Positions 1 through 64,000 of a stretch of 64,000 bases of DNA are shown here, piece after piece. This DNA comes from Streptomyces sp. SLBN-118. GTDB lineage: Bacteria > Actinomycetota > Actinomycetes > Streptomycetales > Streptomycetaceae. Where the stretch lies: assembly GCF_006715635.1 (NCBI RefSeq), contig NZ_VFNP01000002.1, positions 2,666,001 through 2,730,000 on the forward strand, read 5' to 3'. Position numbers and translations under genes: made by a program. The notes below the pieces were generated by a model that was not told where the DNA came from, ran no database searches, and worked only from the letters and a program-made list of their open reading frames with translations. The stretch's first letter is position 1, and each line of letters opens with the position of its first letter.

Positions 1-1998
1 GCCGACCTGGTCATCAACCGCGGTGTGGACATCGTCAACATGTCCATCGGCGGTCTGCCCGCGCTGAACGACGGCAACAACGCCCGCGCCGAGCTCTACA
101 CGCGCCTCATCGACACCTACGGCGTCCAGCTGGTCATCTCGGCCGGCAACGAGGGTCCGGGCACCAACACCATCGGCGACCCGGGCCTCGCCGACAAGGT
201 CATCTCCGTCGGCGCCGCCATCTCCAAGGAGACCTGGGCGGCCAACTACGGCTCCCGGGTGACCAAGAAGTACGCCATGCTGCCCTTCTCCTCCCGCGGC
301 CCGCGCGAGGACGGCGGCTTCGCGCCGGTCATCACCGCCCCCGGCGCCTCCATCAACACCACCCAGACCTGGCTGCCCGGCAGCCCGGTCAAGGAGGCGG
401 GCTACGAGCTCCCGGCCGGCTACTCGATGCTGCAGGGCACCTCGATGTCCTCGCCGCAGGCCGCGGGCGCGAGCGCGCTGCTCATCTCCGCCGCCAAGCA
501 GCGGCACATCGAGCTGACCCCGGCGAAGCTGCGCACCGCTCTCACCAGCACCGCGCACCGCATTCCCGGAGTGCAGGCGCACGAGCAGGGTTCCGGCCTG
601 ATCAACATCGTGGACGCCTGGGACGCCATCAAGGACGGCGCCACCGCCCACGAGTACAGCGTCAAGGCCCCGGTCGACACCGCGATCGACTTCGCGCTGA
701 AGACCCCCGGCTTCGGCACCGGCCTCTACGACCGCGAGGGCGGTCTGAAGGCCGGGCAGAAGAAGTCCTACGACGTCGTCATCACGCGGACGACCGGTCC
801 GGACCGCCCCGTTCGGCACGAACTGGACTGGAAGTACAACGACGGCACCTTCGGCCTGCCCGGCAGCGGCTCGGTCATGCTGCCGCTGAACACCCCGGTC
901 ACCGTCAAGGTCACGGCCAAGCCCCGGACGGCCGGCGTGCACAGCGCGATCCTCGAGGCGGACGACCCGCGCACCGAGGGCGTGGACAAACAGATTATGG
1001 CGACCGTGGTGGTCTCCAAGGAGCTCGCGAAGCCCGGCTACACCTTCTCGGCTTCCGGCTCGGTGCAGCGCAACAGCCACAAGTCGTACTTCGTCACGGT
1101 GCCCGAGGGCGCGAAGAACCTCGAGGTCGCGCTCGGCGGTCTGGCCGCGAACAGCCAGACCCGGTTCATCGGCATCCACCCGTACGGCGTGGGAGTCGAG
1201 GACAGCTCGACCATCTTCTGCTACCCCAATTACAACAATCCGGCGAACACCTGCCGTCCGGACTTGCGCTCGTACCCCGAGCCGACGCCGGGCGTCTGGG
1301 AGATCGAGGTCGAGTCGCGGCGTACGTCTCCGCTGCTCGACAACCCGTACAAGCTGGACGTCAGCCTGCTGGGCGCCTCCTTCGACCCGGCCGTCAAGAC
1401 GCTCCCCGAGGCGAAGGTCGGCACGCCGGCCCCGGTCGAGTGGAAGGTCACCAACGGCTTCGCCGCGATCGACGGCAAGCTCGCCGGCGGTTCGCTGGGC
1501 TCGGCGAAGGTGGCCCGCCCGTCCATCAAGAACGGTGAGTCGCAGGAGTCGACGGTCACCATCGGTGAGGGCGTCGAGCGTCTCGACGTCGCCATCGGAG
1601 GGGTCTCCGACACCGGCGCCGACCTGGACCTGACGGTCCTGCTGAACGGTGTGCGGGTCGGCCAGTCCGCGGACGGCGACTCGGAGGAGGCGGTGAGCCT
1701 GCTCAAGCCGGCCGCCGGCACCTACACCATCGTCGTCGACGGTTACGCCGTCCCGGCCGGGACCACCGAGTACAACTACCGCGATGTGTACTTCGCGGCG
1801 TCGCTCGGCTCGGTCAAGGTCGACTCGACGAAGCCCGTCAAGCTCGCCAACGGAGCATCCGCGCAGGTCAGCGCCGAGGTTCTGGTGGGTGGCGCGGCTC
1901 CCGAGGGACGTCAGTTCTTCGGCGAGGTACAGCTGCTGAACGGCCGCGGCACCGTCGCGGGCGCCGGCAGCGTGGTGATCGAGAAGGTCACGCCGTAG
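1..1998 (+). CDS. Secreted S8 (subtilisin-like) serine protease, 5' end outside the window
   Basis: The reading frame is open from base 1, so the first GTG at 25 is internal and the gene starts upstream. The fragment holds the oxyanion-hole region (SAGNEG, Asn codon at 148-150) and the catalytic serine in GTSMSSP (Ser codon 442-444), typical of peptidase family S8. The Asp and His of the triad must lie before the window. After the catalytic domain follow about 500 residues of beta-rich sequence with no recognised domain, similar in layout to large Streptomyces secreted subtilases with C-terminal pre-peptidase or Fn3-like modules. It probably acts outside the cell on proteins. It ends at a strong hairpin terminator and is not coupled to asd downstream. 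Confidence 0.88.
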   Translation, partial: ADLVINRGVDIVNMSIGGLPALNDGNNARAELYTRLIDTYGVQLVISAGNEGPGTNTIGDPGLADKVISVGAAISKETWAANYGSRVTKKYAMLPFSSRGPREDGGFAPVITAPGASINTTQTWLPGSPVKEAGYELPAGYSMLQGTSMSSPQAAGASALLISAAKQRHIELTPAKLRTALTSTAHRIPGVQAHEQGSGLINIVDAWDAIKDGATAHEYSVKAPVDTAIDFALKTPGFGTGLYDREGGLKAGQKKSYDVVITRTTGPDRPVRHELDWKYNDGTFGLPGSGSVMLPLNTPVTVKVTAKPRTAGVHSAILEADDPRTEGVDKQIMATVVVSKELAKPGYTFSASGSVQRNSHKSYFVTVPEGAKNLEVALGGLAANSQTRFIGIHPYGVGVEDSSTIFCYPNYNNPANTCRPDLRSYPEPTPGVWEIEVESRRTSPLLDNPYKLDVSLLGASFDPAVKTLPEAKVGTPAPVEWKVTNGFAAIDGKLAGGSLGSAKVARPSIKNGESQESTVTIGEGVERLDVAIGGVSDTGADLDLTVLLNGVRVGQSADGDSEEAVSLLKPAAGTYTIVVDGYAVPAGTTEYNYRDVYFAASLGSVKVDSTKPVKLANGASAQVSAEVLVGGAAPEGRQFFGEVQLLNGRGTVAGAGSVVIEKVTP

Positions 1999-3168
<1,170 letters not shown>

Positions 3169-3248
3169 CGGGCCGCGCCTGCGGCGGGCTTTCCCTGCCC
3201 GCCCTCCCCCTACGGCCTGGCGGCCGTGGGAGGTACCCGCATCCCGGA

Positions 3249-3405
3249 CCGGGGCTCCGCCCCGGAACCCACGCCTCAAACTCCCCCAGACTTCGTCCGG
3301 GGGGACCCCCACGGGGCTGAGTGTGCGGCAGGGCCGCACACTCAGCCCGTCCGGCGTTTGAGGACACGCGCGAAGCGCGTACGGGGTCTGGGGGCTTGCC
3401 CCCAG
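3249..3405. repeat. Cluster of palindromic intergenic elements downstream of asd
   Basis: At least five hairpins are packed between asd and the convergent DUF1203 gene: 3249-3265 (7-bp stem), 3282-3305 (C-rich/G-rich pair), 3314-3348 (perfect 15-bp stem, 5-base loop), 3366-3380 (ACGCGC-GAA-GCGCGT) and 3388-3405 (8-bp stem, 2-base loop). This composite arrangement resembles the extragenic palindromes scattered through Streptomyces genomes. The 15-bp hairpin may end transcription from both sides. Confidence 0.7.
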
Positions 3406-3460
3406 ATTCGGGAAAGGGCGGGGTGGGGAAAAGGCCCGCCGCAGGCGCACCGCCCACCCC

Positions 3461-3979
3461 CTACCCCCGCCGCACCTCGAAGAGGAAGCAGCCGTACTCC
3501 ACCGCCCTGACGTGGACCAGCACCACCTCGGGGTCCGCGAACGCCTCCCGCAGCGCCCCGTCGAACGCCTCCGTCGCCGCCTCCGGGATGTCCAGCAGGC
3601 GGCCTCCCGCTATGCGGCCCTCCGCGTCATAGCGCCGCAGAGTCCGCAGTGCGCCCGGCCGCGCGAAGGGGTAGCCGTCCCCCTCGGCCGGGCCCCCCTC
3701 CGCCGGGCCCTCGCACTCCTCGGCGTGGATGAAGACGGGGCCCTGCTCGTCGTACGCGCCGGGCTTCGCCCATGTCTGAGCGGCCCAGCGACGCAGCGGT
3801 GCGTACGACACGAGGGCGATGCTTTCGCCGATCGCGCTCGGGCGCAGACAGCAGCGCAGCGGGGCCCCTGACTCGGTGTCGGTGTACGGGGCGCACGCGC
3901 GCCCCGCGTCATCGGTGTCGCGAAGCTGTTTGAGGGCGGCGGCCTCGATGGGCCGCGCCGTGAAGAGTGTCTCGGTCAT
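3461..3979 (-). CDS. DUF1203 family protein
   Basis: A 172-residue soluble protein. The order of conserved blocks matches the DUF1203 family as I know it: an N-terminal F-x-A-R-P-I segment, a central GAPLR-CLR block (about residues 38-46), then ALVSYAPL, and GPVFIHAEEC with a conserved His and Cys. No biochemical function is established for the family that I know of. The ATG start at 3979 is the first codon of the conserved block. It is convergent with asd and divergent from pepN, so it is a single-gene unit. Confidence 0.75.
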   Translation of the reverse strand: MTETLFTARPIEAAALKQLRDTDDAGRACAPYTDTESGAPLRCCLRPSAIGESIALVSYAPLRRWAAQTWAKPGAYDEQGPVFIHAEECEGPAEGGPAEGDGYPFARPGALRTLRRYDAEGRIAGGRLLDIPEAATEAFDGALREAFADPEVVLVHVRAVEYGCFLFEVRRG

Positions 3980-4106
3980 GGGTTCAGCCTGGCGCCCGAG
4001 GGGCTCCGCTTCCGGCGGAAAACGGACAGGGAATCAACGGCGGGCAGCCCCACGGCACCGCGTGGAAAGATGGCCGCAAACGTCACGAAACCGAGGAGAT
4101 GACAGC

Positions 4107-6677
4107 GTGCCTGGCACGAATCTGACCCGCGAAGAGGCGCAGCAGCGGGCGAGCCTGCTGACCGTCGACTCGTACGAGATCGATCTCGATCTGAGCGGCG
4201 CGCAGGAGGGCGGGACCTACCGGTCGGTGACCACGGTGCGCTTCGACTCCGCCGAGCAGGGCGCGCAGACCTTCATCGATCTGGTGGCTCCCGCCGTGCA
4301 CGAGGTGGTGCTCAACGGCGAGGCACTGGACGTCGCCGCCGTCTTCCGGGATTCCCGGATCGCGCTGGCTTCCCTGCACGCGGGCCGAAACGAGCTGAAG
4401 GTCGTCGCCGACTGCTCGTACACCAACACCGGCGAGGGTCTGCACCGTTTTGTCGACCCGGTGGACCAGCAGGCCTACCTCTACACCCAGTTCGAGGTGC
4501 CGGACGCCCGCCGTGTCTTCGCCTCCTTCGAGCAGCCGGACCTGAAGGCGACGTTCCAGTTCACTGTGAAGGCCCCCGAGGGCTGGACGGTCGTCTCGAA
4601 CTCGGCCACACCGGAGCCCAAGGACAACGTCTGGCACTTCGAGCCGACGCCCCGTATCTCCAGCTATGTCACGGCGCTGATCGTCGGCCCGTACCACTCG
4701 GTGCACAGCAGCTATGAGAAGGACGGGCAGTCCGTCCCGCTCGGTGTCTACTGCCGGCCCTCGCTCGCCGAGTTCCTGGACTCCGACGCGATCTTCGAGG
4801 TCACCCGCCAGGGCTTCGAGTGGTTCCAGGAGAAGTTCGACTACGACTACCCCTTCGCGAAGTACGACCAGCTCTTCGTGCCGGAGTTCAACGCGGGCGC
4901 GATGGAGAACGCGGGCGCGGTGACCATCCGCGACCAGTACGTCTTCCGTTCGAAGGTGACGGACGCGGCGTACGAGCTGCGCGCGGAGACGATCCTGCAC
5001 GAGCTGGCGCACATGTGGTTCGGCGACCTGGTCACCATGGAGTGGTGGAACGACCTGTGGCTGAACGAGTCGTTCGCCACCTACACCTCGATCGCCTGCC
5101 AGGCCGCCCACCCGGAGTCGAGGTGGCCGCAGTCCTGGACCACCTTCGCGAACTCGATGAAGACGTGGGCTTACCGGCAGGACCAGCTGCCGTCCACTCA
5201 CCCGATCATGGCCGATATCCGCGACCTCGACGACGTGCTCGTGAACTTCGACGGCATCACGTACGCCAAGGGCGCGTCGGTGCTGAAGCAGCTCGTGGCG
5301 TATGTCGGCCAGGACGAGTTCTTCCGCGGTGTGCAGGCCTATTTCAAGGCACACGCCTTCGGCAACACCCGGCTGACCGATCTGCTGGGCGCACTGGAGG
5401 AGACCTCCGGCCGTGATCTGAAGACCTGGTCGCAGAAGTGGCTGGAAACCGCGGGCATCAACATCCTCCGCCCGGAGCTCAAAATCTCCGAGGAGGGCTA
5501 CGTCACCTCCTTCTCGGTGCGCCAGGAGGCCCCGGCGCTGCCCGCCGGCGCCAAGGGCGAGCCGACCCTTCGCCCGCACCGGATCGCGATCGGCTGCTAC
5601 GACCTCGACGAGAGCGGCAAGCTGGTCCGCACGAGCCGGATCGAGCTGGACGTGGACGGCGAACTCACGGATGTGCCGTTCCCGCGGAACACCCGCCGTC
5701 CCTCGGTGATCCTGCTCAACGACGACGATCTGTCGTACGCGAAGGTCCGCCTCGACGAGGAGTCGCTGCGGGTCGTCACCGATCACCTCGGCGACTTCAC
5801 CGAGTCGCTGCCGCGCGCCCTGTGCTGGGCATCGGCCTGGGACATGACCCGAGACGCCGAACTCGCCACGCGGGACTATCTGTCCCTGGTCCTCTCCGGT
5901 ATCGGCAAGGAGTCGGACATCGGCGTCGTGCAGTCGCTGCACCGCCAGGTGAAGCTGGCGATCGACCTGTACGCGGCGCCCGAGTGGCGCGAGGCGGGGC
6001 TCACACAGTGGACGGACGCGACGCTGGCGCATCTGCGGGCGGCACAGCCGGGCAGCGACCACCAGCTGGCGTGGGCGCGCGCCTTCGCGGCGACCGCGCG
6101 CACGCCGCAGCAACTCGACCTGCTGCAGGCGCTGCTGGACGGTACGGAGACCATCGAGGGCCTGGTGGTGGACACCGAGCTGCGATGGGCCTTCGTGGAG
6201 CGTCTCGCGGCGGTCGGGCAGCTCGACGAGGACGAGATCGCGGCGGAGTACGAGCGGGACAAGACCGCCGCGGGCGAGCGCCACGCGATGACGGCGCGCG
6301 CGGCCCGGCCGTCCGCCGAGGCGAAGGCCGAGGCCTGGGCGTCGGTCGTGGACTCCGACAAGCTGCCGAACGCCCAGCAGGAGGCGGTCATTTCGGGCTT
6401 CGTCCAGACCGATCAGCGTGAGCTGCTGGCCCCGTACACCGAGAAGTACTTCGCGGCGGTCAAGGACGTGTGGGACTCGCGCACCCATGAGATCGCGCAG
6501 CAGATCGCGGTCGGTCTCTACCCCGCGCTCCAGGTCTCGCGGGAGACGCTGGACGCGACGGACGCATGGCTGGATTCGGCCGAGCCGAACGCGGCTCTGC
6601 GGCGGCTGATCTCCGAATCGCGCGCGGGAGTCGAGCGCGCGCTGAAGGCACAGGCGGCCGACGCCTCCGCCACGTAA
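4107..6677 (+). CDS. pepN: Aminopeptidase N, M1 zinc metallopeptidase
   Basis: It removes N-terminal residues from peptides in the cytoplasm. The 856-residue product has the substrate-anchoring GAMEN motif (residues 264-268) and the zinc site HELAH (298-302) followed 18 residues later by the third ligand Glu321 in LNES, the M1 signature. The C-terminal half is the helical ERAP1-like region. The frame is open further upstream (to 3819), but the GTG at 4107 has a GAGGAG site 8 bases ahead and gives the usual actinobacterial N terminus (PGTNLTREEA), while the extra upstream residues look like the antisense of the neighbouring gene. Length fits the actinobacterial family (about 850). Confidence 0.95.
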   Translation: MPGTNLTREEAQQRASLLTVDSYEIDLDLSGAQEGGTYRSVTTVRFDSAEQGAQTFIDLVAPAVHEVVLNGEALDVAAVFRDSRIALASLHAGRNELKVVADCSYTNTGEGLHRFVDPVDQQAYLYTQFEVPDARRVFASFEQPDLKATFQFTVKAPEGWTVVSNSATPEPKDNVWHFEPTPRISSYVTALIVGPYHSVHSSYEKDGQSVPLGVYCRPSLAEFLDSDAIFEVTRQGFEWFQEKFDYDYPFAKYDQLFVPEFNAGAMENAGAVTIRDQYVFRSKVTDAAYELRAETILHELAHMWFGDLVTMEWWNDLWLNESFATYTSIACQAAHPESRWPQSWTTFANSMKTWAYRQDQLPSTHPIMADIRDLDDVLVNFDGITYAKGASVLKQLVAYVGQDEFFRGVQAYFKAHAFGNTRLTDLLGALEETSGRDLKTWSQKWLETAGINILRPELKISEEGYVTSFSVRQEAPALPAGAKGEPTLRPHRIAIGCYDLDESGKLVRTSRIELDVDGELTDVPFPRNTRRPSVILLNDDDLSYAKVRLDEESLRVVTDHLGDFTESLPRALCWASAWDMTRDAELATRDYLSLVLSGIGKESDIGVVQSLHRQVKLAIDLYAAPEWREAGLTQWTDATLAHLRAAQPGSDHQLAWARAFAATARTPQQLDLLQALLDGTETIEGLVVDTELRWAFVERLAAVGQLDEDEIAAEYERDKTAAGERHAMTARAARPSAEAKAEAWASVVDSDKLPNAQQEAVISGFVQTDQRELLAPYTEKYFAAVKDVWDSRTHEIAQQIAVGLYPALQVSRETLDATDAWLDSAEPNAALRRLISESRAGVERALKAQAADASAT

Positions 6678-6706
6678 GCGTGTAGAGGCACATCCGCGCA
6701 GGCAGA

Positions 6707-6737
6707 CGCCCCGGGCCAATCGGCCCGGGGCGCATTC
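6707..6737 (+). terminator. Hairpin terminator after pepN
   Basis: A perfect 11-bp stem (6707-6717 with 6722-6732) with a 4-base AATC loop, 30 bases after the pepN stop and followed by a mildly T-rich stretch. Confidence 0.8.
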
Positions 6738-6861
6738 CGTTTCCCGGGCACGTGAATATCCCTCCAAACCAATGACCCGGCGTCATCTCCCGTAACTGGA
6801 AGGAGATATGCTCCCGCCCGTCGTCATGTGATCTTTCCGGTTCGATGGTTTGAGGGTGCTG

Positions 6862-8289
6862 ATGGTTCGACAGGAAACGTCGACCGGAAGTCCGCGGAAC
6901 GCGGCCGCTTTCGGGTGGCTCCTGCCCGTCGTCGCGTTCGCCGTGGCCGTCGCGGTGGCCGCTGCCCTGGTCTCCGCCCCGGCGCGTGCCGCGGTGGTCT
7001 GGATCGGTGTCGCGGCATTGGTGCTGGTCGCCGTGGCCTGCGCGGAAGTGGCGCGGCGCGGCCGGCGGATCGAAGAGCTGAGCGCCCGGCTCGCCGAGCG
7101 GGAGGCGGCACTGTCACGACAGCAGGCCGAGACCGCGCGGCTGGCCGGCGAGCTGCTGCCGCAGGTCGTGGAGCGGCTGCGCACAGGCGAGTTCCCCGAG
7201 GACGTCCTCGACTCGCTCGACGCCCCGGCCGAGCACCGGGCGGTGCTCAGTTCGGTGCTCGACGCGGTCGTCGCCGAGGAGGATCTGCGCGAGTCCGCGC
7301 AGCGCGCGTTCGTCAACATCGCCCGCCGGGTGCAGGCCATCGTCCACCAACAGGCCCAGGAACTGCGGGAGATGGAGGACCGGCACGGCAGGTCGCCCGA
7401 GGTCTTCGGCGATCTGCTGCGGATCGACCACGGCACCGCGCTGATCGGCCGGCTGGCCGACTCCATCGCCGTGCTCGGCGGTGCGAGGCCCGGCCGCCAG
7501 TGGAGCAAGGCCGTACCGCTCTACAGCGTGATGCGCGGCGCCATGTCGCGGATCATCGACTACCAGCGAGTCGAGCTCCACTCGGTCTCTGAGGTCGCGG
7601 TCGTCGGCACCGCCGTCGAGCCGCTGATCCACGCGCTCGCCGAGCTCCTCGACAACGCGACCCGCTACTCGCCGCCGCAGGCCAAGGTCCACCTGACCGC
7701 CGTCGAGGTGCAGTCGGGCATCGCCATCGAGATCGAGGACGGCGGTGTGAGCATGAGCGAGGAGGCCCGCAAGCGGGCCGAGCGTATGCTCCGCCAGGCC
7801 CAGCAGGGCATCGATGTCAACGACCTGGGCGAGACGCCCCGCCTCGGCCTCGCCGTGGTCGGCAGGCTGTCGCAGGTGTACGGCTTCCAGGTCTCGCTGC
7901 GCTCGTCGGCGTACGGCGGTGTGCGCGCCGTGCTCGTCGTCCCGCAGGCACTGATCACCACCGCGTCGTCGGCGACCGGTCTCGCGCACGGCATCGGGGC
8001 GTCCTCGGGCCCCCGCGCCACCGGGACGATCACCGAACAGCGGCCGTCCCGGCAGGTGACCGGCCCGATGACGGACGAAGAGGTCCCGATCGTGACCGAA
8101 CGGACCCCGACCGGCCTGCCGCAGCGGCGCCGCAAGGCCCCCGTCACCGAACCGGCCACGATCGTCGCGGCCGCCGCATCCGAGCCGGAGGCCGCCCCCG
8201 AGGTGCAGCCCGGCATGTGGCTGAGCGCCTTCCAGAGCGGCCTCGCCGGTGAGACCACCCAGACGAGCAAGGGAAACACGCAGCCATGA
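6862..8289 (+). CDS. cvnA: Conservon sensor protein CvnA (membrane histidine-kinase-like)
   Basis: First gene of a four-gene conservon (cvnABCD), the Streptomyces-specific set proposed to form a membrane GPCR-like complex. Two N-terminal membrane helices (about residues 18-38 and 43-62) are followed by a coiled segment and a HATPase_c domain with the N box LLDNATRYSPP (Asp264, Asn265) and a G2-like segment RLGLAVV. The G1 box reads D-G-G-V-S (residues 293-297), so the last Gly of DxGxG is Ser; ATP binding may be altered. The C-terminal ~120 residues are low complexity. ATG 6862 is chosen over TTG 6850 because GAGGGT lies 5 bases ahead; the choice is uncertain. The stop overlaps cvnB by 4 bases. 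Confidence 0.85.
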   Translation: MVRQETSTGSPRNAAAFGWLLPVVAFAVAVAVAAALVSAPARAAVVWIGVAALVLVAVACAEVARRGRRIEELSARLAEREAALSRQQAETARLAGELLPQVVERLRTGEFPEDVLDSLDAPAEHRAVLSSVLDAVVAEEDLRESAQRAFVNIARRVQAIVHQQAQELREMEDRHGRSPEVFGDLLRIDHGTALIGRLADSIAVLGGARPGRQWSKAVPLYSVMRGAMSRIIDYQRVELHSVSEVAVVGTAVEPLIHALAELLDNATRYSPPQAKVHLTAVEVQSGIAIEIEDGGVSMSEEARKRAERMLRQAQQGIDVNDLGETPRLGLAVVGRLSQVYGFQVSLRSSAYGGVRAVLVVPQALITTASSATGLAHGIGASSGPRATGTITEQRPSRQVTGPMTDEEVPIVTERTPTGLPQRRRKAPVTEPATIVAAAASEPEAAPEVQPGMWLSAFQSGLAGETTQTSKGNTQP

Positions 8290-8702
8290 TTCAGCAGCAT
8301 TCCACCCGGACCAACATGGACTGGATGCTCAAGGACCTGGCAGAGGGCGTACCCCAGACCCGAAACGTGGTCGTCCTGTCCGCCGACGGGCTGCGCATGG
8401 CCCAGTACGGTGCGGACACCGACACCGCGGACCGGCTGGCCGCCGCCTGCGCCGGGCTGCAGAGCCTCGCGGGCGCAGTCGCCTCCGAACTGCCGCACAG
8501 CGACGGCCGGATGCACCTCGTCGTCATCGAGATGAACGGCGGCTTCTTCTATCTGATGGCGGCGGGCTCGGGGGCGTTCCTGGCCGTGCTGGCCGACGAA
8601 GGAGTCGACGCCGGGCTGATGGGACAGCGGATGCGGGACCTCGTGCTGCGGATCGGGGAGCACATGAGCACGCCGCCGCGGCACGAGGGGCACACCGCGT
8701 GA
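8286..8702 (+). CDS. cvnB: Conservon roadblock/LC7 protein CvnB
   Basis: A 138-residue protein of the roadblock/LC7 (MglB-like) fold: the N-terminal helix LDWMLKDL-type segment, then VVVLSADGL and LVVIEMNGGFFYL strands separated by a helix, a pattern characteristic of dimeric GTPase-regulating roadblock proteins. In conservons it is thought to bridge the sensor CvnA and the GTPase CvnD. ATG overlaps the cvnA stop in the sequence ATGA and the cvnC start overlaps this stop, so translation of the set is coupled. Confidence 0.88.
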   Translation: MIQQHSTRTNMDWMLKDLAEGVPQTRNVVVLSADGLRMAQYGADTDTADRLAAACAGLQSLAGAVASELPHSDGRMHLVVIEMNGGFFYLMAAGSGAFLAVLADEGVDAGLMGQRMRDLVLRIGEHMSTPPRHEGHTA

Positions 8703-9058
8703 GCAACCCGGGCGGGGACTGGGAGGAGCTCAGTCCCGAGCGGCTCTACGTCATCACGGGCGGCCGCAGCGGCTCCTCCGCGCCCACCGCCCTCGACCTG
8801 GTCACGCTGATCGTGGCCAAGTCGGCGCCCCGCCCCGGTACGCCGCCCGAGCAGGCCGCGATCATCCGGCTCTGCCACGCTCCGCTCTCGGTGGCCGAGA
8901 TCTCCGCCTATCTGAGCCTTCCGGTGAGCGTCGTCACCGTACTGCTCAGCGATCTGCTGGCCGAGGACCGGGTACTGGCCCGCGCACCCGTCAAGCCCGC
9001 CCAACTCCCCGACCGCGCTTTGATTGAGGCAGTGATCGATGGACTTCAGAAGCTCTGA
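8699..9058 (+). CDS. cvnC: Conservon DUF742 protein CvnC
   Basis: A 119-residue protein of the DUF742 family, with the typical opening E-x-L-Y-V-I-T-x-G-R (about residues 14-23) and a C-terminal winged-helix-like part (PLSVAEISAYLSLPVSVVTVLLSDL). GTG 8699 overlaps the cvnB stop (GTGA). The 3' end overlaps cvnD by 20 bases. Role within the conservon complex is not defined beyond interaction with the other Cvn proteins. Confidence 0.88.
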   Translation: MSNPGGDWEELSPERLYVITGGRSGSSAPTALDLVTLIVAKSAPRPGTPPEQAAIIRLCHAPLSVAEISAYLSLPVSVVTVLLSDLLAEDRVLARAPVKPAQLPDRALIEAVIDGLQKL

Positions 9059-9659
9059 GCAGGCCGTCGGGCCGCGCAGCGAGGATGTGCTGCCGGAGAC
9101 GGCCACGGCCGCCGTCAAGGTGGTCATCGTGGGCGGCTTCGGAGTCGGCAAGACGACCCTGGTCGGCGCGGTGAGCGAGATCCGGCCGCTGACCACCGAG
9201 GAGACGATGACGCAGGCCGGGGTCGGCGTCGACGACACGTCCGGCGTGGAGCGCAAGACCTCGACGACGGTCGCCATGGACTTCGGCCGCATCAGCATCA
9301 ACGAGGAGCTGGTGCTGTACCTCTTCGGCACGCCCGGCCAGGAACGCTTCTGGTTCCTGTGGCGCGGACTGTTCGAGGGGGCCCTGGGCGCGGTGGTCCT
9401 GGTCGACACCCGACGCCTGGAGGTCAGCTTCGACGTCATCGGCCGCCTGGAGGAGCGAGGGGTGCCGTTCGTGGTGGCCGTCAACTCCTTCCCGGACGCG
9501 CCGGGTTACCCGCTCGACGAGGTGCGCGGCGCGCTCGATCTGCCGGATTCGGTGCCGATCGTCGCGTGCGACGCGCGTATGCGTGCGTCGAGCCGCGACG
9601 TGCTGATGACGCTGATGCGGTACCTGCAGTCGCTCGCGGTCGCCACGGAGGCTTCGTGA
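9039..9659 (+). CDS. cvnD: Conservon small GTPase CvnD
   Basis: A 206-residue Ras/MglA-like GTP-binding protein. Walker A/G1 is GGFGVGKT (residues 32-39), G3 is GTPGQER, and a switch region contains TMTQAGVGVD, all typical of conservon GTPases. The G4 motif is not a canonical NKxD; VNSFPD occupies that place, as is common in this subfamily. It is the output component of the conservon and is probably controlled by the roadblock protein CvnB. No cytochrome P450 (cvnE) follows, so this is a four-gene version. Confidence 0.9.
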   Translation: MDFRSSEQAVGPRSEDVLPETATAAVKVVIVGGFGVGKTTLVGAVSEIRPLTTEETMTQAGVGVDDTSGVERKTSTTVAMDFGRISINEELVLYLFGTPGQERFWFLWRGLFEGALGAVVLVDTRRLEVSFDVIGRLEERGVPFVVAVNSFPDAPGYPLDEVRGALDLPDSVPIVACDARMRASSRDVLMTLMRYLQSLAVATEAS

Positions 9660-9979
9660 TCAGAGCGGTGGCCGACTCCTAGCCGGACGGGCTAAGGGGC
9701 CGGAGGGAGGGCGGGGGATCAGCGCGACGCCCATCTCCGCTTCCAGCATCGCCAGGATCGCCGTCCAGCCCGCCGCCGAATGCGCCTGGACGTCCAGCGG
9801 GTCCGCCGGCAGCGGGATGCGGCTGAAAAATCGGCGAGGACTGACCGGCCTTCCGGACCTGGCCGAACAGAGTCGCGCCGAACGCCACCGCGACACATCG
9901 GGGCATGACAAGGGCGCCCCGGGGGTGCGTTCACACCCCTGGAGCGCCCTGGGAAGTCCGACTGAAGCCGAGAGCTGGG
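9660..9979. other. Intergenic stretch with a possible LysR-type gene relic
   Basis: No intact gene is supported here. On the minus strand, 9711-9818 translates to a stretch ending MLEAEMGVALIPR that resembles the C-terminal part of LysR-family effector domains (the conserved G-x-G-V-A-L-x-P-R block). Nothing recognisable surrounds it, so it would be a decayed fragment; the resemblance is short and could be chance. The right part holds the terminator described separately. Confidence 0.35.
9911..9950 (-). terminator. Long hairpin terminator behind the malQ operon
   Basis: A 17-bp stem (9911-9927 with 9934-9950) with one mismatch, one G-T pair and a 6-base loop, placed just after the stop of the small membrane gene on the minus strand. 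Confidence 0.75.
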
Positions 9980-10210
9980 TCAGCCCTGCTTCTTGGACTT
10001 GTCGAGCACCATCACCAGACCCGCGATCAGCACGAAGAGTCCCAGCGGCGCGGCCACATAGAGGCCCACCGTCTCGGCCACACTCAGGCCCTGGCCCGGG
10101 TCGTCGCCGTCGTCGGGGGTCAGGGCGAGCGCGGGCGACGACAGGAGCAGCATCATCAGCGTCGTACCGGCCGCGACGGCGCCGGCGCGCAAAGCGTTCT
10201 TCTTGTCCAC
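9980..10210 (-). CDS. Small secreted or membrane protein, unknown function
   Basis: A 76-residue protein. It has an N-terminal signal-like helix (about residues 8-30, ending SSPALA), a short acidic stretch TPDDGDDPGQ, and a second hydrophobic helix (about 46-68) ending in KSKKQG. It may therefore be an exported protein anchored by its C-terminal helix, with the basic tail inside. GTG 10210 lies 23 bases after the malQ stop, so it is probably the last gene of the malQ transcript. The ribosome site is weak, which fits translation from an upstream message. A longer frame runs upstream but is only the shadow of malQ. Confidence 0.65.
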   Translation of the reverse strand: MDKKNALRAGAVAAGTTLMMLLLSSPALALTPDDGDDPGQGLSVAETVGLYVAAPLGLFVLIAGLVMVLDKSKKQG

Positions 10211-10233
10211 GGTGCCAACGTAGCGAACGGCTG

Positions 10234-12390
10234 TCACGGCCGCGCGTCCGGGGGTGCCGTACGAGGTCCGGGGCCGGGGCCCGGGTCGGGGCAAGGTTCC
10301 GGGCGGGGTTCCGGGCGAGCTGCGCGATCCGGGCCGAAGACCTCCATCAGCGCCCGCAGCCGGGGCGAGGCCGCCAGCTCCTCCAGGCCGACGGGCCGGC
10401 CGTCGGCGTCCGCGACCGGCAGCCGCCAGTTCGGGTACTGGTCCCAGGTGCCCGGCAGGTTCTGCGGGCGGCGGTCGCCCACCGCGTCCGGCAGCCAGAC
10501 GCCGACCATGCGGGCTGGCGTGCGTAACAGAAAGCGGTACGCCGCGCGGATCTGCCCCTCCTCGTCGCCACTGCCCTCCGGCAGCAGGCCGAGACCGCCG
10601 AGCAGGTCCAGCCATTCCGCGACGTCCGCCGCATCGTCCGTGCGCTCCCGGTCCAGGGGGCCGGCGAGCAGGCCGAGGCGGTGGCGCAGCGCCACATGCT
10701 CGCCGGTCAGCCGGGCGGCCGTGGACGGCAGATCGTGGGTGGTCGCCGTGGCCACGCAGTCCTCGCGCCACCGCTCGGGCGGCAGCGGCCGCCCCGTACC
10801 CGCCCAGTCGCGCTCGAACCAGAGCACCGAGGTGCCCAGCACCCCCCGGCGCGCCAGGGCCTCGCGCACACCCGGCTCGACCGTGCCGAGGTCCTCCCCG
10901 ATGACGGCGGCACCCGCGCGGTGGGCTTCCAGGACGAGAAGCGCGAGCATGGCCTCGGCGTCGTAGCGGACATATGTACCGTCGGTGGGCGGGCTCCCCT
11001 CCGGGACCCACCAGAGGCGGAACAGGCCCATCACATGGTCGATGCGCAGCGCTCCCGCGTTACGGAAGAGGCCGCGCAGCAGTCCGCGGTACGGGGCGTA
11101 ACCGGACCCGGCCAGGACGTCGGGCCGCCACGGGGGCAGGCCCCAGTCCTGGCCGTGGGCGTTGAACGCGTCCGGGGGCGCGCCGACCGACATGCCGGCC
11201 GCGAAGGCGTCCCGCTGCGCCCAGGCGTCCGCACCGCCGGGATGCACACCGACGGCCAGGTCATGGACGATGCCGACGCCCATGCCCGCCTCGCGCGCGG
11301 CCCGCCCTGCGGCGGCCAGCTGCCGGTCGGTCAGCCAGGCGAGCCTGCTGTGGAAGTCGACCCGGTCCATCAGTTCGTACCGCGCCCGGACCGTCTGTGG
11401 CGAGTGCGGGTCCCGCAGGGCGGCGGGCCAGCTGTGCCACTCGGGGCCGTGCACCTCCGCGAGGGCGCACCAGGTGGCGTGGTCCTCCAGGGCCTGGCCC
11501 TGCCCGGCCAGGAAGGCGCAGTAGTCGGCGCGGCGGCCTGGCCCGAGCGGGACGCGGTGCACGATCTCCAGGGCCTCGCGCTTGAGAGCCCAGACGGCGT
11601 CGCGGTCGATCAACGCGCCCTTCCGCAGCACCGATTCGCGCAGCCCGGCCGCCTTCTCGCACAGCTCGTCCAGCCGCTGCCGGTCGCGGGCGCCGACGTA
11701 CGCGTACTCGGGGATGTCCTCGATCCGCAGATGGACGGGGTCGGGGAAGCGCCGCGAGGAGGGCCGGTAGGGAGAGGGGTCGGTGGGCGCGCCGGGGACG
11801 GCCGCGTGCAGCGGATTGACCTGCACGAAACCGGCTCCGAGCGACCGTCCGGACCAGGTCGCGAGCTCGGCCAGGTCCCCGAGGTCGCCCATGCCCCAGG
11901 AGCGGGCGGAGAGCAGGGAGTAGAGCTGTACGAGAAAGCCGTAGGAACGGCCTTCGGGCTGCGGTGCTCTGCCGGGCGCGACGACCAGGGTGGAGCGGGC
12001 GCTGCGCCCGTCGGGGGCCCGGGCGTACAACTGGTGGACGCCGTAGGGGAGTTCCCCCCAACTCTGTCCCGGCTCCGCCACCGGCTGCGGGGCGAGCTCG
12101 GCTCCGTCCTCCGTCTCGACCCGCAGGACCGTGTCCGCGGGGAGCGCGGTCAGGGGCGCCGGGCCATCGCCCTCGGGCCACAGCACGAGTGTCGGTGGCA
12201 GCAGCCGCTCCGCGGCGGCGGATTCGGCGCGGGCCAGCGCGTCCCGTACCGCCGAGGGGGTCGAGGCGTCGACGCCGAGGGCGGCGAGGACCGCGACGAC
12301 CGTGGCGTCGGGGACGGGGACGCTCAGGCCCTCGGACGGCGCGTAGGCGGTGGCGACTCCGTGCAGTGCGGCGAGCCGGGCAAGGCCCAT
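10234..12390 (-). CDS. malQ: 4-alpha-glucanotransferase (amylomaltase, GH77)
   Basis: It transfers alpha-1,4-glucan segments between maltodextrins in glycogen and maltose metabolism; cytoplasmic. The 718-residue length fits long actinobacterial MalQ proteins with an N-terminal extension of about 150 residues. The GH77 acidic triad is visible: nucleophile Asp451 in RIDHVMGLFRLWW, acid/base Glu499 in IGEDLG, and Asp553 in THDLPST. The C terminus ends in a Pro/Arg/Gly-rich tail that is not part of the enzyme. ATG 12390 directly follows the stop codon of a 64-residue upstream gene, so the two are translationally coupled. Confidence 0.95.
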   Translation of the reverse strand: MGLARLAALHGVATAYAPSEGLSVPVPDATVVAVLAALGVDASTPSAVRDALARAESAAAERLLPPTLVLWPEGDGPAPLTALPADTVLRVETEDGAELAPQPVAEPGQSWGELPYGVHQLYARAPDGRSARSTLVVAPGRAPQPEGRSYGFLVQLYSLLSARSWGMGDLGDLAELATWSGRSLGAGFVQVNPLHAAVPGAPTDPSPYRPSSRRFPDPVHLRIEDIPEYAYVGARDRQRLDELCEKAAGLRESVLRKGALIDRDAVWALKREALEIVHRVPLGPGRRADYCAFLAGQGQALEDHATWCALAEVHGPEWHSWPAALRDPHSPQTVRARYELMDRVDFHSRLAWLTDRQLAAAGRAAREAGMGVGIVHDLAVGVHPGGADAWAQRDAFAAGMSVGAPPDAFNAHGQDWGLPPWRPDVLAGSGYAPYRGLLRGLFRNAGALRIDHVMGLFRLWWVPEGSPPTDGTYVRYDAEAMLALLVLEAHRAGAAVIGEDLGTVEPGVREALARRGVLGTSVLWFERDWAGTGRPLPPERWREDCVATATTHDLPSTAARLTGEHVALRHRLGLLAGPLDRERTDDAADVAEWLDLLGGLGLLPEGSGDEEGQIRAAYRFLLRTPARMVGVWLPDAVGDRRPQNLPGTWDQYPNWRLPVADADGRPVGLEELAASPRLRALMEVFGPDRAARPEPRPEPCPDPGPGPGPRTAPPDARP

Positions 12391-12585
12391 TCAGACTCCA
12401 GGGGACTCCGTGCCGCCTGCCGTGCCAGGGGCCGTCGGCTCGCTGGTGAGGGGGGCGGCCTCGGCGAGCGGCGGCTCACTGGTCAGCGGTGCGGCGTCGG
12501 CGAGCGGGGGTTCACTGGTCAGCGGGCCGGGACCCGGGACCTGTTTGGACAGGGCAGAGAGCAGAAGGTGTGCGGACGCGGGCAT
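12391..12585 (-). CDS. 64-residue protein with tandem PLTSEPPLA repeats, abutting malQ
   Basis: ATG 12585 is preceded by GGAG at a spacing of 8 bases; the frame is open further upstream but without a better start. The product has a short helical head (MPASAHLLLSALSKQ) and then two full copies and one partial copy of a 12-residue unit, PLTSEPPLA(D/E)AA. Its TGA stop is immediately followed by the malQ ATG, so it could act as a leader whose translation feeds ribosomes into malQ. I do not recognise a family. The coding status rests on the ribosome site, exact abutment and in-frame repeats. Confidence 0.55.
   Translation of the reverse strand: MPASAHLLLSALSKQVPGPGPLTSEPPLADAAPLTSEPPLAEAAPLTSEPTAPGTAGGTESPGV
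12430..12525 (-). repeat. 36-bp tandem repeat (2 full copies plus one partial)
   Basis: Units at 12490-12525 and 12454-12489 differ at only a few positions; 12430-12453 is a diverged partial unit. The period is a multiple of three and encodes the 12-residue unit of the small gene upstream of malQ. Confidence 0.8.
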
Positions 12586-12755
12586 GGTGGTCACTCCAGA
12601 CGGACGGTAGCGGGACACAGCAGCCCTACCCAGCGGGCGCGACCGCAGACGTACATGATCCGTCAACGTGTTCCGCATCACATTCCGTTCCCGGCGCGGC
12701 AGTTGGATCAAAACGCCCATCCCCTCAGGCAAAAGGCGCACAACGGCCACCCGCA

Positions 12756-12785
12756 TTGACACCCTCAGTACGGGGGTGGTGGGCT
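12756..12785 (+). promoter_or_regulatory. Candidate promoter of the hexosaminidase gene
   Basis: TTGACA (12756-12761) and TGGGCT (12780-12785) are separated by 18 bases, close to the Streptomyces housekeeping consensus with one weak base in the -10. It lies about 60 bases before the GTG start. The rest of the 12586-12846 gap, shared with the divergent malQ operon, shows nothing else recognised. Confidence 0.4.
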
Positions 12786-12846
12786 CGAAACCAACCGGAA
12801 CGAGACCGGATCGAGACCGGAGCTACGGCGAGACGAGGGGGCGGGC

Positions 12847-15801
12847 GTGCGGCTCACGCGCAGGAGGCGCACCGCGACAGCCGTCGCGGTCGCTGTCATC
12901 GGCAGCCTGCTCGGCGGCGCGCACGGCGCGGTCGCGGCCCCCGACGATCCCGGCTCCCCCGTGGGCACCGCCCAGGACCCCGAGGGCGAGGCGGCGCTTC
13001 CCGCGGTATGGCCGCGCCCGCAGACGATGCGCGCGGCCGGCCCGTCCGTACCGCTCGGCGACGAGGCGACCGTCGTCGCGGACCGTGTCGCCGATCCGTA
13101 CGCCGTCCAGCGCCTGAAGGAGCTGCTGCACGAGTCCGGCGTCAGGACCGTGCACGGTGAGCTGCCCGGCCGCGGACCCGTCATACGCATGGGCGGGAGC
13201 GGCGCGCAGGACGCACTGCGCGCCCTGCGGGCACGCGAACGCGCCGATCTCCCCTCCGGCGGCTACCGGATCGCCGTCGGCCGGGTGCAGGGCCGCGACA
13301 CGATCGCGCTCGACGGCGTCGGCGACGACGCTCTCTTCCACGGCGTGCAGACGCTGCGGCAGCTCGTCAGGGACAGGACCGTCGCCGGAGTGCTCGTCCG
13401 CGACTGGCCGGGCACGGCCGTACGCGGCATGACGGAGGGTTTCTACGGCCGGCCGTGGAGCCATCAACAGCGGCTGGCACAGCTGGACTTCATGGGGCGC
13501 ACCAAGCAGAACCGCTATCTGTACGCGCCCGGCGACGACCCCTTCCGGCAGGCCCGCTGGCGCGAACCGTATCCGGCCGGCCAACGAGCCCAGTTCCGTG
13601 AACTCGCCGAGCGTGCCCGGCAGAACCACGTCGTGCTCGCCTGGGCCGTCGCACCCGCGCAGGAGATGTGTCTGGCCGACGGCGGCGACATCAAGGCGCT
13701 GACCCGCAAGATCGACGCGATGTGGGCTCTGGGTGTACGCGCCTTCCAGCTGCAGTTCCAGGACGTCAGCTACAGCGAGTGGCACTGCGGCAAGGACGCG
13801 GACACCTTCGGCTCGGGACCGCAGGCGGCTGCGAGGGCTCAGGCGCGGGTCGCGGGCGCGGTGGCGGCGCATCTCGCGGACCGGCATCCGGGCGCGGAGC
13901 CGCTGTCCCTGATGCCGACGGAGTTCTACCAGGACGGGGCCACCGACTACCGGCGCGCTCTCGCCGACGAGCTGGACGGCCGGGTCCAGGTGGCGTGGAC
14001 GGGCGTCGGCGTGGTGCCCCGCACCATCACCGGAAGCGAACTGGTAGGTGCCCGCACTGTGTTCAGGCACCCGCTCGTCACCATGGACAACTACCCGGTC
14101 AACGACTACGCCCAGGACCGCATATTCCTCGGCCCCTACACGGGCCGCGAGCCCGCCGTCGCGACCGGCTCCGCAGCCCTGCTCGCCAACGCGATGGAGC
14201 AGGCGTCCGCCTCCCGAATCCCGCTGTTCACCGCCGCCGACTACGCATGGAACCCGAAGGGCTACCGACCCCAGGAGTCCTGGAAAGCCGCCATCAACGA
14301 TCTCGCGGGCGGTGACGGAAGGACTCGCGAGGCGCTGACCGCGCTGGCCGCGAACCACTCCTCCTCGATCCTCAGCCCCACCGAGTCTGGCTATCTGCAA
14401 CCGCTGCTGAAGGAGTTCTGGCGCTCGCGCACGACGAGGGACACGGCGGCCAGGGACCGGGCGGCGGCCGAGCTGCGCGCCGCGTTCACGGTGATGCGCG
14501 AGGCCCCGCAACGGCTGAAGCAGTCGGCTGACGGGCGCCTCGACGACGAGATACGGCCGTGGCTCGATCAGCTGGCGCGCTACGGCCGCGCGGGCGAGCT
14601 CTCCGTCGACATGCTCCAGGCTCAGGCACGCGGCGCCGGCGAGACGGCCTGGCGGGCCTCGCTCGACCTGGAGCCGCTGCGTACGGAACTGAGGGCGAGC
14701 CGGGCGACCGTCGGCAAGGGCGTCCTCACCCCCTTCCTGGACCGGGCCGCGAAGGAGTCGGCGGCGTGGACGGGCTCGGACCGTTTCAAGGAGACGGCCG
14801 GCGAGGACACGGTGTGGCTGGTCCGGACGCGGCCCGTCGTGGCCGTGACCGCGATGACGGAGCCGTCCGCGGGCGCGGGATCAGGCGGCGCGGGATCCGT
14901 CGGCGCGGGCGCGGGATCCGGCAGCCTGGAAGCACACGTTCCGGGCGAGGGCTGGCGCCTGCTCGGCCCGCTCTCGGCGAGCGGCTGGACCCAGGCGGAC
15001 GCCAAGGGCCTGCGGGTGGACGGGGTACGGATCACGTCCGCCGGGGAGCGGCCCGTCACCGTGCGGTCCGTGGTGCCCTGGTTCGCGGACGAGCCCCTTG
15101 CGGGCCTCGATCTCGTACGCGGCGAGGCCGACGCCGAGATCGGCGGCGGCCCCCAGAAAGCCGGGGTCCAGCTGACCGCGCGCCGCCCGGCCGAGGTGCG
15201 CGGCACGCTCACGGCGAAGGCCCCGCCGGGCATCAAGGTGACGGTGCCGAAGGAGACGACGGTGCCGCGGGGGCTGGGGACGACCGTGCCGGTCGAGGTC
15301 ACCGTCCCGGAGGGCACACCGGCCGGGGAGTACCAGGTGCCGCTGTCCTTCGCGGGCGAGGAGCGCACCCTGACGGTGCGCGCCTTCCCCCGCACCGGGG
15401 GCCCCGACCTGGCGCGGGCCGCCGGTACCCTCGCGTCCTCGTCCGGCGACGAGACGGCCGACTTCCCGGCGGCCTCGGCGATCGACGGCGACCCGAAGAC
15501 CCGCTGGTCCTCACCCCCCGAGGACGGCGCCTGGTGGCAGCTGGAACTGGCCCGTCCGGCGCGGGTCGGCCGGGTCGTCCTGCACTGGCAGGACGCGTAC
15601 GCGACGAGGTACCGCATCCAGGTCTCGGCCGACGGCCGCACCTGGCGCTCGGCGGCGACGGTGGGCGACGGCAGGGGCGGGCGCGAAACGGTCCGCATGG
15701 ACAGCCGCGACACCCGCTTCGTCCGGGTCCAGGGCGAGGCGCGGGCGACACAGTACGGCTACTCACTGTGGTCGGTGGAGGCGTACGCGGTAGCGGAGTA
15801 G
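12847..15801 (+). CDS. Secreted GH84-type beta-N-acetylglucosaminidase with NEW3-like and F5/8-type C domains
   Basis: Expected to release N-acetylglucosamine from glycans outside the cell. Order along 984 residues: signal peptide (1 to about 31), a GH20b-like domain opening with VWPRPQ (about 55-180), a GH84 (NAGidase) barrel with the hallmark GFYGRPW (198-204), a helical linker region, a Gly/Ala/Ser-rich linker near 675-695, an NPCBM-associated NEW3-like domain (about 780-855) and a C-terminal discoidin/CBM32-like domain (about 860-984). The usual catalytic Asp-Asp pair is Gln305-Asp306 here (FQDVSYSEW), so the acid/base aspartate is kept but the one that stabilises the oxazoline intermediate is Gln. 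GTG 12847 is the first codon of the signal peptide. Confidence 0.85.
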   Translation: MRLTRRRRTATAVAVAVIGSLLGGAHGAVAAPDDPGSPVGTAQDPEGEAALPAVWPRPQTMRAAGPSVPLGDEATVVADRVADPYAVQRLKELLHESGVRTVHGELPGRGPVIRMGGSGAQDALRALRARERADLPSGGYRIAVGRVQGRDTIALDGVGDDALFHGVQTLRQLVRDRTVAGVLVRDWPGTAVRGMTEGFYGRPWSHQQRLAQLDFMGRTKQNRYLYAPGDDPFRQARWREPYPAGQRAQFRELAERARQNHVVLAWAVAPAQEMCLADGGDIKALTRKIDAMWALGVRAFQLQFQDVSYSEWHCGKDADTFGSGPQAAARAQARVAGAVAAHLADRHPGAEPLSLMPTEFYQDGATDYRRALADELDGRVQVAWTGVGVVPRTITGSELVGARTVFRHPLVTMDNYPVNDYAQDRIFLGPYTGREPAVATGSAALLANAMEQASASRIPLFTAADYAWNPKGYRPQESWKAAINDLAGGDGRTREALTALAANHSSSILSPTESGYLQPLLKEFWRSRTTRDTAARDRAAAELRAAFTVMREAPQRLKQSADGRLDDEIRPWLDQLARYGRAGELSVDMLQAQARGAGETAWRASLDLEPLRTELRASRATVGKGVLTPFLDRAAKESAAWTGSDRFKETAGEDTVWLVRTRPVVAVTAMTEPSAGAGSGGAGSVGAGAGSGSLEAHVPGEGWRLLGPLSASGWTQADAKGLRVDGVRITSAGERPVTVRSVVPWFADEPLAGLDLVRGEADAEIGGGPQKAGVQLTARRPAEVRGTLTAKAPPGIKVTVPKETTVPRGLGTTVPVEVTVPEGTPAGEYQVPLSFAGEERTLTVRAFPRTGGPDLARAAGTLASSSGDETADFPAASAIDGDPKTRWSSPPEDGAWWQLELARPARVGRVVLHWQDAYATRYRIQVSADGRTWRSAATVGDGRGGRETVRMDSRDTRFVRVQGEARATQYGYSLWSVEAYAVAE

Positions 15802-15817
15802 GGCCGCCCCAGAACCT

Positions 15818-15852
15818 AAGGGCGCAGGACCGCGCGATCCAGCGCCCTTTCG
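15818..15852. terminator. Hairpin between convergent hexosaminidase and HNH genes
   Basis: AAGGGCGC (15818-15825) pairs with GCGCCCTT (15842-15849), extended inside by GGA/TCC. A diverged second copy of the right arm and its flank (AGCGCCCTT..CGCC) follows about 22 bases later, near 15863-15880. A run of five A on the plus strand at 15880-15884 gives T residues for the minus-strand transcript. Confidence 0.6.
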
Positions 15853-15894
15853 CCGACGAACCAGCGCCCTTCCGCCAACAAAAAGGACCCGTTC

Positions 15895-16431
15895 TCAGGC
15901 AGAGATGCCGTCGATCCGGGCCATCGCGTCGTCCGCGCCGTACGGCTGCAGGTAGGGCAGCCAGCGCGGGTCCCTATGCCCGGTCCCGATGATGCGCCAC
16001 GCGAGCCCGCTCGGCGGGGCGGGGTGCTGGTGCAGCCGCCACCCCAGCTCGCGCAGATGCCGGTCGGCCTTGACGTGGTTGCAGCGGCGGCAGGCCGCCA
16101 CCACGTTGTCCCAGGCGTGCTGTCCCCCACGGCTGCGCGGAATGACATGGTCGACGCTGGTTGCGACGCCACCGCAGTACATGCAGCGCCCGCCGTCGCG
16201 GGCGAAGAGTGCTTTGCGGGTGAGAGGAACGGGCCCCCGGTAGGGGACCCGCACGAACCGCTTCAGCCGTACGACGCTGGGTGCGGCGATGACACGGGTC
16301 GCGCTGTGCATGAAGGCGCCGGATTCCTCGAGGCAGAGAGCCTTGTTCTCCAGGACGAGGATGAGCGCGCGGCGAAGCGGTACGACGCCGAGCGGCTCGT
16401 ACGACGCGTTGAGGACCAGAACGTGCGGCAC
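15895..16431 (-). CDS. HNH endonuclease family protein
   Basis: A 178-residue protein with an HNH nuclease domain at about residues 75-130: zinc-binding CxxC (RCMYCG), the catalytic VDHVIPRSRGG histidine segment, the WDNVV asparagine and a second CxxC (CRRCNHVK). The N-terminal half (VLVLNASYEPLGVVPLRRAL) is the conserved region of the widespread actinobacterial housekeeping HNH proteins, whose cellular role is not settled. GTG 16431 has AAGGAGG 7 bases ahead. It is divergent from the MscS gene and does not look like an intron or phage homing enzyme because its context is core chromosome. Confidence 0.88.
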   Translation of the reverse strand: MPHVLVLNASYEPLGVVPLRRALILVLENKALCLEESGAFMHSATRVIAAPSVVRLKRFVRVPYRGPVPLTRKALFARDGGRCMYCGGVATSVDHVIPRSRGGQHAWDNVVAACRRCNHVKADRHLRELGWRLHQHPAPPSGLAWRIIGTGHRDPRWLPYLQPYGADDAMARIDGISA

Positions 16432-16679
16432 GGTGGATGCCTCCTTGTACGCCGGCGGCGCGTGGCTCGCGCCGGGACGATCTGCTCTTCAGTGTCTCCT
16501 CATGCCAGGTCCGAGCGCCACCACGTACAGGTAACGGGCTCGAGGTGTTTTGAACCACATGCCATCGACCAGTTCATCCCCGGGTGAGCCTCGTCTCTCC
16601 CTCGAACACCGCAACGGAGCACACCGGATGCCCCGTTAGGGTGGTTGGTCTGCCACCGCAATGCCTGGAGGTTCCCCTC

Positions 16680-17744
16680 GTGCCCCTTTCCGTCCTACTG
16701 GCCACCGGCCCGTCTACCGAGCCGGGCTCGCTCGACGAGGCCGCCAAGCAGGCAGGAGATGCCGCGGGCTACGTGGAACAGAACTGGTCCACGTGGCTGA
16801 ACACCGGCCTGCGTATCGCCCTGATCCTGCTGGTCGCGCTGGTGCTGCGGCTGCTGCTGCGCCGCGCCCTGACCAAGCTGATCGAGCGGATGAACCGCTC
16901 CGCCCAGGCCGTGGAGGGCACAGCCCTCGGGGGCCTGCTGGTCAACGCCGAGCGCCGCCGTCAGCGCTCCGAGGCCATCGGATCCGTGCTCCGCTCGGTC
17001 TCCTCTTTTGTGATTCTCGGCACTGCGGGCCTGATGATCCTGGGTGCTTTCAAGATCGACCTGGCACCGCTGCTGGCATCGGCGGGCGTCGCGGGCGTCG
17101 CGATCGGCTTCGGCGCGCGCAATCTGGTCACCGACTTCCTCTCCGGCGTCTTCATGATCATGGAGGACCAGTACGGAGTCGGGGACAGCATCGACGCGGG
17201 CGTCGCCTCGGGAGAGGTGATCGAGGTGGGCCTGCGCGTCACCAAGCTGCGCGGCGACAACGGCGAGATCTGGTACGTCCGCAACGGCGAGATCAAGCGC
17301 ATCGGCAACCTCAGCCAGGGCTGGGCGACGGCCGCGGTGGACGTCGTGGTCCGCCCGACCGAGGACCTGAACCACATCCGCTCGGTGATCAGCGAGGTCG
17401 CGGAGGAACTGGCGAAGTCGGAGCCGTGGAACGAGCGCCTGTGGGGCCCGGTCGAGGTGCTGGGCCTGAACGAGGTCCTGCTGGACTCGATGACGGTCCG
17501 GGTCTCGGCGAAGACGATGCCGGGCAAGGCGCTCGCGGTGGAACGCGAGCTGCGCTGGCGCATCAAGCAGGCCTTCGACACGGCGGGCATCCGCATCGTG
17601 GGCGGCCTCCCGCCGGTGCCGGAGGAAACGGCGACGACGGACCCGACGGCGGGGATGGCGGCACCTTCGGCGTACGCGTCGACGACGTCACCGCAGTCGA
17701 TGGCGGCGACACCGATCGGGCCGCAGGCGAACATGTCGAAGTAG
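16680..17744 (+). CDS. MscS-family small-conductance mechanosensitive channel
   Basis: An inner membrane channel that opens on membrane tension during hypo-osmotic shock. The 354-residue protein has a first helix at about residues 40-60, two more hydrophobic segments around 105-150 and the pore-lining glycine/alanine-rich helix ASAGVAGVAIGFGARNLVTDFLSG, followed by the beta domain opening with EDQYGVGD. The C-terminal ~50 residues are Ala/Thr/Pro-rich. GTG 16680 is chosen because GGAGG lies 8 bases ahead; the longer frame from 16584 lacks one. It sits at the left edge of the accessory block. Confidence 0.92.
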   Translation: MPLSVLLATGPSTEPGSLDEAAKQAGDAAGYVEQNWSTWLNTGLRIALILLVALVLRLLLRRALTKLIERMNRSAQAVEGTALGGLLVNAERRRQRSEAIGSVLRSVSSFVILGTAGLMILGAFKIDLAPLLASAGVAGVAIGFGARNLVTDFLSGVFMIMEDQYGVGDSIDAGVASGEVIEVGLRVTKLRGDNGEIWYVRNGEIKRIGNLSQGWATAAVDVVVRPTEDLNHIRSVISEVAEELAKSEPWNERLWGPVEVLGLNEVLLDSMTVRVSAKTMPGKALAVERELRWRIKQAFDTAGIRIVGGLPPVPEETATTDPTAGMAAPSAYASTTSPQSMAATPIGPQANMSK

Positions 17745-17756
17745 CGGTACGTAGAA

Positions 17757-17788
17757 AGAGGGCCTTGCCGTCCGGCAGGGCCCTCTTC
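17757..17788 (+). terminator. Hairpin terminator after the MscS gene
   Basis: A 13-bp stem (17757-17769 with 17774-17786) with one G-T pair and a 4-base loop, followed by TCT. The core CTTGCC-N4-GGCAGGG recurs in the terminators at 19287 and 35899. Confidence 0.8.
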
Positions 17789-17811
17789 TATGCCCGGATC
17801 CTTGAGGCGAA

Positions 17812-17879
17812 GTACCAACCTGGGAGCACCTGGGACCTACCAAGTACTAATCTGGGAGAAACTAGTAGATCATTGGTAG
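17812..17879 (+). promoter_or_regulatory. Repeat-rich upstream region of the Fic gene, probable operator
   Basis: Two 15-base direct repeats (17812-17826 and 17844-17858, 13 of 15 identical, GTAC-YAAYCTGGGAG) start 32 bases apart, about three helix turns. An inverted repeat overlaps the second copy: CTACCAA (17837-17843) with TTGGTAG (17873-17879), and TACTA (17845-17849) with TAGTA (17863-17867). The segment is far richer in A and T than its surroundings and ends 28 bases before the start codon, where an autorepressor site would be expected. Confidence 0.5.
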
Positions 17880-17907
17880 ATGCCCGACACTCACGGAGGG
17901 CCCCTTC

Positions 17908-19254
17908 ATGAAGCGTCCCATGCCGCCCCCAGACGCGGATGCCCTGATCGCGGCTGCCCTCCAGGCCGGCCCCAGCGCGCTGTCCCAGATCCTTCAGAAG
18001 CCGGGGGCCGGCCCCGCGGACCCCTACCTGCCCTGGGACCGGCTCAGGCACAAGACTCCGCCTCCGGGCCTCACCCACGAGGAGTGGTGGACCGGCATCA
18101 AGTTCACCCGCCGCCAGATGCAACGGGAACTGCCGCTGACTGACGCATCGGGCAGGCCATTCACCTTCGCGCTGCCCGATGTGGTGCTCGCAACACTGGA
18201 AGCGGTGGGCCGGGACACGGCCGGACAGATCTCCATCGAAGAACCTGTGGCGAACCCGGCGACTCGCGACCGCTACCTCATCAGCTCCCTCATCGAGGAA
18301 GCCATCAACTCCAGCCAGCTGGAAGGCGCGTCCACCACCCGCCGCGTGGCCAAGGAGATGCTTCGCGCGGGACGTCGCCCCCGCGACCGCGACGAGTTGA
18401 TGATCTACAACAACTACCAAGCCATGCGCATGATCGGCGAGCTGCGGGACGCCCCGCTGACACCGGAGCTGATCTGCGAGATCCACCGAGTCGTCACCGA
18501 CGGCACCCTCGACAACCCCGGCGCGTCGGGCCGTTTCCAGCTTCCGGGCGAGGAACGCATCGGCGTCTTCTCGGACACAGGCGTGCTGCTCCACACTCCG
18601 CCTGCCGCGACAGCCCTGCCCGAGAGGGTCGAGCGGCTCTGCCACTTCGCCAACGGTGAGCTGGGCGACGGCTACATCCCGCCCGTCCTGCGCGCCATCA
18701 CCCTGCATTTCATGATCGGCTACGACCACCCCTTCGAGGACGGGAACGGCCGCACCGCCCGGGCTCTCTTCTACTGGTCGATGCTCAATCAGGGGTACTG
18801 GCTCACGGAGTTCGTCGCTATCTCCCCCATCCTCAAGAGCGCACCGGTGAAGTACGCGCTCAGCTATTTGCACACCGAGGACGACGAGAACGACCTGACG
18901 TACTTCCATCTCCATCAACTGGAGGTGCTCCGGCACTCCGTCACGCGACTGCACGAGTACCTGGGCAGAAAGACCCACGAGATGCGGGACTTGCAGCGCA
19001 AGATCACCAACGCCCCCACGACGTTCAACCACCGGCAGGTCGCGCTCCTCAATCACGCCTTGAAGAACCCGGACGCGGCGGTCACCATCCGCTCGCACGC
19101 CGGAGCGCACAACGTCGCGTACGAAACGGCCCGCCAGGACCTGACCGGCCTGGAACCGGGCGGCCTGCTGATCAAGCACCGTGCGGGCAAAGCATTCACG
19201 TGGACCGCGGCAACGGACCTGGAGTCCAGGCTGCACGCGCTGATGCCGTCCTGA
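17908..19254 (+). CDS. Fic-domain protein, self-inhibited AMPylator type with C-terminal winged helix
   Basis: Fic proteins transfer AMP or other phosphate-containing groups to protein hydroxyls. The active-site motif HPFEDGNGR is complete (residues 274-282). An inhibitory helix motif S-x-x-x-E-G is present ahead of it (Ser135 to Gly140), so this is a class II enzyme expected to be held inactive by Glu139. The N-terminal part matches Fic_N-type domains; the C-terminal ~90 residues (FNHRQVALLNHALKNPDAAVTIRSH...) look like the winged-helix domain often fused to such Fic proteins, which may bind DNA. ATG 17908 follows GGAGGG at 7 bases. No antitoxin gene is adjacent, consistent with built-in inhibition. 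Confidence 0.9.
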   Translation: MKRPMPPPDADALIAAALQAGPSALSQILQKPGAGPADPYLPWDRLRHKTPPPGLTHEEWWTGIKFTRRQMQRELPLTDASGRPFTFALPDVVLATLEAVGRDTAGQISIEEPVANPATRDRYLISSLIEEAINSSQLEGASTTRRVAKEMLRAGRRPRDRDELMIYNNYQAMRMIGELRDAPLTPELICEIHRVVTDGTLDNPGASGRFQLPGEERIGVFSDTGVLLHTPPAATALPERVERLCHFANGELGDGYIPPVLRAITLHFMIGYDHPFEDGNGRTARALFYWSMLNQGYWLTEFVAISPILKSAPVKYALSYLHTEDDENDLTYFHLHQLEVLRHSVTRLHEYLGRKTHEMRDLQRKITNAPTTFNHRQVALLNHALKNPDAAVTIRSHAGAHNVAYETARQDLTGLEPGGLLIKHRAGKAFTWTAATDLESRLHALMPS

Positions 19255-19286
19255 CGAGAGCCCCTGCCCGGCGGCGAGACATAGAA

Positions 19287-19315
19287 CGGGGCCCTGCCGC
19301 CTGGCAGGAGCCCCG
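19287..19315. terminator. Hairpin between convergent Fic and LamG genes
   Basis: A 12-bp stem with one bulged base (left arm from 19287, right arm ending 19315) and a 4-base GCCT loop; it can serve both strands. It shares the CCCTGCC-N4-GGCAGG core with the other terminators around the accessory block. Confidence 0.65.
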
Positions 19316-19335
19316 ATCCATGTCCCGTGGCTCCC

Positions 19336-21237
19336 TCAGGGCAGTTCGGTAGCAAGCCCATCCGCGGACAACGCACCGCTCCAGATACGCAGTCGGTCCA
19401 GGCTGCCGGGGATGTAGTGGGCCAGGGTGCCGCCGTCGACGCCGCGGCCCACGGCCAGTTCACCCGTGCCCTGCGCCTGCGACGTGAGTCCCGCATGCGG
19501 GCTTGTCACCTGCTGGGTGCTTCCGATGAAGAGCCTGAGCCTGCCGGACGCGTCCGGATCACCAGGGGTGGTCGCTGCCGCGTCGAAGATGCCGGTCAGA
19601 TCGATCGGGGTGTCGAAGTCCCCCATCACGTCGTCGGCCTGGACCTCGACTCGCTCGGTGACGTTGCCGGCCGCGTCCACAGCTGTCCGCACAAAGCTCC
19701 ACGCGGAGACGTCGGTGTCGAACTTGGTGAGGACGAGCGCCCAGGACGACTCGCCCTCGAGCTTCTGGCCGGCCACGATTCCGCGGTAACCGATCGGCTT
19801 GGCCGCCCACTCGGCACTGTCCACACGCACCCGGGCCGACACCGTGAACGAACCGGTCTCGTCCACCGCCGGACCAGCGGCTGCGGCGTAGCCCTGCACT
19901 CCGTCGAGGGCAAGCATGCTCTGCCCCGCCTCGTCCGCCCGGAGCTGTGCCCCCGCTGCCGACAGGGCGAGGGCGGGTCGGCCGTAGCCGCTGACGTCCT
20001 TGATCTCACTCCCAACGGCGGGCCCGGCGTTCCAGTCCGCCACGAGCGCGGTGGCGGGCCCGCCCTCGGTCTCGAGTTGCGACACCTCGCGAACATCCAC
20101 CGGCCTGAGCGCCCGCTGCCAGACGGCCACTTCGTCGACATAGCCGTGGAAGTAGCCCTGGTACCTGCCGTCAGCCCTGGTCCGGCCGATCTGAAGGCCC
20201 TTGGCGGACGACCACGGCTCGTACGCCGCAGCCTGGGCGGAGAGATTCACCGGCTGGCCCTGGGGGCGGCCGTTGACGAACAGTTGGACGGTGTCGTTCG
20301 TCTTGTCCGTGTCCCTCTTGGTGTCGAACACCCCTGCCAGGTGCGTCCAGACGCCGCCCGGCGGGTTCGCCGCATCACCGTAGGAGACGATGTCCGCCGT
20401 GCCGTCGGCGTCCTGAGCGCCACGGCCGAAGGCCCACTTCTTGTGCTCGGCGGAGTAGCGCAGGTTGAATGCCGCTTCGCGCGCCCCGGGAGCCGAGAGC
20501 ACAACCTGATCGGACCTCGTATCGGCGAGATATGCCCAGGCGGAGACGGTGAACGACCCCTTGGTATCGACAGGCGGTTCGGCCGTCGCCGCGTACGCCT
20601 TCCCCTTGTCCGGGTTGGTGCTGTTCAGGCTGAGCGAATAGTCACCCCTACCGCGCCGTGCCCGGTCCGACCATGTCGCGCCACCCTTGAGCGTCGCGTC
20701 ATGGCGCTCCGTGCCCTCGGTGGCGGAGTCCTTCGTGGTGGTCACCGCCGGGTCCGTAGGACGGTCGGCGAACTGCCACTGCCCGACCGCGCCCGAGGCC
20801 GGCTTCACCTTGAACGCGAAGTAGGCGGGTGTGCCCCACCGACCACCCCAGTCCTTGGCCTGCACTTCCAGAACCTGAGGACCGTCAACGTTCGGCACCA
20901 CGGCGTACGGCGCCGGCTCGGCCCCACTGACCTCTGTGGCTCCGAACTCGCTCTGCAACCTCACGCGGTAGCCCGTGACATCCGTGCTCCCCGTCTCCGC
21001 ATCGATGTCCGCCACGTTGGGCCGAAACGTAAACATCCCGGCCAGCCCGGGCTCGCCCTGCCCGACGCAGTCATTCGCCGTGCACTCGGTGTAGGGCCCG
21101 TTGCTGGTGATCCGCGGCGCCAGGGGCACCGGGTCGTCCTCCACGCCAAAGGCCGGAGTCGAAACCACTCCTGCCATCAATGCGGCACCCACCAGAACGC
21201 TCCATGGGCGAGCGCGTCTCCATCTGCCTGCAGGCAT
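19336..21237 (-). CDS. Secreted protein with two LamG (concanavalin-like) domains
   Basis: A 633-residue exported protein. A signal peptide covers residues 1 to about 31 (ends STPAFG). A ~110-residue beta-sandwich-like region follows (RITSNGPYTECTANDC, with two cysteines), then two LamG/jellyroll domains of about 200 residues each, marked by GSFTVSAWAYL, VQLFVNGRPQGQPV, GYVDEVAVWQRAL and the second GSFTVSARVRV, SLDRLRIWSGAL. It probably binds carbohydrate or protein at the cell surface. It is a paralogue of the C-terminal half of the protein at 23985-27740. ATG 21237 is chosen over 21285 because GGAGGGG lies 7 bases ahead and the signal peptide then has normal length. Confidence 0.8.
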   Translation of the reverse strand: MPAGRWRRARPWSVLVGAALMAGVVSTPAFGVEDDPVPLAPRITSNGPYTECTANDCVGQGEPGLAGMFTFRPNVADIDAETGSTDVTGYRVRLQSEFGATEVSGAEPAPYAVVPNVDGPQVLEVQAKDWGGRWGTPAYFAFKVKPASGAVGQWQFADRPTDPAVTTTKDSATEGTERHDATLKGGATWSDRARRGRGDYSLSLNSTNPDKGKAYAATAEPPVDTKGSFTVSAWAYLADTRSDQVVLSAPGAREAAFNLRYSAEHKKWAFGRGAQDADGTADIVSYGDAANPPGGVWTHLAGVFDTKRDTDKTNDTVQLFVNGRPQGQPVNLSAQAAAYEPWSSAKGLQIGRTRADGRYQGYFHGYVDEVAVWQRALRPVDVREVSQLETEGGPATALVADWNAGPAVGSEIKDVSGYGRPALALSAAGAQLRADEAGQSMLALDGVQGYAAAAGPAVDETGSFTVSARVRVDSAEWAAKPIGYRGIVAGQKLEGESSWALVLTKFDTDVSAWSFVRTAVDAAGNVTERVEVQADDVMGDFDTPIDLTGIFDAAATTPGDPDASGRLRLFIGSTQQVTSPHAGLTSQAQGTGELAVGRGVDGGTLAHYIPGSLDRLRIWSGALSADGLATELP

Positions 21238-21490
21238 GACTGATCCCCTCCAAGGGCCTCCCCAGACCCTTCGTAGAACGGACAACTGTTTGAGTCCGTC
21301 GGCGAACCTTAACCCCGGGACAGCGGCCTTGATCGATTAGATGGTTCGACTAAGTCGGGCGAGTGCCTCGCGGTCAATCTCCCGGGGCGGATGGCCACAA
21401 GGCCCGGAGACGCAGCGATCAACGTTCGGCGGATCGGGGGCCGGCTTTCGGGGGTACGGTTTTGAGTGTTGCCGCAGAACGGAGTTCATC

Positions 21491-22687
21491 GTGCCGCAGA
21501 GCATTGACGAGCACACCGGCGCTCGGATCGCCCGCATCCGCAAGCAACGGGGCCTGCTGCAACAGGGGCTGGCTCTGCGTGCCAACGTCTCCAAATCCCT
21601 GCTGTCGAAGGTCGAGTGCGGGCAGAAGCCTGCGTCCCCGGCTCTCATCGCGGCCTGCGCTCGCGCGTTGGGTGTCACCACGTCCGATCTGTTGGGCCAG
21701 CCTTACGCCGAAGAGCTGCGCCGCGACCGCATGGATGCGCTGATACAGCCGATCCGTGAGGGTATGGAGAATTGGGATGTCGCCCTCGAATGGGAGACGG
21801 CGCCCCGTCCGTCTGCGCTCATCCGAGCCGATGTCCAACGAGTTCTCGTCCAGCGCCGTCAGGCGCAGTACACGGACATGGTGCGCGACTTGCCGAGCCT
21901 GATCGACGAGTCAGTCCAGGCAGTTCACACCAGCACCGGGGAGGAGCAGCGGCAGGCATACGAGTGCCTGGCGGGAGCCTTCCGCTGTGTGTTCACCGTG
22001 GCGTGGAAGTTCGGTTTCATCGACCTCGCCACGGTCGCGCTGGACCGGTTGGCGTGGACCGCGCCGCATGCTGATGAGCCGGGCCTGGTGGCCATGTACT
22101 CCTTCCTCCGCGCACAGACCACGTTGTCCTCTGGACGGTACGACGTCGGCATGCGCGTAGTCGACCGGGCCCTGCGGGATCTTGACGGTCAGGACGCCCG
22201 GCGTCCGGCGGGCCTGTCGGCTATGCGAGGCATGCTGCACCTTCGGGCGGCGGTGATCGCAGGCCGCGCGAAGGACCGGGACCATGCGGAGATTCGACTC
22301 GCCGAGGCCCGCGCTCTCGCCGCGGAGACCGGTGAGCTGCCCGACTACGGCGTCACCTGGGGGCCGACAAACGTCGGGGTCCACGCTGTGGCCATGGCAT
22401 CGGAGATGGACGAATTCGGCCTGGCCATCGAACTAGCCAAGGATGTACGGATTCCGCGTGACTGGACCCGTTCCCGGGCCGGGCACCACTGGATGGACCT
22501 TGGCAGGGCGCACACCTGGGCAGGGCACCCGGACCAGGCACTCGACTGCCTGCAGCGCGCCCGACGCATCGCGCCGCAGCAGACGCGCTACCACCCCACC
22601 GTGCGGGAGACGGTGCTGGCCCTCAAGCGGCGCGAACGGGCTCGCAACGGCTCGCTGACCGAGTACGCGGAGTGGGTGGGGGTCTAG
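21491..22687 (+). CDS. XRE-family regulator with C-terminal TPR-like region
   Basis: A 398-residue protein. The N-terminal helix-turn-helix (residues about 9-65: RIARIRKQRGLLQQGLALRANVSKSLLSKVECG) is of the XRE/HTH_3 type. The rest is helical and TPR-like, ending with a WAGHPDQALDCLQRARRIAPQQTRYHPTVRETVLALKRRE block that is common in Streptomyces XRE-TPR regulators. GTG 21491 has GGAG 6 bases ahead and begins just before the HTH; the longer open frame from 21341 is not needed. It is divergent from the LamG gene and stands upstream of two small genes on the same strand. The target and inducer are unknown. Confidence 0.85.
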   Translation: MPQSIDEHTGARIARIRKQRGLLQQGLALRANVSKSLLSKVECGQKPASPALIAACARALGVTTSDLLGQPYAEELRRDRMDALIQPIREGMENWDVALEWETAPRPSALIRADVQRVLVQRRQAQYTDMVRDLPSLIDESVQAVHTSTGEEQRQAYECLAGAFRCVFTVAWKFGFIDLATVALDRLAWTAPHADEPGLVAMYSFLRAQTTLSSGRYDVGMRVVDRALRDLDGQDARRPAGLSAMRGMLHLRAAVIAGRAKDRDHAEIRLAEARALAAETGELPDYGVTWGPTNVGVHAVAMASEMDEFGLAIELAKDVRIPRDWTRSRAGHHWMDLGRAHTWAGHPDQALDCLQRARRIAPQQTRYHPTVRETVLALKRRERARNGSLTEYAEWVGV

Positions 22688-22823
22688 CACCTCACGGCGC
22701 ATGGGAGATGCACAGTTCGGTGCAACTCACCTGCGCTGCCGGTCGGCAGGCTGACCACCAGTCCGTACCCCGCGACCGCTCGACCGGTCCGGGGCTTGGC
22801 CAACGCCGATTGGAGGCGTCGAC

Positions 22824-23132
22824 ATGCCGCACCGTATCGCCCATATCTTCGAGCCGCTGCTGTGGTTCATCTTGCCCATTCAGGGTCGCCATCGCAGATC
22901 AAACCGCCGATCCATCAGGGACCACATGGACGCCCCGGCCGAGGGCCTGCCGCGCGTGCCCGTTTGGCCGTTACGGGGTGAGGAGATCGGGATCGTCCGC
23001 CCTTACGTTGTAGTGCGCAAGCTGCGGGAGGCTCGCTGGAAGCGGGCTCGGCGGCGTGCACAACTGTGGCTGGCGGTGCAAGGCATCGATATCGGTCCCC
23101 GGCTGATCCACGGAGTCGAGGTGACCGCGTGA
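22824..23132 (+). CDS. Conserved Streptomyces small protein, unknown function
   Basis: A 102-residue basic protein with a weakly hydrophobic N-terminal segment (HIFEPLLWFILP) followed by an Arg-rich stretch and a C-terminal block WLAVQGIDIGPRLIHGVEVTA. I have seen this type of protein next to XRE-TPR regulators in streptomycetes but know no function. ATG 22824 follows GGAGG at 7 bases. Its TGA overlaps the next ATG by one base (TGATG), so the two small genes are coupled. Confidence 0.7.
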   Translation: MPHRIAHIFEPLLWFILPIQGRHRRSNRRSIRDHMDAPAEGLPRVPVWPLRGEEIGIVRPYVVVRKLREARWKRARRRAQLWLAVQGIDIGPRLIHGVEVTA

Positions 23133-23476
23133 TGAGCCTGATTGACGAGGTACGTCTCTTGCCGTGGACGGGGCCGGAGGGAAAGCCGTGCTATCTCTCC
23201 GGTGATGGCGTCGGATTCATGTCGCGCCTCGCCGACAACGTGGAGGCGGCTCAACTCGGCCTGGCCGGTGATCTCATCGAGGAAGCGCAGCAGGTCCTTG
23301 CCGAGCGGGCGTGGACGCCTGGGGAACTTCACCTGCTGGCCATGCAGTTGACCGAGGCGCTGGTGAATGTGCACCGGATCGCACAGAGCCAGGGAGCACG
23401 TCTGCCCGCACCCGCCTACGAAGAGCCCAATGCCATCGACGACGAGGAGGACTTGATGGCCAATCCGCGCGACTGA
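23132..23476 (+). CDS. Small acidic protein, unknown function
   Basis: A 114-residue protein, acidic at its end (EEPNAIDDEEDLM). The start ATG 23132 overlaps the previous stop, and the initial sequence MSLIDEVRLLPWTGPEGKPCYLS is followed by two amphipathic helices (about 28-50 and 55-85). No recognised domain. Coupling to the preceding basic protein raises the possibility of an acidic/basic pair that binds each other. The gene ends the XRE unit. Confidence 0.65.
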   Translation: MSLIDEVRLLPWTGPEGKPCYLSGDGVGFMSRLADNVEAAQLGLAGDLIEEAQQVLAERAWTPGELHLLAMQLTEALVNVHRIAQSQGARLPAPAYEEPNAIDDEEDLMANPRD

Positions 23477-23984
23477 CCTGCCAATAGCGGCCCCCCAGGC
23501 CGAGGCACTGGCCGTACTCGCGCCAACCGTCCGGCGCCGTCGGTGCGGCCGGTGAGCGGTTACGCGTCGCCGCTCAAGTGTGCTGTCTCATGAGATCTGC
23601 GCGCTGACGAGGCGCAAGGCTTGCTTTGCCAAGGCGCGGACTTCCTTACGGGCAGGGGTCTGCCGCTCCGGCGTGAGGCGACGCCATCGGCAGCCGATCT
23701 CCGTTCGACACGCGGCCAGTTGACGGGTGGGGTGGTGCAGGTGCGTGGTGGGCGGATCGATCGCTGGCGAGTAGTCAGGAACGCGAAGTTTCTGGAGATC
23801 GGTGGATCTTGGTCGTGACGCCGTCTACCAGGAGGTTCTTCGGTGGCGGTTCATCAGCCCAACCAGCGGGTTACCGGCAAGCTGACAAGAGCTCAGTGTG
23901 ATGCGCGACACCATTGACCAACATGATCAATCCACACATGATCCTCACAGCTGTAATGAAAAGTTAAAGGGGATGGGTGGGGGC
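23477..23984. other. 508-base non-coding stretch with a candidate promoter at its right end
   Basis: No gene is supported between the small-gene pair and the DNRLRE-LamG gene; a 65-codon frame at 23621-23818 shows no family resemblance or ribosome site. The last 90 bases are unusually AT-rich. They hold TTGACC (23914-23919) as a possible -35 and an 8-base direct repeat ACATGATC (23921-23928 and 23936-23943), a likely regulatory spot for the large secreted gene. Confidence 0.4.
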
Positions 23985-26900
23985 GTGTTTACGCAAAATC
24001 GGAGGCGCCGCTGGCGCCAGGCGGTGCGGAGCGGGGCGATAGCGGTCACGCTCCTGGGGGGTGGGGTTCCGATGGTCGGGGGCGGGGCGACTCCGGCGCT
24101 CGCCGATGACGGGGCGACCTCGGTAGCGGCTGACAAGACTCCGGAGTCGGAGGCGAGTGCTCTCGCGGCGAAGACTGGCAAGCGGGTGGCCGTGGACACG
24201 GCGACCACCGAGTCGTCGCAGGTCTTCGCCAATCCGGACGGCACCTTCACGCAGGAGACGAACGCGGCTCCGGTCCGTGCCCGGAAGGACGACGGCGCCT
24301 GGGCACCCATCGACACGACCCTCGTGCGCGATGCCGACGGCTCCGTACGGGCGAAGAACACGACGGCGGATCTCACCTTCTCGGGCGGCGGCAGCGGGAA
24401 GGGCCTGGTCACGCTGCAGGACGAGGGGCAGGAGCTGAAGCTCGGCTGGCCCACCGCGCTCCCCAAGCCCGGACTCGACGGCGACACCGCAACCTACGCC
24501 GGAGTCCTCCCGGACGTCGATCTGAAGCTGACCGCGCTGAGCACCGGCTACACCTCAGTGCTCGTGGTCAAGACTGCAGAGGCGGCGAAGAACCCGGCGC
24601 TCGCGACGATCAGGATGTCCGTCTCCGGGGTCGGCCTGGACATCGCCCCGACGGCTGACGGGGGTTTCGTCGCGCGCGACGGCGACGGCACCCCGGTCTT
24701 CGAGAGCCCGGCGGGGCGAATGTGGGACTCGGCCGGTGACACCCCGGCCGCGACCGGCGTCACCACGCAACTCGCCCGCACTGCTTCTTCGACAGAGGCA
24801 GAGGCCGAGGGTGAGCCGGAGACGACGGAGGCGGCCCCACTGCCCGCAGCCGAGGGCGAACCGATCCCTTCGGAGGGTCCTGGCAGCGGTGACGCGGAGG
24901 CCGAGCTCCCGCTCAGGGTCACCGACACCACCCTGGAGATCACGCCCGATCCGGCCCTGCTCCACGGCGAGGACACCGTCTTCCCGCTCTACATCGACCC
25001 GCCGACCAAGGGCATCGCGCTGGGCGACTGGACCGCTCTCGCCTCTAACGGCACCAAGTACTGGGAGTTCAGCGGGGACAAGGGCGTGGGGCGCTGCTCC
25101 AACTACGCCGGCTACCTCTGCTCCAGCAGCCCGTACACCCAGCGCATGTACTTCGAGTACCCGCTGTCGTCGATCCACGGCAAGAAGGTCCTGGACGCGA
25201 CGCTTGAGGTGTACCAGGTGTGGACTTTCACCTGCGATCCGCACTGGTATGACCTGACCCGCGTGGACAAGGGCATCTCCTCCAGCACCACCTGGTCGAC
25301 CCGCCCCACGGGGGTGGACCTGATGGGCGACCGGAATGTCGCTTACGGGCGGGGCACCTTGTGCAGCCCTTCTCAGCCGGCGGACTGGGTGCGCTTCAGC
25401 GACAACGTCTCCGGCGGGGAGACCAACGAGAACCTGACGACCACCCTCGCGTCCTACGCCGCTAACAAGCAGGCTGAGATCACCTTTTCGCTGACCGCGC
25501 ATGACGAGTCCGACGCCGCCGCTTGGGCACGGTTCCGCAATGACGCGAAGCTGTCGGTGACGTACATCTCGTACCCCTCGGCGCCGACCGAGGCGAAGGT
25601 CCAGGACGGCACGAGCGGCAAGGCGTGCGGGACTTCCACCGTGCCGCAGGTCACCGGCGACACCACCCCGAAGGTGTATGGCACGGTGCAGTCGGTGGAC
25701 GGATCGCAGGCGCAACTGCGTGCGATGTTCGAGATCTGGAAGGCGGACGGCTCCAGCCGTGCCTGGTGGGCGATCTCTCCCGACGGCGCCTGGGTGGCGG
25801 ACAACGCGGTGCGTGACGCCACGTCCTCCGCGCTCGCCCCGCAGACGGACTACAAACTGCGGGCCAAGACACAGGCGTACTACATGACTGACCGTGGTGT
25901 GTCAGGAGTTCTTGACTCAGCCTGGTCCTCTTGGTGCTACTTCCGGGTGGACACCGATTCCCCGCCGCCTCCGGTGCTGTCCAGCTCGGACGGCCGCTAC
26001 CAGCCTGCTGAGACGGGCCAGGGATCGGATGGTGTGGGTGTGACGGGCGAGTTCCTGTTCACGCCGGCTGACACAGACCCCGCTGTGGCTGGCATCCAGT
26101 CGGACGTCGTCAGCTACAAGTGGCGCCTGAACAGCGGCGAGGTGTCCGCGCCGATCACCGTTCCGAAGGGCACGGCCGGAAAGGCGAACATCACTCCGAA
26201 CCAGGTCGGTGAGAACACCATCCAGGTCTGGGGCTACGACGCGGCCGGCCACAGCTCGCTCACCGGCTACTACAGCTTTCTCGTCAACGCTGGTGCGAAG
26301 CCCTCGGGTGTGTGGCACTTCGACGGCAACGGCAACGATTCCACGACCACAGCCACGCCCCATCCGCTGTCCAACGGATCAGGGGCCTCGTACAACGCTC
26401 CCGGCCGTGGAGGACCGGCTTCGCTGAAGCTGGACGGCACCACGGGCTATGCCCAGTCGTCGGGGCCGGTGGTGGACACGACCAAGTCGTTCAGCGTCTC
26501 CGCCTGGGTCCGGCTCTCGGACGTCTCCCGCAGCCAGACCGTTATCTCTCAGCAAGCCACTACGCTGTCGGGTTTCGCGCTGCACTACTCGGCCACAAGC
26601 AAGCGTTTCGCCTTCTCCCGCTACAACAGTGATGTCGCTACCCCGACGGCGAGCCGCTCTACCTCCCTCGCTGCCCCTGGGGCAGGGGTGTGGACCCACC
26701 TCACCGGTGTTTACGACGCTGTGGGCCAGACAGTGCAGCTGTATGTGAACGGCCGTCCCCAGGGAGCGCCTGTGGCCTTCACCACGCCCTGGGCGGCGAC
26801 CGGACCGCTCCAGATCGGCAGGTTCCACAACAGTGTTGGCTACGTCGAGTACTTCAACGGGCTCATCGACGAGGTCCACGTCTGGTCCCGGGTCCTCGCT

Positions 26901-27740
26901 GATGCGGAGGTCGTCCAGGACGCCCGCTTCGAGGACGAGGACCTCAGCGACGGCAGTTCCGGCGATCCGGTGCCGGCGCTCGTCGCCAAGTGGGATGCCA
27001 CCGACACGGTGAACGCGACCGGCACCACGATCAAGGACAACACCAGCGGCTTCGGCCGCGATCTGAACCTCAGCGGGGCAACGCTGGCCCAGATCACGAC
27101 CGGTGCAGACCCGGACACCGGCGAGACCGGCACGACCAGGCAGACGATGCAGCTGAACGGCACAAGCGCCTATGCCTCGGCGACCGGACCGATCGTGGAC
27201 GACACCGGCTCGTTCACGGCGACCGCCTGGGTGACGCTGGACCCCGCCAAGTTCGCCGACACCACCAAGTCGTACGCGGTGCAGGTGTTCGGGCAGTCCG
27301 GGGCGACCCAGTCTTCATGGGGCGTTTGGTACGAGCAGCCGGCCGGGAGCAGTCAGGGGCGCTGGACCTTCGGCCGCCCGGACAAGGACGGCACCGGTGC
27401 GATCTGGACGAAGAACGAGTCCGACGCAGTCAACGCTGCTCAACTCAACGGCGCTCCCGTCATGCTGACGGTCGTGTACGACGCGCAGACGGCAGTCGAC
27501 ACCCCCAGCGGCCCGATGCTCGGTTCGCTCATCCTCTACGTCGACAGCGCACGCATGGGCGCCGAGGACGGCGTGTCCTTCCCGGCTCCATGGCAGGGCA
27601 GTGGGGCATTCGAGGTCGGCCGGGCGAAGATCGACGGGGTTGCCACGCGCTACTTCCCCGGAACGGTCGACAGCGTCCGCGTCTGGTCCGGCGCTACGCC
27701 CACCAGCGTGATCGCCGACCGCTGGAATACCGAGCAGTAG
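23985..27740 (+). CDS. Large secreted DNRLRE and LamG domain protein (RHS partner)
   Basis: About 1251 residues, exported. A signal peptide (AIAVTLLGGGVPMVGGGATPALA) is followed by a ~250-residue region common to large Streptomyces wall-associated proteins, an acidic Glu/Ala/Pro linker (about 265-300), a DNRLRE-type jellyroll (about 345-530: MYFEYPLSSIHGKKVLDATLEVYQ), an Ig/Fn3-like stretch (about 530-770) and two LamG domains (about 776-985 and 996-1250). Proteins of this layout typically sit directly upstream of RHS genes in streptomycetes and may help display or deliver them. The start is uncertain: ATG 23973 has its purine tract directly adjacent, so GTG 23985 is preferred. A strong hairpin separates it from the RHS gene. 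Confidence 0.82.
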   Translation: MFTQNRRRRWRQAVRSGAIAVTLLGGGVPMVGGGATPALADDGATSVAADKTPESEASALAAKTGKRVAVDTATTESSQVFANPDGTFTQETNAAPVRARKDDGAWAPIDTTLVRDADGSVRAKNTTADLTFSGGGSGKGLVTLQDEGQELKLGWPTALPKPGLDGDTATYAGVLPDVDLKLTALSTGYTSVLVVKTAEAAKNPALATIRMSVSGVGLDIAPTADGGFVARDGDGTPVFESPAGRMWDSAGDTPAATGVTTQLARTASSTEAEAEGEPETTEAAPLPAAEGEPIPSEGPGSGDAEAELPLRVTDTTLEITPDPALLHGEDTVFPLYIDPPTKGIALGDWTALASNGTKYWEFSGDKGVGRCSNYAGYLCSSSPYTQRMYFEYPLSSIHGKKVLDATLEVYQVWTFTCDPHWYDLTRVDKGISSSTTWSTRPTGVDLMGDRNVAYGRGTLCSPSQPADWVRFSDNVSGGETNENLTTTLASYAANKQAEITFSLTAHDESDAAAWARFRNDAKLSVTYISYPSAPTEAKVQDGTSGKACGTSTVPQVTGDTTPKVYGTVQSVDGSQAQLRAMFEIWKADGSSRAWWAISPDGAWVADNAVRDATSSALAPQTDYKLRAKTQAYYMTDRGVSGVLDSAWSSWCYFRVDTDSPPPPVLSSSDGRYQPAETGQGSDGVGVTGEFLFTPADTDPAVAGIQSDVVSYKWRLNSGEVSAPITVPKGTAGKANITPNQVGENTIQVWGYDAAGHSSLTGYYSFLVNAGAKPSGVWHFDGNGNDSTTTATPHPLSNGSGASYNAPGRGGPASLKLDGTTGYAQSSGPVVDTTKSFSVSAWVRLSDVSRSQTVISQQATTLSGFALHYSATSKRFAFSRYNSDVATPTASRSTSLAAPGAGVWTHLTGVYDAVGQTVQLYVNGRPQGAPVAFTTPWAATGPLQIGRFHNSVGYVEYFNGLIDEVHVWSRVLADAEVVQDARFEDEDLSDGSSGDPVPALVAKWDATDTVNATGTTIKDNTSGFGRDLNLSGATLAQITTGADPDTGETGTTRQTMQLNGTSAYASATGPIVDDTGSFTATAWVTLDPAKFADTTKSYAVQVFGQSGATQSSWGVWYEQPAGSSQGRWTFGRPDKDGTGAIWTKNESDAVNAAQLNGAPVMLTVVYDAQTAVDTPSGPMLGSLILYVDSARMGAEDGVSFPAPWQGSGAFEVGRAKIDGVATRYFPGTVDSVRVWSGATPTSVIADRWNTEQ

Positions 27741-27747
27741 TCAGCTC

Positions 27748-27784
27748 CCGGGTGGCCGGGCGGGACCTCCGCCCGGCCACCCGG
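27748..27784 (+). terminator. Strong hairpin between the DNRLRE-LamG and RHS genes
   Basis: A perfect 16-bp stem (27748-27763 with 27769-27784) with a 5-base GACCT loop starts 7 bases after the stop codon. It should reduce read-through into the RHS gene or protect the upstream message. Confidence 0.75.
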
Positions 27785-27869
27785 CCTCTCCGCACCTTCC
27801 AGATCTCCGCTCCGGAATCGGCCCTGCCCCCGGAGCGGCTCCTGCCCATTCTCGAATCCAGGGAATCAC

Positions 27870-30800
27870 GTGTCCCCATCCCCCTTCCGCACACGCTTGC
27901 CAGGGGCTGCCGTACGCCGCTGGCTCGGCCGCGGCGCACTGGTCGCCTCACTTTCTCTTCTGCCTCAGGTCGTGGCTCCGTCGGGCTACGACTTCGCCGC
28001 GCAGGCCAAGTCCGCGGCGGCCCGCAAGCCACTGGAGGACAGGCCCGACGCGAAGATCGACAAGGTGGGCGTGCTCAAGTCCGGCACGTCCAAGGCCCCG
28101 AAGGACAAAGCCGCTCCCGCTTCCACCCAGACCCGTGAGCGGCTGAAGAAGGCCGCATGGCCGAAGGCCGGGAAGTCCACTGCCGCCGTCTCGGCGACCG
28201 GCGCGGCCTCCGTCACCGTCGGTGGGCTCGGCGTGAAGCTGACCCAGGAGCCCGCCGCCCCGGCACCCAAGTCGGCGAAGAACAAGGTGGCGGCCAAGGC
28301 CACCGGTCCGGCCGAGAAGGTGGTGCTCAGCGTCCACGCCCAGTCGGCCGCGAGGAAGGCGGGCGTCAACGGCGTTCTCCTCACCGTCGATCCGGCCGGT
28401 GCCGCAAAGGATTCCACCGGCGACACCGACAAGCTCCGGGTCTCCCTGGACTACTCCTCCTTCAACGACGTCTACGGCGGCAACTTCGGCCCCCGTCTGC
28501 GCCTGGTCACGCTCCCGGCGTGTGCGCTGACCACCCCTCAGAAGAAGGTGTGCCGCACCCAGACCCCGGTGGCCGGCGCGGACAACGACGCGGAGTCCCA
28601 GACCCTGACGGGCACGGTCTCCGCCCGCTCCCTCTCAGCAGGCACTCCGATGCTGCTAGCAGCGGCGGCCGGCAGTTCGGGCGGCGGAAGCGACTACAGC
28701 GCCACCCCGCTGTCCCCGACCGCGACCTGGGAGGCCGGCGGCAGCACGGGTGACTTCACCTGGAACTACCCGCTGCGGGTTCCCCCGGCGACGGCCGGCC
28801 CGTCCCCGAACCTCTCGATCTCCTACAGCTCCGGGTCGGTGGACGGCCGCACGGCCGGGGAGAACAACCAGACTTCGGTGATCGGCGAGGGCTTCTCGAT
28901 GACCGAGTCCTACGTCGAGCGCAAGTACGCCTCCTGCAAGGACGACGGCCAGGCCGGCAAGGGCGACCAGTGCTGGAAGTACGCCAACGCCACCCTCGTC
29001 CTCAACGGCAAAGCCGTCGAACTGGTCAACACCTGCGCGGACAAGACCGCCTGCGACACCGCCGCCCTGTCCCAGGCGTCCGGCGGCAGTTGGAAGGTGA
29101 AGAATGAAGACGGCTCCCGCGTCGAGCACCTGACCGGTGCCACCGGCAACGGGGACGACAACACCGAGTACTGGAAGGTCACGGACGCCTCCGGCACCCA
29201 GTACTTCTTCGGCAAGCACCGCCTGCCCGGCTGGAGCGACAAGGGCACTACCGACACCGCCGACGACGACCCGGTCACCAACTCGGTGTGGACGCTGCCG
29301 GTCTTCGGTGACGACTCCGGCGAGCCCTGCTACAAGTCCACCGGTTTCGCCGACTCCTTCTGTACGCAGGCGTGGCGCTGGAACCTGGACTACGTCGTGG
29401 ACACCCACGGCAACGCCTCCACGTACTGGTACAGCAAGGAGACGAACTACTACTCCAAGAACGCCGACACCACCGTCAACGGCACCGCCTACATCCGGGG
29501 CGGCTACCTCAACCGCATCGACTACGGCCTGCGCAGCGATCTGCTCTACAGCAAGCCCGCCGCGCAGCAGGTCCGCTTCACCTACGCCGAGCGCTGCCTG
29601 ACCTCGTGCACGAGCCTGACGTCGACGACGAAGGCCAACTGGCCCGACGTGCCTTTCGACATGATCTGCGCGTCCGGCACCAAGTGCACCACGCAGATCG
29701 GCCCGTCCTTCTTCACCCGCAAGCGCCTCACCGACGTCACCACCTCGGTGTGGACGGGCACCGGCACCACCCAGCGGGATGTGGACACCTGGCACCTGGA
29801 GCAGGACTTCCCCGACACCGGTGACGCCTCCTCGCCGAGCCTGTGGCTGAAGTCCATCCAGAACACCGGCAAGGCCAACACCACCGCGGCCGCGATGCCG
29901 CCGATCGTCTTCGGCGGCATCCAGCTGTCCAACCACGTCGAGGGCAGCGGTCCGGACACCCTGCGCTACATCAAGTGGCGCGTGCGCACCATCAAGACCG
30001 AGACCGGCTCGACCCTCACCGTCAACTACTCCGACCCCGACTGCATCTGGGGTTCGAGCATGCCGGCGAACCTCGACAAGAACACCCGCCGCTGCTACCC
30101 GGTCAAGTGGTCCCAGTCCGGGGCGACCCCGGTCACCGACTGGTTCCACAAGTACGTGGTCACGTCCACCTTCCAGGACGACCCCTACGGCCACGGCGAC
30201 ACCGGCGAGACGTACTACGACTACCAGGGCGGCGCCGGCTGGGGCTACGCCGACGACGAGGGCCTGACCAAGGCGTCCAACCGCACCTGGTCTCAGTGGC
30301 GCGGCTATGGCAAGGTCGTGCAGACCTCCGGCGACTCCGAGGGCCCGCGCAGCAAGAAGCAGACGCTCTACATGCGCGGCCTGAACGGCGAGAAGGAACT
30401 CGACGGCACCGCACGGGTGGAGAAGGTCACCGACTCCACCGGCACCGCCATTGACGACTCCCGCCAGTACGCCGGCTTCGTCCGCGAGACCATCGTCTAC
30501 AACGGCGCCGAAGAAGTCAGCGGCACCATCAACACCCCGTGGTCCTACAAGACCGGCAGCCACGCATACAGCTGGGGCACCACCGAGTCCTGGATCGTCC
30601 AGGCCGGCGAGACCACCACCCGCACCAAAATCTCCACTGGTACCCGCACGGTCAAGCAGACGACCACCTACGACACCACGTACGGCATGCCGCTCACCGT
30701 GGAGGACAGCGGCGACACCGGCAAGACCGGCGACGAGACCTGCACCCGCACCAGCTACGCCCGCAACACCTCGGCCTGGCTGGTGAACAAGGTCAGCCGC

Positions 30801-33800
30801 GTCGAGGTCTACTCCGTCGGCTGCACGGCCATTCCGACGGCCCCCGGCGACGTCGTCTCCGATGTCACCACGGCCTACGACGGCCAGGCGGTCGGCGTGG
30901 CGCCCACCAAGGGCGAGATCACCGCCTCCTACCGGGTCGCCAGCTACGACCAGGTGACCAAGGCACCCGTCTACCAGCAGGTCTCCAGCTCCACCTTCGA
31001 CAAGCTGGGCCGCCCGCTCACAGCGACCAACGCCCTGGGCCGCACAGTCAAGACCACCTACGTCCCCGACGACACCGGCTACGGCCCGCTGACGTCCAAG
31101 ACCACCACCGACCCCAAGCTGTACTCCTCCACCACCGTGGTGGATCCGGCCTGGGGCACGGCCACCAAGACCACCGACGCCAACGGCAACGTCACCGAGT
31201 GGTCCCTGGACGCGCTTGGCCGTGTGCGCTCGGTCTGGAAGCCGGACCGCTCCCGCGCGCTCGGCGACGCGGCCACCCTGGTCTACGCGTACAGCATCAA
31301 CAACGACAAGGAGACTTGGGTCCGCACCGACGCCCTCAAGGCGGACGGACAGACCTACAACAGCTCCTACGAGATCTTCGACGGGCTGCTGCGGTCCCGC
31401 CAGAAGCAGGTCCCCGCGCCGAACGGCGGCCGGGTGATCTCCGAGAGCCTTTACGACGACCGGGGTTTGGCGTACATCGCCAACGAGCAGGTCCACGACA
31501 ACCTCGCCCCGTCGGGCACCCTGGCCAACACGTACCCCGGCTCCGTCCCCGCCTCCACCGAGACGGTCTACGACGCCGTCGGCCGCGCCACCGAATCGAT
31601 CTTCCGGGTATACGACCAGGAGAAGTGGCGCACCAGGACCGAGTACCAGGGGGACCGCACCGCCGTCACCGCCGCCGCGGGCGGCACCGGCACCCTGAGC
31701 ATCACCGACGCCCGCGGCCGAATCACCGAGCGCCGCGAGTACGGCGGCCCCGTCCCAACCGGCACGGACTACACCCGCACCCTCTTCGAGCACGACCCGT
31801 CAGGCCGGCTGACGAAGATGACGGGTACGGACAACGCCGTCTGGTCGTACGGCTACGACCTGCGCGGCCGCAAGACCACCTCCACCGACCCCGACAAGGG
31901 GACCGTCACCACCACCTACAACGACGCCGACCAGCCGGTGACCACCACCACGACCCTGGAGCAGATCACCCGCACGCTGATCACCGACTACGACGAGCTC
32001 GGTCGCAAGATCGGCACCTGGGACGGGGCGAAGGACAACGCCCACCAGCTCACCAAGTTCACCTACGACTCCCTCGCCAAAGGACAGGTGACCGCGGCCA
32101 TCCGGTACGTAGGCGGCACCACCGGCAAGATCTACTCCCAGGTCGTCACCGGCTACGACAGCCTCGGCCGCCCCAAGGGCACCAAGACCGTCATCGCCGC
32201 CACTGACCCCCTGGTCGCCGCGGGCGCGCCGCAGACGTTCACCACCTCCTCCGTCTACAACAGGGACGGCACCGTCCAGTCGACCTCGATGCCTGCGGTG
32301 GCCGGCCTGCCCGCGGAAACCGTGGCCAACAGCTACAACGGCCTCGGCATGCTCACCGGCACCGACGGCATGACGGACTACGTCCAGAACATCGGCTACT
32401 CCCCGTACGGTGAGATCGAGGAGACCCGCCTGGGCACCTCCACCGGTGCCAAGCAGCTCCAGATCCTCAACCGCTACGAGGACGGCACCCGCCGCCTGTC
32501 CAACATGCACACCGTCGACCAGACCAACGCCGGTTACACGAGCGACGTCGACTACGTCTACGACGCCACCGGCAATGTCAAGTCGATCACCGACGGCGCG
32601 AGCGGCAAGGACACCCAGTGCTTCGACTACGACGGCTACCGCCGCCTGACCGAGGCCTGGACCCCGTCCTCCAACGACTGCGCCACCTCCCGCTCGGCGT
32701 CCACCCTCGGTGGCCCGGCCCCGTACTGGACCAGCTGGGCCTACAAGCCCGGCGGCCTGCGCGACACCCAGACCGAGCACAAGGCCACCGGTGACACCAC
32801 GACCACCTACGGCTACCCCGCCGTCAACGCCACCGGCGCCGGCCAGCCCCACAGCCTGACCTCGCTCACCGTCGACGGCGGCACCGCCAAGTCCCTGACG
32901 TACGACGAGCAGGGCAACACCACCAAGCGCTACAGCCCCACCGGCACAGCACAGAGCCTCACCTGGGACATCGAAGGAGAACTCACCCGCCTCACCGAAG
33001 GCACCAAGACCACCGACTACCTCAATGACGCCAACGGCAACCTCCTGATCCGCCGCGGCATCGGCCAGACCGTCCTCTACCTGGCCGGTCAGGAACTCCA
33101 CTACGACACGGCCGCCAACAAGTTCACCGCCCAGCGCTACTACCCGGCCGGTGACGTCACCGCCGTCCGCACCGAGACCGGTCTGTCCTGGATGGTCGAC
33201 GACCACCACGGCACCGCCTCGATGACGGTGGACGCCACCACCCAAGCCGTCACCCGCCGCTACACCAAGCCCTTCGGCGAGACCCGCGGCGAGAGCCCCT
33301 CGGCCTGGCCCGACGACAAGGGCTTCCTCGGCAAACCCGCCGATGCCGACACCGGACTCACCCACATCGGCGCCCGCGAGTACGACCCGGCCACCGGACG
33401 CTTCCTCTCCGTCGACCCGGTCCTGGTTCCTGAGGACCACCAGTCCATGAACGGCTACGCCTACGCCAACAACACGCCCGTTACCAAGACCGACCCCACC
33501 GGCCTGCGGCCCATCACGGACTGCGAACGCGGGTGCAGCGACGGCAAGGGCGGCACCTACCACGACTACATGACGATGGGCCCGAACGGGACGTGGGTCT
33601 ACCACTCCACCCAGACCTATACGACCAAGGTCCCGGGCACCTCCAACACGTACATCAGCGCCACGGTGACCACCCGCGCCGGCCGGACGACCTCCGTCGA
33701 CGTCGCCGTCTTCAAGAAGCCGAGCTTCAAGAAGGGGCCAAACCCCGAGCCGGAGCGCAAGGAGGGCAAGAAGAGCAAGGTCATGGACCTCTCCGCCCAA

Positions 33801-34364
33801 GAGCTGGTCATGTTGTGGGCGAAGGGCGGACCGTCCGAGATCACCCTGCCGCCGGACGGCGAGTTCGTCCGGCAGCTGCGCACGGAGGACCACTTCCGGT
33901 CCTTCATCCGCAAGATGCAGGGCATGATCAAGGACGGCGTGTACACGGCGAAGGGATCGTTCGACAAGTCGCACGCCGACCGCAGCGACAGCGAGAAGAT
34001 CTGGGAAGGCCTCACGGACTTCACCGGGTTCCTCACCGAGGGCATCTACGGGGCCAGCCCCGCGAGCATGGCGCTCGGTTCCTACAACCTCGACTACGAG
34101 CTGCTCGGGGTGGCCTGCGAGCCGCCCAGGACGGACTCGGAGTGGGACCACGGAGCCCTGGTCGGCCAGGCGAAGGTGTCGATCTCCAACACCATGACGG
34201 TAGCCTCGGCGACGCGCAGCCTCTCGGACGACGGATACAAGAACGGCAGCTCCAATCCGGTCATGAAGGCGGGCTCGGAAGTCGCGAAGCAGATCTGGCC
34301 CGACGGTCAGACGGACATCACCGTGAAGATCAACTGGATCGAGGAAATCTATGTGCCGTACTAG
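27870..34364 (+). CDS. Secreted RHS-repeat polymorphic toxin-type protein with unrecognised C-terminal domain
   Basis: 2164 residues. A signal peptide covers the first ~46 residues. A SpvB/TcdB-like N-terminal region (about 265-450, DFTWNYPLRVPPATAGPSPNLSISYSSGSVDGRT) is followed by a long beta region and YD/RHS repeats (about 1040-1810; D-x-x-G-R, Y-D-x-x-G-N units). The RHS-associated core THIGAREYDPATGRFLSVDPV ends at DPTGL (1875-1879), the usual junction after which the variable toxin part begins. That part, residues 1880-2164, matches no toxin I recognise; it has Cys-x3-Cys near its start and a beta-rich end. The core normally forms a shell that encloses the C-terminal domain. GTG 27870 is preceded by AGGGA. 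Its 3' end overlaps a lipoprotein gene. Confidence 0.9.
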   Translation: MSPSPFRTRLPGAAVRRWLGRGALVASLSLLPQVVAPSGYDFAAQAKSAAARKPLEDRPDAKIDKVGVLKSGTSKAPKDKAAPASTQTRERLKKAAWPKAGKSTAAVSATGAASVTVGGLGVKLTQEPAAPAPKSAKNKVAAKATGPAEKVVLSVHAQSAARKAGVNGVLLTVDPAGAAKDSTGDTDKLRVSLDYSSFNDVYGGNFGPRLRLVTLPACALTTPQKKVCRTQTPVAGADNDAESQTLTGTVSARSLSAGTPMLLAAAAGSSGGGSDYSATPLSPTATWEAGGSTGDFTWNYPLRVPPATAGPSPNLSISYSSGSVDGRTAGENNQTSVIGEGFSMTESYVERKYASCKDDGQAGKGDQCWKYANATLVLNGKAVELVNTCADKTACDTAALSQASGGSWKVKNEDGSRVEHLTGATGNGDDNTEYWKVTDASGTQYFFGKHRLPGWSDKGTTDTADDDPVTNSVWTLPVFGDDSGEPCYKSTGFADSFCTQAWRWNLDYVVDTHGNASTYWYSKETNYYSKNADTTVNGTAYIRGGYLNRIDYGLRSDLLYSKPAAQQVRFTYAERCLTSCTSLTSTTKANWPDVPFDMICASGTKCTTQIGPSFFTRKRLTDVTTSVWTGTGTTQRDVDTWHLEQDFPDTGDASSPSLWLKSIQNTGKANTTAAAMPPIVFGGIQLSNHVEGSGPDTLRYIKWRVRTIKTETGSTLTVNYSDPDCIWGSSMPANLDKNTRRCYPVKWSQSGATPVTDWFHKYVVTSTFQDDPYGHGDTGETYYDYQGGAGWGYADDEGLTKASNRTWSQWRGYGKVVQTSGDSEGPRSKKQTLYMRGLNGEKELDGTARVEKVTDSTGTAIDDSRQYAGFVRETIVYNGAEEVSGTINTPWSYKTGSHAYSWGTTESWIVQAGETTTRTKISTGTRTVKQTTTYDTTYGMPLTVEDSGDTGKTGDETCTRTSYARNTSAWLVNKVSRVEVYSVGCTAIPTAPGDVVSDVTTAYDGQAVGVAPTKGEITASYRVASYDQVTKAPVYQQVSSSTFDKLGRPLTATNALGRTVKTTYVPDDTGYGPLTSKTTTDPKLYSSTTVVDPAWGTATKTTDANGNVTEWSLDALGRVRSVWKPDRSRALGDAATLVYAYSINNDKETWVRTDALKADGQTYNSSYEIFDGLLRSRQKQVPAPNGGRVISESLYDDRGLAYIANEQVHDNLAPSGTLANTYPGSVPASTETVYDAVGRATESIFRVYDQEKWRTRTEYQGDRTAVTAAAGGTGTLSITDARGRITERREYGGPVPTGTDYTRTLFEHDPSGRLTKMTGTDNAVWSYGYDLRGRKTTSTDPDKGTVTTTYNDADQPVTTTTTLEQITRTLITDYDELGRKIGTWDGAKDNAHQLTKFTYDSLAKGQVTAAIRYVGGTTGKIYSQVVTGYDSLGRPKGTKTVIAATDPLVAAGAPQTFTTSSVYNRDGTVQSTSMPAVAGLPAETVANSYNGLGMLTGTDGMTDYVQNIGYSPYGEIEETRLGTSTGAKQLQILNRYEDGTRRLSNMHTVDQTNAGYTSDVDYVYDATGNVKSITDGASGKDTQCFDYDGYRRLTEAWTPSSNDCATSRSASTLGGPAPYWTSWAYKPGGLRDTQTEHKATGDTTTTYGYPAVNATGAGQPHSLTSLTVDGGTAKSLTYDEQGNTTKRYSPTGTAQSLTWDIEGELTRLTEGTKTTDYLNDANGNLLIRRGIGQTVLYLAGQELHYDTAANKFTAQRYYPAGDVTAVRTETGLSWMVDDHHGTASMTVDATTQAVTRRYTKPFGETRGESPSAWPDDKGFLGKPADADTGLTHIGAREYDPATGRFLSVDPVLVPEDHQSMNGYAYANNTPVTKTDPTGLRPITDCERGCSDGKGGTYHDYMTMGPNGTWVYHSTQTYTTKVPGTSNTYISATVTTRAGRTTSVDVAVFKKPSFKKGPNPEPERKEGKKSKVMDLSAQELVMLWAKGGPSEITLPPDGEFVRQLRTEDHFRSFIRKMQGMIKDGVYTAKGSFDKSHADRSDSEKIWEGLTDFTGFLTEGIYGASPASMALGSYNLDYELLGVACEPPRTDSEWDHGALVGQAKVSISNTMTVASATRSLSDDGYKNGSSNPVMKAGSEVAKQIWPDGQTDITVKINWIEEIYVPY

Positions 34365-34809
34365 GAGAGGCAGACGGGTCCTTTCCGCCGCCGCCGTCTC
34401 CGCCGTCCTCGTCACGGGACTGTCCGCCTGCGAGGAGGAAGAAAAACTCCCCGTCCCCACGGGAAGCCAGATCGTCGGCTCCTGGAGCAACCCCGGAGGC
34501 GACCGGTTCACCTTCGAGAAGGGCGGGACGGGCACCATCTCGGCAGGAGCCCAGCTCCAGCTGAGCAGCCTGATGGAGAAGTCCGACACCAAGGCGGAAT
34601 GCCCGTTCTCCTGGGGCGTGGACACCGTGCCCGCAGGAGGCAGCAAGTGGATCTCCGTCACCTTCGCGGCGGGGCAGTGCGGATCGGAGCCGGGTGAGTT
34701 CGGCCTGTACTACTACTACGACGAGGATTCCGGGGCTCTTCGGCTGTCACCGGCTGTGGAGTTCCCGAAACCCGACGAGATCTACGCCCGCTCGAAGGCG
34801 ACCGCGTAA
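34351..34809 (+). CDS. Lipoprotein, candidate immunity protein for the RHS C-terminal domain
   Basis: A 152-residue protein with a basic N terminus, a hydrophobic stretch and a lipobox LSAC with Cys27, so it should be lipidated on the outer face of the membrane. The mature part starts with acidic residues, contains GSWSNPGGDRFTFEKGGTGTIS (a lipocalin/META-like opening often seen in small lipoproteins) and two further cysteines. ATG 34351 lies inside the RHS gene, overlapping it by 14 bases, the position of immunity genes in polymorphic toxin systems. A membrane-surface location would suit a toxin that acts on the envelope. Function is inferred from position only. Confidence 0.7.
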   Translation: MCRTRRGRRVLSAAAVSAVLVTGLSACEEEEKLPVPTGSQIVGSWSNPGGDRFTFEKGGTGTISAGAQLQLSSLMEKSDTKAECPFSWGVDTVPAGGSKWISVTFAAGQCGSEPGEFGLYYYYDEDSGALRLSPAVEFPKPDEIYARSKATA

Positions 34810-34818
34810 CGAATGATC

Positions 34819-34850
34819 GGGGGTCACCGCTCCCCGGTGACCCCCACCCT
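34819..34850 (+). terminator. Hairpin terminator after the RHS/lipoprotein unit
   Basis: A perfect 11-bp stem (34819-34829 with 34835-34845) with a 5-base loop, starting 9 bases after the lipoprotein stop and followed by ACCCTT. Confidence 0.8.
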
Positions 34851-34912
34851 TCGGCGGGGAGACGGCCTTCCGTCGCCCCGCCGAAGCGTCCCCTATCGTC
34901 TGGAAATGTCGC

Positions 34913-35323
34913 ATGGCACACATCGTTCCCCTGGGTGTATTCGGGTCGATCGCGAGCCAGTTCACCTTTGCGGAAAACGCCGACGAACTTCGTCGGCGAG
35001 TGGGCGAGATTCCCGAGGGGGCGCGGAAAAAAATCGCCGAATATCTTCGCTCCGGCACTCCGATCATCGCCTTGATGGGATTCTCGGAGGACATGCTGGG
35101 CAACAAGTTCTCCCGCTTCGGCGGCACCGCCATCATGAGCGACGGCCGCTTCTTCTGGCGGCTGGACGCGGCCGACTACGTGGAGCAATACGGGATCGGG
35201 CTCCCGGAGGAGTTCATCGCCCACGGCACCGCCCGCCAGTGGATCGCCGCGGCCCTCTCTCGCGACGAGGTCATCGAGGTCGACGACCGCCTCGGCGAAC
35301 TGAGGCGCGCCGGGGTCCTGTGA
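34913..35323 (+). CDS. Unknown 136-residue cytoplasmic protein, possible second immunity gene
   Basis: No signal peptide or membrane segment. The sequence reads as a compact alpha/beta protein: an N-terminal helix pair (ENADELRRRVGEIPEGARKKIAEYL), a central GTPIIALMGFSEDMLGNKFSRFGGTAIMSDGRFFWR region and a C-terminal helix (TARQWIAAALSRDEVIEVDDRLGELRRAG). I do not recognise the family. It lies behind a terminator, so it is transcribed apart from the lipoprotein. Position just after an RHS toxin makes an orphan immunity role possible. ATG 34913 has only a weak purine-rich site ahead. Confidence 0.6.
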   Translation: MAHIVPLGVFGSIASQFTFAENADELRRRVGEIPEGARKKIAEYLRSGTPIIALMGFSEDMLGNKFSRFGGTAIMSDGRFFWRLDAADYVEQYGIGLPEEFIAHGTARQWIAAALSRDEVIEVDDRLGELRRAGVL

Positions 35324-35506
35324 TCTGAGCACCCCCACCGACGCCAGGACCGCTCCCGTGCCTATCCTCACCGGCGCCGGGATCACCTCAAACGGCTGCC
35401 CAGCGCGGAGAAACGAGCCGGCATCTCCGCAGCAACTCTCCCCGCTGACGCGGCATCTCTCTGCCCACCCCCCTCCCCGCCAATCCCTGGCCGACGCCTC
35501 CGGCGG

Positions 35507-35881
35507 TTGCCCCATAAACCGAGCCCCCTGTCGTGTCCAGCCCGCGTGAGGAGGAACCGCCCACGCTGCTGCAGCGGATCTTTCGCCGCGGTCGCTGACG
35601 AGATCAAAAAGGTGACCTTCTTCCTACGCGGTGAATACCTCTCCACCACGTACCTCCCGCAGCGCACGGCGACCTTCCCCGCGAACGTGGCCGTCACCTG
35701 TGTGAAGTTCGGTGCCGACGGGATCACCGGTTCCACCAAGACGGTGAAGTTCGCCAGTGCGTCCAACGCCCCCTTCGACCGCAGGGCCATCGTGAACGGC
35801 CGCCCCATGGTCCGGATCACCGCCGGCGGGCTCACCGGGTACTGGGCCCCCACCGCCCAGGTCCTCACCGACGGCCGCTGA
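35507..35881 (+). pseudogene. Remnant or very short gene of unknown family
   Basis: The frame has no plausible start with a ribosome site; in the same phase it is open upstream to about 35375 without a convincing initiation codon. The last ~95 residues (from VTFFLRGEYLSTTYLP to GYWAPTAQVLTDG) look like a real folded beta-rich domain, while the preceding part is Pro/Arg-rich and low in protein character. The most likely reading is a 5'-truncated gene left from rearrangement at the right edge of the accessory block; a genuine small gene starting at GTG 35612 cannot be excluded. Confidence 0.4.
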
Positions 35882-35898
35882 CGCGGCTCAGCAAGGCC

Positions 35899-35930
35899 AC
35901 GGGTCCCTGCCACCCGGCAGGGGCCCGTTC
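35899..35930 (+). terminator. Hairpin at the right edge of the accessory block
   Basis: A 13-bp stem (35899-35911 with 35916-35928) with one G-T pair and a 4-base ACCC loop, after the remnant stop. It uses the same CCCTGCC-N4-GGCAGGG core as 17757. Confidence 0.75.
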
Positions 35931-36037
35931 CCGTGTCCGCGTCAGTGAACCCGGTTCCGCTGCCTGGAATCCCGTTCCCCTACCTGGCCCGGCAGCCATC
36001 CGGCGTAACGCTTTGGTTGCCCAGTCGGCGCCGACCA

Positions 36038-36067
36038 TTGACTCCCGCCCGACCTGCGGCTTACCTT
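36038..36067 (+). promoter_or_regulatory. Promoter of the csn operon
   Basis: TTGACT (36038-36043) and TACCTT (36062-36067) are 18 bases apart, a good match to the housekeeping consensus. Transcription would begin near 36074, directly in front of the palindromic operator. Confidence 0.55.
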
Positions 36068-36080
36068 CCTCCCAGCTAAA

Positions 36081-36095
36081 TAGGAAACTTTCCTA
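36081..36095 (+). promoter_or_regulatory. CsnR operator (perfect palindrome)
   Basis: TAGGAAA-C-TTTCCTA is a perfect 7+1+7 palindrome 47 bases before the csnR start and immediately downstream of the predicted transcription start. It agrees with the AGGAAA/TTTCCT operator described for the chitosanase repressor CsnR of streptomycetes as I remember it. Binding there would block both csnR and the genes behind it. Confidence 0.75.
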
Positions 36096-36142
36096 ACAGT
36101 CCAGCTGAGGACATCCGCAGCCGAAGGGCAGGTGCATCCGTC

Positions 36143-37369
36143 GTGGCCGGAACAACCCCCGGGGCCAGTCCCGGAACCACACCCGGTACACCGCGCGTAC
36201 TGCGCGCCATGAACGACCGGGCCGCGCTCGATCTGCTGCTTGAGCACGGGCCCCTGTCCCGCACCAAGATAGGGAAGCTGACCGGCCTCTCCAAGCCCAC
36301 CGCGTCGCAGCTGCTCGCCCGCCTCGAATCCGCCGGGCTCGTCGTCGCCACCGGGACCACCGAGGGGCGGCCCGGGCCCAATGCGCAGCTGTACGCCGTC
36401 AACGCTCGCGCCGCCTTCGCCGCCGGGCTCGACGTGACGCCGCAGCGCATTCACGCCGCCGTCGCCGATGTCACCGGTGCCACCGTCGGGGAGTTCGAGC
36501 TGCCGACCCCGGGGCGGCGGGCCGAGAGTGTCGTACGGCAGGTCACCGAGGCGCTCGACGGGGCCGTGAAGGCCGCCGGGGTGACACGGTCCGATGTGCA
36601 CCGGCTCGTGATCGGTACGCCCGGTGCCTTCGATCCGTCCACCGGGCGGCTGCGCTACGCCTCCCACCTGCCCGGCTGGCACTCCCCCACGCTCCTCGAC
36701 GAGCTGGCCGCGGTGCTGCCCATGCCCGTCGAGTACGAGAACGACGTCAACCTGGTCGCGGTCGCCGAGCAGCGCCTGGGCGCCGCGCACGGGCACGAGA
36801 ACTTCGTGCTGCTGTGGAACCAGGAGGGCCTCGGTGCCGCCGTCGTCATCGGCGGGCGCCTCCACAGGGGCTTCACCGGCGGTGCCGGGGAGGTCGGTTT
36901 TCTGCCCGTGCCCGGCACCCCGCTGGTGCGGCAGGTGACCAAGGCCAACAGCGGCGGCTTCCAGGAGCTGGCCGGTGCCCAGGCGCTGCCCCGCCTGGCG
37001 CGCGAGTTCGGGGTCCAGGGCGTCGGTCACGGACCGCACGCCGAGGTCGCCGCCTCTCTCGTCGCGCGGGCGGCAGAGGCCGACTCGGGACCGTACCGCA
37101 AGCTGCTCGACGCCTACGCGACCGGTCTCGCGACCGGTCTGGCCTCCATGGTCGCCGTACTCGACCCCGAACTCGTCGTCCTCTCCGGCGATGTGATTGC
37201 CGCCGGCGGGGAGCCCCTGCGCGAACGCGTGCAGGCGGAGCTCACCGAACTGGCCGCACCCCGGCCCCGTCTCGTACTCGGTTCCGTACAAGAACACCCC
37301 GTCCTGCGCGGCGCGTTGGAGAGCGCGCTGGCCACGACGCGCGACGAAGTCTTCGACACCTCCCGCTGA
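36143..37369 (+). CDS. csnR: ROK-family transcriptional repressor of chitosan utilisation
   Basis: A 408-residue ROK repressor: an N-terminal winged helix (about residues 20-75, DLLLEHGPLSRTKIGKLTGLSKPTASQLLARLESAGLV) followed by the ROK sugar-kinase-like domain with VIGTPGAFDPSTGRL, the ENDVN motif and GAGEVGFLPV. Gene order with the five genes behind it matches the csnR-K cluster of Streptomyces coelicolor, where CsnR represses chitosanase and uptake genes until chitosan oligosaccharides appear. The operator in front implies autoregulation. GTG 36143 is the first codon giving a normal N terminus. Confidence 0.88.
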   Translation: MAGTTPGASPGTTPGTPRVLRAMNDRAALDLLLEHGPLSRTKIGKLTGLSKPTASQLLARLESAGLVVATGTTEGRPGPNAQLYAVNARAAFAAGLDVTPQRIHAAVADVTGATVGEFELPTPGRRAESVVRQVTEALDGAVKAAGVTRSDVHRLVIGTPGAFDPSTGRLRYASHLPGWHSPTLLDELAAVLPMPVEYENDVNLVAVAEQRLGAAHGHENFVLLWNQEGLGAAVVIGGRLHRGFTGGAGEVGFLPVPGTPLVRQVTKANSGGFQELAGAQALPRLAREFGVQGVGHGPHAEVAASLVARAAEADSGPYRKLLDAYATGLATGLASMVAVLDPELVVLSGDVIAAGGEPLRERVQAELTELAAPRPRLVLGSVQEHPVLRGALESALATTRDEVFDTSR

Positions 37370-37475
37370 TCCGTTGATCCCAACCTCCCACTGATCCCGC
37401 TGCTCCCGCTGATCCCGTCCGAAACAGCCGAAAGACCCGCCACAGCCCCACGACCCGTCACAGGGAGACTCCGCC

Positions 37476-38813
37476 ATGTCCACACGCACCCGGAAGACGG
37501 CCGCCGCGCTCGCCGCGACAGCCGCGATATCCCTGTTCGCCTCGGCTTGTACGGGCTCGAGCGACTCCGCGGCCGACGACGATCCGAACGCGAAGACGAC
37601 CATCACCTTCTGGCACGGCTGGAGCGCCCCCAGCGAGGTCAAGGCCATCCAGGAGAACGTCTCCCGCTTCGAGAAGGCGCACGGCAACATCAAGGTCAAG
37701 ATCGTCGGCAATATGACCGACGACAAGATCAACCAGGCGCTGCGGGCCGGTGGTTCGAACGCGCCGGACGTCGTGAGCTCCTTCACCACAGACAGCGTGG
37801 GCAAGTTCTGCGCCTCCGGCGCCTTCGTCGACCTCAAGCCCTTCCTGGCGAAGTCGAAGATCGACGCGACGAAGGTCTTCCACAAGCCGCTGCTCGACTA
37901 CACGCAGTTCGAGGGCAACCAGTGCTCGCTGCCGCTGCTCAATGACGCGTACGGCCTCTACTACAACAAGGACGCCTTCAAGGCCGCCGGGATCACCGCC
38001 CCGCCGAAGACCTGGAGCGAGTTCGAGAAGGCCGCCGAGAAGCTGACCAAGACCAAGGGCGACAGCTACGAGCAGCTCGGCTTCATGCCGAACTACCACG
38101 GCTACGAGACGACCCCCATGCACTACGTATCCCAGTGGGGCCCCACCTACTTCGACGCGGACGGCAAGTCCAACATCGCCAGGGACCCGGCGTTCTCGAA
38201 GATGCTGACCTTCCAGAAGGGCCTGGTCGACAAGCTGGGCGGCTTCACCAAGCTGGAGAAGTACCGCAACACCTTCGGTGACGAGTGGGGCGCCAAGCAC
38301 CCCTTCCAGACCGGTCAGGTCGCCATGCAGCTGGACGGCGAGTGGCGCCTTGGCATGGCGAAGGACGCGAAGGTGAAGTTCGAGATCGGCACGGCTCCGC
38401 TGCCCGTCGCGGACGACCAGGTCGCCGACTACGGCAAGGGCTATCTCTCCGGCACGATCATGGGCATCGCCTCCACCGGCAAGAAGCAGAACGCCGCGTG
38501 GGAGCTGGTGAAGTACATGACGACGGACACCGAGGCGGTGGTGGCCTTCGCCAACGGCATTCACAACGTGCCCTCCACGATCGAGGCGCTCACGTCGCCG
38601 AACCTCAAGATCGACCCGGAGTTCAAGACCTTCATCGCCATCGCGCAGCACCCGAAGTCCAACACCACGCCCGCCAACGTCGACGGCGGCGCGTACCAGG
38701 TGACCTTCCAGGACTTCGGCTACCAGTACGAGTCCGGGAAGGCGAGCGACCTGAAGGCCGGGCTGGACAAGACGGCCAAGCAGATCGACACCGACATCGC
38801 CAAGCAGAAGTAG
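37476..38813 (+). CDS. csnE: Chitosan-oligosaccharide ABC transporter, sugar-binding lipoprotein
   Basis: A 445-residue extracellular solute-binding protein (family 1). The signal peptide ends in the lipobox ASAC (Cys at about residue 25), so the protein is anchored outside the membrane and hands sugar to the permeases encoded next. TITFWHGWS at the mature N terminus is the typical first strand of this family, and GQVAMQLDGEWRLG is the conserved hinge segment. ATG 37476 follows GGGAG at about 7 bases. It lies 106 bases after csnR, without a terminator or a second operator in the gap, so it probably shares the csnR transcript. Confidence 0.92.
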   Translation: MSTRTRKTAAALAATAAISLFASACTGSSDSAADDDPNAKTTITFWHGWSAPSEVKAIQENVSRFEKAHGNIKVKIVGNMTDDKINQALRAGGSNAPDVVSSFTTDSVGKFCASGAFVDLKPFLAKSKIDATKVFHKPLLDYTQFEGNQCSLPLLNDAYGLYYNKDAFKAAGITAPPKTWSEFEKAAEKLTKTKGDSYEQLGFMPNYHGYETTPMHYVSQWGPTYFDADGKSNIARDPAFSKMLTFQKGLVDKLGGFTKLEKYRNTFGDEWGAKHPFQTGQVAMQLDGEWRLGMAKDAKVKFEIGTAPLPVADDQVADYGKGYLSGTIMGIASTGKKQNAAWELVKYMTTDTEAVVAFANGIHNVPSTIEALTSPNLKIDPEFKTFIAIAQHPKSNTTPANVDGGAYQVTFQDFGYQYESGKASDLKAGLDKTAKQIDTDIAKQK

Positions 38814-38828
38814 CAGAGAAGAAAGACA

Positions 38829-39770
38829 GTGACTACGCACACGCTGCGGACGAAGCGCCGGAGCTCGGCTCTGCGCACCGCGGCCTTCATGTCACCCTGG
38901 CTGATCGGCTTCAGCGTCTTCTTCGCCTACCCGCTGATCTCGACCGTCTACTTCTCCTTCATGAAGTACGACGGCTTCCGGCCCCCCGTCTTCAACGGCC
39001 TGGACAACTGGACATACGTCTTCACCGAGTACCCGATGTTCTGGCCCGCCCTGCGCAACACACTGTGGCTGGTCCTTGTGATGGTCACCTGCCGGGTCGT
39101 CTTCGGGCTCGGCATCGGACTGCTCATCACCAGGATCAAGACGGGCGCCGGGGTCTTCAGAACCCTGTTCTATCTGCCGTACCTGGCGCCGCCGGTCGCG
39201 GCGACACTCGCCTTCGTCTTTCTGCTCAACCCCGGTACCGGACCGGTCAATTCGATCCTCGACGCGATCGGACTGCCGACCCCGGGCTGGTTCACGGACG
39301 CCAGCTGGTCCAAGCCCGCGCTCACCGCTCTCGCGCTGTGGGGCATCGGCGACCTGATGGTGATCTTCATGGCCGCGCTGCTCGACGTACCCAAGGAGCA
39401 GTACGAGGCGGCGGAGCTGGACGGCGCATCGGCCTGGCAGCGCTTCCGCTTCGTCACCCTGCCGAACATCTCGCCGATCGTGATGTTCGCCGTTGTCACG
39501 GGCGTGATCCAGACCATGCAGTACTACACACAGCCGCTGGTGGCCGGAAAGGTCGCCTCCGGCATCATCGGCGGCAGCGGGCAGCAGTTCGAGCCCGGCT
39601 ACCCCGAGAAGTCGACCCTGACGCTGCCGCAGCTCGTCTACAACGTCGGCTTCCAGCGCTTCGACTACGGTGCCGCGGCCGTCATCGCTCTCGTCCTGTT
39701 CGTGCTCTCCATGGTCTTCACCGCGTTCCTGATGCGCAGGCGCGGCGGCCTCGTCCAGGTGGGTGACTGA
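38829..39770 (+). CDS. csnF: ABC transporter permease of the csn system (MalF type)
   Basis: 313 residues with about six membrane helices and the permease EAA loop (QYEAAELDGASAWQRF) that docks the ATPase. It is the first of two permeases, 15 bases after csnE. The cluster has no ATPase gene, as in other Streptomyces sugar importers that borrow the shared ATPase MsiK encoded elsewhere. GTG 38829. Confidence 0.92.
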   Translation: MTTHTLRTKRRSSALRTAAFMSPWLIGFSVFFAYPLISTVYFSFMKYDGFRPPVFNGLDNWTYVFTEYPMFWPALRNTLWLVLVMVTCRVVFGLGIGLLITRIKTGAGVFRTLFYLPYLAPPVAATLAFVFLLNPGTGPVNSILDAIGLPTPGWFTDASWSKPALTALALWGIGDLMVIFMAALLDVPKEQYEAAELDGASAWQRFRFVTLPNISPIVMFAVVTGVIQTMQYYTQPLVAGKVASGIIGGSGQQFEPGYPEKSTLTLPQLVYNVGFQRFDYGAAAVIALVLFVLSMVFTAFLMRRRGGLVQVGD

Positions 39771-39775
39771 CCATC

Positions 39776-40669
39776 ATGACCCAGATCCTCGACAAGCCCG
39801 TCTCACCGGCAAGCATTGTCGGCGAAGCCGAACGCACGGCGCGCCGCAGGACGCTGCTGCACTGGATCGCCGTGCACTCGCTGGGCGTCGCGGCCGCACT
39901 CTTCTTCGTGCTGCCCTTCGTCTTCGTCGTCCTCACCTCGCTGATGAGCGACCAGCAGGCACTCACCCGCGATCTCGTCCCGACGACCTGGGAGTGGGAC
40001 AACTACCGCCGGGTGCTGGACACTCCGGGCTTTGCGACCTGGTGGCGCAACACGCTGCTGTACGCGGGGCTCGGCACCGTTCTCACGGTGGTGTCCTCGA
40101 TCCCGGTGGCGTACGCGCTGGCCAAGTTCCGCTTCCGCGGCCAGCGGCTCGCCCTGATGCTCGTCATCTCGATGATGATGCTGCCGCCCCAGGTGGTCAT
40201 CATCCCGATGTACCTGTTCTGGGCGAAGCAGCTCGACATGGCGGGCACGCTGTGGCCGCTGATCATCCCGATGGCGTTCGGTGACGCGTTCTCGATCTTC
40301 CTGCTGCGCCAGTTCCTGCTCACCATCCCCAACGAGTATCTGGACGCGGCAAAGGTCGACGGCTGCAGCGAACTGCGCACCCTGCTCAAGGTGGTGCTGC
40401 CGATGGCCAAGCCGGGCATCGCCGCCGTAGCGCTCTTCCAGTTCTTCTACGCCTGGAACGACTACTTCGGCCCACAGATCTACGCCTCGGAGAACCCGGC
40501 TGCCTGGACGCTGAGTTACGGCCTGGAGTCGTTCAAGGGCGCGCACCACACCGACTGGAATCTGACCATGGCCGCGACCGTCCTGGTCATGGCCCCCGTG
40601 ATCCTCGTCTTCTTCTTTGCCCAGAAGGCATTCGTCGAGGGCGTCACACTGACCGGAGTGAAGGGCTAG
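39776..40669 (+). CDS. csnG: ABC transporter permease of the csn system (MalG type)
   Basis: 297 residues with six predicted helices and the EAA-like loop NEYLDAAKVDGCSELR. It starts 5 bases after csnF and completes the membrane channel with it. The C terminus (EGVTLTGVKG) is the conserved end of MalG-type permeases. Confidence 0.92.
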   Translation: MTQILDKPVSPASIVGEAERTARRRTLLHWIAVHSLGVAAALFFVLPFVFVVLTSLMSDQQALTRDLVPTTWEWDNYRRVLDTPGFATWWRNTLLYAGLGTVLTVVSSIPVAYALAKFRFRGQRLALMLVISMMMLPPQVVIIPMYLFWAKQLDMAGTLWPLIIPMAFGDAFSIFLLRQFLLTIPNEYLDAAKVDGCSELRTLLKVVLPMAKPGIAAVALFQFFYAWNDYFGPQIYASENPAAWTLSYGLESFKGAHHTDWNLTMAATVLVMAPVILVFFFAQKAFVEGVTLTGVKG

Positions 40670-40674
40670 AGACC

Positions 40675-41982
40675 ATGCTGCATTCAATCGGGGGGCAACC
40701 CCCGAACCCCCGGCAGACAAAGATTGCAGTCGTGGGTGGCGGATCCACCTATACCCCTGAGTTGATCGACGGCTTCGCCCGGCTGAGGGACACCCTCCCC
40801 ATCAGTGAACTGGTCCTCATCGACCCCGCGACCGACCGGCTGGAGCTCGTCGGTGGCCTGGCGCGACGGATCTTCGCCAGGCAGGGCCACGACGGGAAGA
40901 TCATCACCACCTCCGACCTCGACGCCGGAGTCGCGGACGCCGACGCGGTGCTGCTGCAACTGCGGGTCGGCGGACAGGCTGCCCGCAACCAGGACGAGAC
41001 CTGGCCGCTGGAGTGCGGCTGCGTCGGTCAGGAGACGACGGGCGCGGGCGGTCTCGCCAAGGCGCTGCGCACGGTCCCGGTCGTCCTCGACATCGCCGAG
41101 CGGGTGCGGCGCAGCAACCCGGACGCCTGGATCATCGACTTCACCAACCCGGTGGGCATCGTGACCAGGGCGCTGCTGCAGGCCGGCCACAAGGCCGTGG
41201 GCCTGTGCAATGTCGCCATCGGGCTCCAGAGGAAGTTCGCGGCCCTCCTCGAAGTCGCCGCCGCGGACGTCCACTTGAACCATGTGGGCCTCAACCACCT
41301 GACCTGGGAGACGGGGGTGCGGCTCGGCGGCCCGGAGGGCGAGGACGTCCTGCCGAAGCTGCTGGCCGAGCACAGTGACGCGATCGCCGACGACCTGCGT
41401 CTGCCGCGTGCGGTGCTCGACCGGCTCGGCGTCATCCCCTCGTACTACCTGCGCTACTTCTACGCGCACGACGAGGTCGTACGGGAGCTGAGGACGAAGC
41501 CTTCGCGGGCCGCCGAGGTCGCGGAGATGGAGAAGCAGCTGCTGAAGATGTACGGCGACCCGGCGCTCGACACCAAGCCCGAGCTGCTGGCCAAGCGCGG
41601 CGGTGCCTTCTACTCGGAGGCGGCCGTGGATCTCGCGGCCGCTCTCCTCGGCGGGGGCGGCAACCCGTACCAGGTCGTGAACACGGTCAACAACGGCACC
41701 CTGTCCTTCCTCCCCGACGACGCGGTCATCGAGGTGCAGGCAGCCGTCGGCGCGCAGGGCGCGACCCCGCTGCCCGTGCCCGAGCCGGACCCGCTGTACT
41801 CCGGGCTGATCACCCATGTCACGGCGTACGAGGACCTGGCGCTGGAGGCCGCCCTGCGCGGCGGCCGCGACCGTGTCTTCAAGGCGCTGCTGTCTCATCC
41901 CCTGATCGGCCAGTACGAGTACGCCGATGGGCTCACCGACAAGCTGATCGCGCACAACCAGGAGCACCTCACGTGGGCCTGA
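40675..41982 (+). CDS. csnH: GH4-family 6-phospho-beta-glucosidase-like glycosidase
   Basis: A 435-residue NAD- and metal-dependent glycosidase of family GH4. It has the dinucleotide loop VVGGGSTYTPEL (about residues 18-29), the DFTNPVGIVT segment, the metal-binding Cys in GLCN and His in GLNHLTW. In the csn cluster it probably cleaves intracellular glucosamine oligosaccharides or their phosphates after uptake; the exact substrate is not shown by the sequence. The start is 5 bases after csnG and its end overlaps csnK by 10 bases, so the operon is tightly coupled. Confidence 0.88.
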   Translation: MLHSIGGQPPNPRQTKIAVVGGGSTYTPELIDGFARLRDTLPISELVLIDPATDRLELVGGLARRIFARQGHDGKIITTSDLDAGVADADAVLLQLRVGGQAARNQDETWPLECGCVGQETTGAGGLAKALRTVPVVLDIAERVRRSNPDAWIIDFTNPVGIVTRALLQAGHKAVGLCNVAIGLQRKFAALLEVAAADVHLNHVGLNHLTWETGVRLGGPEGEDVLPKLLAEHSDAIADDLRLPRAVLDRLGVIPSYYLRYFYAHDEVVRELRTKPSRAAEVAEMEKQLLKMYGDPALDTKPELLAKRGGAFYSEAAVDLAAALLGGGGNPYQVVNTVNNGTLSFLPDDAVIEVQAAVGAQGATPLPVPEPDPLYSGLITHVTAYEDLALEAALRGGRDRVFKALLSHPLIGQYEYADGLTDKLIAHNQEHLTWA

Positions 41983-42977
41983 ACGCACGTCGGCCCGCAG
42001 AGACGAGCGTGCTCGCCATCGACGCGGGCAACAGCAAGACCGATGTGGCCTTGATCGGTGGGGACGGCGCCGTGCTCGCTGCCGCGCGCGGCGGCGGCTT
42101 CCAGCCGCCCCGGGTCGGCGTGGAGGCGGCGATCGACGCTCTGGCCGAGCCGGTCGGCCGGGCACTCGCAGAGGCGGGCGTGACGAGCGTCGTGCATGTC
42201 TCTGCCTGCCTGGCCAACGCCGATCTTCCCGTGGAGGAACGGGAGTTGGCCGAGGCCGTGCAGCGGCGCGGCTGGGGGCGTACGACCGAAGTCCGCAACG
42301 ACACCTTCGCGATCCTGCGCGCCGGTGTGGACGAGCCGCGCGGTGTCGCGGTGGTGTGCGGGGCTGGAATCAACTGCGTCGGCATGCTGCCGGAGGGCCG
42401 CACGGCACGCTTCCCGGCGATCGGCAGGATCTCCGGGGACTGGGGCGGAGGCGCGGGCCTGGCGGAGGAGGCGCTGTGGTTCGCGGCGCGGGCGGAGGAC
42501 GGGCGCGGGGAGCCGACGGCCCTGGCCCGCACGCTGCCCGCGCACTTCGGACTCGAGTCGATGTACGCCCTGATAGAGGCGCTTCACCTCGGGCACATCC
42601 CGGCGGGCCGCAAGCACGAGCTGACTCCGGTCCTCTTCACCACCGGCGCGGAGGGCGACCCGGTGGCCCGCTCGCTGGTGCACCGGCTTGCGGAGGAGGT
42701 CGTCGCGCTGTCCACGGTGGCGCTGGCCCGGCTCGATCTGCTGGACGAGGAAGTGCCGGTGCTCCTTGGCGGCAGTGTGCTGGCGGCCCGGCATCCGGAA
42801 CTCGACGAGCAGATCGGCACGTTGCTGGCGGCCAGGGCTCCGAAGGCGGTCATCGAGGTGGTCACGGCCCCACCGGTGCTCGGCGCGGCTCTGCTCGGGC
42901 TCGACCATGTGGGGGCGCCGCCGGAGGCACGCGCCCGGCTGCGCGCGTATTACGCCCAGGGCCGGACAGAGCCCTGA
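41973..42977 (+). CDS. csnK: BadF/BadG-type sugar kinase (probable glucosamine or GlcNAc kinase)
   Basis: A 334-residue ASKHA-fold kinase. The phosphate-1 motif AIDAGNSKTDVALI lies at residues 15-28, a substrate-loop Asn-Asp in VRNDTF, the phosphate-2 motif VVCGAGINC and a GDWGGGAG segment are all present. Family members phosphorylate N-acetylglucosamine or glucosamine; here the product would enter amino sugar metabolism. GTG 41973 lies inside csnH (10-base overlap). It is the last gene of the csn operon and is followed by a terminator. Confidence 0.88.
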   Translation: MGLNARRPAETSVLAIDAGNSKTDVALIGGDGAVLAAARGGGFQPPRVGVEAAIDALAEPVGRALAEAGVTSVVHVSACLANADLPVEERELAEAVQRRGWGRTTEVRNDTFAILRAGVDEPRGVAVVCGAGINCVGMLPEGRTARFPAIGRISGDWGGGAGLAEEALWFAARAEDGRGEPTALARTLPAHFGLESMYALIEALHLGHIPAGRKHELTPVLFTTGAEGDPVARSLVHRLAEEVVALSTVALARLDLLDEEVPVLLGGSVLAARHPELDEQIGTLLAARAPKAVIEVVTAPPVLGAALLGLDHVGAPPEARARLRAYYAQGRTEP

Positions 42978-43018
42978 CACTCCTGGCACGGAGTCAATAC
43001 GGCAGCGCCGTCCTCACT

Positions 43019-43053
43019 CGCCGGACGGGTTGTGAACTCGAACCCGTCCGGCG
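43019..43053 (+). terminator. Hairpin terminator of the csn operon
   Basis: A perfect 13-bp stem (43019-43031 with 43041-43053) with a 9-base loop, 41 bases after csnK. The remaining gap up to 43268 shows nothing else recognised. Confidence 0.75.
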
Positions 43054-43268
43054 CCCTGTCCACCTCTCGCCAACGGGAACCGACCAAGGTGCAGGGGCGT
43101 ATTCATGGTGGGGAGAACGGTCTGGCAGGATCCTGGATTGCTGCGACAGGAACAAGATCCAGTCAATGCTGCTGTGAATGTCGGTCACTCCGGCCATACT
43201 GCTGGCCGGGAGCAGTCTCCCGACCCGCCGGGGGGCGGGCCGACGTCAGGGACCGAGGGGGAGGTCAC

Positions 43269-44672
43269 GTGACATACCCGCCGAATGTGCGCACCGCGCC
43301 CCAGTCGGCACCGGGGCACGCGCCCGCACAGCCACCGGTCCGGCCGGCTGCCCAGCCGCCCGCACACCGCGGCGCCTGGGCCATGGGCAAGGAGCGACTG
43401 CTGACCGCGGCGACGACCGAGCCGGGGCGGCTGCAGATCATCGGGGCCGTTCTGGCCGCGCTGGTCGTGGCGTTCGGCGCGGTGACCGCGTTCGAGATCT
43501 CCGACCGCGCTTCCGCGGCCGACGATGTGGTGAGCCGCAGTCAGCCGCTGAGCGCGGACGCCGCGTCCATCCACCGCTCCCTGGCCGACGCGGACGCGGC
43601 GGCCGCCAATGGCTTTCTCGCCGGCGCCGAAGAGCCCCGCGCGATCCACGAGCGGTACGAGAAGGACATCACCGCCGCCTCCAGGCTGCTCGTCAACGCC
43701 GCGGCGAACACGGACAGTGCGACCGAGTCGGGCCGCCAGATTTCCGCTCTCAACGAGCAGCTGCCCCGCTATACGGGCCTGATAGAGCGCGCCCGCGCCA
43801 ACAACCGGCAGGGCCTGCCGCTCGGCGGCGCCTATCTGCGCTACGCCAACCTGAAGATGTCGAACGAGCTGCTGCCCGCCGCCGACAAGCTCTACCAGGC
43901 GGAGACGAAGCGCCTGGGCGAGGACAACGACGACGCACGCGACTGGCCGTTCGTCTCCCTCGGCCTGGGTGTGCTGGCGCTGGGCGCGCTCTTCTGGGCC
44001 CAGCGGCGCAACTACCGGCGTACGAACCGGATGTTCAACCACGGGCTGCTCGCCGCCACCGCCGCGTCGACCGTCGTCATGCTCTGGCTGATCGTGGGAC
44101 ACACGGTGGCCCGTGCCGAGCTGAACAACGCCATGGAGCACGGCCAGGAGTCCCTGAGGGCCCTCAACAGCTCGCGGGTACAGGCGCTGCAGGCCCGTGC
44201 CAACGAGAATCTGGCGGTCGTCTCCCGGGGCGCGGTCCTCACCCCGGACGGCAAGAACGACCAGTACGAATTCAATTACACGAACCGGATGGACGCGGTC
44301 GGTGTAGCGCTGACGTGGGCGAAGGACCTGGCTGACGACTTCGAGGGCCGCGATCCCGTCGCGAACGCCACCACGGCGGTCGCCGAGTGGCGCACCCGCC
44401 ACAAGAAGGCGCGTGAGACCGACAACGGCGGAGACTACGACAGCGCGCTGCAGCAGATCATCGGCCAGAAGGCGTCGACGGGCCAGTCGTTCGACACGGT
44501 GGACGCGGCGCTGCGCAAGGCGATCGACCATGAGCAGCGGGAGTTCACGGCGTCGGCGACCTCCGGGCGCGGCGCGCTGGACGGGCTGCCGGTCGGTGCC
44601 GCCGCACTGGCCGTGCTCGGCGCGGCGGGAGCCGTACTGGGCATCAACCGCAGGCTTTCGGAGTACCGGTGA
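43269..44672 (+). CDS. glnX: GlnX-like membrane sensor
   Basis: 467 residues with a Pro/Ala-rich cytoplasmic start, helix 1 at about residues 56-75, a large helical extracytoplasmic region (about 80-215), two closely spaced helices (about 220-238 and 258-280), a second helical extracytoplasmic region and a last helix near 440-462. This four-helix, two-sensor-domain layout and its position before a GlnH-like and a PknG gene match GlnX, which in mycobacteria passes the amino-acid signal of GlnH to the kinase PknG. GTG 43269 follows a GGGGGAGG site; the frame is open further upstream to 43032 without a better start. The stop overlaps a possible GTG of the next gene. Confidence 0.75.
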   Translation: MTYPPNVRTAPQSAPGHAPAQPPVRPAAQPPAHRGAWAMGKERLLTAATTEPGRLQIIGAVLAALVVAFGAVTAFEISDRASAADDVVSRSQPLSADAASIHRSLADADAAAANGFLAGAEEPRAIHERYEKDITAASRLLVNAAANTDSATESGRQISALNEQLPRYTGLIERARANNRQGLPLGGAYLRYANLKMSNELLPAADKLYQAETKRLGEDNDDARDWPFVSLGLGVLALGALFWAQRRNYRRTNRMFNHGLLAATAASTVVMLWLIVGHTVARAELNNAMEHGQESLRALNSSRVQALQARANENLAVVSRGAVLTPDGKNDQYEFNYTNRMDAVGVALTWAKDLADDFEGRDPVANATTAVAEWRTRHKKARETDNGGDYDSALQQIIGQKASTGQSFDTVDAALRKAIDHEQREFTASATSGRGALDGLPVGAAALAVLGAAGAVLGINRRLSEYR

Positions 44673-44683
44673 GAGGGGGCGCC

Positions 44684-45688
44684 ATGAGGGACGTGAGGAG
44701 CAGGATCCGCGGCTGGGAGGGCGTCGCGGGGATGGCGGCCGCCTGCGCGCTGACCGCCGCCGTCATACTGCTGCCGCTCTCCAGAGGTACGCAGGAGCAC
44801 GGCTCGGAGCCGGCCACCCAGGGCGTGGCCTCGGTCGTGCCAGCCAAGGACGACTGCACCAGCCCCGAGGCATCGCTTCCGTCGTCGACCGCCGGCGGAC
44901 CGGCCATCGACGCGATCGTGAAGCGCGGCAAGCTGATTGTCGGCGTCGACCAGAACAGCTACCGCTGGGGTTACCGCAATCCCGCCAGCGGCGGCCTCGA
45001 AGGCTTCGACATCGATCTCGCCCGGGCCATCGCCAAGGACATCCTCGGCAGGCCCGACGCGATCATCTTCCGCGCCATCCCGACCAACCAGCGCATACCT
45101 GCCCTCAACAACGGCACGGTGGACATCGTCGTCCGTACGATGACGATCAACTGCGCCCGCATCAAGCAGGTCGCGTTCTCCACCGCGTACTTCCAGACCG
45201 GCCAGCAGGTGCTCGCCCCCAAGGGGTCGTCGATCACCGGATACAACGGGTCGCTGTCCGGGAAGAAGGTCTGCTCGGCCGAGGGCTCGACGGCCTACGA
45301 GGCCCTGGAGAAGAACTCCTTCGGGGCGACGTTCAAGGACGCTCACGACGGGCAGGCATCGGACGAGGACCAGCTCACCGTGCCCAATCAGCTCGACTGC
45401 CTGGTGCGGCTGCAGCTGGGCCTCGTCGACGCGGTCGTCACGGACGCGGCCCTCGCGGCGGGCCAGGCCGCCCAGGACCCGGCGGTCCAGCTCAAGGGCG
45501 GCAAGCCCTTCACCACCGAGTTCTACGGCGTCGCCACCAAGCTGGGCAACGACGACCTGGTGCGCCGTGTGAACAGCGTGCTCGACGACTACCGCAAGGG
45601 CCCGTGGACGGAGGCGTACAACAAGTGGCTGGTGGCCGATCTGCCCGGGATATCCGGGCCGCCCGCGCCGAAGTACCGCACCGGCTGA
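44684..45688 (+). CDS. glnH: GlnH-like amino-acid-binding protein, membrane anchored
   Basis: A 334-residue family 3 extracellular solute-binding protein (glutamate/glutamine type): KLIVGVDQNSYRWGYRNPASGGLEGFDIDLARAIA is the classical lobe 1 opening and NNGTVDIVVRTMTI and AFSTAYFQTGQQVL the hinge region. No permease or ATPase gene is near, which supports sensing rather than transport. The N terminus has one hydrophobic helix (about residues 14-33) without a proper lipobox, so it may be anchored by an uncleaved helix. ATG 44684 has GAGAGGGGG directly ahead; GTG 44669, overlapping the previous stop, is the alternative. In the mycobacterial system GlnH senses aspartate and glutamate. Confidence 0.82.
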   Translation: MRDVRSRIRGWEGVAGMAAACALTAAVILLPLSRGTQEHGSEPATQGVASVVPAKDDCTSPEASLPSSTAGGPAIDAIVKRGKLIVGVDQNSYRWGYRNPASGGLEGFDIDLARAIAKDILGRPDAIIFRAIPTNQRIPALNNGTVDIVVRTMTINCARIKQVAFSTAYFQTGQQVLAPKGSSITGYNGSLSGKKVCSAEGSTAYEALEKNSFGATFKDAHDGQASDEDQLTVPNQLDCLVRLQLGLVDAVVTDAALAAGQAAQDPAVQLKGGKPFTTEFYGVATKLGNDDLVRRVNSVLDDYRKGPWTEAYNKWLVADLPGISGPPAPKYRTG

Positions 45689-45754
45689 AGCCCGGCACGA
45701 ACAACTAGTCCTGCAAGAAAGCAAGTCCTGCAAGGTAGAGCGGAGAGGTGATCG

Positions 45755-47086
45755 ATGGGCGCGGCGGGACCCTCCCCCAGCTTCGCGGGGGGACCCCCAG
45801 GACCGGTGATGGACCGGGACGAGGTGGACCGTGCACTGGCGCGCCTCGGCGCGGAGCACGAAGCGATCGAGACGTCGCTCCTTGCCCTCCAGGACCATGC
45901 CGGCCGCCGGCTCCTCGAAGGCGCCGAGCTGACGGGCGTCACCAAGGACCGCTGGGCCTCCGCCGAGCAGGCGATCACCCTGCTGTGGGGGTACTTCGAC
46001 GCGTACACCGCCGCCCTGAACGACACCCGTGAGCTGCGTTCGCGCCGTCGCTGGCCCAGCCGTGAGGATCTGGTGGAGCTGACCGAACGGCTGCGAGGCC
46101 GCAGTGTCACGGTCGCCGGCACGGCCACGCACACCGCGCCGTCCATCACCGGACCCGCCAAGCTCTCCGAGCAGTTCACGCTCGAAGAGCTGGTCGCCCG
46201 GATGAACGAGCTGTACGCGAGCTCGCTGGACATGGTCGTCACGGCCGACTCGGTGTGGTCGGCGCTGCCCGCCCGCATAGATCTGCTCTCCGCCGAACTG
46301 CAGCGGACCCGCTCACTCGCGCACTCCGTGGGCGTACGGCCCGGCGAGCACCCGGCCGGTGACGAGCTGGAGGCGATCACCCATGAGCTGTCCACGCTGC
46401 GCGCCCAGGTGATCTCCGACCCGCTCGCCTTCTGGCGGCCCGCGCCCGGCAGTTCGGCCCCGGGCGGCGGACGGCCCGACACCGACCGCTACGACCGGGC
46501 GGCCCGCGCCCTCGAGGACATCCGCCGCGAGATCGAGGCGGTGCTCCGCGTCCGGCAGGACTCCGAGGAGCGGCTGATGCGGCTGCGCGACGTGCTCTCG
46601 CGCGCCGACCGGACGCTGACCGAGGCACGGTCCGCGCGCGGCGAGGTGCTGGCGAAGATCGCGGCCTCCGAGGTGCCCGCGGTCAGCGGCCCGCCGACCG
46701 CACTGCAGGAGCGGCTTGCCACGGCCGCCGAGTACCGCAGGCACTCCCAGTGGCACCGGCTCTCGCCACTTCTCGAATCGCTGGAGCGCGAGGCCGAGGA
46801 CGAACTGATGCGCGCCCGCGAGTCGTTGACAGCCGTGACCGCGCCGCTTGCCGTCCGCGCGGAGCTGCGCGGCCGTCTGGACGCGTACAAGGCGAAGGTG
46901 GCCCGGCACGGAATGGCGGAGGACCCGCTGCTGATCGAGCGGTACGACGCCGCCCGCCGGATGCTGTGGAGCGCGCCGTGCGATCTGCGCGTCGCGGAAC
47001 AGGCGGTGCTGCGCTATCAGCAGGCCGCCGCCGAAGTACTGGTCCCGCGCCAGGCCGGGCCCGAGGACCGCAGGGGGGAATCATGA
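45755..47086 (+). CDS. Helical/coiled-coil protein of the PknG cluster, unknown function
   Basis: 443 residues, no signal peptide or membrane helix. Almost entirely charged helices with heptad-like stretches (EDIRREIEAVLRVRQDSEERLMRLRDVLSRADRTL around residues 250-290), so probably an elongated cytoplasmic scaffold. It sits between glnH and pknG with an ATGA overlap to pknG, and so is likely to work with the kinase. ATG 45755 has GGAGAGG 6 bases ahead, but residues 5-17 are encoded by a palindromic repeat; the natural core probably begins at MDRDEVDRALARL (ATG 45809), so the true start is uncertain. Confidence 0.78.
   Translation: MGAAGPSPSFAGGPPGPVMDRDEVDRALARLGAEHEAIETSLLALQDHAGRRLLEGAELTGVTKDRWASAEQAITLLWGYFDAYTAALNDTRELRSRRRWPSREDLVELTERLRGRSVTVAGTATHTAPSITGPAKLSEQFTLEELVARMNELYASSLDMVVTADSVWSALPARIDLLSAELQRTRSLAHSVGVRPGEHPAGDELEAITHELSTLRAQVISDPLAFWRPAPGSSAPGGGRPDTDRYDRAARALEDIRREIEAVLRVRQDSEERLMRLRDVLSRADRTLTEARSARGEVLAKIAASEVPAVSGPPTALQERLATAAEYRRHSQWHRLSPLLESLEREAEDELMRARESLTAVTAPLAVRAELRGRLDAYKAKVARHGMAEDPLLIERYDAARRMLWSAPCDLRVAEQAVLRYQQAAAEVLVPRQAGPEDRRGES
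45768..45800. repeat. Palindromic repeat copy inside a coding sequence
   Basis: TCCCCC (45773-45778) pairs with GGGGGA (45788-45793) around a TTCG-containing loop and is followed by CCCCCA. The same element type stands at 3282-3311 after asd (shared CTCCCCCAG..TTCG..GGGGGGACCCCCA). Here it lies in frame near the 5' end of the coiled-coil gene. Confidence 0.65.
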
Positions 47087-49731
47087 GCGAGAACAGCACG
47101 TGCCAGCGTCCCGGCTGCGAGGGCAGCTACGAGGACATGGGCGGCGGTGAGCTGTACTGCGACACCTGCGGGCTCGCACCCGTCGTCTCGTCGAACGGCA
47201 TGGTGTCCTCGCAGCCCACCGGCATCACGGGCGGCGGCCGGGACTCCAGCTCCGCGCGCAGCAGTTCACGCTCTTCGCGGGCCTCGTCGCGCTCGTCGAC
47301 CTCGCGGCGTTCCGTCTCCGGCCGGCTGTCGCGCTCGCTGACCGGGAGCAGTACGTCGACCCGGTCGGTCTCGGTGCGCAGTTCCGGCTCCTCCACGGGC
47401 GCGTCCGGCCGCAACCGGCTGGGCGCGGGCCTGGTCTCGGTGCCGGAGGTGCCGCGCCCCGATCCGCGTACGGCGGTGATGGAGAACCCCGAGGTCCCCG
47501 AGCGCAAGCGGTTCTGCTCGCGCTCCGACTGCGGGGCGCCGGTGGGCCGTTCGCGCGGTGAGCGACCCGGGCGTACGGAGGGTTTCTGCACCAAGTGCGG
47601 CCACCCGTATTCGTTCGTGCCCAAGCTCGCCGACGGCGACATCGTGCATGGGCAGTACGAAGTGGTGGGCTGCCTCGCCCACGGCGGCCTGGGCTGGGTC
47701 TATCTGGCGGTGGACCGCGCGGTATCCGACCGGTGGGTGGTACTCAAGGGTCTGCTGGACACGGGCGACCAGGACGCCATGGCCGCGGCGATCTCGGAGC
47801 GCCGCTTCCTCGCGGAGATCGAGCACTCCAACATCGTTCGTATCTACAACTTCGTGGAACATCTCGACCAGCGCACGGGCTCGCTCGACGGCTACATCGT
47901 CATGGAGTACGTCGGAGGCAAGTCGCTGAAGGAGATCGCCAACGAACGGCGCGACACGGCGGGCAAGCGCGATCCGCTGCCGGTCGAGCAGGCGTGTGCG
48001 TACGGCATCGAGGCGCTGGAGGCGCTCGGGCATCTGCACAGCCGGAACCTGCTGTACTGCGACTTCAAGGTCGACAACGCCATCCAGCAGCAGGACCAGC
48101 TCAAGCTCATCGACATGGGCGCGGTCCGCAGGATGGACGACGACGAGTCCGCGATCTACGGCACGGTCGGCTACCAGGCTCCGGAGGTCGCCGAGGTCGG
48201 CCCTTCGGTCGCCTCCGACCTGTACACCGTCGCGCGCACACTGGCGGTGCTGACCTTCGACTTCCAGGGCTACACGAACGTGTTCGTGGACTCCCTTCCG
48301 GACCCGGAGAACATCAAGGTCTTCCAGACGTACGAGTCCTTCTACCGGCTGCTGGTGCGGGCGACGGACCCGGACCCGGCGCGGCGGTTCGCCTCGGCGC
48401 AGGAGATGGCGGAGCAGCTGACGGGAGTGCTCAGGGAGGTCGTCGCGATCCAGACGGGCCGGCCGCGGCCCTCGCTTTCGACGCTGTTCGGGCCCGAACT
48501 GCGGGTCACGGACACGCAGTTGTTCGCGGAGCTGACGGGAGACGTGTCACAGCTGGGCGGGCGTGCGACGACTTCCGGCCGCGGACGCGGTAAGCAGTCG
48601 GCGGTCGCTGCGAACGACTCGGTGGCGGTGGGCGGCTCGGCCCCGTCGGGCGCGGGAGCCGACGGACACGGGCCCGGCGGAGCCGGCAACGCCGACCCGA
48701 TCCCGGCACCCCGCGCCGGAGGTCTTGCCCCGCCCCCGGCGAAGCTCGCACCCCACCTCGCCGCGCTGGACCCCCGCGCGACCTCACTCGCAATGCCGGT
48801 GCCCCGCGTCGATCCGAACGACCCCAATGCCGGTTTCCTCGCGGGTCTCATGGCATCGGCCCCCGCCGAGCTGATCGCCGCCCTGCACTCCGCCTCCGCG
48901 GCCTCCCCGGAGACCCGGCTGCGTGAGCTGCGCGCCCGCCTGGAGATGGGTGAACTGGACTCCGCGAGCAAGGCGCTCGCGACCCTGGAGAGCCAACATC
49001 CCGACGACTGGCGGGTCGTCTGGTACCGCGGCCTCACCTCCCTGGTGACCGGGGAGAACGAGATCGCGGCGCTCTCCTTCGACGCGATCTACGACGCGTT
49101 CCCCGGCGAGCCCGCGCCCAAGCTGGCGCTGGGCGTCTGCGCCGAGGTGCTCGGCCAGCTGGACAACGCCGCGGAGTACTACCGCTTGGTGTGGACGACC
49201 GACCCGAGCTATGTCAGCGCCGCGTTCGGCCTCGCGCGGGTGCAGCTCGCGGCGGGCGACCGCGCCGGAGCCGTGCGGACGCTGGAGTCGGTGCCGGAGG
49301 CGTCGATCCACTACACGGCGGCGCGGGTGGCCGCCGTGCGGGCGAGGCTGCGGCGACGCGCCGTGCACGAGCCGCTGATCGGCGACCTGTTGGCCGCCGC
49401 CGCGCAGGTGGACGGCCTGAAGGACTTCGGTCTGGACGCGGTGCGGCGCGAGCAGTTGTCGACAGAAGTACTCGGCACGGCCCTGGACTGGGTACTCTCC
49501 GGTAGTCCCGGAGCCCCTCCGTCCGTACAGAACGCACCGCACGGGCCGAACGCACCGCACGCGGCGCACAGCACGCCGACCGTGCTGCTCGGCAGCGAAC
49601 TGGACGAGCGCGGCCTGCGCTTCGGGCTGGAACGCTCCTACCGGGTACTCGCCCGGCTCGCCCAGCGCGGCGAGGAGCGGATCGACCTGGTGGAGCGGGC
49701 CAACCGCTTCCGCCCCCGGACGTGGGTGTGA
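47083..49731 (+). CDS. pknG: Serine/threonine protein kinase PknG
   Basis: 882 residues, cytoplasmic. N terminus: a Cys4 zinc ribbon (Cys7, 12, 26, 29), a Ser/Arg-rich stretch (about 45-110), then the rubredoxin-like metal site of PknG (Cys145, 150, 169, 172). Kinase domain about 190-460: Gly-rich loop AHGGLGWVY, catalytic Lys222 in VVLKG, the PknG-type catalytic loop YCDFKVDN (Asp327, Lys329, Asn332) instead of HRD, and IDMG (Asp344) instead of DFG. The C-terminal ~250 residues form TPR-like repeats. Mycobacterial PknG controls amino-acid and 2-oxoglutarate metabolism through GarA/OdhI. The extra N-terminal ribbon and Ser-rich segment are beyond the mycobacterial layout. ATG 47083 overlaps the previous stop (ATGA) and has AGGGGGGA ahead. 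Confidence 0.93.
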   Translation: MSENSTCQRPGCEGSYEDMGGGELYCDTCGLAPVVSSNGMVSSQPTGITGGGRDSSSARSSSRSSRASSRSSTSRRSVSGRLSRSLTGSSTSTRSVSVRSSGSSTGASGRNRLGAGLVSVPEVPRPDPRTAVMENPEVPERKRFCSRSDCGAPVGRSRGERPGRTEGFCTKCGHPYSFVPKLADGDIVHGQYEVVGCLAHGGLGWVYLAVDRAVSDRWVVLKGLLDTGDQDAMAAAISERRFLAEIEHSNIVRIYNFVEHLDQRTGSLDGYIVMEYVGGKSLKEIANERRDTAGKRDPLPVEQACAYGIEALEALGHLHSRNLLYCDFKVDNAIQQQDQLKLIDMGAVRRMDDDESAIYGTVGYQAPEVAEVGPSVASDLYTVARTLAVLTFDFQGYTNVFVDSLPDPENIKVFQTYESFYRLLVRATDPDPARRFASAQEMAEQLTGVLREVVAIQTGRPRPSLSTLFGPELRVTDTQLFAELTGDVSQLGGRATTSGRGRGKQSAVAANDSVAVGGSAPSGAGADGHGPGGAGNADPIPAPRAGGLAPPPAKLAPHLAALDPRATSLAMPVPRVDPNDPNAGFLAGLMASAPAELIAALHSASAASPETRLRELRARLEMGELDSASKALATLESQHPDDWRVVWYRGLTSLVTGENEIAALSFDAIYDAFPGEPAPKLALGVCAEVLGQLDNAAEYYRLVWTTDPSYVSAAFGLARVQLAAGDRAGAVRTLESVPEASIHYTAARVAAVRARLRRRAVHEPLIGDLLAAAAQVDGLKDFGLDAVRREQLSTEVLGTALDWVLSGSPGAPPSVQNAPHGPNAPHAAHSTPTVLLGSELDERGLRFGLERSYRVLARLAQRGEERIDLVERANRFRPRTWV

Positions 49732-51119
49732 TGATGGCCTCGCAGATGCACCAGCCGGCCGCGGGGTCTGCCTGCCCGAGCTGCGCGGAACCGCTGGAGA
49801 CGGGTGACCTTTTCTGCGGTGCGTGCGGACAAGACCTCTCGGCCGTGCCCGAGCAGCCGCTCGACCACCCGACCATCCCCATCGGTACGGCGGCCCAGTG
49901 GCCGGCAGCGACCGGCACGGACAGTGCGGGTGCCCAGGCGCCCACGCACCGGCCCGGCGACGTGCCGGGCACGGACTCGGGCGGCGGCCCGCTGACCGCC
50001 CCGGCGGCCGTACGGTACGACAACCGGCCGGGTCGTGAGGCACCGTCGACCGTGTCGACCGGCGCCACGGCCGTCCCTGCCCAGGACGTCTCGTCCAGTG
50101 GCGATTTCGAGCTGCCCGCACCCGAGGCAGCTCCCGCCGCCGACCCGCGCGCCGTGGACCCCGTCACTCCCCCGTCCGGCACCAAGCTCTGCGTGGCCTG
50201 CCGCGCCGGTCATGTCGACACCGACGGCTACTGCGAGAACTGCGGCCACGCCCAGCCCCGCGAACGCGACCACTGGGAGCGTGAGCTCGGCTCGGTCGCC
50301 GCGGTCAGCGACCGCGGACTGCGCCACCACCGCAACGAGGACTCGTTCGCGGTCTCCTCCACCGCCCTGCCCGACGGTTCACCGGCCGTTGTCGCGATCG
50401 TCTGCGACGGGGTGTCGTCGGCGACCCGTCCCGACGAGGCCTCCGAGGCCGCGGCGAGCGCCGCCAACGAACTGCTGCTGGAGACCCTGCCGCGCGGCAC
50501 GCACCCCCAGCAGGCCATGCACGAGGCGATCGTCGCGGCCGCGGACGCGGTCAACTCCCTTGCCGCCGGTTCCGGTGAGGCCGAGGCGATGGAGCACCAC
50601 CCGCACCGCCACCAGAACGCGCCCGCATGCACGATCGTCGGCGCGGTCGCCGCCGGTGGCCTGCTGGTCGTCGGCTGGGTCGGCGACAGCCGGGCGTACT
50701 GGGTGCCCGACGACCGCAGCGGACCGCCCGCCCGGCTCACCGAGGACGACTCCTGGGCCGCCCAGATGGTGGCGGCGGGCCTGATGAGCGAGGCCGAGGC
50801 GTACGCGGACGAGCGCGCCCACGCCATCACGGGCTGGCTGGGAGCCGACGCGTACGAACTGGAGCCGCACACCGCGTCCTTCAAGCCGGATCGTTCCGGT
50901 GTGGTCGTGGTCTGCACGGACGGCCTGTGGAACTACGCCGAGGCGGCCGAGGACATGGCCCGGGCGATCCCGGCCGATGCCGCGGACCGGCCGCTGCACA
51001 GTGCGCAGGTTCTGGTCGGTCATGCCCTGGACGGTGGGGGCCACGACAACGTAACAGTGGCCGTGCTGCCGTTCGCCGTGCCGCAGCAAGGGGCAGGATC
51101 GGCCTACAACAAGGCTTGA
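49731..51119 (+). CDS. PP2C-type Ser/Thr protein phosphatase with N-terminal zinc ribbons
   Basis: 462 residues. Two zinc ribbons lie ahead of the catalytic domain: Cys15, 18, 29, 32 and Cys154, 157, 168, 171, joined by a ~120-residue Pro/Thr/Ala-rich linker. The PP2C domain (about 190-450) has the metal and phosphate motifs SDRGLRHHRNEDSF, VCDGVSS, GDSRAYW, CTDGLWNY and GGHDNVTV. It is likely to reverse PknG phosphorylation, as the start ATG 49731 overlaps the pknG stop (TGATG). Earlier in-frame starts (GTG 49722, 49728) lie inside pknG and are less likely. Cytoplasmic; no membrane helix. Confidence 0.92.
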   Translation: MMASQMHQPAAGSACPSCAEPLETGDLFCGACGQDLSAVPEQPLDHPTIPIGTAAQWPAATGTDSAGAQAPTHRPGDVPGTDSGGGPLTAPAAVRYDNRPGREAPSTVSTGATAVPAQDVSSSGDFELPAPEAAPAADPRAVDPVTPPSGTKLCVACRAGHVDTDGYCENCGHAQPRERDHWERELGSVAAVSDRGLRHHRNEDSFAVSSTALPDGSPAVVAIVCDGVSSATRPDEASEAAASAANELLLETLPRGTHPQQAMHEAIVAAADAVNSLAAGSGEAEAMEHHPHRHQNAPACTIVGAVAAGGLLVVGWVGDSRAYWVPDDRSGPPARLTEDDSWAAQMVAAGLMSEAEAYADERAHAITGWLGADAYELEPHTASFKPDRSGVVVVCTDGLWNYAEAAEDMARAIPADAADRPLHSAQVLVGHALDGGGHDNVTVAVLPFAVPQQGAGSAYNKA

Positions 51120-51216
51120 GCCCCGTTTTGTCCGCGGCTTGGGGTCCTTCATGCCGCTTCTCGCTGACCGATTCTGACCAACTCTGCCCGAGCGGAGCCT
51201 CAAGGAGCCGATTCAG

Positions 51217-52575
51217 ATGGCTGTTTTCTCCAAGTCCCAGGTGCCGCAGTTCTCCGTCGAGGTCTACCAGAACGAATACCTGCCGGAGGGCGGCCGCGAG
51301 GTGAACGCGATCGTCACCGTCACCTCCACGGGAGGCGGAACCAGCGGCGGCGCTCCGCTCACGGGCGCCACCCCCTCCCCCTCTGCCATACCCGGGCAGG
51401 CACCGAGCGCGGCTGTAGTGATCATGGTCGACTGTTCCGGCTCGATGGACTACCCGCCGATCAAGATGCGCAATGCCCGTGATGCCACGGCCGCCGCCAT
51501 CGACACCCTGCGCGACGGCGTCGCCTTCGCGGTGGTCGCGGGCACGCATGTGGCCGCCGAGGTCTTTCCCGGCGGCGGAAAGCTCGCCGTGGCCGATCCG
51601 GCGACCCGCGCCCAGGCCAAGGACGCCCTGCGGCGGCTGACCGCGGGCGGCGGCACCGCGATCGGCACCTGGCTGCGGCTGGCCGACCGGCTGCTCGCCA
51701 CCTCCGACGGCGCGATCCGGCACGGAATCCTGCTCACCGACGGCCGTAACGAGCACGAGGCGCCGGAGGATCTGCGGGCCACGCTCGACGCGGTCGCGGG
51801 CCGCTTCACCTGCGACGCCCGGGGCGTGGGGACCGACTGGGAGGTCAAGGAGGTCACCGGTATCGCCTCCGCGCTGCTCGGCACGGCCGACATCGTCGCG
51901 AACCCGGCCGAGCTGGCTGCCGACTTCACCAGCATGATGGAGAACGCGATGGGCAAGGAGGTCGCGGACGTGGCGCTGCGACTGTGGACGCCTGTCGGCG
52001 TGGAGATCAAGTTCATCAAGCAAGTGGCGCCGACGGTCGAGGAGTTGACGGCAAGGCGTACGGAGGCCGGCCCGCGGGCCGGGGACTACCCCACAGGATC
52101 CTGGGGCGACGAGTCCCGCGACTATCACGTATGCGTCCAGGTACCGGAGGCCGGCATCGGCCGGGAAATGCTTGCGGCCCGCGTCTCGCTGATCATTCCG
52201 GCCGCGGACGGCGGCGCTCCGCAGGTGCTGTCGCAGGGTCTCGTACGCGCGGTGTGGACGGACGACATGGTGGCGTCCACCTCGATCAACCCGCAGGTCG
52301 CGCACTACACAGGTCAGGCCGAACTGGCACAAGTCATCCAGCAGGGGCTGGATGCTCGCAAGTCGGGCGACATCGACGGCGCGACAGCGAAGCTGGGCCG
52401 GGCGGTACAACTCGCGTCGGACTCGGGTAACGAGGACACTGCGAAACTGCTTTCGAAGGTGGTGGACGTCGTCGATGCTGCGACGGGTACTGTGCGACTG
52501 AAGGCGAAGGTGGCGGAGGCGGACGAGATGACCCTCGAAACGCGCTCCACCAAGACCGTTCGTGTCAAGAAGTAG
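51217..52575 (+). CDS. VWA-domain protein of the PknG cluster
   Basis: 452 residues, cytoplasmic. An N-terminal beta region (VFSKSQVPQFSVEVYQNEYLPEG) is followed by a von Willebrand A domain with an intact MIDAS motif DCSGS (Asp72, Ser74, Ser76), TDGRNEH downstream, and a C-terminal helical part (GLDARKSGDIDGATAKLGRAVQLASD). VWA domains bind partner proteins through a metal ion, so this could be an assembly factor or substrate of the kinase. AAGGAG lies about 10 bases before ATG 51217. Its 97-base gap to the phosphatase gene holds no terminator, so it probably belongs to the same transcript. Confidence 0.9.
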   Translation: MAVFSKSQVPQFSVEVYQNEYLPEGGREVNAIVTVTSTGGGTSGGAPLTGATPSPSAIPGQAPSAAVVIMVDCSGSMDYPPIKMRNARDATAAAIDTLRDGVAFAVVAGTHVAAEVFPGGGKLAVADPATRAQAKDALRRLTAGGGTAIGTWLRLADRLLATSDGAIRHGILLTDGRNEHEAPEDLRATLDAVAGRFTCDARGVGTDWEVKEVTGIASALLGTADIVANPAELAADFTSMMENAMGKEVADVALRLWTPVGVEIKFIKQVAPTVEELTARRTEAGPRAGDYPTGSWGDESRDYHVCVQVPEAGIGREMLAARVSLIIPAADGGAPQVLSQGLVRAVWTDDMVASTSINPQVAHYTGQAELAQVIQQGLDARKSGDIDGATAKLGRAVQLASDSGNEDTAKLLSKVVDVVDAATGTVRLKAKVAEADEMTLETRSTKTVRVKK

Positions 52576-52648
52576 CCAGCGAGAACCACCCAGATTCACC
52601 GATGTGAAACGGCCCCCGGGCCGGACGAGGAGAGGGGGAAGCGCCGAC

Positions 52649-53809
52649 ATGCCGACCTGCCCGAACGGACACCAGTCGGGTTCCGACGACTGGTGCGAGG
52701 TCTGTGGCCACCGCATGGCCGGTCCTGGCGCTCCCGCGGGTGCCGTGCCGCCTCCTCCACCGCCACCGCCCGCCTACGGCTACCCCGGCCCCCCTCCCGG
52801 CGCCGGTGACCCGAACGCCACCGCCCAGGCAGAGCTCTGCCCGCAATGCCGCACGCCGCGCGAGGCCATGGCCCCGTTCTGTGAGGAGTGCCGGTACAAC
52901 TTCCTCACGCACACGGCGACGTCCTACACTCCGCTGGCTCCGCCGCAGCCGGTCGGCGGGCTGAACCTGCCGCCGGGCTTCCAGGCGCAGCAGGGGCCGC
53001 CGCAGCCTCAGCACCCGAATCCGCCGCAGCACGACCCGTACGACTACCAGAGCTCGCGGCCCTCGCAGATGAACCGGCCCGCCGAGCCGCTGACGAACGA
53101 GCCGCCGGCGCAGCACCAGCCACCGCAGGCCTTCCAGCAGCAGGGGCCGCCGCCCGTGCCGCAGGCGTTCCAGCAGCAACCGGGTCCGCCCCCGCCGCCC
53201 GCGTATCAGCAGCCCGCGCCTCCGGCGCCGCCGGGGCACCAGCAGACGGGCGGCGGGGACGACTGGATGCTGTCCCCGCCCTCGCAGACGCAGGCACCAC
53301 AGCAGCCGCACCCGTTCCAGCAGCCCATGCAGCCGCAGTACAACCAGCAGCCAGACCCGCCGCAGGCTCAGCAGACCCCGCCGCAGTACCAGCAGCAGGC
53401 ACCCGCGGGCTGGACGGCCGTCATCGCGCCCGACCGTGAGTACTTCCTGGCGATGATGCAGCGCAGCGGCCCGGACGCGAGCGGCCTCAACCTGCCCGCG
53501 TACTCCCCCGAGCAGCAGCTCCCCCTCGTCGGCAACCAGATCACCATCGGCCGCCGCCGGCACTCCACCGGCGAGTCCCCCGACATCGATCTGTCCGTAC
53601 CGCCGGAGGACCCGGGCGTCTCGCACCAGCACGCGGTGCTGGTGCAACAGCCCGACGGCTCGTGGGCGGTCGTCGATCAGAACTCCACCAACGGCACCAC
53701 GCTCAACGGCGCCGAGGACCCGATCCAGCCCTATGTCCCGATACCGCTGAACGAGGGCGACCGGGTCCATGTCGGAGCCTGGACGACGATCACGATCCGC
53801 CGGGGCTAG
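52649..53809 (+). CDS. FHA-domain protein with double zinc ribbon and Pro/Gln-rich linker
   Basis: 386 residues. An N-terminal CPNGH..CEVC ribbon (Cys4, His8/Cys16, Cys19) and a second ribbon (Cys64, 67, 78, 81) are followed by ~200 residues of Pro/Gln-rich, disordered linker and a C-terminal FHA domain (about 300-386: TIGRRR, SHQHAVL, NSTNGTTLNG), which binds phosphothreonine. It is the natural reader of PknG phosphorylation. ATG 52649 is chosen because it begins the first ribbon and has an AGAGGGGGA site; the frame is open upstream to 52562. The stop codon TAG is part of the terminal repeat of the MITE-like element that follows. Confidence 0.9.
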   Translation: MPTCPNGHQSGSDDWCEVCGHRMAGPGAPAGAVPPPPPPPPAYGYPGPPPGAGDPNATAQAELCPQCRTPREAMAPFCEECRYNFLTHTATSYTPLAPPQPVGGLNLPPGFQAQQGPPQPQHPNPPQHDPYDYQSSRPSQMNRPAEPLTNEPPAQHQPPQAFQQQGPPPVPQAFQQQPGPPPPPAYQQPAPPAPPGHQQTGGGDDWMLSPPSQTQAPQQPHPFQQPMQPQYNQQPDPPQAQQTPPQYQQQAPAGWTAVIAPDREYFLAMMQRSGPDASGLNLPAYSPEQQLPLVGNQITIGRRRHSTGESPDIDLSVPPEDPGVSHQHAVLVQQPDGSWAVVDQNSTNGTTLNGAEDPIQPYVPIPLNEGDRVHVGAWTTITIRRG

Positions 53810-54019
53810 GGCGTGTTTTGGAAGTCTCGCCCGCCCCGCGACGCCTGGCACGCACTCCCCCGTAGCCCTTCGGGCACGGGAGGTGCCCCCACGCGGCGTT
53901 GTCGGAGTCGCCCAAGTACGTCCAGTACGAGGGCGATCCTCCGCCTTGCGATTGCACGCACCAGACGCCGCGGGGCCCGCCCTGCGGCCGGACGGCGCCA
54001 CTTCTAAAACACGCCCTAG
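53806..54019. mobile_element. MITE-like element, 214 bp
   Basis: Terminal inverted repeats of 20 bases (53806-53825 and 54000-54019) match at 19 positions; each end begins CTAGGGCGTGTTTT. CTAG at both outer ends may be a target-site duplication, as made by IS5-type transposases, or part of the repeat. The inside has no gene and contains a nested palindrome of another family (ACTCCCCC at 53854-53861 with GGGAGGTGCCCCC at 53878-53890). The internal sequence resembles elements I have seen often in streptomycete genomes. It is non-autonomous. Confidence 0.8.
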
Positions 54020-54063
54020 GTCGAGCCCGGCAAGATCGGCCAGACAGGGCCCTCGGCCGAGGG

Positions 54064-55077
54064 CTAGCGTTTGGGGCGCCCGAGGGGCCAGGCGTACGGC
54101 CCCTCGGGGTCGTCCAGCCAGGCCCACTGGTGGTGTCCGGTGACCGTGACCCCGAAGCGGTCCCGCTGCGGACGCAGCTCGCGCTCCCACAGCGACAGTG
54201 CCTCGTGCGGGTCGAGGCTGCCCGCGGTCAGCGTCAGCAGAAAGCGGAACAGCTCGTTCTCGATCGCGCGCCTCGGCAGCCCGCCGGTGTGCCCCTCACG
54301 TGCGGCCCCACCACCCCGCAGTGGCACGAAATAGGCTGCCGTCCGCAGAAAGCGCCCCTCCGCGGTGCGGCCGCGGTCGTCGTCGTGCACCCGCAGGGCG
54401 ATCAGCCCGGTGGACAGCGGCGCCAGGATCCGCGCCCCAGGCCTGCACTGCGACAGCCAGTCGAAGGGGACGGACGGCAGGGTGCAGGTCGCGATGATGC
54501 GGTCGAACGGTGCACGCTCGGGGCAGCCCCGCGCGCCGTCGCCCGTGATCACGGCCGGGTGGTATCCCGCGGCGGCCAGGTGCGAGCGCGCGGACTCGGT
54601 GATCTCCGGGTCCACGTCGATGGTCGTCACCAGCTCGTCGCCGAGCCTGTGGGAGAGCAGGGCGGCGTTGTAGCCGGTGCCCGCGCCGATCTCCAGGACA
54701 GCATCCCCGTCGCGTACGTCCAGTTCCTGAAGCATCCGCGCCATCAGCGAGGGCTGGCTGCTGGAGGAGATCAGCTCCCCGTCGCGCACCCGCGTCGCGA
54801 GCGGCCCGTCGGCATAGGCACCCCGCAGCCAGCGGGCCCGCCGCCGCGGATCGGGGTCCTCGCACCACAGCCGCTCGTACGCGCCCTTGCCGACGCCGTC
54901 GCTCGGCGCGTATCCGCGGCTCACGAAGTAGTACGGCACGAACAGATGACGCGGCACGTCCTCGAACGCGGCCCGCCAGGCCGGATCGGTCAGCTCTCCG
55001 TCGGCCATGATGGTCCGCACCATCGAGCGCCGTGCCTCGGCCGCGGGCTCGGCGAACCCTTCAAGCTCGGTACCCAT
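54064..55077 (-). CDS. Protein-L-isoaspartate O-methyltransferase-like SAM methyltransferase
   Basis: 337 residues. The PCMT family order is visible: PRHLFVPYYF near residue 44, SSSQPSLMARMLQELDVRDGDAVLEIGAGTGYNAALL (SAM motif I), TTIDVDPE, VITGDGARG and FDRIIATCTLP. PCMT enzymes methylate isoaspartyl residues for protein repair; the C-terminal extension of about 130 residues is as long as in many actinobacterial members whose true substrate is not known. ATG 55077 is preferred to GTG 55116 because the family block starts shortly after it and a purine-rich site lies ahead. Convergent with the MITE end. Confidence 0.85.
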   Translation of the reverse strand: MGTELEGFAEPAAEARRSMVRTIMADGELTDPAWRAAFEDVPRHLFVPYYFVSRGYAPSDGVGKGAYERLWCEDPDPRRRARWLRGAYADGPLATRVRDGELISSSSQPSLMARMLQELDVRDGDAVLEIGAGTGYNAALLSHRLGDELVTTIDVDPEITESARSHLAAAGYHPAVITGDGARGCPERAPFDRIIATCTLPSVPFDWLSQCRPGARILAPLSTGLIALRVHDDDRGRTAEGRFLRTAAYFVPLRGGGAAREGHTGGLPRRAIENELFRFLLTLTAGSLDPHEALSLWERELRPQRDRFGVTVTGHHQWAWLDDPEGPYAWPLGRPKR

Positions 55078-55178
55078 GCCTCCACTGTCCTGCGCGGCCG
55101 CCGCCGAGGCGAGCACCTGATAGCGGGCTGGGTCCTAGGCCCTCGGTCCTCGGCCGGTGCGTCTGAGACCATGGAGGC

Positions 55179-55583
55179 GTGACTGAGATTCCGCGCGGCA
55201 CCCTTGAGGAGCAGACGTTCTACGAACAGATCGGTGGCGAGGAGACCTTCCGGCGACTCGTCCACCGTTTCTACGAGGGCGTTGCCGAGGACCCGCTGCT
55301 GCGGCCGATGTACCCGGAGGAGGATCTGGGTCCGGCCGAGGAGCGGCTCACGCTGTTCCTAATCCAGTACTGGGGCGGGCCACGCACCTACAGCGACAAC
55401 CGCGGCCACCCACGGCTGCGGATGCGGCACGCGCCGTTCACCGTGGACCGGGCCGCACACGACGCCTGGCTGAAGCACATGCGCAGCGCGGTGGACGAGC
55501 TGGGACTCTCCGAGGCCCACGAGCGGCAGCTGTGGGACTACCTCACCTATGCCGCGGCCTCGATGGTGAACGCGGCCGACTAG
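55179..55583 (+). CDS. Truncated hemoglobin, group II (trHbO)
   Basis: A 134-residue heme protein of the 2-on-2 fold. FYEQIGGEETFRRLVHRFYEGVAEDPLLRPMYPEEDL is the characteristic A-to-E helix region with the B10-type Tyr, and MRHAPF carries the proximal heme histidine; HDAWLKHM has the conserved Trp at G8. Such proteins bind oxygen or NO in the cytoplasm and help with redox stress. GTG 55179. It is divergent from the methyltransferase and stands alone. Confidence 0.93.
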   Translation: MTEIPRGTLEEQTFYEQIGGEETFRRLVHRFYEGVAEDPLLRPMYPEEDLGPAEERLTLFLIQYWGGPRTYSDNRGHPRLRMRHAPFTVDRAAHDAWLKHMRSAVDELGLSEAHERQLWDYLTYAAASMVNAAD

Positions 55584-55595
55584 GGCCGGGTGGCG

Positions 55596-56270
55596 TCAGC
55601 CGTGGCGGGTGGGCGTGACCGTCAGTCCGCCGAGGCCAGTCGTGCGTACAACGATCGACCCGAAAGGCGTACGCAGTCTGAGCCAGGCCCCCGTGGACAG
55701 CAGGGCGACCGGAACGCCAGGCCGCAGAAAGCCGAGCGACTGAGCGGCGTGCACGGCGCGCAGCGGCAGCCCGGTGGCGCCGACGGTACGCGACCAGATC
55801 TCGCGGCCGATCAGGTCCCGCTCCGCGCGGGTGCGGCGCTCGGCGGGCAACTGCTCGTCGCGGGTGCGGAATTCGGCGACCGCGGCGGCGACGGCTCCTC
55901 GCATCGCGGTCACTTCGGGCAGCCCGGGCAGCTCCCGCCAGCCACCGCGCGGCGGCAGCAACCCTGCCCACGGCGGCCCGGTGACCGGCGCCGGAACGGT
56001 GAACTCCGCGCCGCCCTCACCGCCCAGGGACTCCAGAAGCTCACCCGCCGAGACGGTGACATCCAGTTCGACGGGGTCGTCGAGCCGCGCCGTACGGATC
56101 GCGAGCACCTCGAAGGAGGGCGGGCGCCCGAAAACGGCGAGCGCGCCACCACCGGCCTGAAGGCGGACGGCGGCGGCGCGGTCGTAGTGGATCAGCCGGG
56201 CGAGGAAGGCGGCGAGATCCTCCGCCTCCCTCGCGTCGGCGAAGTGCAGACTCTGCACGGGCACGCTCAT
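55596..56270 (-). CDS. Conserved actinobacterial protein, unknown function
   Basis: 224 residues, no signal or membrane segment. N-terminal MSVPVQSLHFADAREAEDLAAFLARLIHYDRAAAVRLQ suggests a small alpha/beta domain; the middle has PPRGGWRELPGLPEV and the end TPFGSIVVRTTGLGGLTVTPTRHG is beta-rich. I know similar proteins beside the thioesterase gene in streptomycetes but no function. ATG 56270 overlaps the stop of the thioesterase gene (ATGA), so they are coupled. The longer open frame to 56474 is the shadow of that gene. Confidence 0.75.
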   Translation of the reverse strand: MSVPVQSLHFADAREAEDLAAFLARLIHYDRAAAVRLQAGGGALAVFGRPPSFEVLAIRTARLDDPVELDVTVSAGELLESLGGEGGAEFTVPAPVTGPPWAGLLPPRGGWRELPGLPEVTAMRGAVAAAVAEFRTRDEQLPAERRTRAERDLIGREIWSRTVGATGLPLRAVHAAQSLGFLRPGVPVALLSTGAWLRLRTPFGSIVVRTTGLGGLTVTPTRHG

Positions 56271-56707
56271 GCGGCGAGAGCACCCTCGCCGGCGTCGTCC
56301 AGGTACTCCAGGAGGAAGGACTTCTCCTCCGCGCTGATCCGGCGCGGACGCTCGGCGGCGAGGTCGTAGGGAACGACGATGGTCGAGGCCCGCACATAGA
56401 CCTCCGAAGGGCCCTCCGCGTCCTTGACCTCGTACGCGATGGTCAGCGACGCCGCGCCTATCTTCGTCACCCACAGCTCGATGATCACCGGCTCGTGCCG
56501 GTGGACCAGCGGCCGCTTGTAGTCGATCTCGTGGCGGGCCACGACGGACCCGCCCGCGAAGGACGGCGACCCGTCCCCCGGCGCCAGCCGGAACATGAAG
56601 TCGATCCGCGCCTCTTCCAGATACCGCAGGAAGATCGTGTTGTTGACATGCCCAAAGGCATCCATGTCCGACCAGCGGAGGGGACAGCGGTAGATGTAGC
56701 GGGCCAT
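56267..56707 (-). CDS. Acyl-CoA thioesterase (4HBT, hot-dog fold)
   Basis: 146 residues of the YbgC/4-hydroxybenzoyl-CoA thioesterase type. The family motif around the catalytic Asp is clear: LRWSDMDAFGHVNNTIFLRYLEEAR (Asp at about 14-16, HVNN). It hydrolyses acyl-CoA esters; substrate not known. ATG 56707 is 7 bases after the ettA stop, and the end overlaps the next gene by 4 bases, giving an ettA-thioesterase-unknown operon on the minus strand. Confidence 0.88.
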   Translation of the reverse strand: MARYIYRCPLRWSDMDAFGHVNNTIFLRYLEEARIDFMFRLAPGDGSPSFAGGSVVARHEIDYKRPLVHRHEPVIIELWVTKIGAASLTIAYEVKDAEGPSEVYVRASTIVVPYDLAAERPRRISAEEKSFLLEYLDDAGEGALAA

Positions 56708-56714
56708 GTGCGAC

Positions 56715-58379
56715 TCAGCCCCGGGTGAGCTTCTTGTAGGTGGCACGGTGCGGACGGGCCGCGTCCGGGCCAAGGCGCTCGACCTTGTTCTTCTCGTACG
56801 ACTCGAAGTTGCCCTCGAACCAGAACCACTTGGACTCGCCCTCGTACGCCAGGATGTGTGTGGCGACGCGGTCGAGGAACCAGCGGTCGTGGGAGACGAC
56901 CACGGCCGCACCGGGGAACTCGAGCAGGGCGTTCTCCAGGGAGGAGAGCGTCTCGACGTCGAGGTCGTTGGTGGGCTCGTCGAGGAGCAGGAGGTTGCCG
57001 CCCTGCTTGAGGGTCAGCGCCAGGTTGAGGCGGTTGCGCTCACCGCCGGACAGGACGCCGGCCGGCTTCTGCTGGTCCGGGCCCTTGAAACCGAACGCCG
57101 AGACATAGGCGCGGGAGGGCATCTCGACCTGGCCGACGTTGATGTAGTCGAGCTCGTCCGAGACGACGGCCCACAGCGTCTTCTTGGGGTCGATGTTGGC
57201 GCGGCTCTGGTCGACGTAGGAGATCTTGACGGTCTCGCCGACCTTGATCGCGCCCGAGTCGGGGTCTTCCAAGCCCTGGATCATCTTGAACAGCGTGGTC
57301 TTGCCCGCGCCGTTGGGGCCGATGACGCCGACGATGCCGTTGCGCGGCAGAGTGAAGCTCAGGTCGTCGATCAGGACCTTGTCGCCGAAGGCCTTGGAGA
57401 GGTTCTCCACCTCGACGACGACGGAGCCCAGACGCGGGCCCGGCGGGATCTGGATCTCCTCGAAGTCCAGCTTCCGCATCTTGTCGGCCTCGGCGGCCAT
57501 CTCCTCGTAACGGGCCAGACGGGCCTTGGACTTGGCCTGCCGCCCCTTCGCGTTGGAGCGGACCCACTCGAGCTCGTCCTTCAGACGCTTCTGGCGCTTG
57601 GCGTCCTTGGCACCCTCGACCTTGAGGCGGGAGGCCTTGTTCTCCAGGTAGGTGGAGTAGTTGCCCTCGTAGGGGTGGGCGCGGCCGCGGTCGAGCTCGA
57701 GGATCCACTCGGCGACGTTGTCGAGGAAGTACCGGTCGTGGGTGATGGCGACAACGGTGCCGGGGTACTTGGCAAGGTGCGCCTCCAGCCACTGCACGGA
57801 CTCGGCGTCCAAGTGGTTGGTGGGCTCGTCGAGGAGCAGCAGGTCGGGGGCTTCGAGTAGCAGCTTGCACAGGGCGACGCGGCGCTTCTCACCACCGGAG
57901 AGGGTGGTGACGGGCCAGTCCCCGGGCGGGCAGCCGAGCGCGTCCATGGCCTGCTCGAGCTGGGCGTCGAGGTCCCAGGCGTTGGCGTGGTCGAGCTCCT
58001 CCTGGAGCTTGCCCATCTCCTCCATCAGAGCGTCGGTGTACTCGGTCGCCATCTGCTCGGCGATCTCGTTGAACCGGTCGAGCTTGCCCTTGATCGCGGA
58101 AACGCCGTCCTCGACGTTCTCCAGAACCGTCTTGGACTCGTCCAGCGGCGGCTCCTGGAGCAGGATGCCGACGGTGTAGCCGGGCGAGAGGAACGCGTCA
58201 CCGTTGGAGGGCTGCTCCAGACCGGCCATGATCTTCAGCACGGTGGACTTACCGGCGCCGTTGGGGCCGACCACACCGATCTTCGCACCGGGCAGGAAGC
58301 TCAGCGTCACGTCATCGAGGATGACCTTGTCGCCGTGCGCCTTGCGCGTCTTGCGCATCGTGTAGATGTACTCAGCCAA
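56715..58379 (-). CDS. ettA: Energy-dependent translational throttle protein EttA (ABC-F)
   Basis: 554 residues with two ABC ATPase domains and no membrane part. Walker A motifs GPNGAGKS and GPNGAGKT, signatures LSGGEKRR and LSGGERNR, and Walker B LLLLDEPTNHLD and LLLLDEPTNDLD are all intact; the linker contains the basic P-site tRNA interaction motif. ABC-F proteins bind the ribosomal E site and EttA gates the first elongation step by cell energy state. TTG 58379 is chosen because EttA proteins begin (M)AEYIYTMRK and a GGACGG site lies ahead; the frame is open further upstream. Confidence 0.95.
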   Translation of the reverse strand: MAEYIYTMRKTRKAHGDKVILDDVTLSFLPGAKIGVVGPNGAGKSTVLKIMAGLEQPSNGDAFLSPGYTVGILLQEPPLDESKTVLENVEDGVSAIKGKLDRFNEIAEQMATEYTDALMEEMGKLQEELDHANAWDLDAQLEQAMDALGCPPGDWPVTTLSGGEKRRVALCKLLLEAPDLLLLDEPTNHLDAESVQWLEAHLAKYPGTVVAITHDRYFLDNVAEWILELDRGRAHPYEGNYSTYLENKASRLKVEGAKDAKRQKRLKDELEWVRSNAKGRQAKSKARLARYEEMAAEADKMRKLDFEEIQIPPGPRLGSVVVEVENLSKAFGDKVLIDDLSFTLPRNGIVGVIGPNGAGKTTLFKMIQGLEDPDSGAIKVGETVKISYVDQSRANIDPKKTLWAVVSDELDYINVGQVEMPSRAYVSAFGFKGPDQQKPAGVLSGGERNRLNLALTLKQGGNLLLLDEPTNDLDVETLSSLENALLEFPGAAVVVSHDRWFLDRVATHILAYEGESKWFWFEGNFESYEKNKVERLGPDAARPHRATYKKLTRG

Positions 58380-58511
58380 GAGAAACCGTCCGGCAAAGAA
58401 GAGGGTGGGCAGATACACCCCATCTTGCCGTACGTCCATCCCTCGACGGAAACCGGTAGGTCGGGGCCCTGCATCGCCCGGCAACCGGTCCCGGCGTCGG
58501 CCCCCACGGAC

Positions 58512-58546
58512 ACGGCCCCGGCTCGCACGGGGCGTACCGGGGCCGT
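58512..58546 (-). terminator. Hairpin behind the TQXA surface-protein gene
   Basis: ACGGCCCCGG (58512-58521) pairs with CCGGGGCCGT (58537-58546) around a 15-base loop that can itself pair. It lies in the gap between the surface-protein stop (58579) and ettA. The rest of this 199-base gap shows only the ettA leader. Confidence 0.6.
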
Positions 58547-58578
58547 CTCGGCGCATTGTCACGTTGCGCGAGGGGGGC

Positions 58579-59994
58579 TCACTCCTCGGTGGGCGTTTCC
58601 TTCTTCTTGCGGAGGAAGAAGACCGCGCCGCCGCCGATCACGACCAGCCCGATCGCGATGCCCGCGATCATCGGGGTGGCGCTGGAGCTGCCCGTCGCGG
58701 CGAGGTCGCCCTCGAGGCCGCTGGATGTGCCACCGGCCGAGGCCGGGCTGGGCTGGGACGAGGGGGTGTCATCAGGTCCTGAGGCCCCGGTGGTCTTGCA
58801 GTCCAGGACGCCCTTGAAAGTCTTCGTGAAGCCTTCAGGCCCGGTGATGGTGAAGTCGTACGCCTGGTCCTCGGCGACCGGGATGGTGACCGTCCTGGAC
58901 GCCCCGGCCGGGATCGTGTGCTTGAAGCCCATCAGCTCGAAGCTGAACGGGGCGTCGCCCTTGTTGGCCGCAGTGATGTCAAGGCCGCCCTTGGCGCAGT
59001 TCTTCTTCGCCGATAGTGCGGGGATCGCGCCCGCCTTCGCCCAGGTCGCCGTCGCGCTCGCGGAGACTGTGGACTCGCTGGAACCGGCCAGGATCTGGGT
59101 CTGGCTCTTGGTCGCACCCGCGAAGGCGCGGCCCACCGGCACGGAGGTGGTGGCCTGCGCCGTCAGCGTCGCCGAGCCGTCGACGGCACCGGCCGGCACG
59201 TCGAAGTAGAGCTGGGCGCCGTTGACGACCGCGGTGAGGGGCTTCCCTGCCACGTCAGTGATCTTGATCCCGTTGGCTGCCGCGTCGGCCGGCGGGGTCA
59301 CGGCGACCTGCCCGGCATCGGTGCGGACCTTTATCGGGCCGAGCCGTCCGCCCGCCTTGCCGGAGACGGCGTTCGGCTCCAGGCTGAGCGAGGCCTTGGG
59401 CTCCGGCACGTTCTGGGCCTTGGCCTCCAGCCAGTCCGCGAGCTTCTCGGCGGCGGGGTCGAGCGCGTCGACGTCCGCGGCGTCCGAATAGCGCCAGATG
59501 GCCACCTGGGTGCCGGCCGCCGCGGTCCTCTCGGAGAGCGGCCCGGTGCCCGCAGACTTGGCCAGCGCCGCAAGGTCGTCGACCTGGGGGTAGGAGTGCT
59601 GCAGGATCCACCGGATCTTGCCCGCGTCCTTGTTGGAGCCCAGCGACGTCTGGTTCCAGGGTGTCTCCAGGTACTTCGCCTGGTCCTGGGTCGGGTTGTG
59701 GATGTCGATGCAGTACGTCTTCAGCCGGCCGCCGCCGTCGACGGTCATCTCGAAGACCCCGGCGGGGATTTCGTGATTCTTGCCGTTCGTGCGGAGCACG
59801 GCCCGGTCAAAAGTCTTCAGTCCGTCGAGAGTGGCAACCGCGCCACCCTGGTGCTGAACGTCGTCGTCGGCGGCAGCCGGACCCGCGGCGGCCATGGCGC
59901 CGGTCGCGATGAGGCCCGACAGCAAAGCCGCGGCAGTAAGACGACGAGCAGCGCCCCGCCTGCGTCCGACCGACGCAGAGAACACAGCAAACAC
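58579..59994 (-). CDS. Cell-wall-anchored TQXA (thioester) domain protein with LAxTG sorting signal
   Basis: 471 residues. A signal peptide covers about 1-42. The thioester domain follows: Cys95 in TYCIDIHNP and Gln163 in the TQVA motif (TQVAIWRYSD) are placed to form the internal Cys-Gln thioester by which such domains bind host or surface amines. Two beta-sandwich-like repeats fill 190-400, then a Ser/Pro/Gly linker, the sorting motif LAATG (431-435), a membrane helix and an RKKK tail, as used by class E sortases in Streptomyces. No sortase gene is adjacent. GTG 59994 has GGAGGGG 6-7 bases ahead. It is a monocistronic unit with a long upstream region. Confidence 0.9.
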   Translation of the reverse strand: MFAVFSASVGRRRGAARRLTAAALLSGLIATGAMAAAGPAAADDDVQHQGGAVATLDGLKTFDRAVLRTNGKNHEIPAGVFEMTVDGGGRLKTYCIDIHNPTQDQAKYLETPWNQTSLGSNKDAGKIRWILQHSYPQVDDLAALAKSAGTGPLSERTAAAGTQVAIWRYSDAADVDALDPAAEKLADWLEAKAQNVPEPKASLSLEPNAVSGKAGGRLGPIKVRTDAGQVAVTPPADAAANGIKITDVAGKPLTAVVNGAQLYFDVPAGAVDGSATLTAQATTSVPVGRAFAGATKSQTQILAGSSESTVSASATATWAKAGAIPALSAKKNCAKGGLDITAANKGDAPFSFELMGFKHTIPAGASRTVTIPVAEDQAYDFTITGPEGFTKTFKGVLDCKTTGASGPDDTPSSQPSPASAGGTSSGLEGDLAATGSSSATPMIAGIAIGLVVIGGGAVFFLRKKKETPTEE

Positions 59995-60135
59995 AGAATT
60001 CCCCTCCGAGCGAGGCCCTGTTCGCGTGTGACGCGTGGGGGGAGTGCCTCGCCTGCAGACTCAAGTGCCCCGTGAGTACGCGGAAATCCTAGGGACGCGA
60101 CGCACCCCAGTCCCCCGTCATACCGTCAGACAACC

Positions 60136-60150
60136 ATTCCGACTCGGAAT
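60136..60150. promoter_or_regulatory. Perfect 15-base palindrome, possible operator
   Basis: ATTCCGA-C-TCGGAAT stands about 140 bases before the start of the TQXA gene and 90 bases after ssbB in a 245-base gap. Perfect 7+1+7 symmetry without a hairpin-like loop suggests a dimeric regulator site. The regulator is unknown. A TAGGAT-like -10 for the TQXA gene lies downstream near 60090 on the minus strand. Confidence 0.4.
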
Positions 60151-60239
60151 CGTTATCGCTCTCTCTGTTTCCATCGCCGAATCCCCGTTTCTGAACAGAC
60201 AAATCTCCACAACTCCTGGTCAGGGCACGGTCATCCCGG

Positions 60240-60683
60240 TCAGGGCACGGCTACCGGTGCCGCACCCGCCTCCTCGGATCGCTCGCCGACGCGCTCCGCC
60301 GGACGGCCCGTCGGATTCGGTTCCGCCTTCATCACGCGCCGGAATGCCGAGGTCCCGCGCGTCAGATCGTGGCCGACCGCCACCGCGTCGATCTCCACCG
60401 ATGTCCTGCGCTGCCCGTCCCGCTCCTCCCCGCGCACCTTCAACCGCCCATGCACGAGAAGTGGTTCACCCACCGAGACCGACCCGGCCAGATTTACGGC
60501 GAGCGACCGCCAGGCAAAGACCGTGTAGAAGCTGGTGTGCCCGTCCGTCCAGCTTCCGCTCTGTTTGTCCCATCGCCTCGGCGTGACCGCGAATCGGAAT
60601 CGCGCCATGCCTCCCGCCGCCGATTCCCGGTACTCCACGTTCGTGGCGACATTGCCCACCAGCGTCACCATCGTGTCGTTCAC
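60240..60683 (-). CDS. ssbB: Second single-stranded DNA-binding protein (SsbB type)
   Basis: 147 residues with an OB fold: TMVTLVGNVATNVEYR, ARFRFAVTPRRWDKQSGSWTDGHTSFYTVFAWRSLAVN and VHGRLKVR are the family strands. It lacks the glycine-rich tail and the acidic C-terminal tip of replication SSB, and so matches Streptomyces SsbB, which is linked to chromosome segregation in sporulation. GTG 60683 is chosen because GGGGAGGT lies 7 bases ahead and SsbB proteins begin MN(D/E)TMV; GTG 60692 is the alternative. It follows the dynamin-like pair, which also works in sporulation. Confidence 0.88.
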   Translation of the reverse strand: MNDTMVTLVGNVATNVEYRESAAGGMARFRFAVTPRRWDKQSGSWTDGHTSFYTVFAWRSLAVNLAGSVSVGEPLLVHGRLKVRGEERDGQRRTSVEIDAVAVGHDLTRGTSAFRRVMKAEPNPTGRPAERVGERSEEAGAAPVAVP

Positions 60684-60815
60684 GACAGCCACCTCCCCGT
60701 CCGGTTGTGCTGACCGATCTCCATGCTGGACCGGACGGGAAGACCCCGCCGACGCCTGTGGACAATCGCCCCTCTGTGGAAAACTCCGTCACCCCGCTCA
60801 CCCCGCTCACCCCGG

Positions 60816-62618
60816 TCATCGCTGAGGCCATACCGACCCGCTCCCAAGTCCGCCCCCGTGCCCGCCCCCCGGACCGGCCACGGCAGCCGCCGCCTTTCCC
60901 GACGACACCGTCGCGAACTGCTCCCGCACCTCCCGGTAGCGCATGAGCTCCCCCGCGATCGGGTCCAGCACCCTCGCCCGCCCGCACCCGGCCGCCGCCT
61001 CCTGCAGCCGTCGCTGCGCGTCCTGTCCGTATCTCCGCGCCGGCCCCCGTACGGCCGCCCCGCACGCCCACTCCACGAGCGGCCCGCCCACGATCCCGGC
61101 GGCCATCAGCATCGCCGGTGTCAGCAGCCCAGGCTCCAGGACGCCGATGATCTGGGCCACCAGCCAGAGCCCGCCATAGATCTGAAGCAGCGTCATCGAA
61201 GCCTGTGCCAGGACCGCGGCCGGCCACCACGCCGGCCGCAGGGGCCGTTCGCTGGTCGCCGCGGCCTCACGCGCCGCCAGCCCGTCCAGCGCCTCGGGCA
61301 GCCCCTCGGCCCCACGCACCGCCGCCTCGCGCACTGCCTGCGCCCAGGGCGCTGGCAACCCCGCGGCCGCCTCGTCCGCGACCGTACGCACTGCCTGTTC
61401 GACCCGTTGGCGCGCCGTGAGTTCCTCCTCCAGCGGCGCCGCGGCCTCCGGAGCCCCGCTGCCGGGCGTGCGCTTGCCCTCGTACCAGCGCCACAGCCGC
61501 AGCCAGGGCGTCCCGCACGCCCGCCCGGCGTTTCTGCGCCACTCGCGCTCCGCCGTCTCACCGGCCGCCTTGGCACCGATCGCCTCGGCGAGCCGGGCCG
61601 CGAAGTCCTCGCGCGAGCGCTCGCTCAGTCCGGTCCTGCCGTCGGCCACGTACACCGCCCGCAGCTTGGCCGCGGCGGCTTCCACATCGGCGGACAGGCG
61701 TCGCGCCGCGGCAGAGCGCTCCTGCACGACCGTCCCTACCATCTCCCTCAGTTCATCGACGCCTTCCCCGGTCAGAGCGGAGAGGGCGAGCACGGTCGCG
61801 CCCGGTTCGCCGTGTTCGCCGAGCGCCATGCCGTCCTCGTCCAAGAGGCGGCGGAGATCGTCGAGCACCTGGTCGGCAGCCTCGCCGGGCAGCCGGTCCA
61901 CCTGGTTGAGCACCACGAAGGTGATCTCCGCATGCCCGGCGAGCGGCCGCAGATACCGCTCGTGCAGTGCGGCGTCCGCGTACTTCTCCGGGTCGACGAC
62001 CCAGATCACCGCGTCCACCAGTGCCAGCACCCGGTCCACCTGCTCCCGGTGCCGCACCAGTGCCGAGTCGTGGTCGGGCAGATCGACGAGCACGAGCCCG
62101 GACAGTTCCTCGGAGCCGCCCGCCAGGGGTCTGCGCCGCAGCCGCGGCGGGATGGCGAGCCGGTCGAGCAGCCCTGCGGCACCTTCCGACCAGGTGCAGG
62201 CGATCGGTCCTGTGGTGGTGGGCCTGCGCAGTCCGGTCTCCGAGATCGGCACCTGGGCCAGGGCGTTGAAGAGCGTCGACTTGCCACTGCCGGTGGCGCC
62301 CGCGATGGCGACGACGGTGTGCCTCGAGGAGAGCCGCTGGCGAGCGGCCGCCTCGTCGAGGACACGTCCTGCCTCGGCGAGCGTCTGCCCGTCCAGCCGG
62401 GTCCGTGACAGGCCGATGAGTTCGCGCAGGGCGTCGAGGCGTACGCGAAGCGGCCCGACGTACGCCCCGCCGATCGGAACGTGCTCCTCGCCCACCTCCT
62501 CCTCTACGCCCTCCCCGGTCTCCTCCCCGCCGTCGTCGCGGCCGCCTGCGCGCCGGGCGATCAGCCCGTCGTCCCAACGGTCCGGGGCCTCGTTCTCGTC
62601 GTCAGTGATGGCGGTCAA
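60816..62618 (-). CDS. dynB: Dynamin-like GTPase DynB (YfjP type, membrane)
   Basis: 600 residues. Walker A GATGSGKS (107-114), switch segment RRPTTTG, G3 VDLPDHDS and G4 NQVD are present. Two membrane helices lie near 465-520 (MTLLQIYGGLWLVAQIIGVL and LTPAMLMAAGIVGG). Two adjacent YfjP-like GTPases next to ssbB match the dynA-dynB pair that stabilises FtsZ rings at sporulation septa in Streptomyces; the symbol rests on that family and synteny memory. TTG 62618 is 4 bases after the previous stop with GAGAGGTGA ahead. The end is Gly/Ala-rich. Confidence 0.8.
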   Translation of the reverse strand: MTAITDDENEAPDRWDDGLIARRAGGRDDGGEETGEGVEEEVGEEHVPIGGAYVGPLRVRLDALRELIGLSRTRLDGQTLAEAGRVLDEAAARQRLSSRHTVVAIAGATGSGKSTLFNALAQVPISETGLRRPTTTGPIACTWSEGAAGLLDRLAIPPRLRRRPLAGGSEELSGLVLVDLPDHDSALVRHREQVDRVLALVDAVIWVVDPEKYADAALHERYLRPLAGHAEITFVVLNQVDRLPGEAADQVLDDLRRLLDEDGMALGEHGEPGATVLALSALTGEGVDELREMVGTVVQERSAAARRLSADVEAAAAKLRAVYVADGRTGLSERSREDFAARLAEAIGAKAAGETAEREWRRNAGRACGTPWLRLWRWYEGKRTPGSGAPEAAAPLEEELTARQRVEQAVRTVADEAAAGLPAPWAQAVREAAVRGAEGLPEALDGLAAREAAATSERPLRPAWWPAAVLAQASMTLLQIYGGLWLVAQIIGVLEPGLLTPAMLMAAGIVGGPLVEWACGAAVRGPARRYGQDAQRRLQEAAAGCGRARVLDPIAGELMRYREVREQFATVSSGKAAAAVAGPGGGHGGGLGSGSVWPQR

Positions 62619-62622
62619 GCCG

Positions 62623-64000
62623 TCACCTCTCCTTCTGCAGTACGGACAGCGCGGCGATCAGTTCGGCCTGCGGCTCGGGAGCCACTTCGAGTGCGTCCAG
62701 GGGTGCCAGCCGTCGGTCGCGTTCGCCGTGGAGTACGCCGTCGATGTACGTCGCCATCAGCTCGCCACCCTTGTCGCGCAGACGCACCGCGCCCTTGGCG
62801 CCCATCCGTTCGGCGAGCCGCTCCCCCGCGCCGCGGGCCCGCCGGCCGCCGAGCAGCGCTGCCGCGACCAGTGCCGCAACCGTCTCGGCATCGGGCGCGA
62901 GGTTCAGCTCCAGCCCGCGCACCTCTGCGTCGCCGAGTTCCTCCAGCTCCCGTCGCCAGCGGCGCACGGCGATCCCGATCCGTTCCGCCGACTCCAGATC
63001 CGGCCGCCCTCCCCGCCCGACGACGGCCGCCGAGGCGGGCTCGCGCCGCCAAGCGTCCAGGACGCGTTCGTCGGCTGCGGCGACGGCACACTGCAGGAGT
63101 GCGGACAGGCCGCCCACGAGGGCGTCCAGCAGCTCGCCCGCGGAGCTGTCGCGCGGAAAGCCCCGCCAGCGCGTCCGCGCGTCGCCCGCGAGCACCGCGC
63201 CGCTCCGGAGCTGGGCACGTACCCGCTCGCGCTCCTTGTCGTACGCGTCCTCGACCGCGCTCGTGAGCCGTACGGCCGCGGCGTACTGTGCCGCCACCGC
63301 GGCTGCGAGCTCCGGCATCCGGGCGTTGAGCGAATCGATCACGCCCGACGCGGTGCGTGCGAGGGCCTGCTGCCGGGCCGCCGGATCCTGCGCACGGTGG
63401 GCCAGCCAGGCGAAGAGGGGGGCGACGGCGGTGGTGGGCAGCAGCCCGTTGCCTCCGCCCGCGGACTCGGGCAGCTCCGGGATCGTGAACCGCGGCACTT
63501 CCCCGAGTCCGGCCTTGGTCAGCAGCGCGGCGTACTGGCGCGAGACCTCCGCGACGACCTGGTGGGGCACCCGGTCGAGCACGGTGACCAGCGTGGCGTC
63601 GTACTCCTTGGCGGTACGCAGCAGATGCCAGGGGACCGCGTCCGCGTACCGCGAGGCCGTCGTCACCATCACCCACACATCGGCGGCGCAGATCAACTCG
63701 GCGGCCAGCAACCGGTTCTCGACGACGAGCGAGTCGATGTCGGGCGCGTCGAGCAGCGCAAGCCCGCGGGGCAGCCCGGCGGCGGTCTCGATCCGCAGGC
63801 AGTTCTTCCCGTCGGCCGCCTCGCGTGCGCCGTCCTGTTCCGCTTCGGTCTCCTCCTGTTGGGGCAGCCATACGCGGGTGAGGTGCGGCAGGACCCGCAT
63901 CCCCGCGAACCAGTGGCGGTCGTCGGGATGGCATACGAGGACCGGCGTACGAGTGGTGGGCCGCAGCACCCCGGCCTCGCTGACCCGTCGCCCCACAAGG
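62623..64000 (-). CDS. dynA: Dynamin-like GTPase DynA, N-terminal part outside the window
   Basis: Only about 459 codons are visible; the frame is open to the window edge. The first visible residues ([25 protein letters not shown]) are those that directly follow a Walker A motif in this family, so the P-loop lies just beyond the edge and GTG 63996 is internal. A G3-like LLDAPDIDS and a degenerate G4 (VLDRV) follow; the remainder is helical, with no membrane segment. It overlaps nothing, and precedes dynB by 4 bases in one operon. Confidence 0.8.

What the first reader, a model, noticed from the sequence alone, without database searches (positions are those of the whole stretch)
43269..53809. 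Complete amino-acid-sensing phospho-signalling cluster: GlnX, GlnH, scaffold, PknG, PP2C, VWA, FHA
Seven co-directional genes, with stop/start overlaps at 47083 and 49731, encode a membrane sensor, a solute-binding protein without any transporter, an unknown helical protein, the kinase PknG, a PP2C phosphatase, a VWA protein and an FHA reader. In mycobacteria GlnX, GlnH and PknG form an aspartate/glutamate sensing route. The extension by phosphatase, VWA and FHA genes would give sense, write, erase and read functions in one locus. I am not aware of a description of this full circuit in Streptomyces.
Basis: partly seen in the sequence, partly recalled or inferred. Interest (0 to 1): 0.8.

Follow-up and report, generated by a model that had tools for sequence, protein, structure and literature searches.

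The report
Seven-gene PknG amino-acid signalling module
A Streptomyces chromosome carries a conserved seven-gene kit that probably lets the cell sense an outside amino acid and switch proteins on and off by phosphorylation; the well-known three-gene mycobacterial version appears to be a cut-down form of it.

Summary
Seven co-directional genes (43269-53809) encode GlnX, GlnH, a helical protein, PknG, PP2C, a VWA protein and an FHA protein. All 23 PknG-selected loci of the window's genus keep all seven; one further locus (L129) is decayed. In that genus PknG and VWA occur together in 41 of 44 genomes, and the other 3 have neither intact. The glnX-glnH-pknG core is already reported for Streptomyces (PMC6069109); the extension was not found described in my searches. 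On the best-rooted PknG tree the seven-gene form is ancestral and the mycobacterial operon derived, but the root rests on distant outgroups. Limits: GlnH has Gln where M. tuberculosis GlnH has Trp232, so Asp/Glu specificity is not established; PknG has a zinc-ribbon-like N-terminus and basic Ser-rich linker instead of an acidic segment; GarA is encoded elsewhere. Best reading: GlnH and GlnX signal to PknG, the helical and VWA proteins assemble the complex, FHA reads and PP2C erases. Active-site residues are conserved; the wiring is inferred.

The parts
43269..44672 (+). GlnX-family membrane signal transducer, 467 aa, four hydrophobic segments
   Evidence: NF058618 480 bits, cut-off 250; hydropathy peaks at residues 57-75, 226-244, 259-277, 441-459
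44669..45688 (+). GlnH-type family 3 solute-binding protein, 339 aa, N-terminal hydrophobic segment without a clear lipobox (by eye)
   Evidence: SBP_bac_3 E 4.9e-27; best solved relative M. tuberculosis GlnH 6h1u, E 8.6e-48
45755..47086 (+). Helical scaffold-like protein, 443 aa, no Pfam family, conserved C-terminal ELRGRLDAY-type motif
   Evidence: 2576 relatives at E <= 0.001 among 7993 scored candidates, 120 listed; model pLDDT 90.7, pTM 0.74, mostly helical; alignment of 17
47083..49731 (+). PknG kinase, 882 aa: N-terminal Cys pairs of zinc-ribbon type, basic Ser/Arg-rich linker, rubredoxin domain, kinase, TPR domain
   Evidence: PF16919, PF00069, PF16918 above cut-off; 2pzi E 3.7e-165; catalytic K222, D327, D344; Cys pairs
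49731..51119 (+). PP2C phosphatase with N-terminal Cys pairs of zinc-ribbon type, 462 aa
   Evidence: PF13672 E 7.3e-14; zinc-ribbon profiles match below their cut-offs; metal-binding Asp positions kept in 139-140 of 140 sequences
51217..52575 (+). Stand-alone VWA protein with VWA_3_C domain and intact MIDAS residues, 452 aa
   Evidence: PF18571 E 3.3e-23; solved family member 4fx5; five MIDAS positions invariant in 137 of 137
52649..53809 (+). FHA protein: N-terminal Cys pairs of zinc-ribbon type, Pro/Gln-rich linker, C-terminal FHA domain, 386 aa
   Evidence: PF00498 E 4.4e-15; DZR profile below its cut-off; FHA Ser and Asn kept in 129 of 129, Arg position Arg in 109 and Lys in 20

Best explanation
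The locus encodes one Ser/Thr phospho-signalling pathway built on PknG. GlnH binds an amino acid outside the membrane and GlnX passes the signal across it. PknG receives it, probably through its TPR domain, and phosphorylates itself and targets. The adjacent FHA protein reads phosphothreonines, the adjacent PP2C removes them, and the helical protein and VWA protein hold or assemble the complex. A separately encoded GarA is a likely output that tunes 2-oxoglutarate dehydrogenase and glutamate metabolism. Shown here: gene order, families, intact active-site residues, conservation, co-loss of VWA with PknG, presence of GarA and of an OdhA-type enzyme in the genome. Inferred: every interaction, the direction of signalling, the ligand and the target. 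On the best-rooted tree the seven-gene form is ancestral, and the mycobacterial three-gene operon lost the helical, PP2C, VWA and FHA genes.
For: All seven genes in 23 of 23 PknG-selected loci of the window's genus and the window order in 96 of 157 loci overall. The GlnX-GlnH pair lies upstream, downstream or on the opposite strand of an otherwise constant Scaf-PknG-PP2C-VWA-FHA run, so linkage persists through rearrangement. Strong VWA matches never occur without PknG: 97 of 97 VWA-strong genomes are among the 148 PknG-strong ones of 393. In the window's genus the three genomes without intact PknG also lack intact VWA. Active-site residues conserved. GarA family in 33 of 33 genomes searched and in the window's own; OdhA-type enzyme in the window's genome. 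In the rooted tree 13 f3 kinases without the extension (9 with GlnX-GlnH, 4 alone) are nested among seven-gene ones; parsimony on hand-coded labels puts VWA at the base of the PknG clade. Two cassettes without GlnX/GlnH also lack the kinase TPR region.
Against: No interaction, phosphorylation or expression data. GlnH lacks Trp232. The TPR-GlnX link has exceptions: TPR-bearing kinases with no GlnX in the stretch fetched are L052, L055, L058, L249 and the lone f3 copies L061, L117, L120, L121. A strong VWA match is missing from 36 of 38 PknG-bearing f3 genomes, 9 of 31 in f92 (two of these keep partial matches) and 4 of 23 in f93, so PknG can work without it. The tree root rests on long outgroup branches. 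GarA persists in three genomes of the window's genus without intact PknG, so GarA does not depend on this kinase alone.
Confidence: 0.6

Rival explanations
1. The extension is a separate output arm. PknG, with the helical protein, VWA, FHA and PP2C, controls its own target through the FHA protein, and GarA is served mainly by another kinase such as PknB.
For: No GarA-like docking motif was matched in 131 extended PknGs. GarA persists in genomes of the window's genus that lost PknG. Genomes G669 and G595, which hold VWA and several PknG copies, have a GarA without Cys-pair ribbon. Scaf-kinase-PP2C-VWA-FHA cassettes exist without GlnX/GlnH (L247, L250).
Against: The docking motif was matched in only 3 of 20 PknGs without the extension either, so its absence says little. 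GarA and an OdhA-type enzyme are present in the window's genome, and GarA keeps an ETTST motif resembling the known phosphosite.
Confidence: 0.25
2. The sensor reads a different ligand from mycobacterial GlnH: another amino acid or a broader range. This is compatible with the best explanation.
For: Position 232 is Gln in 68 of 146 GlnH sequences including the window, Trp in 35, other residues in 43.
Against: R147 is invariant in all 146 and T162, R169 and D250 are kept in the window, so an acidic amino acid remains possible.
Confidence: 0.3
3. The downstream genes are only neighbours and not part of the PknG pathway.
For: Gaps of 97 and 73 bases precede VWA and FHA, leaving room for separate promoters.
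Against: Conserved order, relocation together and co-loss.
Confidence: 0.05

Closest known systems
GlnH-GlnX-PknG-GarA/OdhI pathway of Mycobacterium and Corynebacterium (PMC6069109, PMC8546545, PMC9769921; passages seen)
   Same: Homologous GlnX, GlnH and PknG, with rubredoxin and TPR domains as in mycobacteria; GarA family in the genome
   Different: Adds helical, PP2C, VWA and FHA genes; PknG and GarA carry N-terminal Cys pairs of zinc-ribbon type; GlnH pocket Trp232 is Gln; no clear GlnH lipobox in the window protein (by eye)
Kinase/PP2C/vWA theme of actinobacterial GAP1-N2 GTPase-centric systems (PMC7159879, section 29 read)
   Same: Active kinase often with zinc ribbon, next to an active PP2C and a stand-alone vWA gene
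   Different: No GTPase or GAP1 domain in the module or in the eight flanking genes scanned; the window has GlnX, GlnH, a PknG TPR domain and FHA
Threonine phosphorylation pathway of type VI secretion, PpkA/PppA/Fha1 (PMC3224232, passages seen)
   Same: Kinase, PP2C, VWA domain and FHA reader under an envelope signal
   Different: PpkA carries an extracellular VWA domain in the same protein; here kinase and VWA are separate proteins, and no secretion genes were among the flanks scanned
TerY-P triad (recalled from memory; one search listed one paper, not opened)
   Same: VWA, PP2C and kinase encoded together
   Different: The VWA here has VWA_3_C and no TerY C-terminal domain among its Pfam hits
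VWA family with solved structure 4fx5
   Same: Full-length homolog of the VWA protein
   Different: Only the deposited molecule name, von Willebrand factor type A, was seen; no function

Membership tests
PknG kinase family | Rubredoxin domain next to a kinase domain | tested here: met
   PF16919 114 bits, PF00069 90 bits
PknG kinase family | C-terminal PknG TPR domain | tested here: met
   PF16918 292 bits
PknG kinase family | Catalytic Lys and two Asp | tested here: met
   K222, D327, D344 in the window; conserved in 157, 158 and 158 of 158
PknG kinase family | N-terminal pThr segment that recruits GarA | tested here: inconclusive
   Window has Cys pairs and a basic Ser-rich linker; the GarA-like motif was matched in 0 of 131 extended and only 3 of 20 core PknGs, and docking sites are not strictly defined
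GlnH-GlnX-PknG amino-acid sensing operon | GlnX family membrane protein next to pknG | tested here: met
   NF058618 480 bits, over its cut-off; the narrower equivalog NF041460 is below its cut-off, 202 against 780
GlnH-GlnX-PknG amino-acid sensing operon | GlnH pocket for Asp/Glu: R147, T162, S164, R169, W232, D250 | tested here: inconclusive
   R147, T162, R169, D250 kept; S164 is T; W232 is Q
GlnH-GlnX-PknG amino-acid sensing operon | GarA/OdhI target in the genome | tested here: met
   190 bits, just below the family's 200-bit cut-off
GlnH-GlnX-PknG amino-acid sensing operon | Ligand-dependent activation of PknG | not testable with these tools
   Needs binding and phosphorylation assays
GarA/OdhI (window FHA gene) | OdhI profile score and N-terminal TTS phosphosite | tested here: not met
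   22 bits; no ETTS in the protein
GAP1-N2 GTPase-centric system | GTPase and GAP1 genes nearby | tested here: not met
   No such domain in eight flanking genes (E <= 1e-5) or the seven module genes
Type VI threonine phosphorylation pathway | Kinase with its own VWA domain, in a T6SS locus | tested here: not met
   No VWA domain in PknG; no secretion genes among the flanks scanned
TerY-P triad | TerY C-terminal domain on the VWA protein (recalled) | tested here: not met
   Only VWA families and VWA_3_C at E <= 0.01

The most novel reading that the evidence does not exclude
The seven-gene module encodes a membrane-tethered phospho-signalling complex held together by the helical protein, the VWA protein and zinc ribbons shared by PknG, PP2C, FHA and GarA. 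In the lineage of the mycobacterial three-gene operon this was dismantled: the assembly genes were lost, PknG and GarA lost their zinc ribbons, and pThr/FHA docking took over substrate recruitment. Mycobacterial PknG would then be a stripped relic whose missing phosphatase and adaptor are still visible in Streptomyces.
Probability: 0.25. Interest if true: 0.75.

Novelty: new variant of a known kind. Interest (0 to 1): 0.55.

Why it matters
PknG is a much-studied mycobacterial kinase, and how its signal crosses the membrane, is switched off and reaches its targets is not settled. A conserved locus that keeps a dedicated phosphatase, phospho-reader, VWA protein and helical protein beside it gives named candidates for those steps in a tractable genus. 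It also suggests that the textbook three-gene operon is a reduced form.

Tried and rejected

Literature: a paper describing the seven-gene unit was not found (13 of 14 listed; 5 of 6; 1 of 1; 20 of 103; 12 of 12; 10 of 11; 2 of 2; 10 of 43); open-licence PMC only. For the papers cited I saw abstracts, passages or named sections, never a whole text.

Rows dropped and biases: one search leaves out second PknG-type loci L052-L058, the 2-kb L059, the decayed L129, the GarA locus L130 and the short genome-search loci; one search leaves out kinases under 800 bits; one search leaves out GlnH under 200 bits. Two of the three core loci with Cys-pair ribbon (L077, L094) are cut by a contig end. In one search the labels were typed by hand; L074 (VWA fragment) and L106 (VWA lies beyond the stretch fetched) were coded as having VWA. 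Families f1-f108 and genera are the tool's anonymous labels; the window's genus is taken as Streptomyces from names. Only part of the PknG-positive genomes was fetched, chosen by hand for family spread. In G093, which has three GarA-type matches, only the best was read. On re-checking I lowered the novel case from 0.30 to 0.25, because the docking motif is rare in core PknGs too.
Full report
What is there. Seven co-directional genes occupy 43269-53809, with gaps of -4, 66, -4, -1, 97 and 73 bases. Profile searches identify GlnX, a family 3 solute-binding protein, a protein without Pfam family, PknG (rubredoxin, kinase, TPR), PP2C, VWA with VWA_3_C, and FHA. PknG, PP2C and FHA have Cys pairs of zinc-ribbon type near their N-termini. 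I call these zinc ribbons by pattern only: Pfam zinc-ribbon profiles match PP2C and FHA below their cut-offs, and none was listed for the extreme N-terminus of PknG. The best relatives of the helical protein are Streptomyces proteins at up to 95% identity, so I take the window's genus as Streptomyces. Flanking genes are a sugar-type ABC/GH4/BadF-type cluster upstream, and a PCMT-like methyltransferase and a globin downstream; I do not count them as part of the module.

Conservation. I searched 393 genomes of the class for the PknG TPR domain and for the VWA protein. Strong PknG matches (E < 1e-40) occur in 148 and strong VWA matches (E < 1e-100) in 97, all inside the 148 (handles transcribed by hand). 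In the window's genus 41 of 44 have both and the remaining 3 have neither intact. One of these, G295, still holds fragments of PknG, VWA and GlnX beside intact-looking helical, PP2C and FHA frames (L129). Elsewhere strong VWA accompanies PknG in 9 of 9 genomes of f7, 22 of 31 of f92, 19 of 23 of f93, 1 of 1 of f88, 2 of 2 of f108, 1 of 2 of f10 (there beside a second kinase, L054), 0 of 1 of f99 and 2 of 38 of f3, the family that holds Nocardia and, by its PknG sequences, the mycobacteria.

Gene order. Among 80 loci chosen through PknG, all seven genes are found in 23 of 23 of the window's genus, 12 of 23 f92, 7 of 11 f93, 1 of 4 f7 (the other three lack only a detectable helical gene), 1 of 1 f88, 0 of 1 f108 (region cut short), 0 of 2 f10, 1 of 14 f3 and 1 of 1 f43, a family outside the class. 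A named set fetched through VWA (best 80 of at least 550, biased by that choice) has the exact window order in 65 of 80, including Nocardia, several Mycobacterium and Mycolicibacterium, Kitasatospora, Streptacidiphilus, Actinacidiphila, Actinoplanes and Winogradskya. Actinoallomurus has GlnX-GlnH downstream of the five-gene run, Pseudonocardia eucalypti has none detected, and an uncultured Acidimicrobiales bin has GlnX on the opposite strand. Over 157 loci, 96 have the window order, 13 have Scaf-PknG-PP2C-VWA-FHA-GlnX-GlnH, 5 the same without a detected Scaf, 2 have GlnH/GlnX on the opposite strand, 11 are GlnX-GlnH-PknG only, and 30 are other arrangements, some cut by contig ends.

Evolution. 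In a tree of 71 PknG-type kinases 13 f3 kinases without the extension (9 with GlnX-GlnH, 4 alone) form one clade (100), sister to 11 seven-gene Nocardia/Mycobacterium kinases (24 rows together, 94). Genome G669 holds both kinds (L119, L122). Parsimony on hand-coded labels puts VWA at the base of the PknG clade, with five changes over the whole tree. A second tree of 34 rows agrees on that grouping (96/95) but is unrooted. The root depends on distant kinases with long branches, so ancestral is the best reading and not proof.

Variant cassettes. In f93 there are Scaf-kinase-PP2C-VWA-FHA sets without GlnX/GlnH whose kinase lacks the TPR region (L247, L250), Scaf-PknG-VWA-GlnX sets (L253, L254), a Scaf-FHA-PknG-VWA set with GlnH/GlnX on the opposite strand (L256), and sets with two GlnX-GlnH pairs around Scaf-PknG-VWA-FHA (L255, L257, L258). 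The six sets with GlnX have kinases that match to the end of the profile. This fits the proposal in PMC8546545 (passages) that the TPR domain couples to GlnX. Against it, L052, L055, L058 and L249 keep TPR-matching kinases with no GlnX detected in the stretch fetched, and so do the lone f3 copies L061, L117, L120 and L121.

Mechanism. Active sites are intact: the kinase Lys/Asp/Asp, four PP2C Asp, five VWA MIDAS positions and the FHA Ser, His and Asn are conserved in all or all but one of 129-158 sequences, while the FHA Arg is Arg in 109 and Lys in 20 of 129. The GlnH pocket keeps R147 in 146 of 146, but position 232 is Gln in 68, Trp in 35 and something else in 43. The 68 are the window, 23 of 23 other loci of its genus and 44 of 44 named Streptomycetaceae-type loci. 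PMC6069109 (passage) lists W232 among the side-chain contacts of bound Asp and predicts Asp/Glu specificity across the Actinomycetales. The GarA/OdhI family is present in 33 of 33 genomes searched and in the window's genome, with an OdhA-type enzyme.

Zinc ribbons and docking. GarA carries N-terminal Cys pairs in 22 of 22 sequences outside f3 and f10 and in 0 of 12 within them; TSVFR is present in those 12 and in none of the 22 (partly read by eye). PknG has them in 119 of 131 loci with VWA and PP2C, 5 of 6 partial loci and 3 of 20 core loci; the 60-residue linker averages 1.6 acidic residues in the first group and 7.8 in the core group. A TQALFRPDFD segment, like the GarA TSVFRADF, occurs in two mycobacterium-like PknGs (L115, L116) and a looser match in L061; the other 17 of 20 core PknGs and all 131 extended ones show none. 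PMC8546545 (passages) reports that pThr sites in this N-terminal region recruit the FHA substrate. The contrast may mark two ways of recruiting substrate, but it follows one lineage and counts as few events, and G669 and G595 have a GarA without the ribbon although they hold VWA.

Helical protein. The model is confident (pLDDT 90.7, pTM 0.74) and mostly helical. No solved fold stands out. Its C-terminal part is what short variants keep (L253-L258), which suggests, without proof, contact with the kinase.

Known and new. PMC6069109 (abstract) already states that sensor, signalling and effector proteins are conserved in Streptomyces. The extension was not found in my literature searches. The nearest described neighbourhood is kinase + PP2C + vWA in actinobacterial GTPase systems (PMC7159879, section 29). 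I therefore rate it a new variant of a known kind.

Noticed in passing
53806-54019: A 214-bp element with 26-nt inverted arms (88% complementary) abuts the FHA stop codon. Its 17-base arm motif occurs 16 times in the genome, three pairs of them spanning 208 bp (this one included), one 175 and one 62, so it looks like a small mobile element.
   Followed up: partly
L129: A locus of the window's genus (G295) with broken PknG, VWA and GlnX frames beside intact-looking helical, PP2C and FHA frames; a natural loss of the pathway.
   Followed up: partly
L052 (window genome C2, near 3441726): A second PknG-type kinase with TPR similarity and none of the other six module genes detected; a copy of the small repeat element lies within 3 kb.
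   Followed up: no
L255, L257, L258: PknG sets flanked by two separate GlnX-GlnH pairs, as if two sensors feed one kinase.
   Followed up: no
44669-45688: GlnH has an N-terminal hydrophobic segment without a clear lipobox, unlike the lipobox-like ends seen in mycobacterial and Nocardia relatives (by eye).
   Followed up: partly
L130:7304-8191: The GarA of the window's genome has N-terminal Cys pairs and an ETTSTIS motif and is encoded far from the module.
   Followed up: yes
L246, L251, L252: PP2C-VWA-FHA sets in f93 with no PknG-like kinase detected next to them; L252 also has the helical gene.
   Followed up: no
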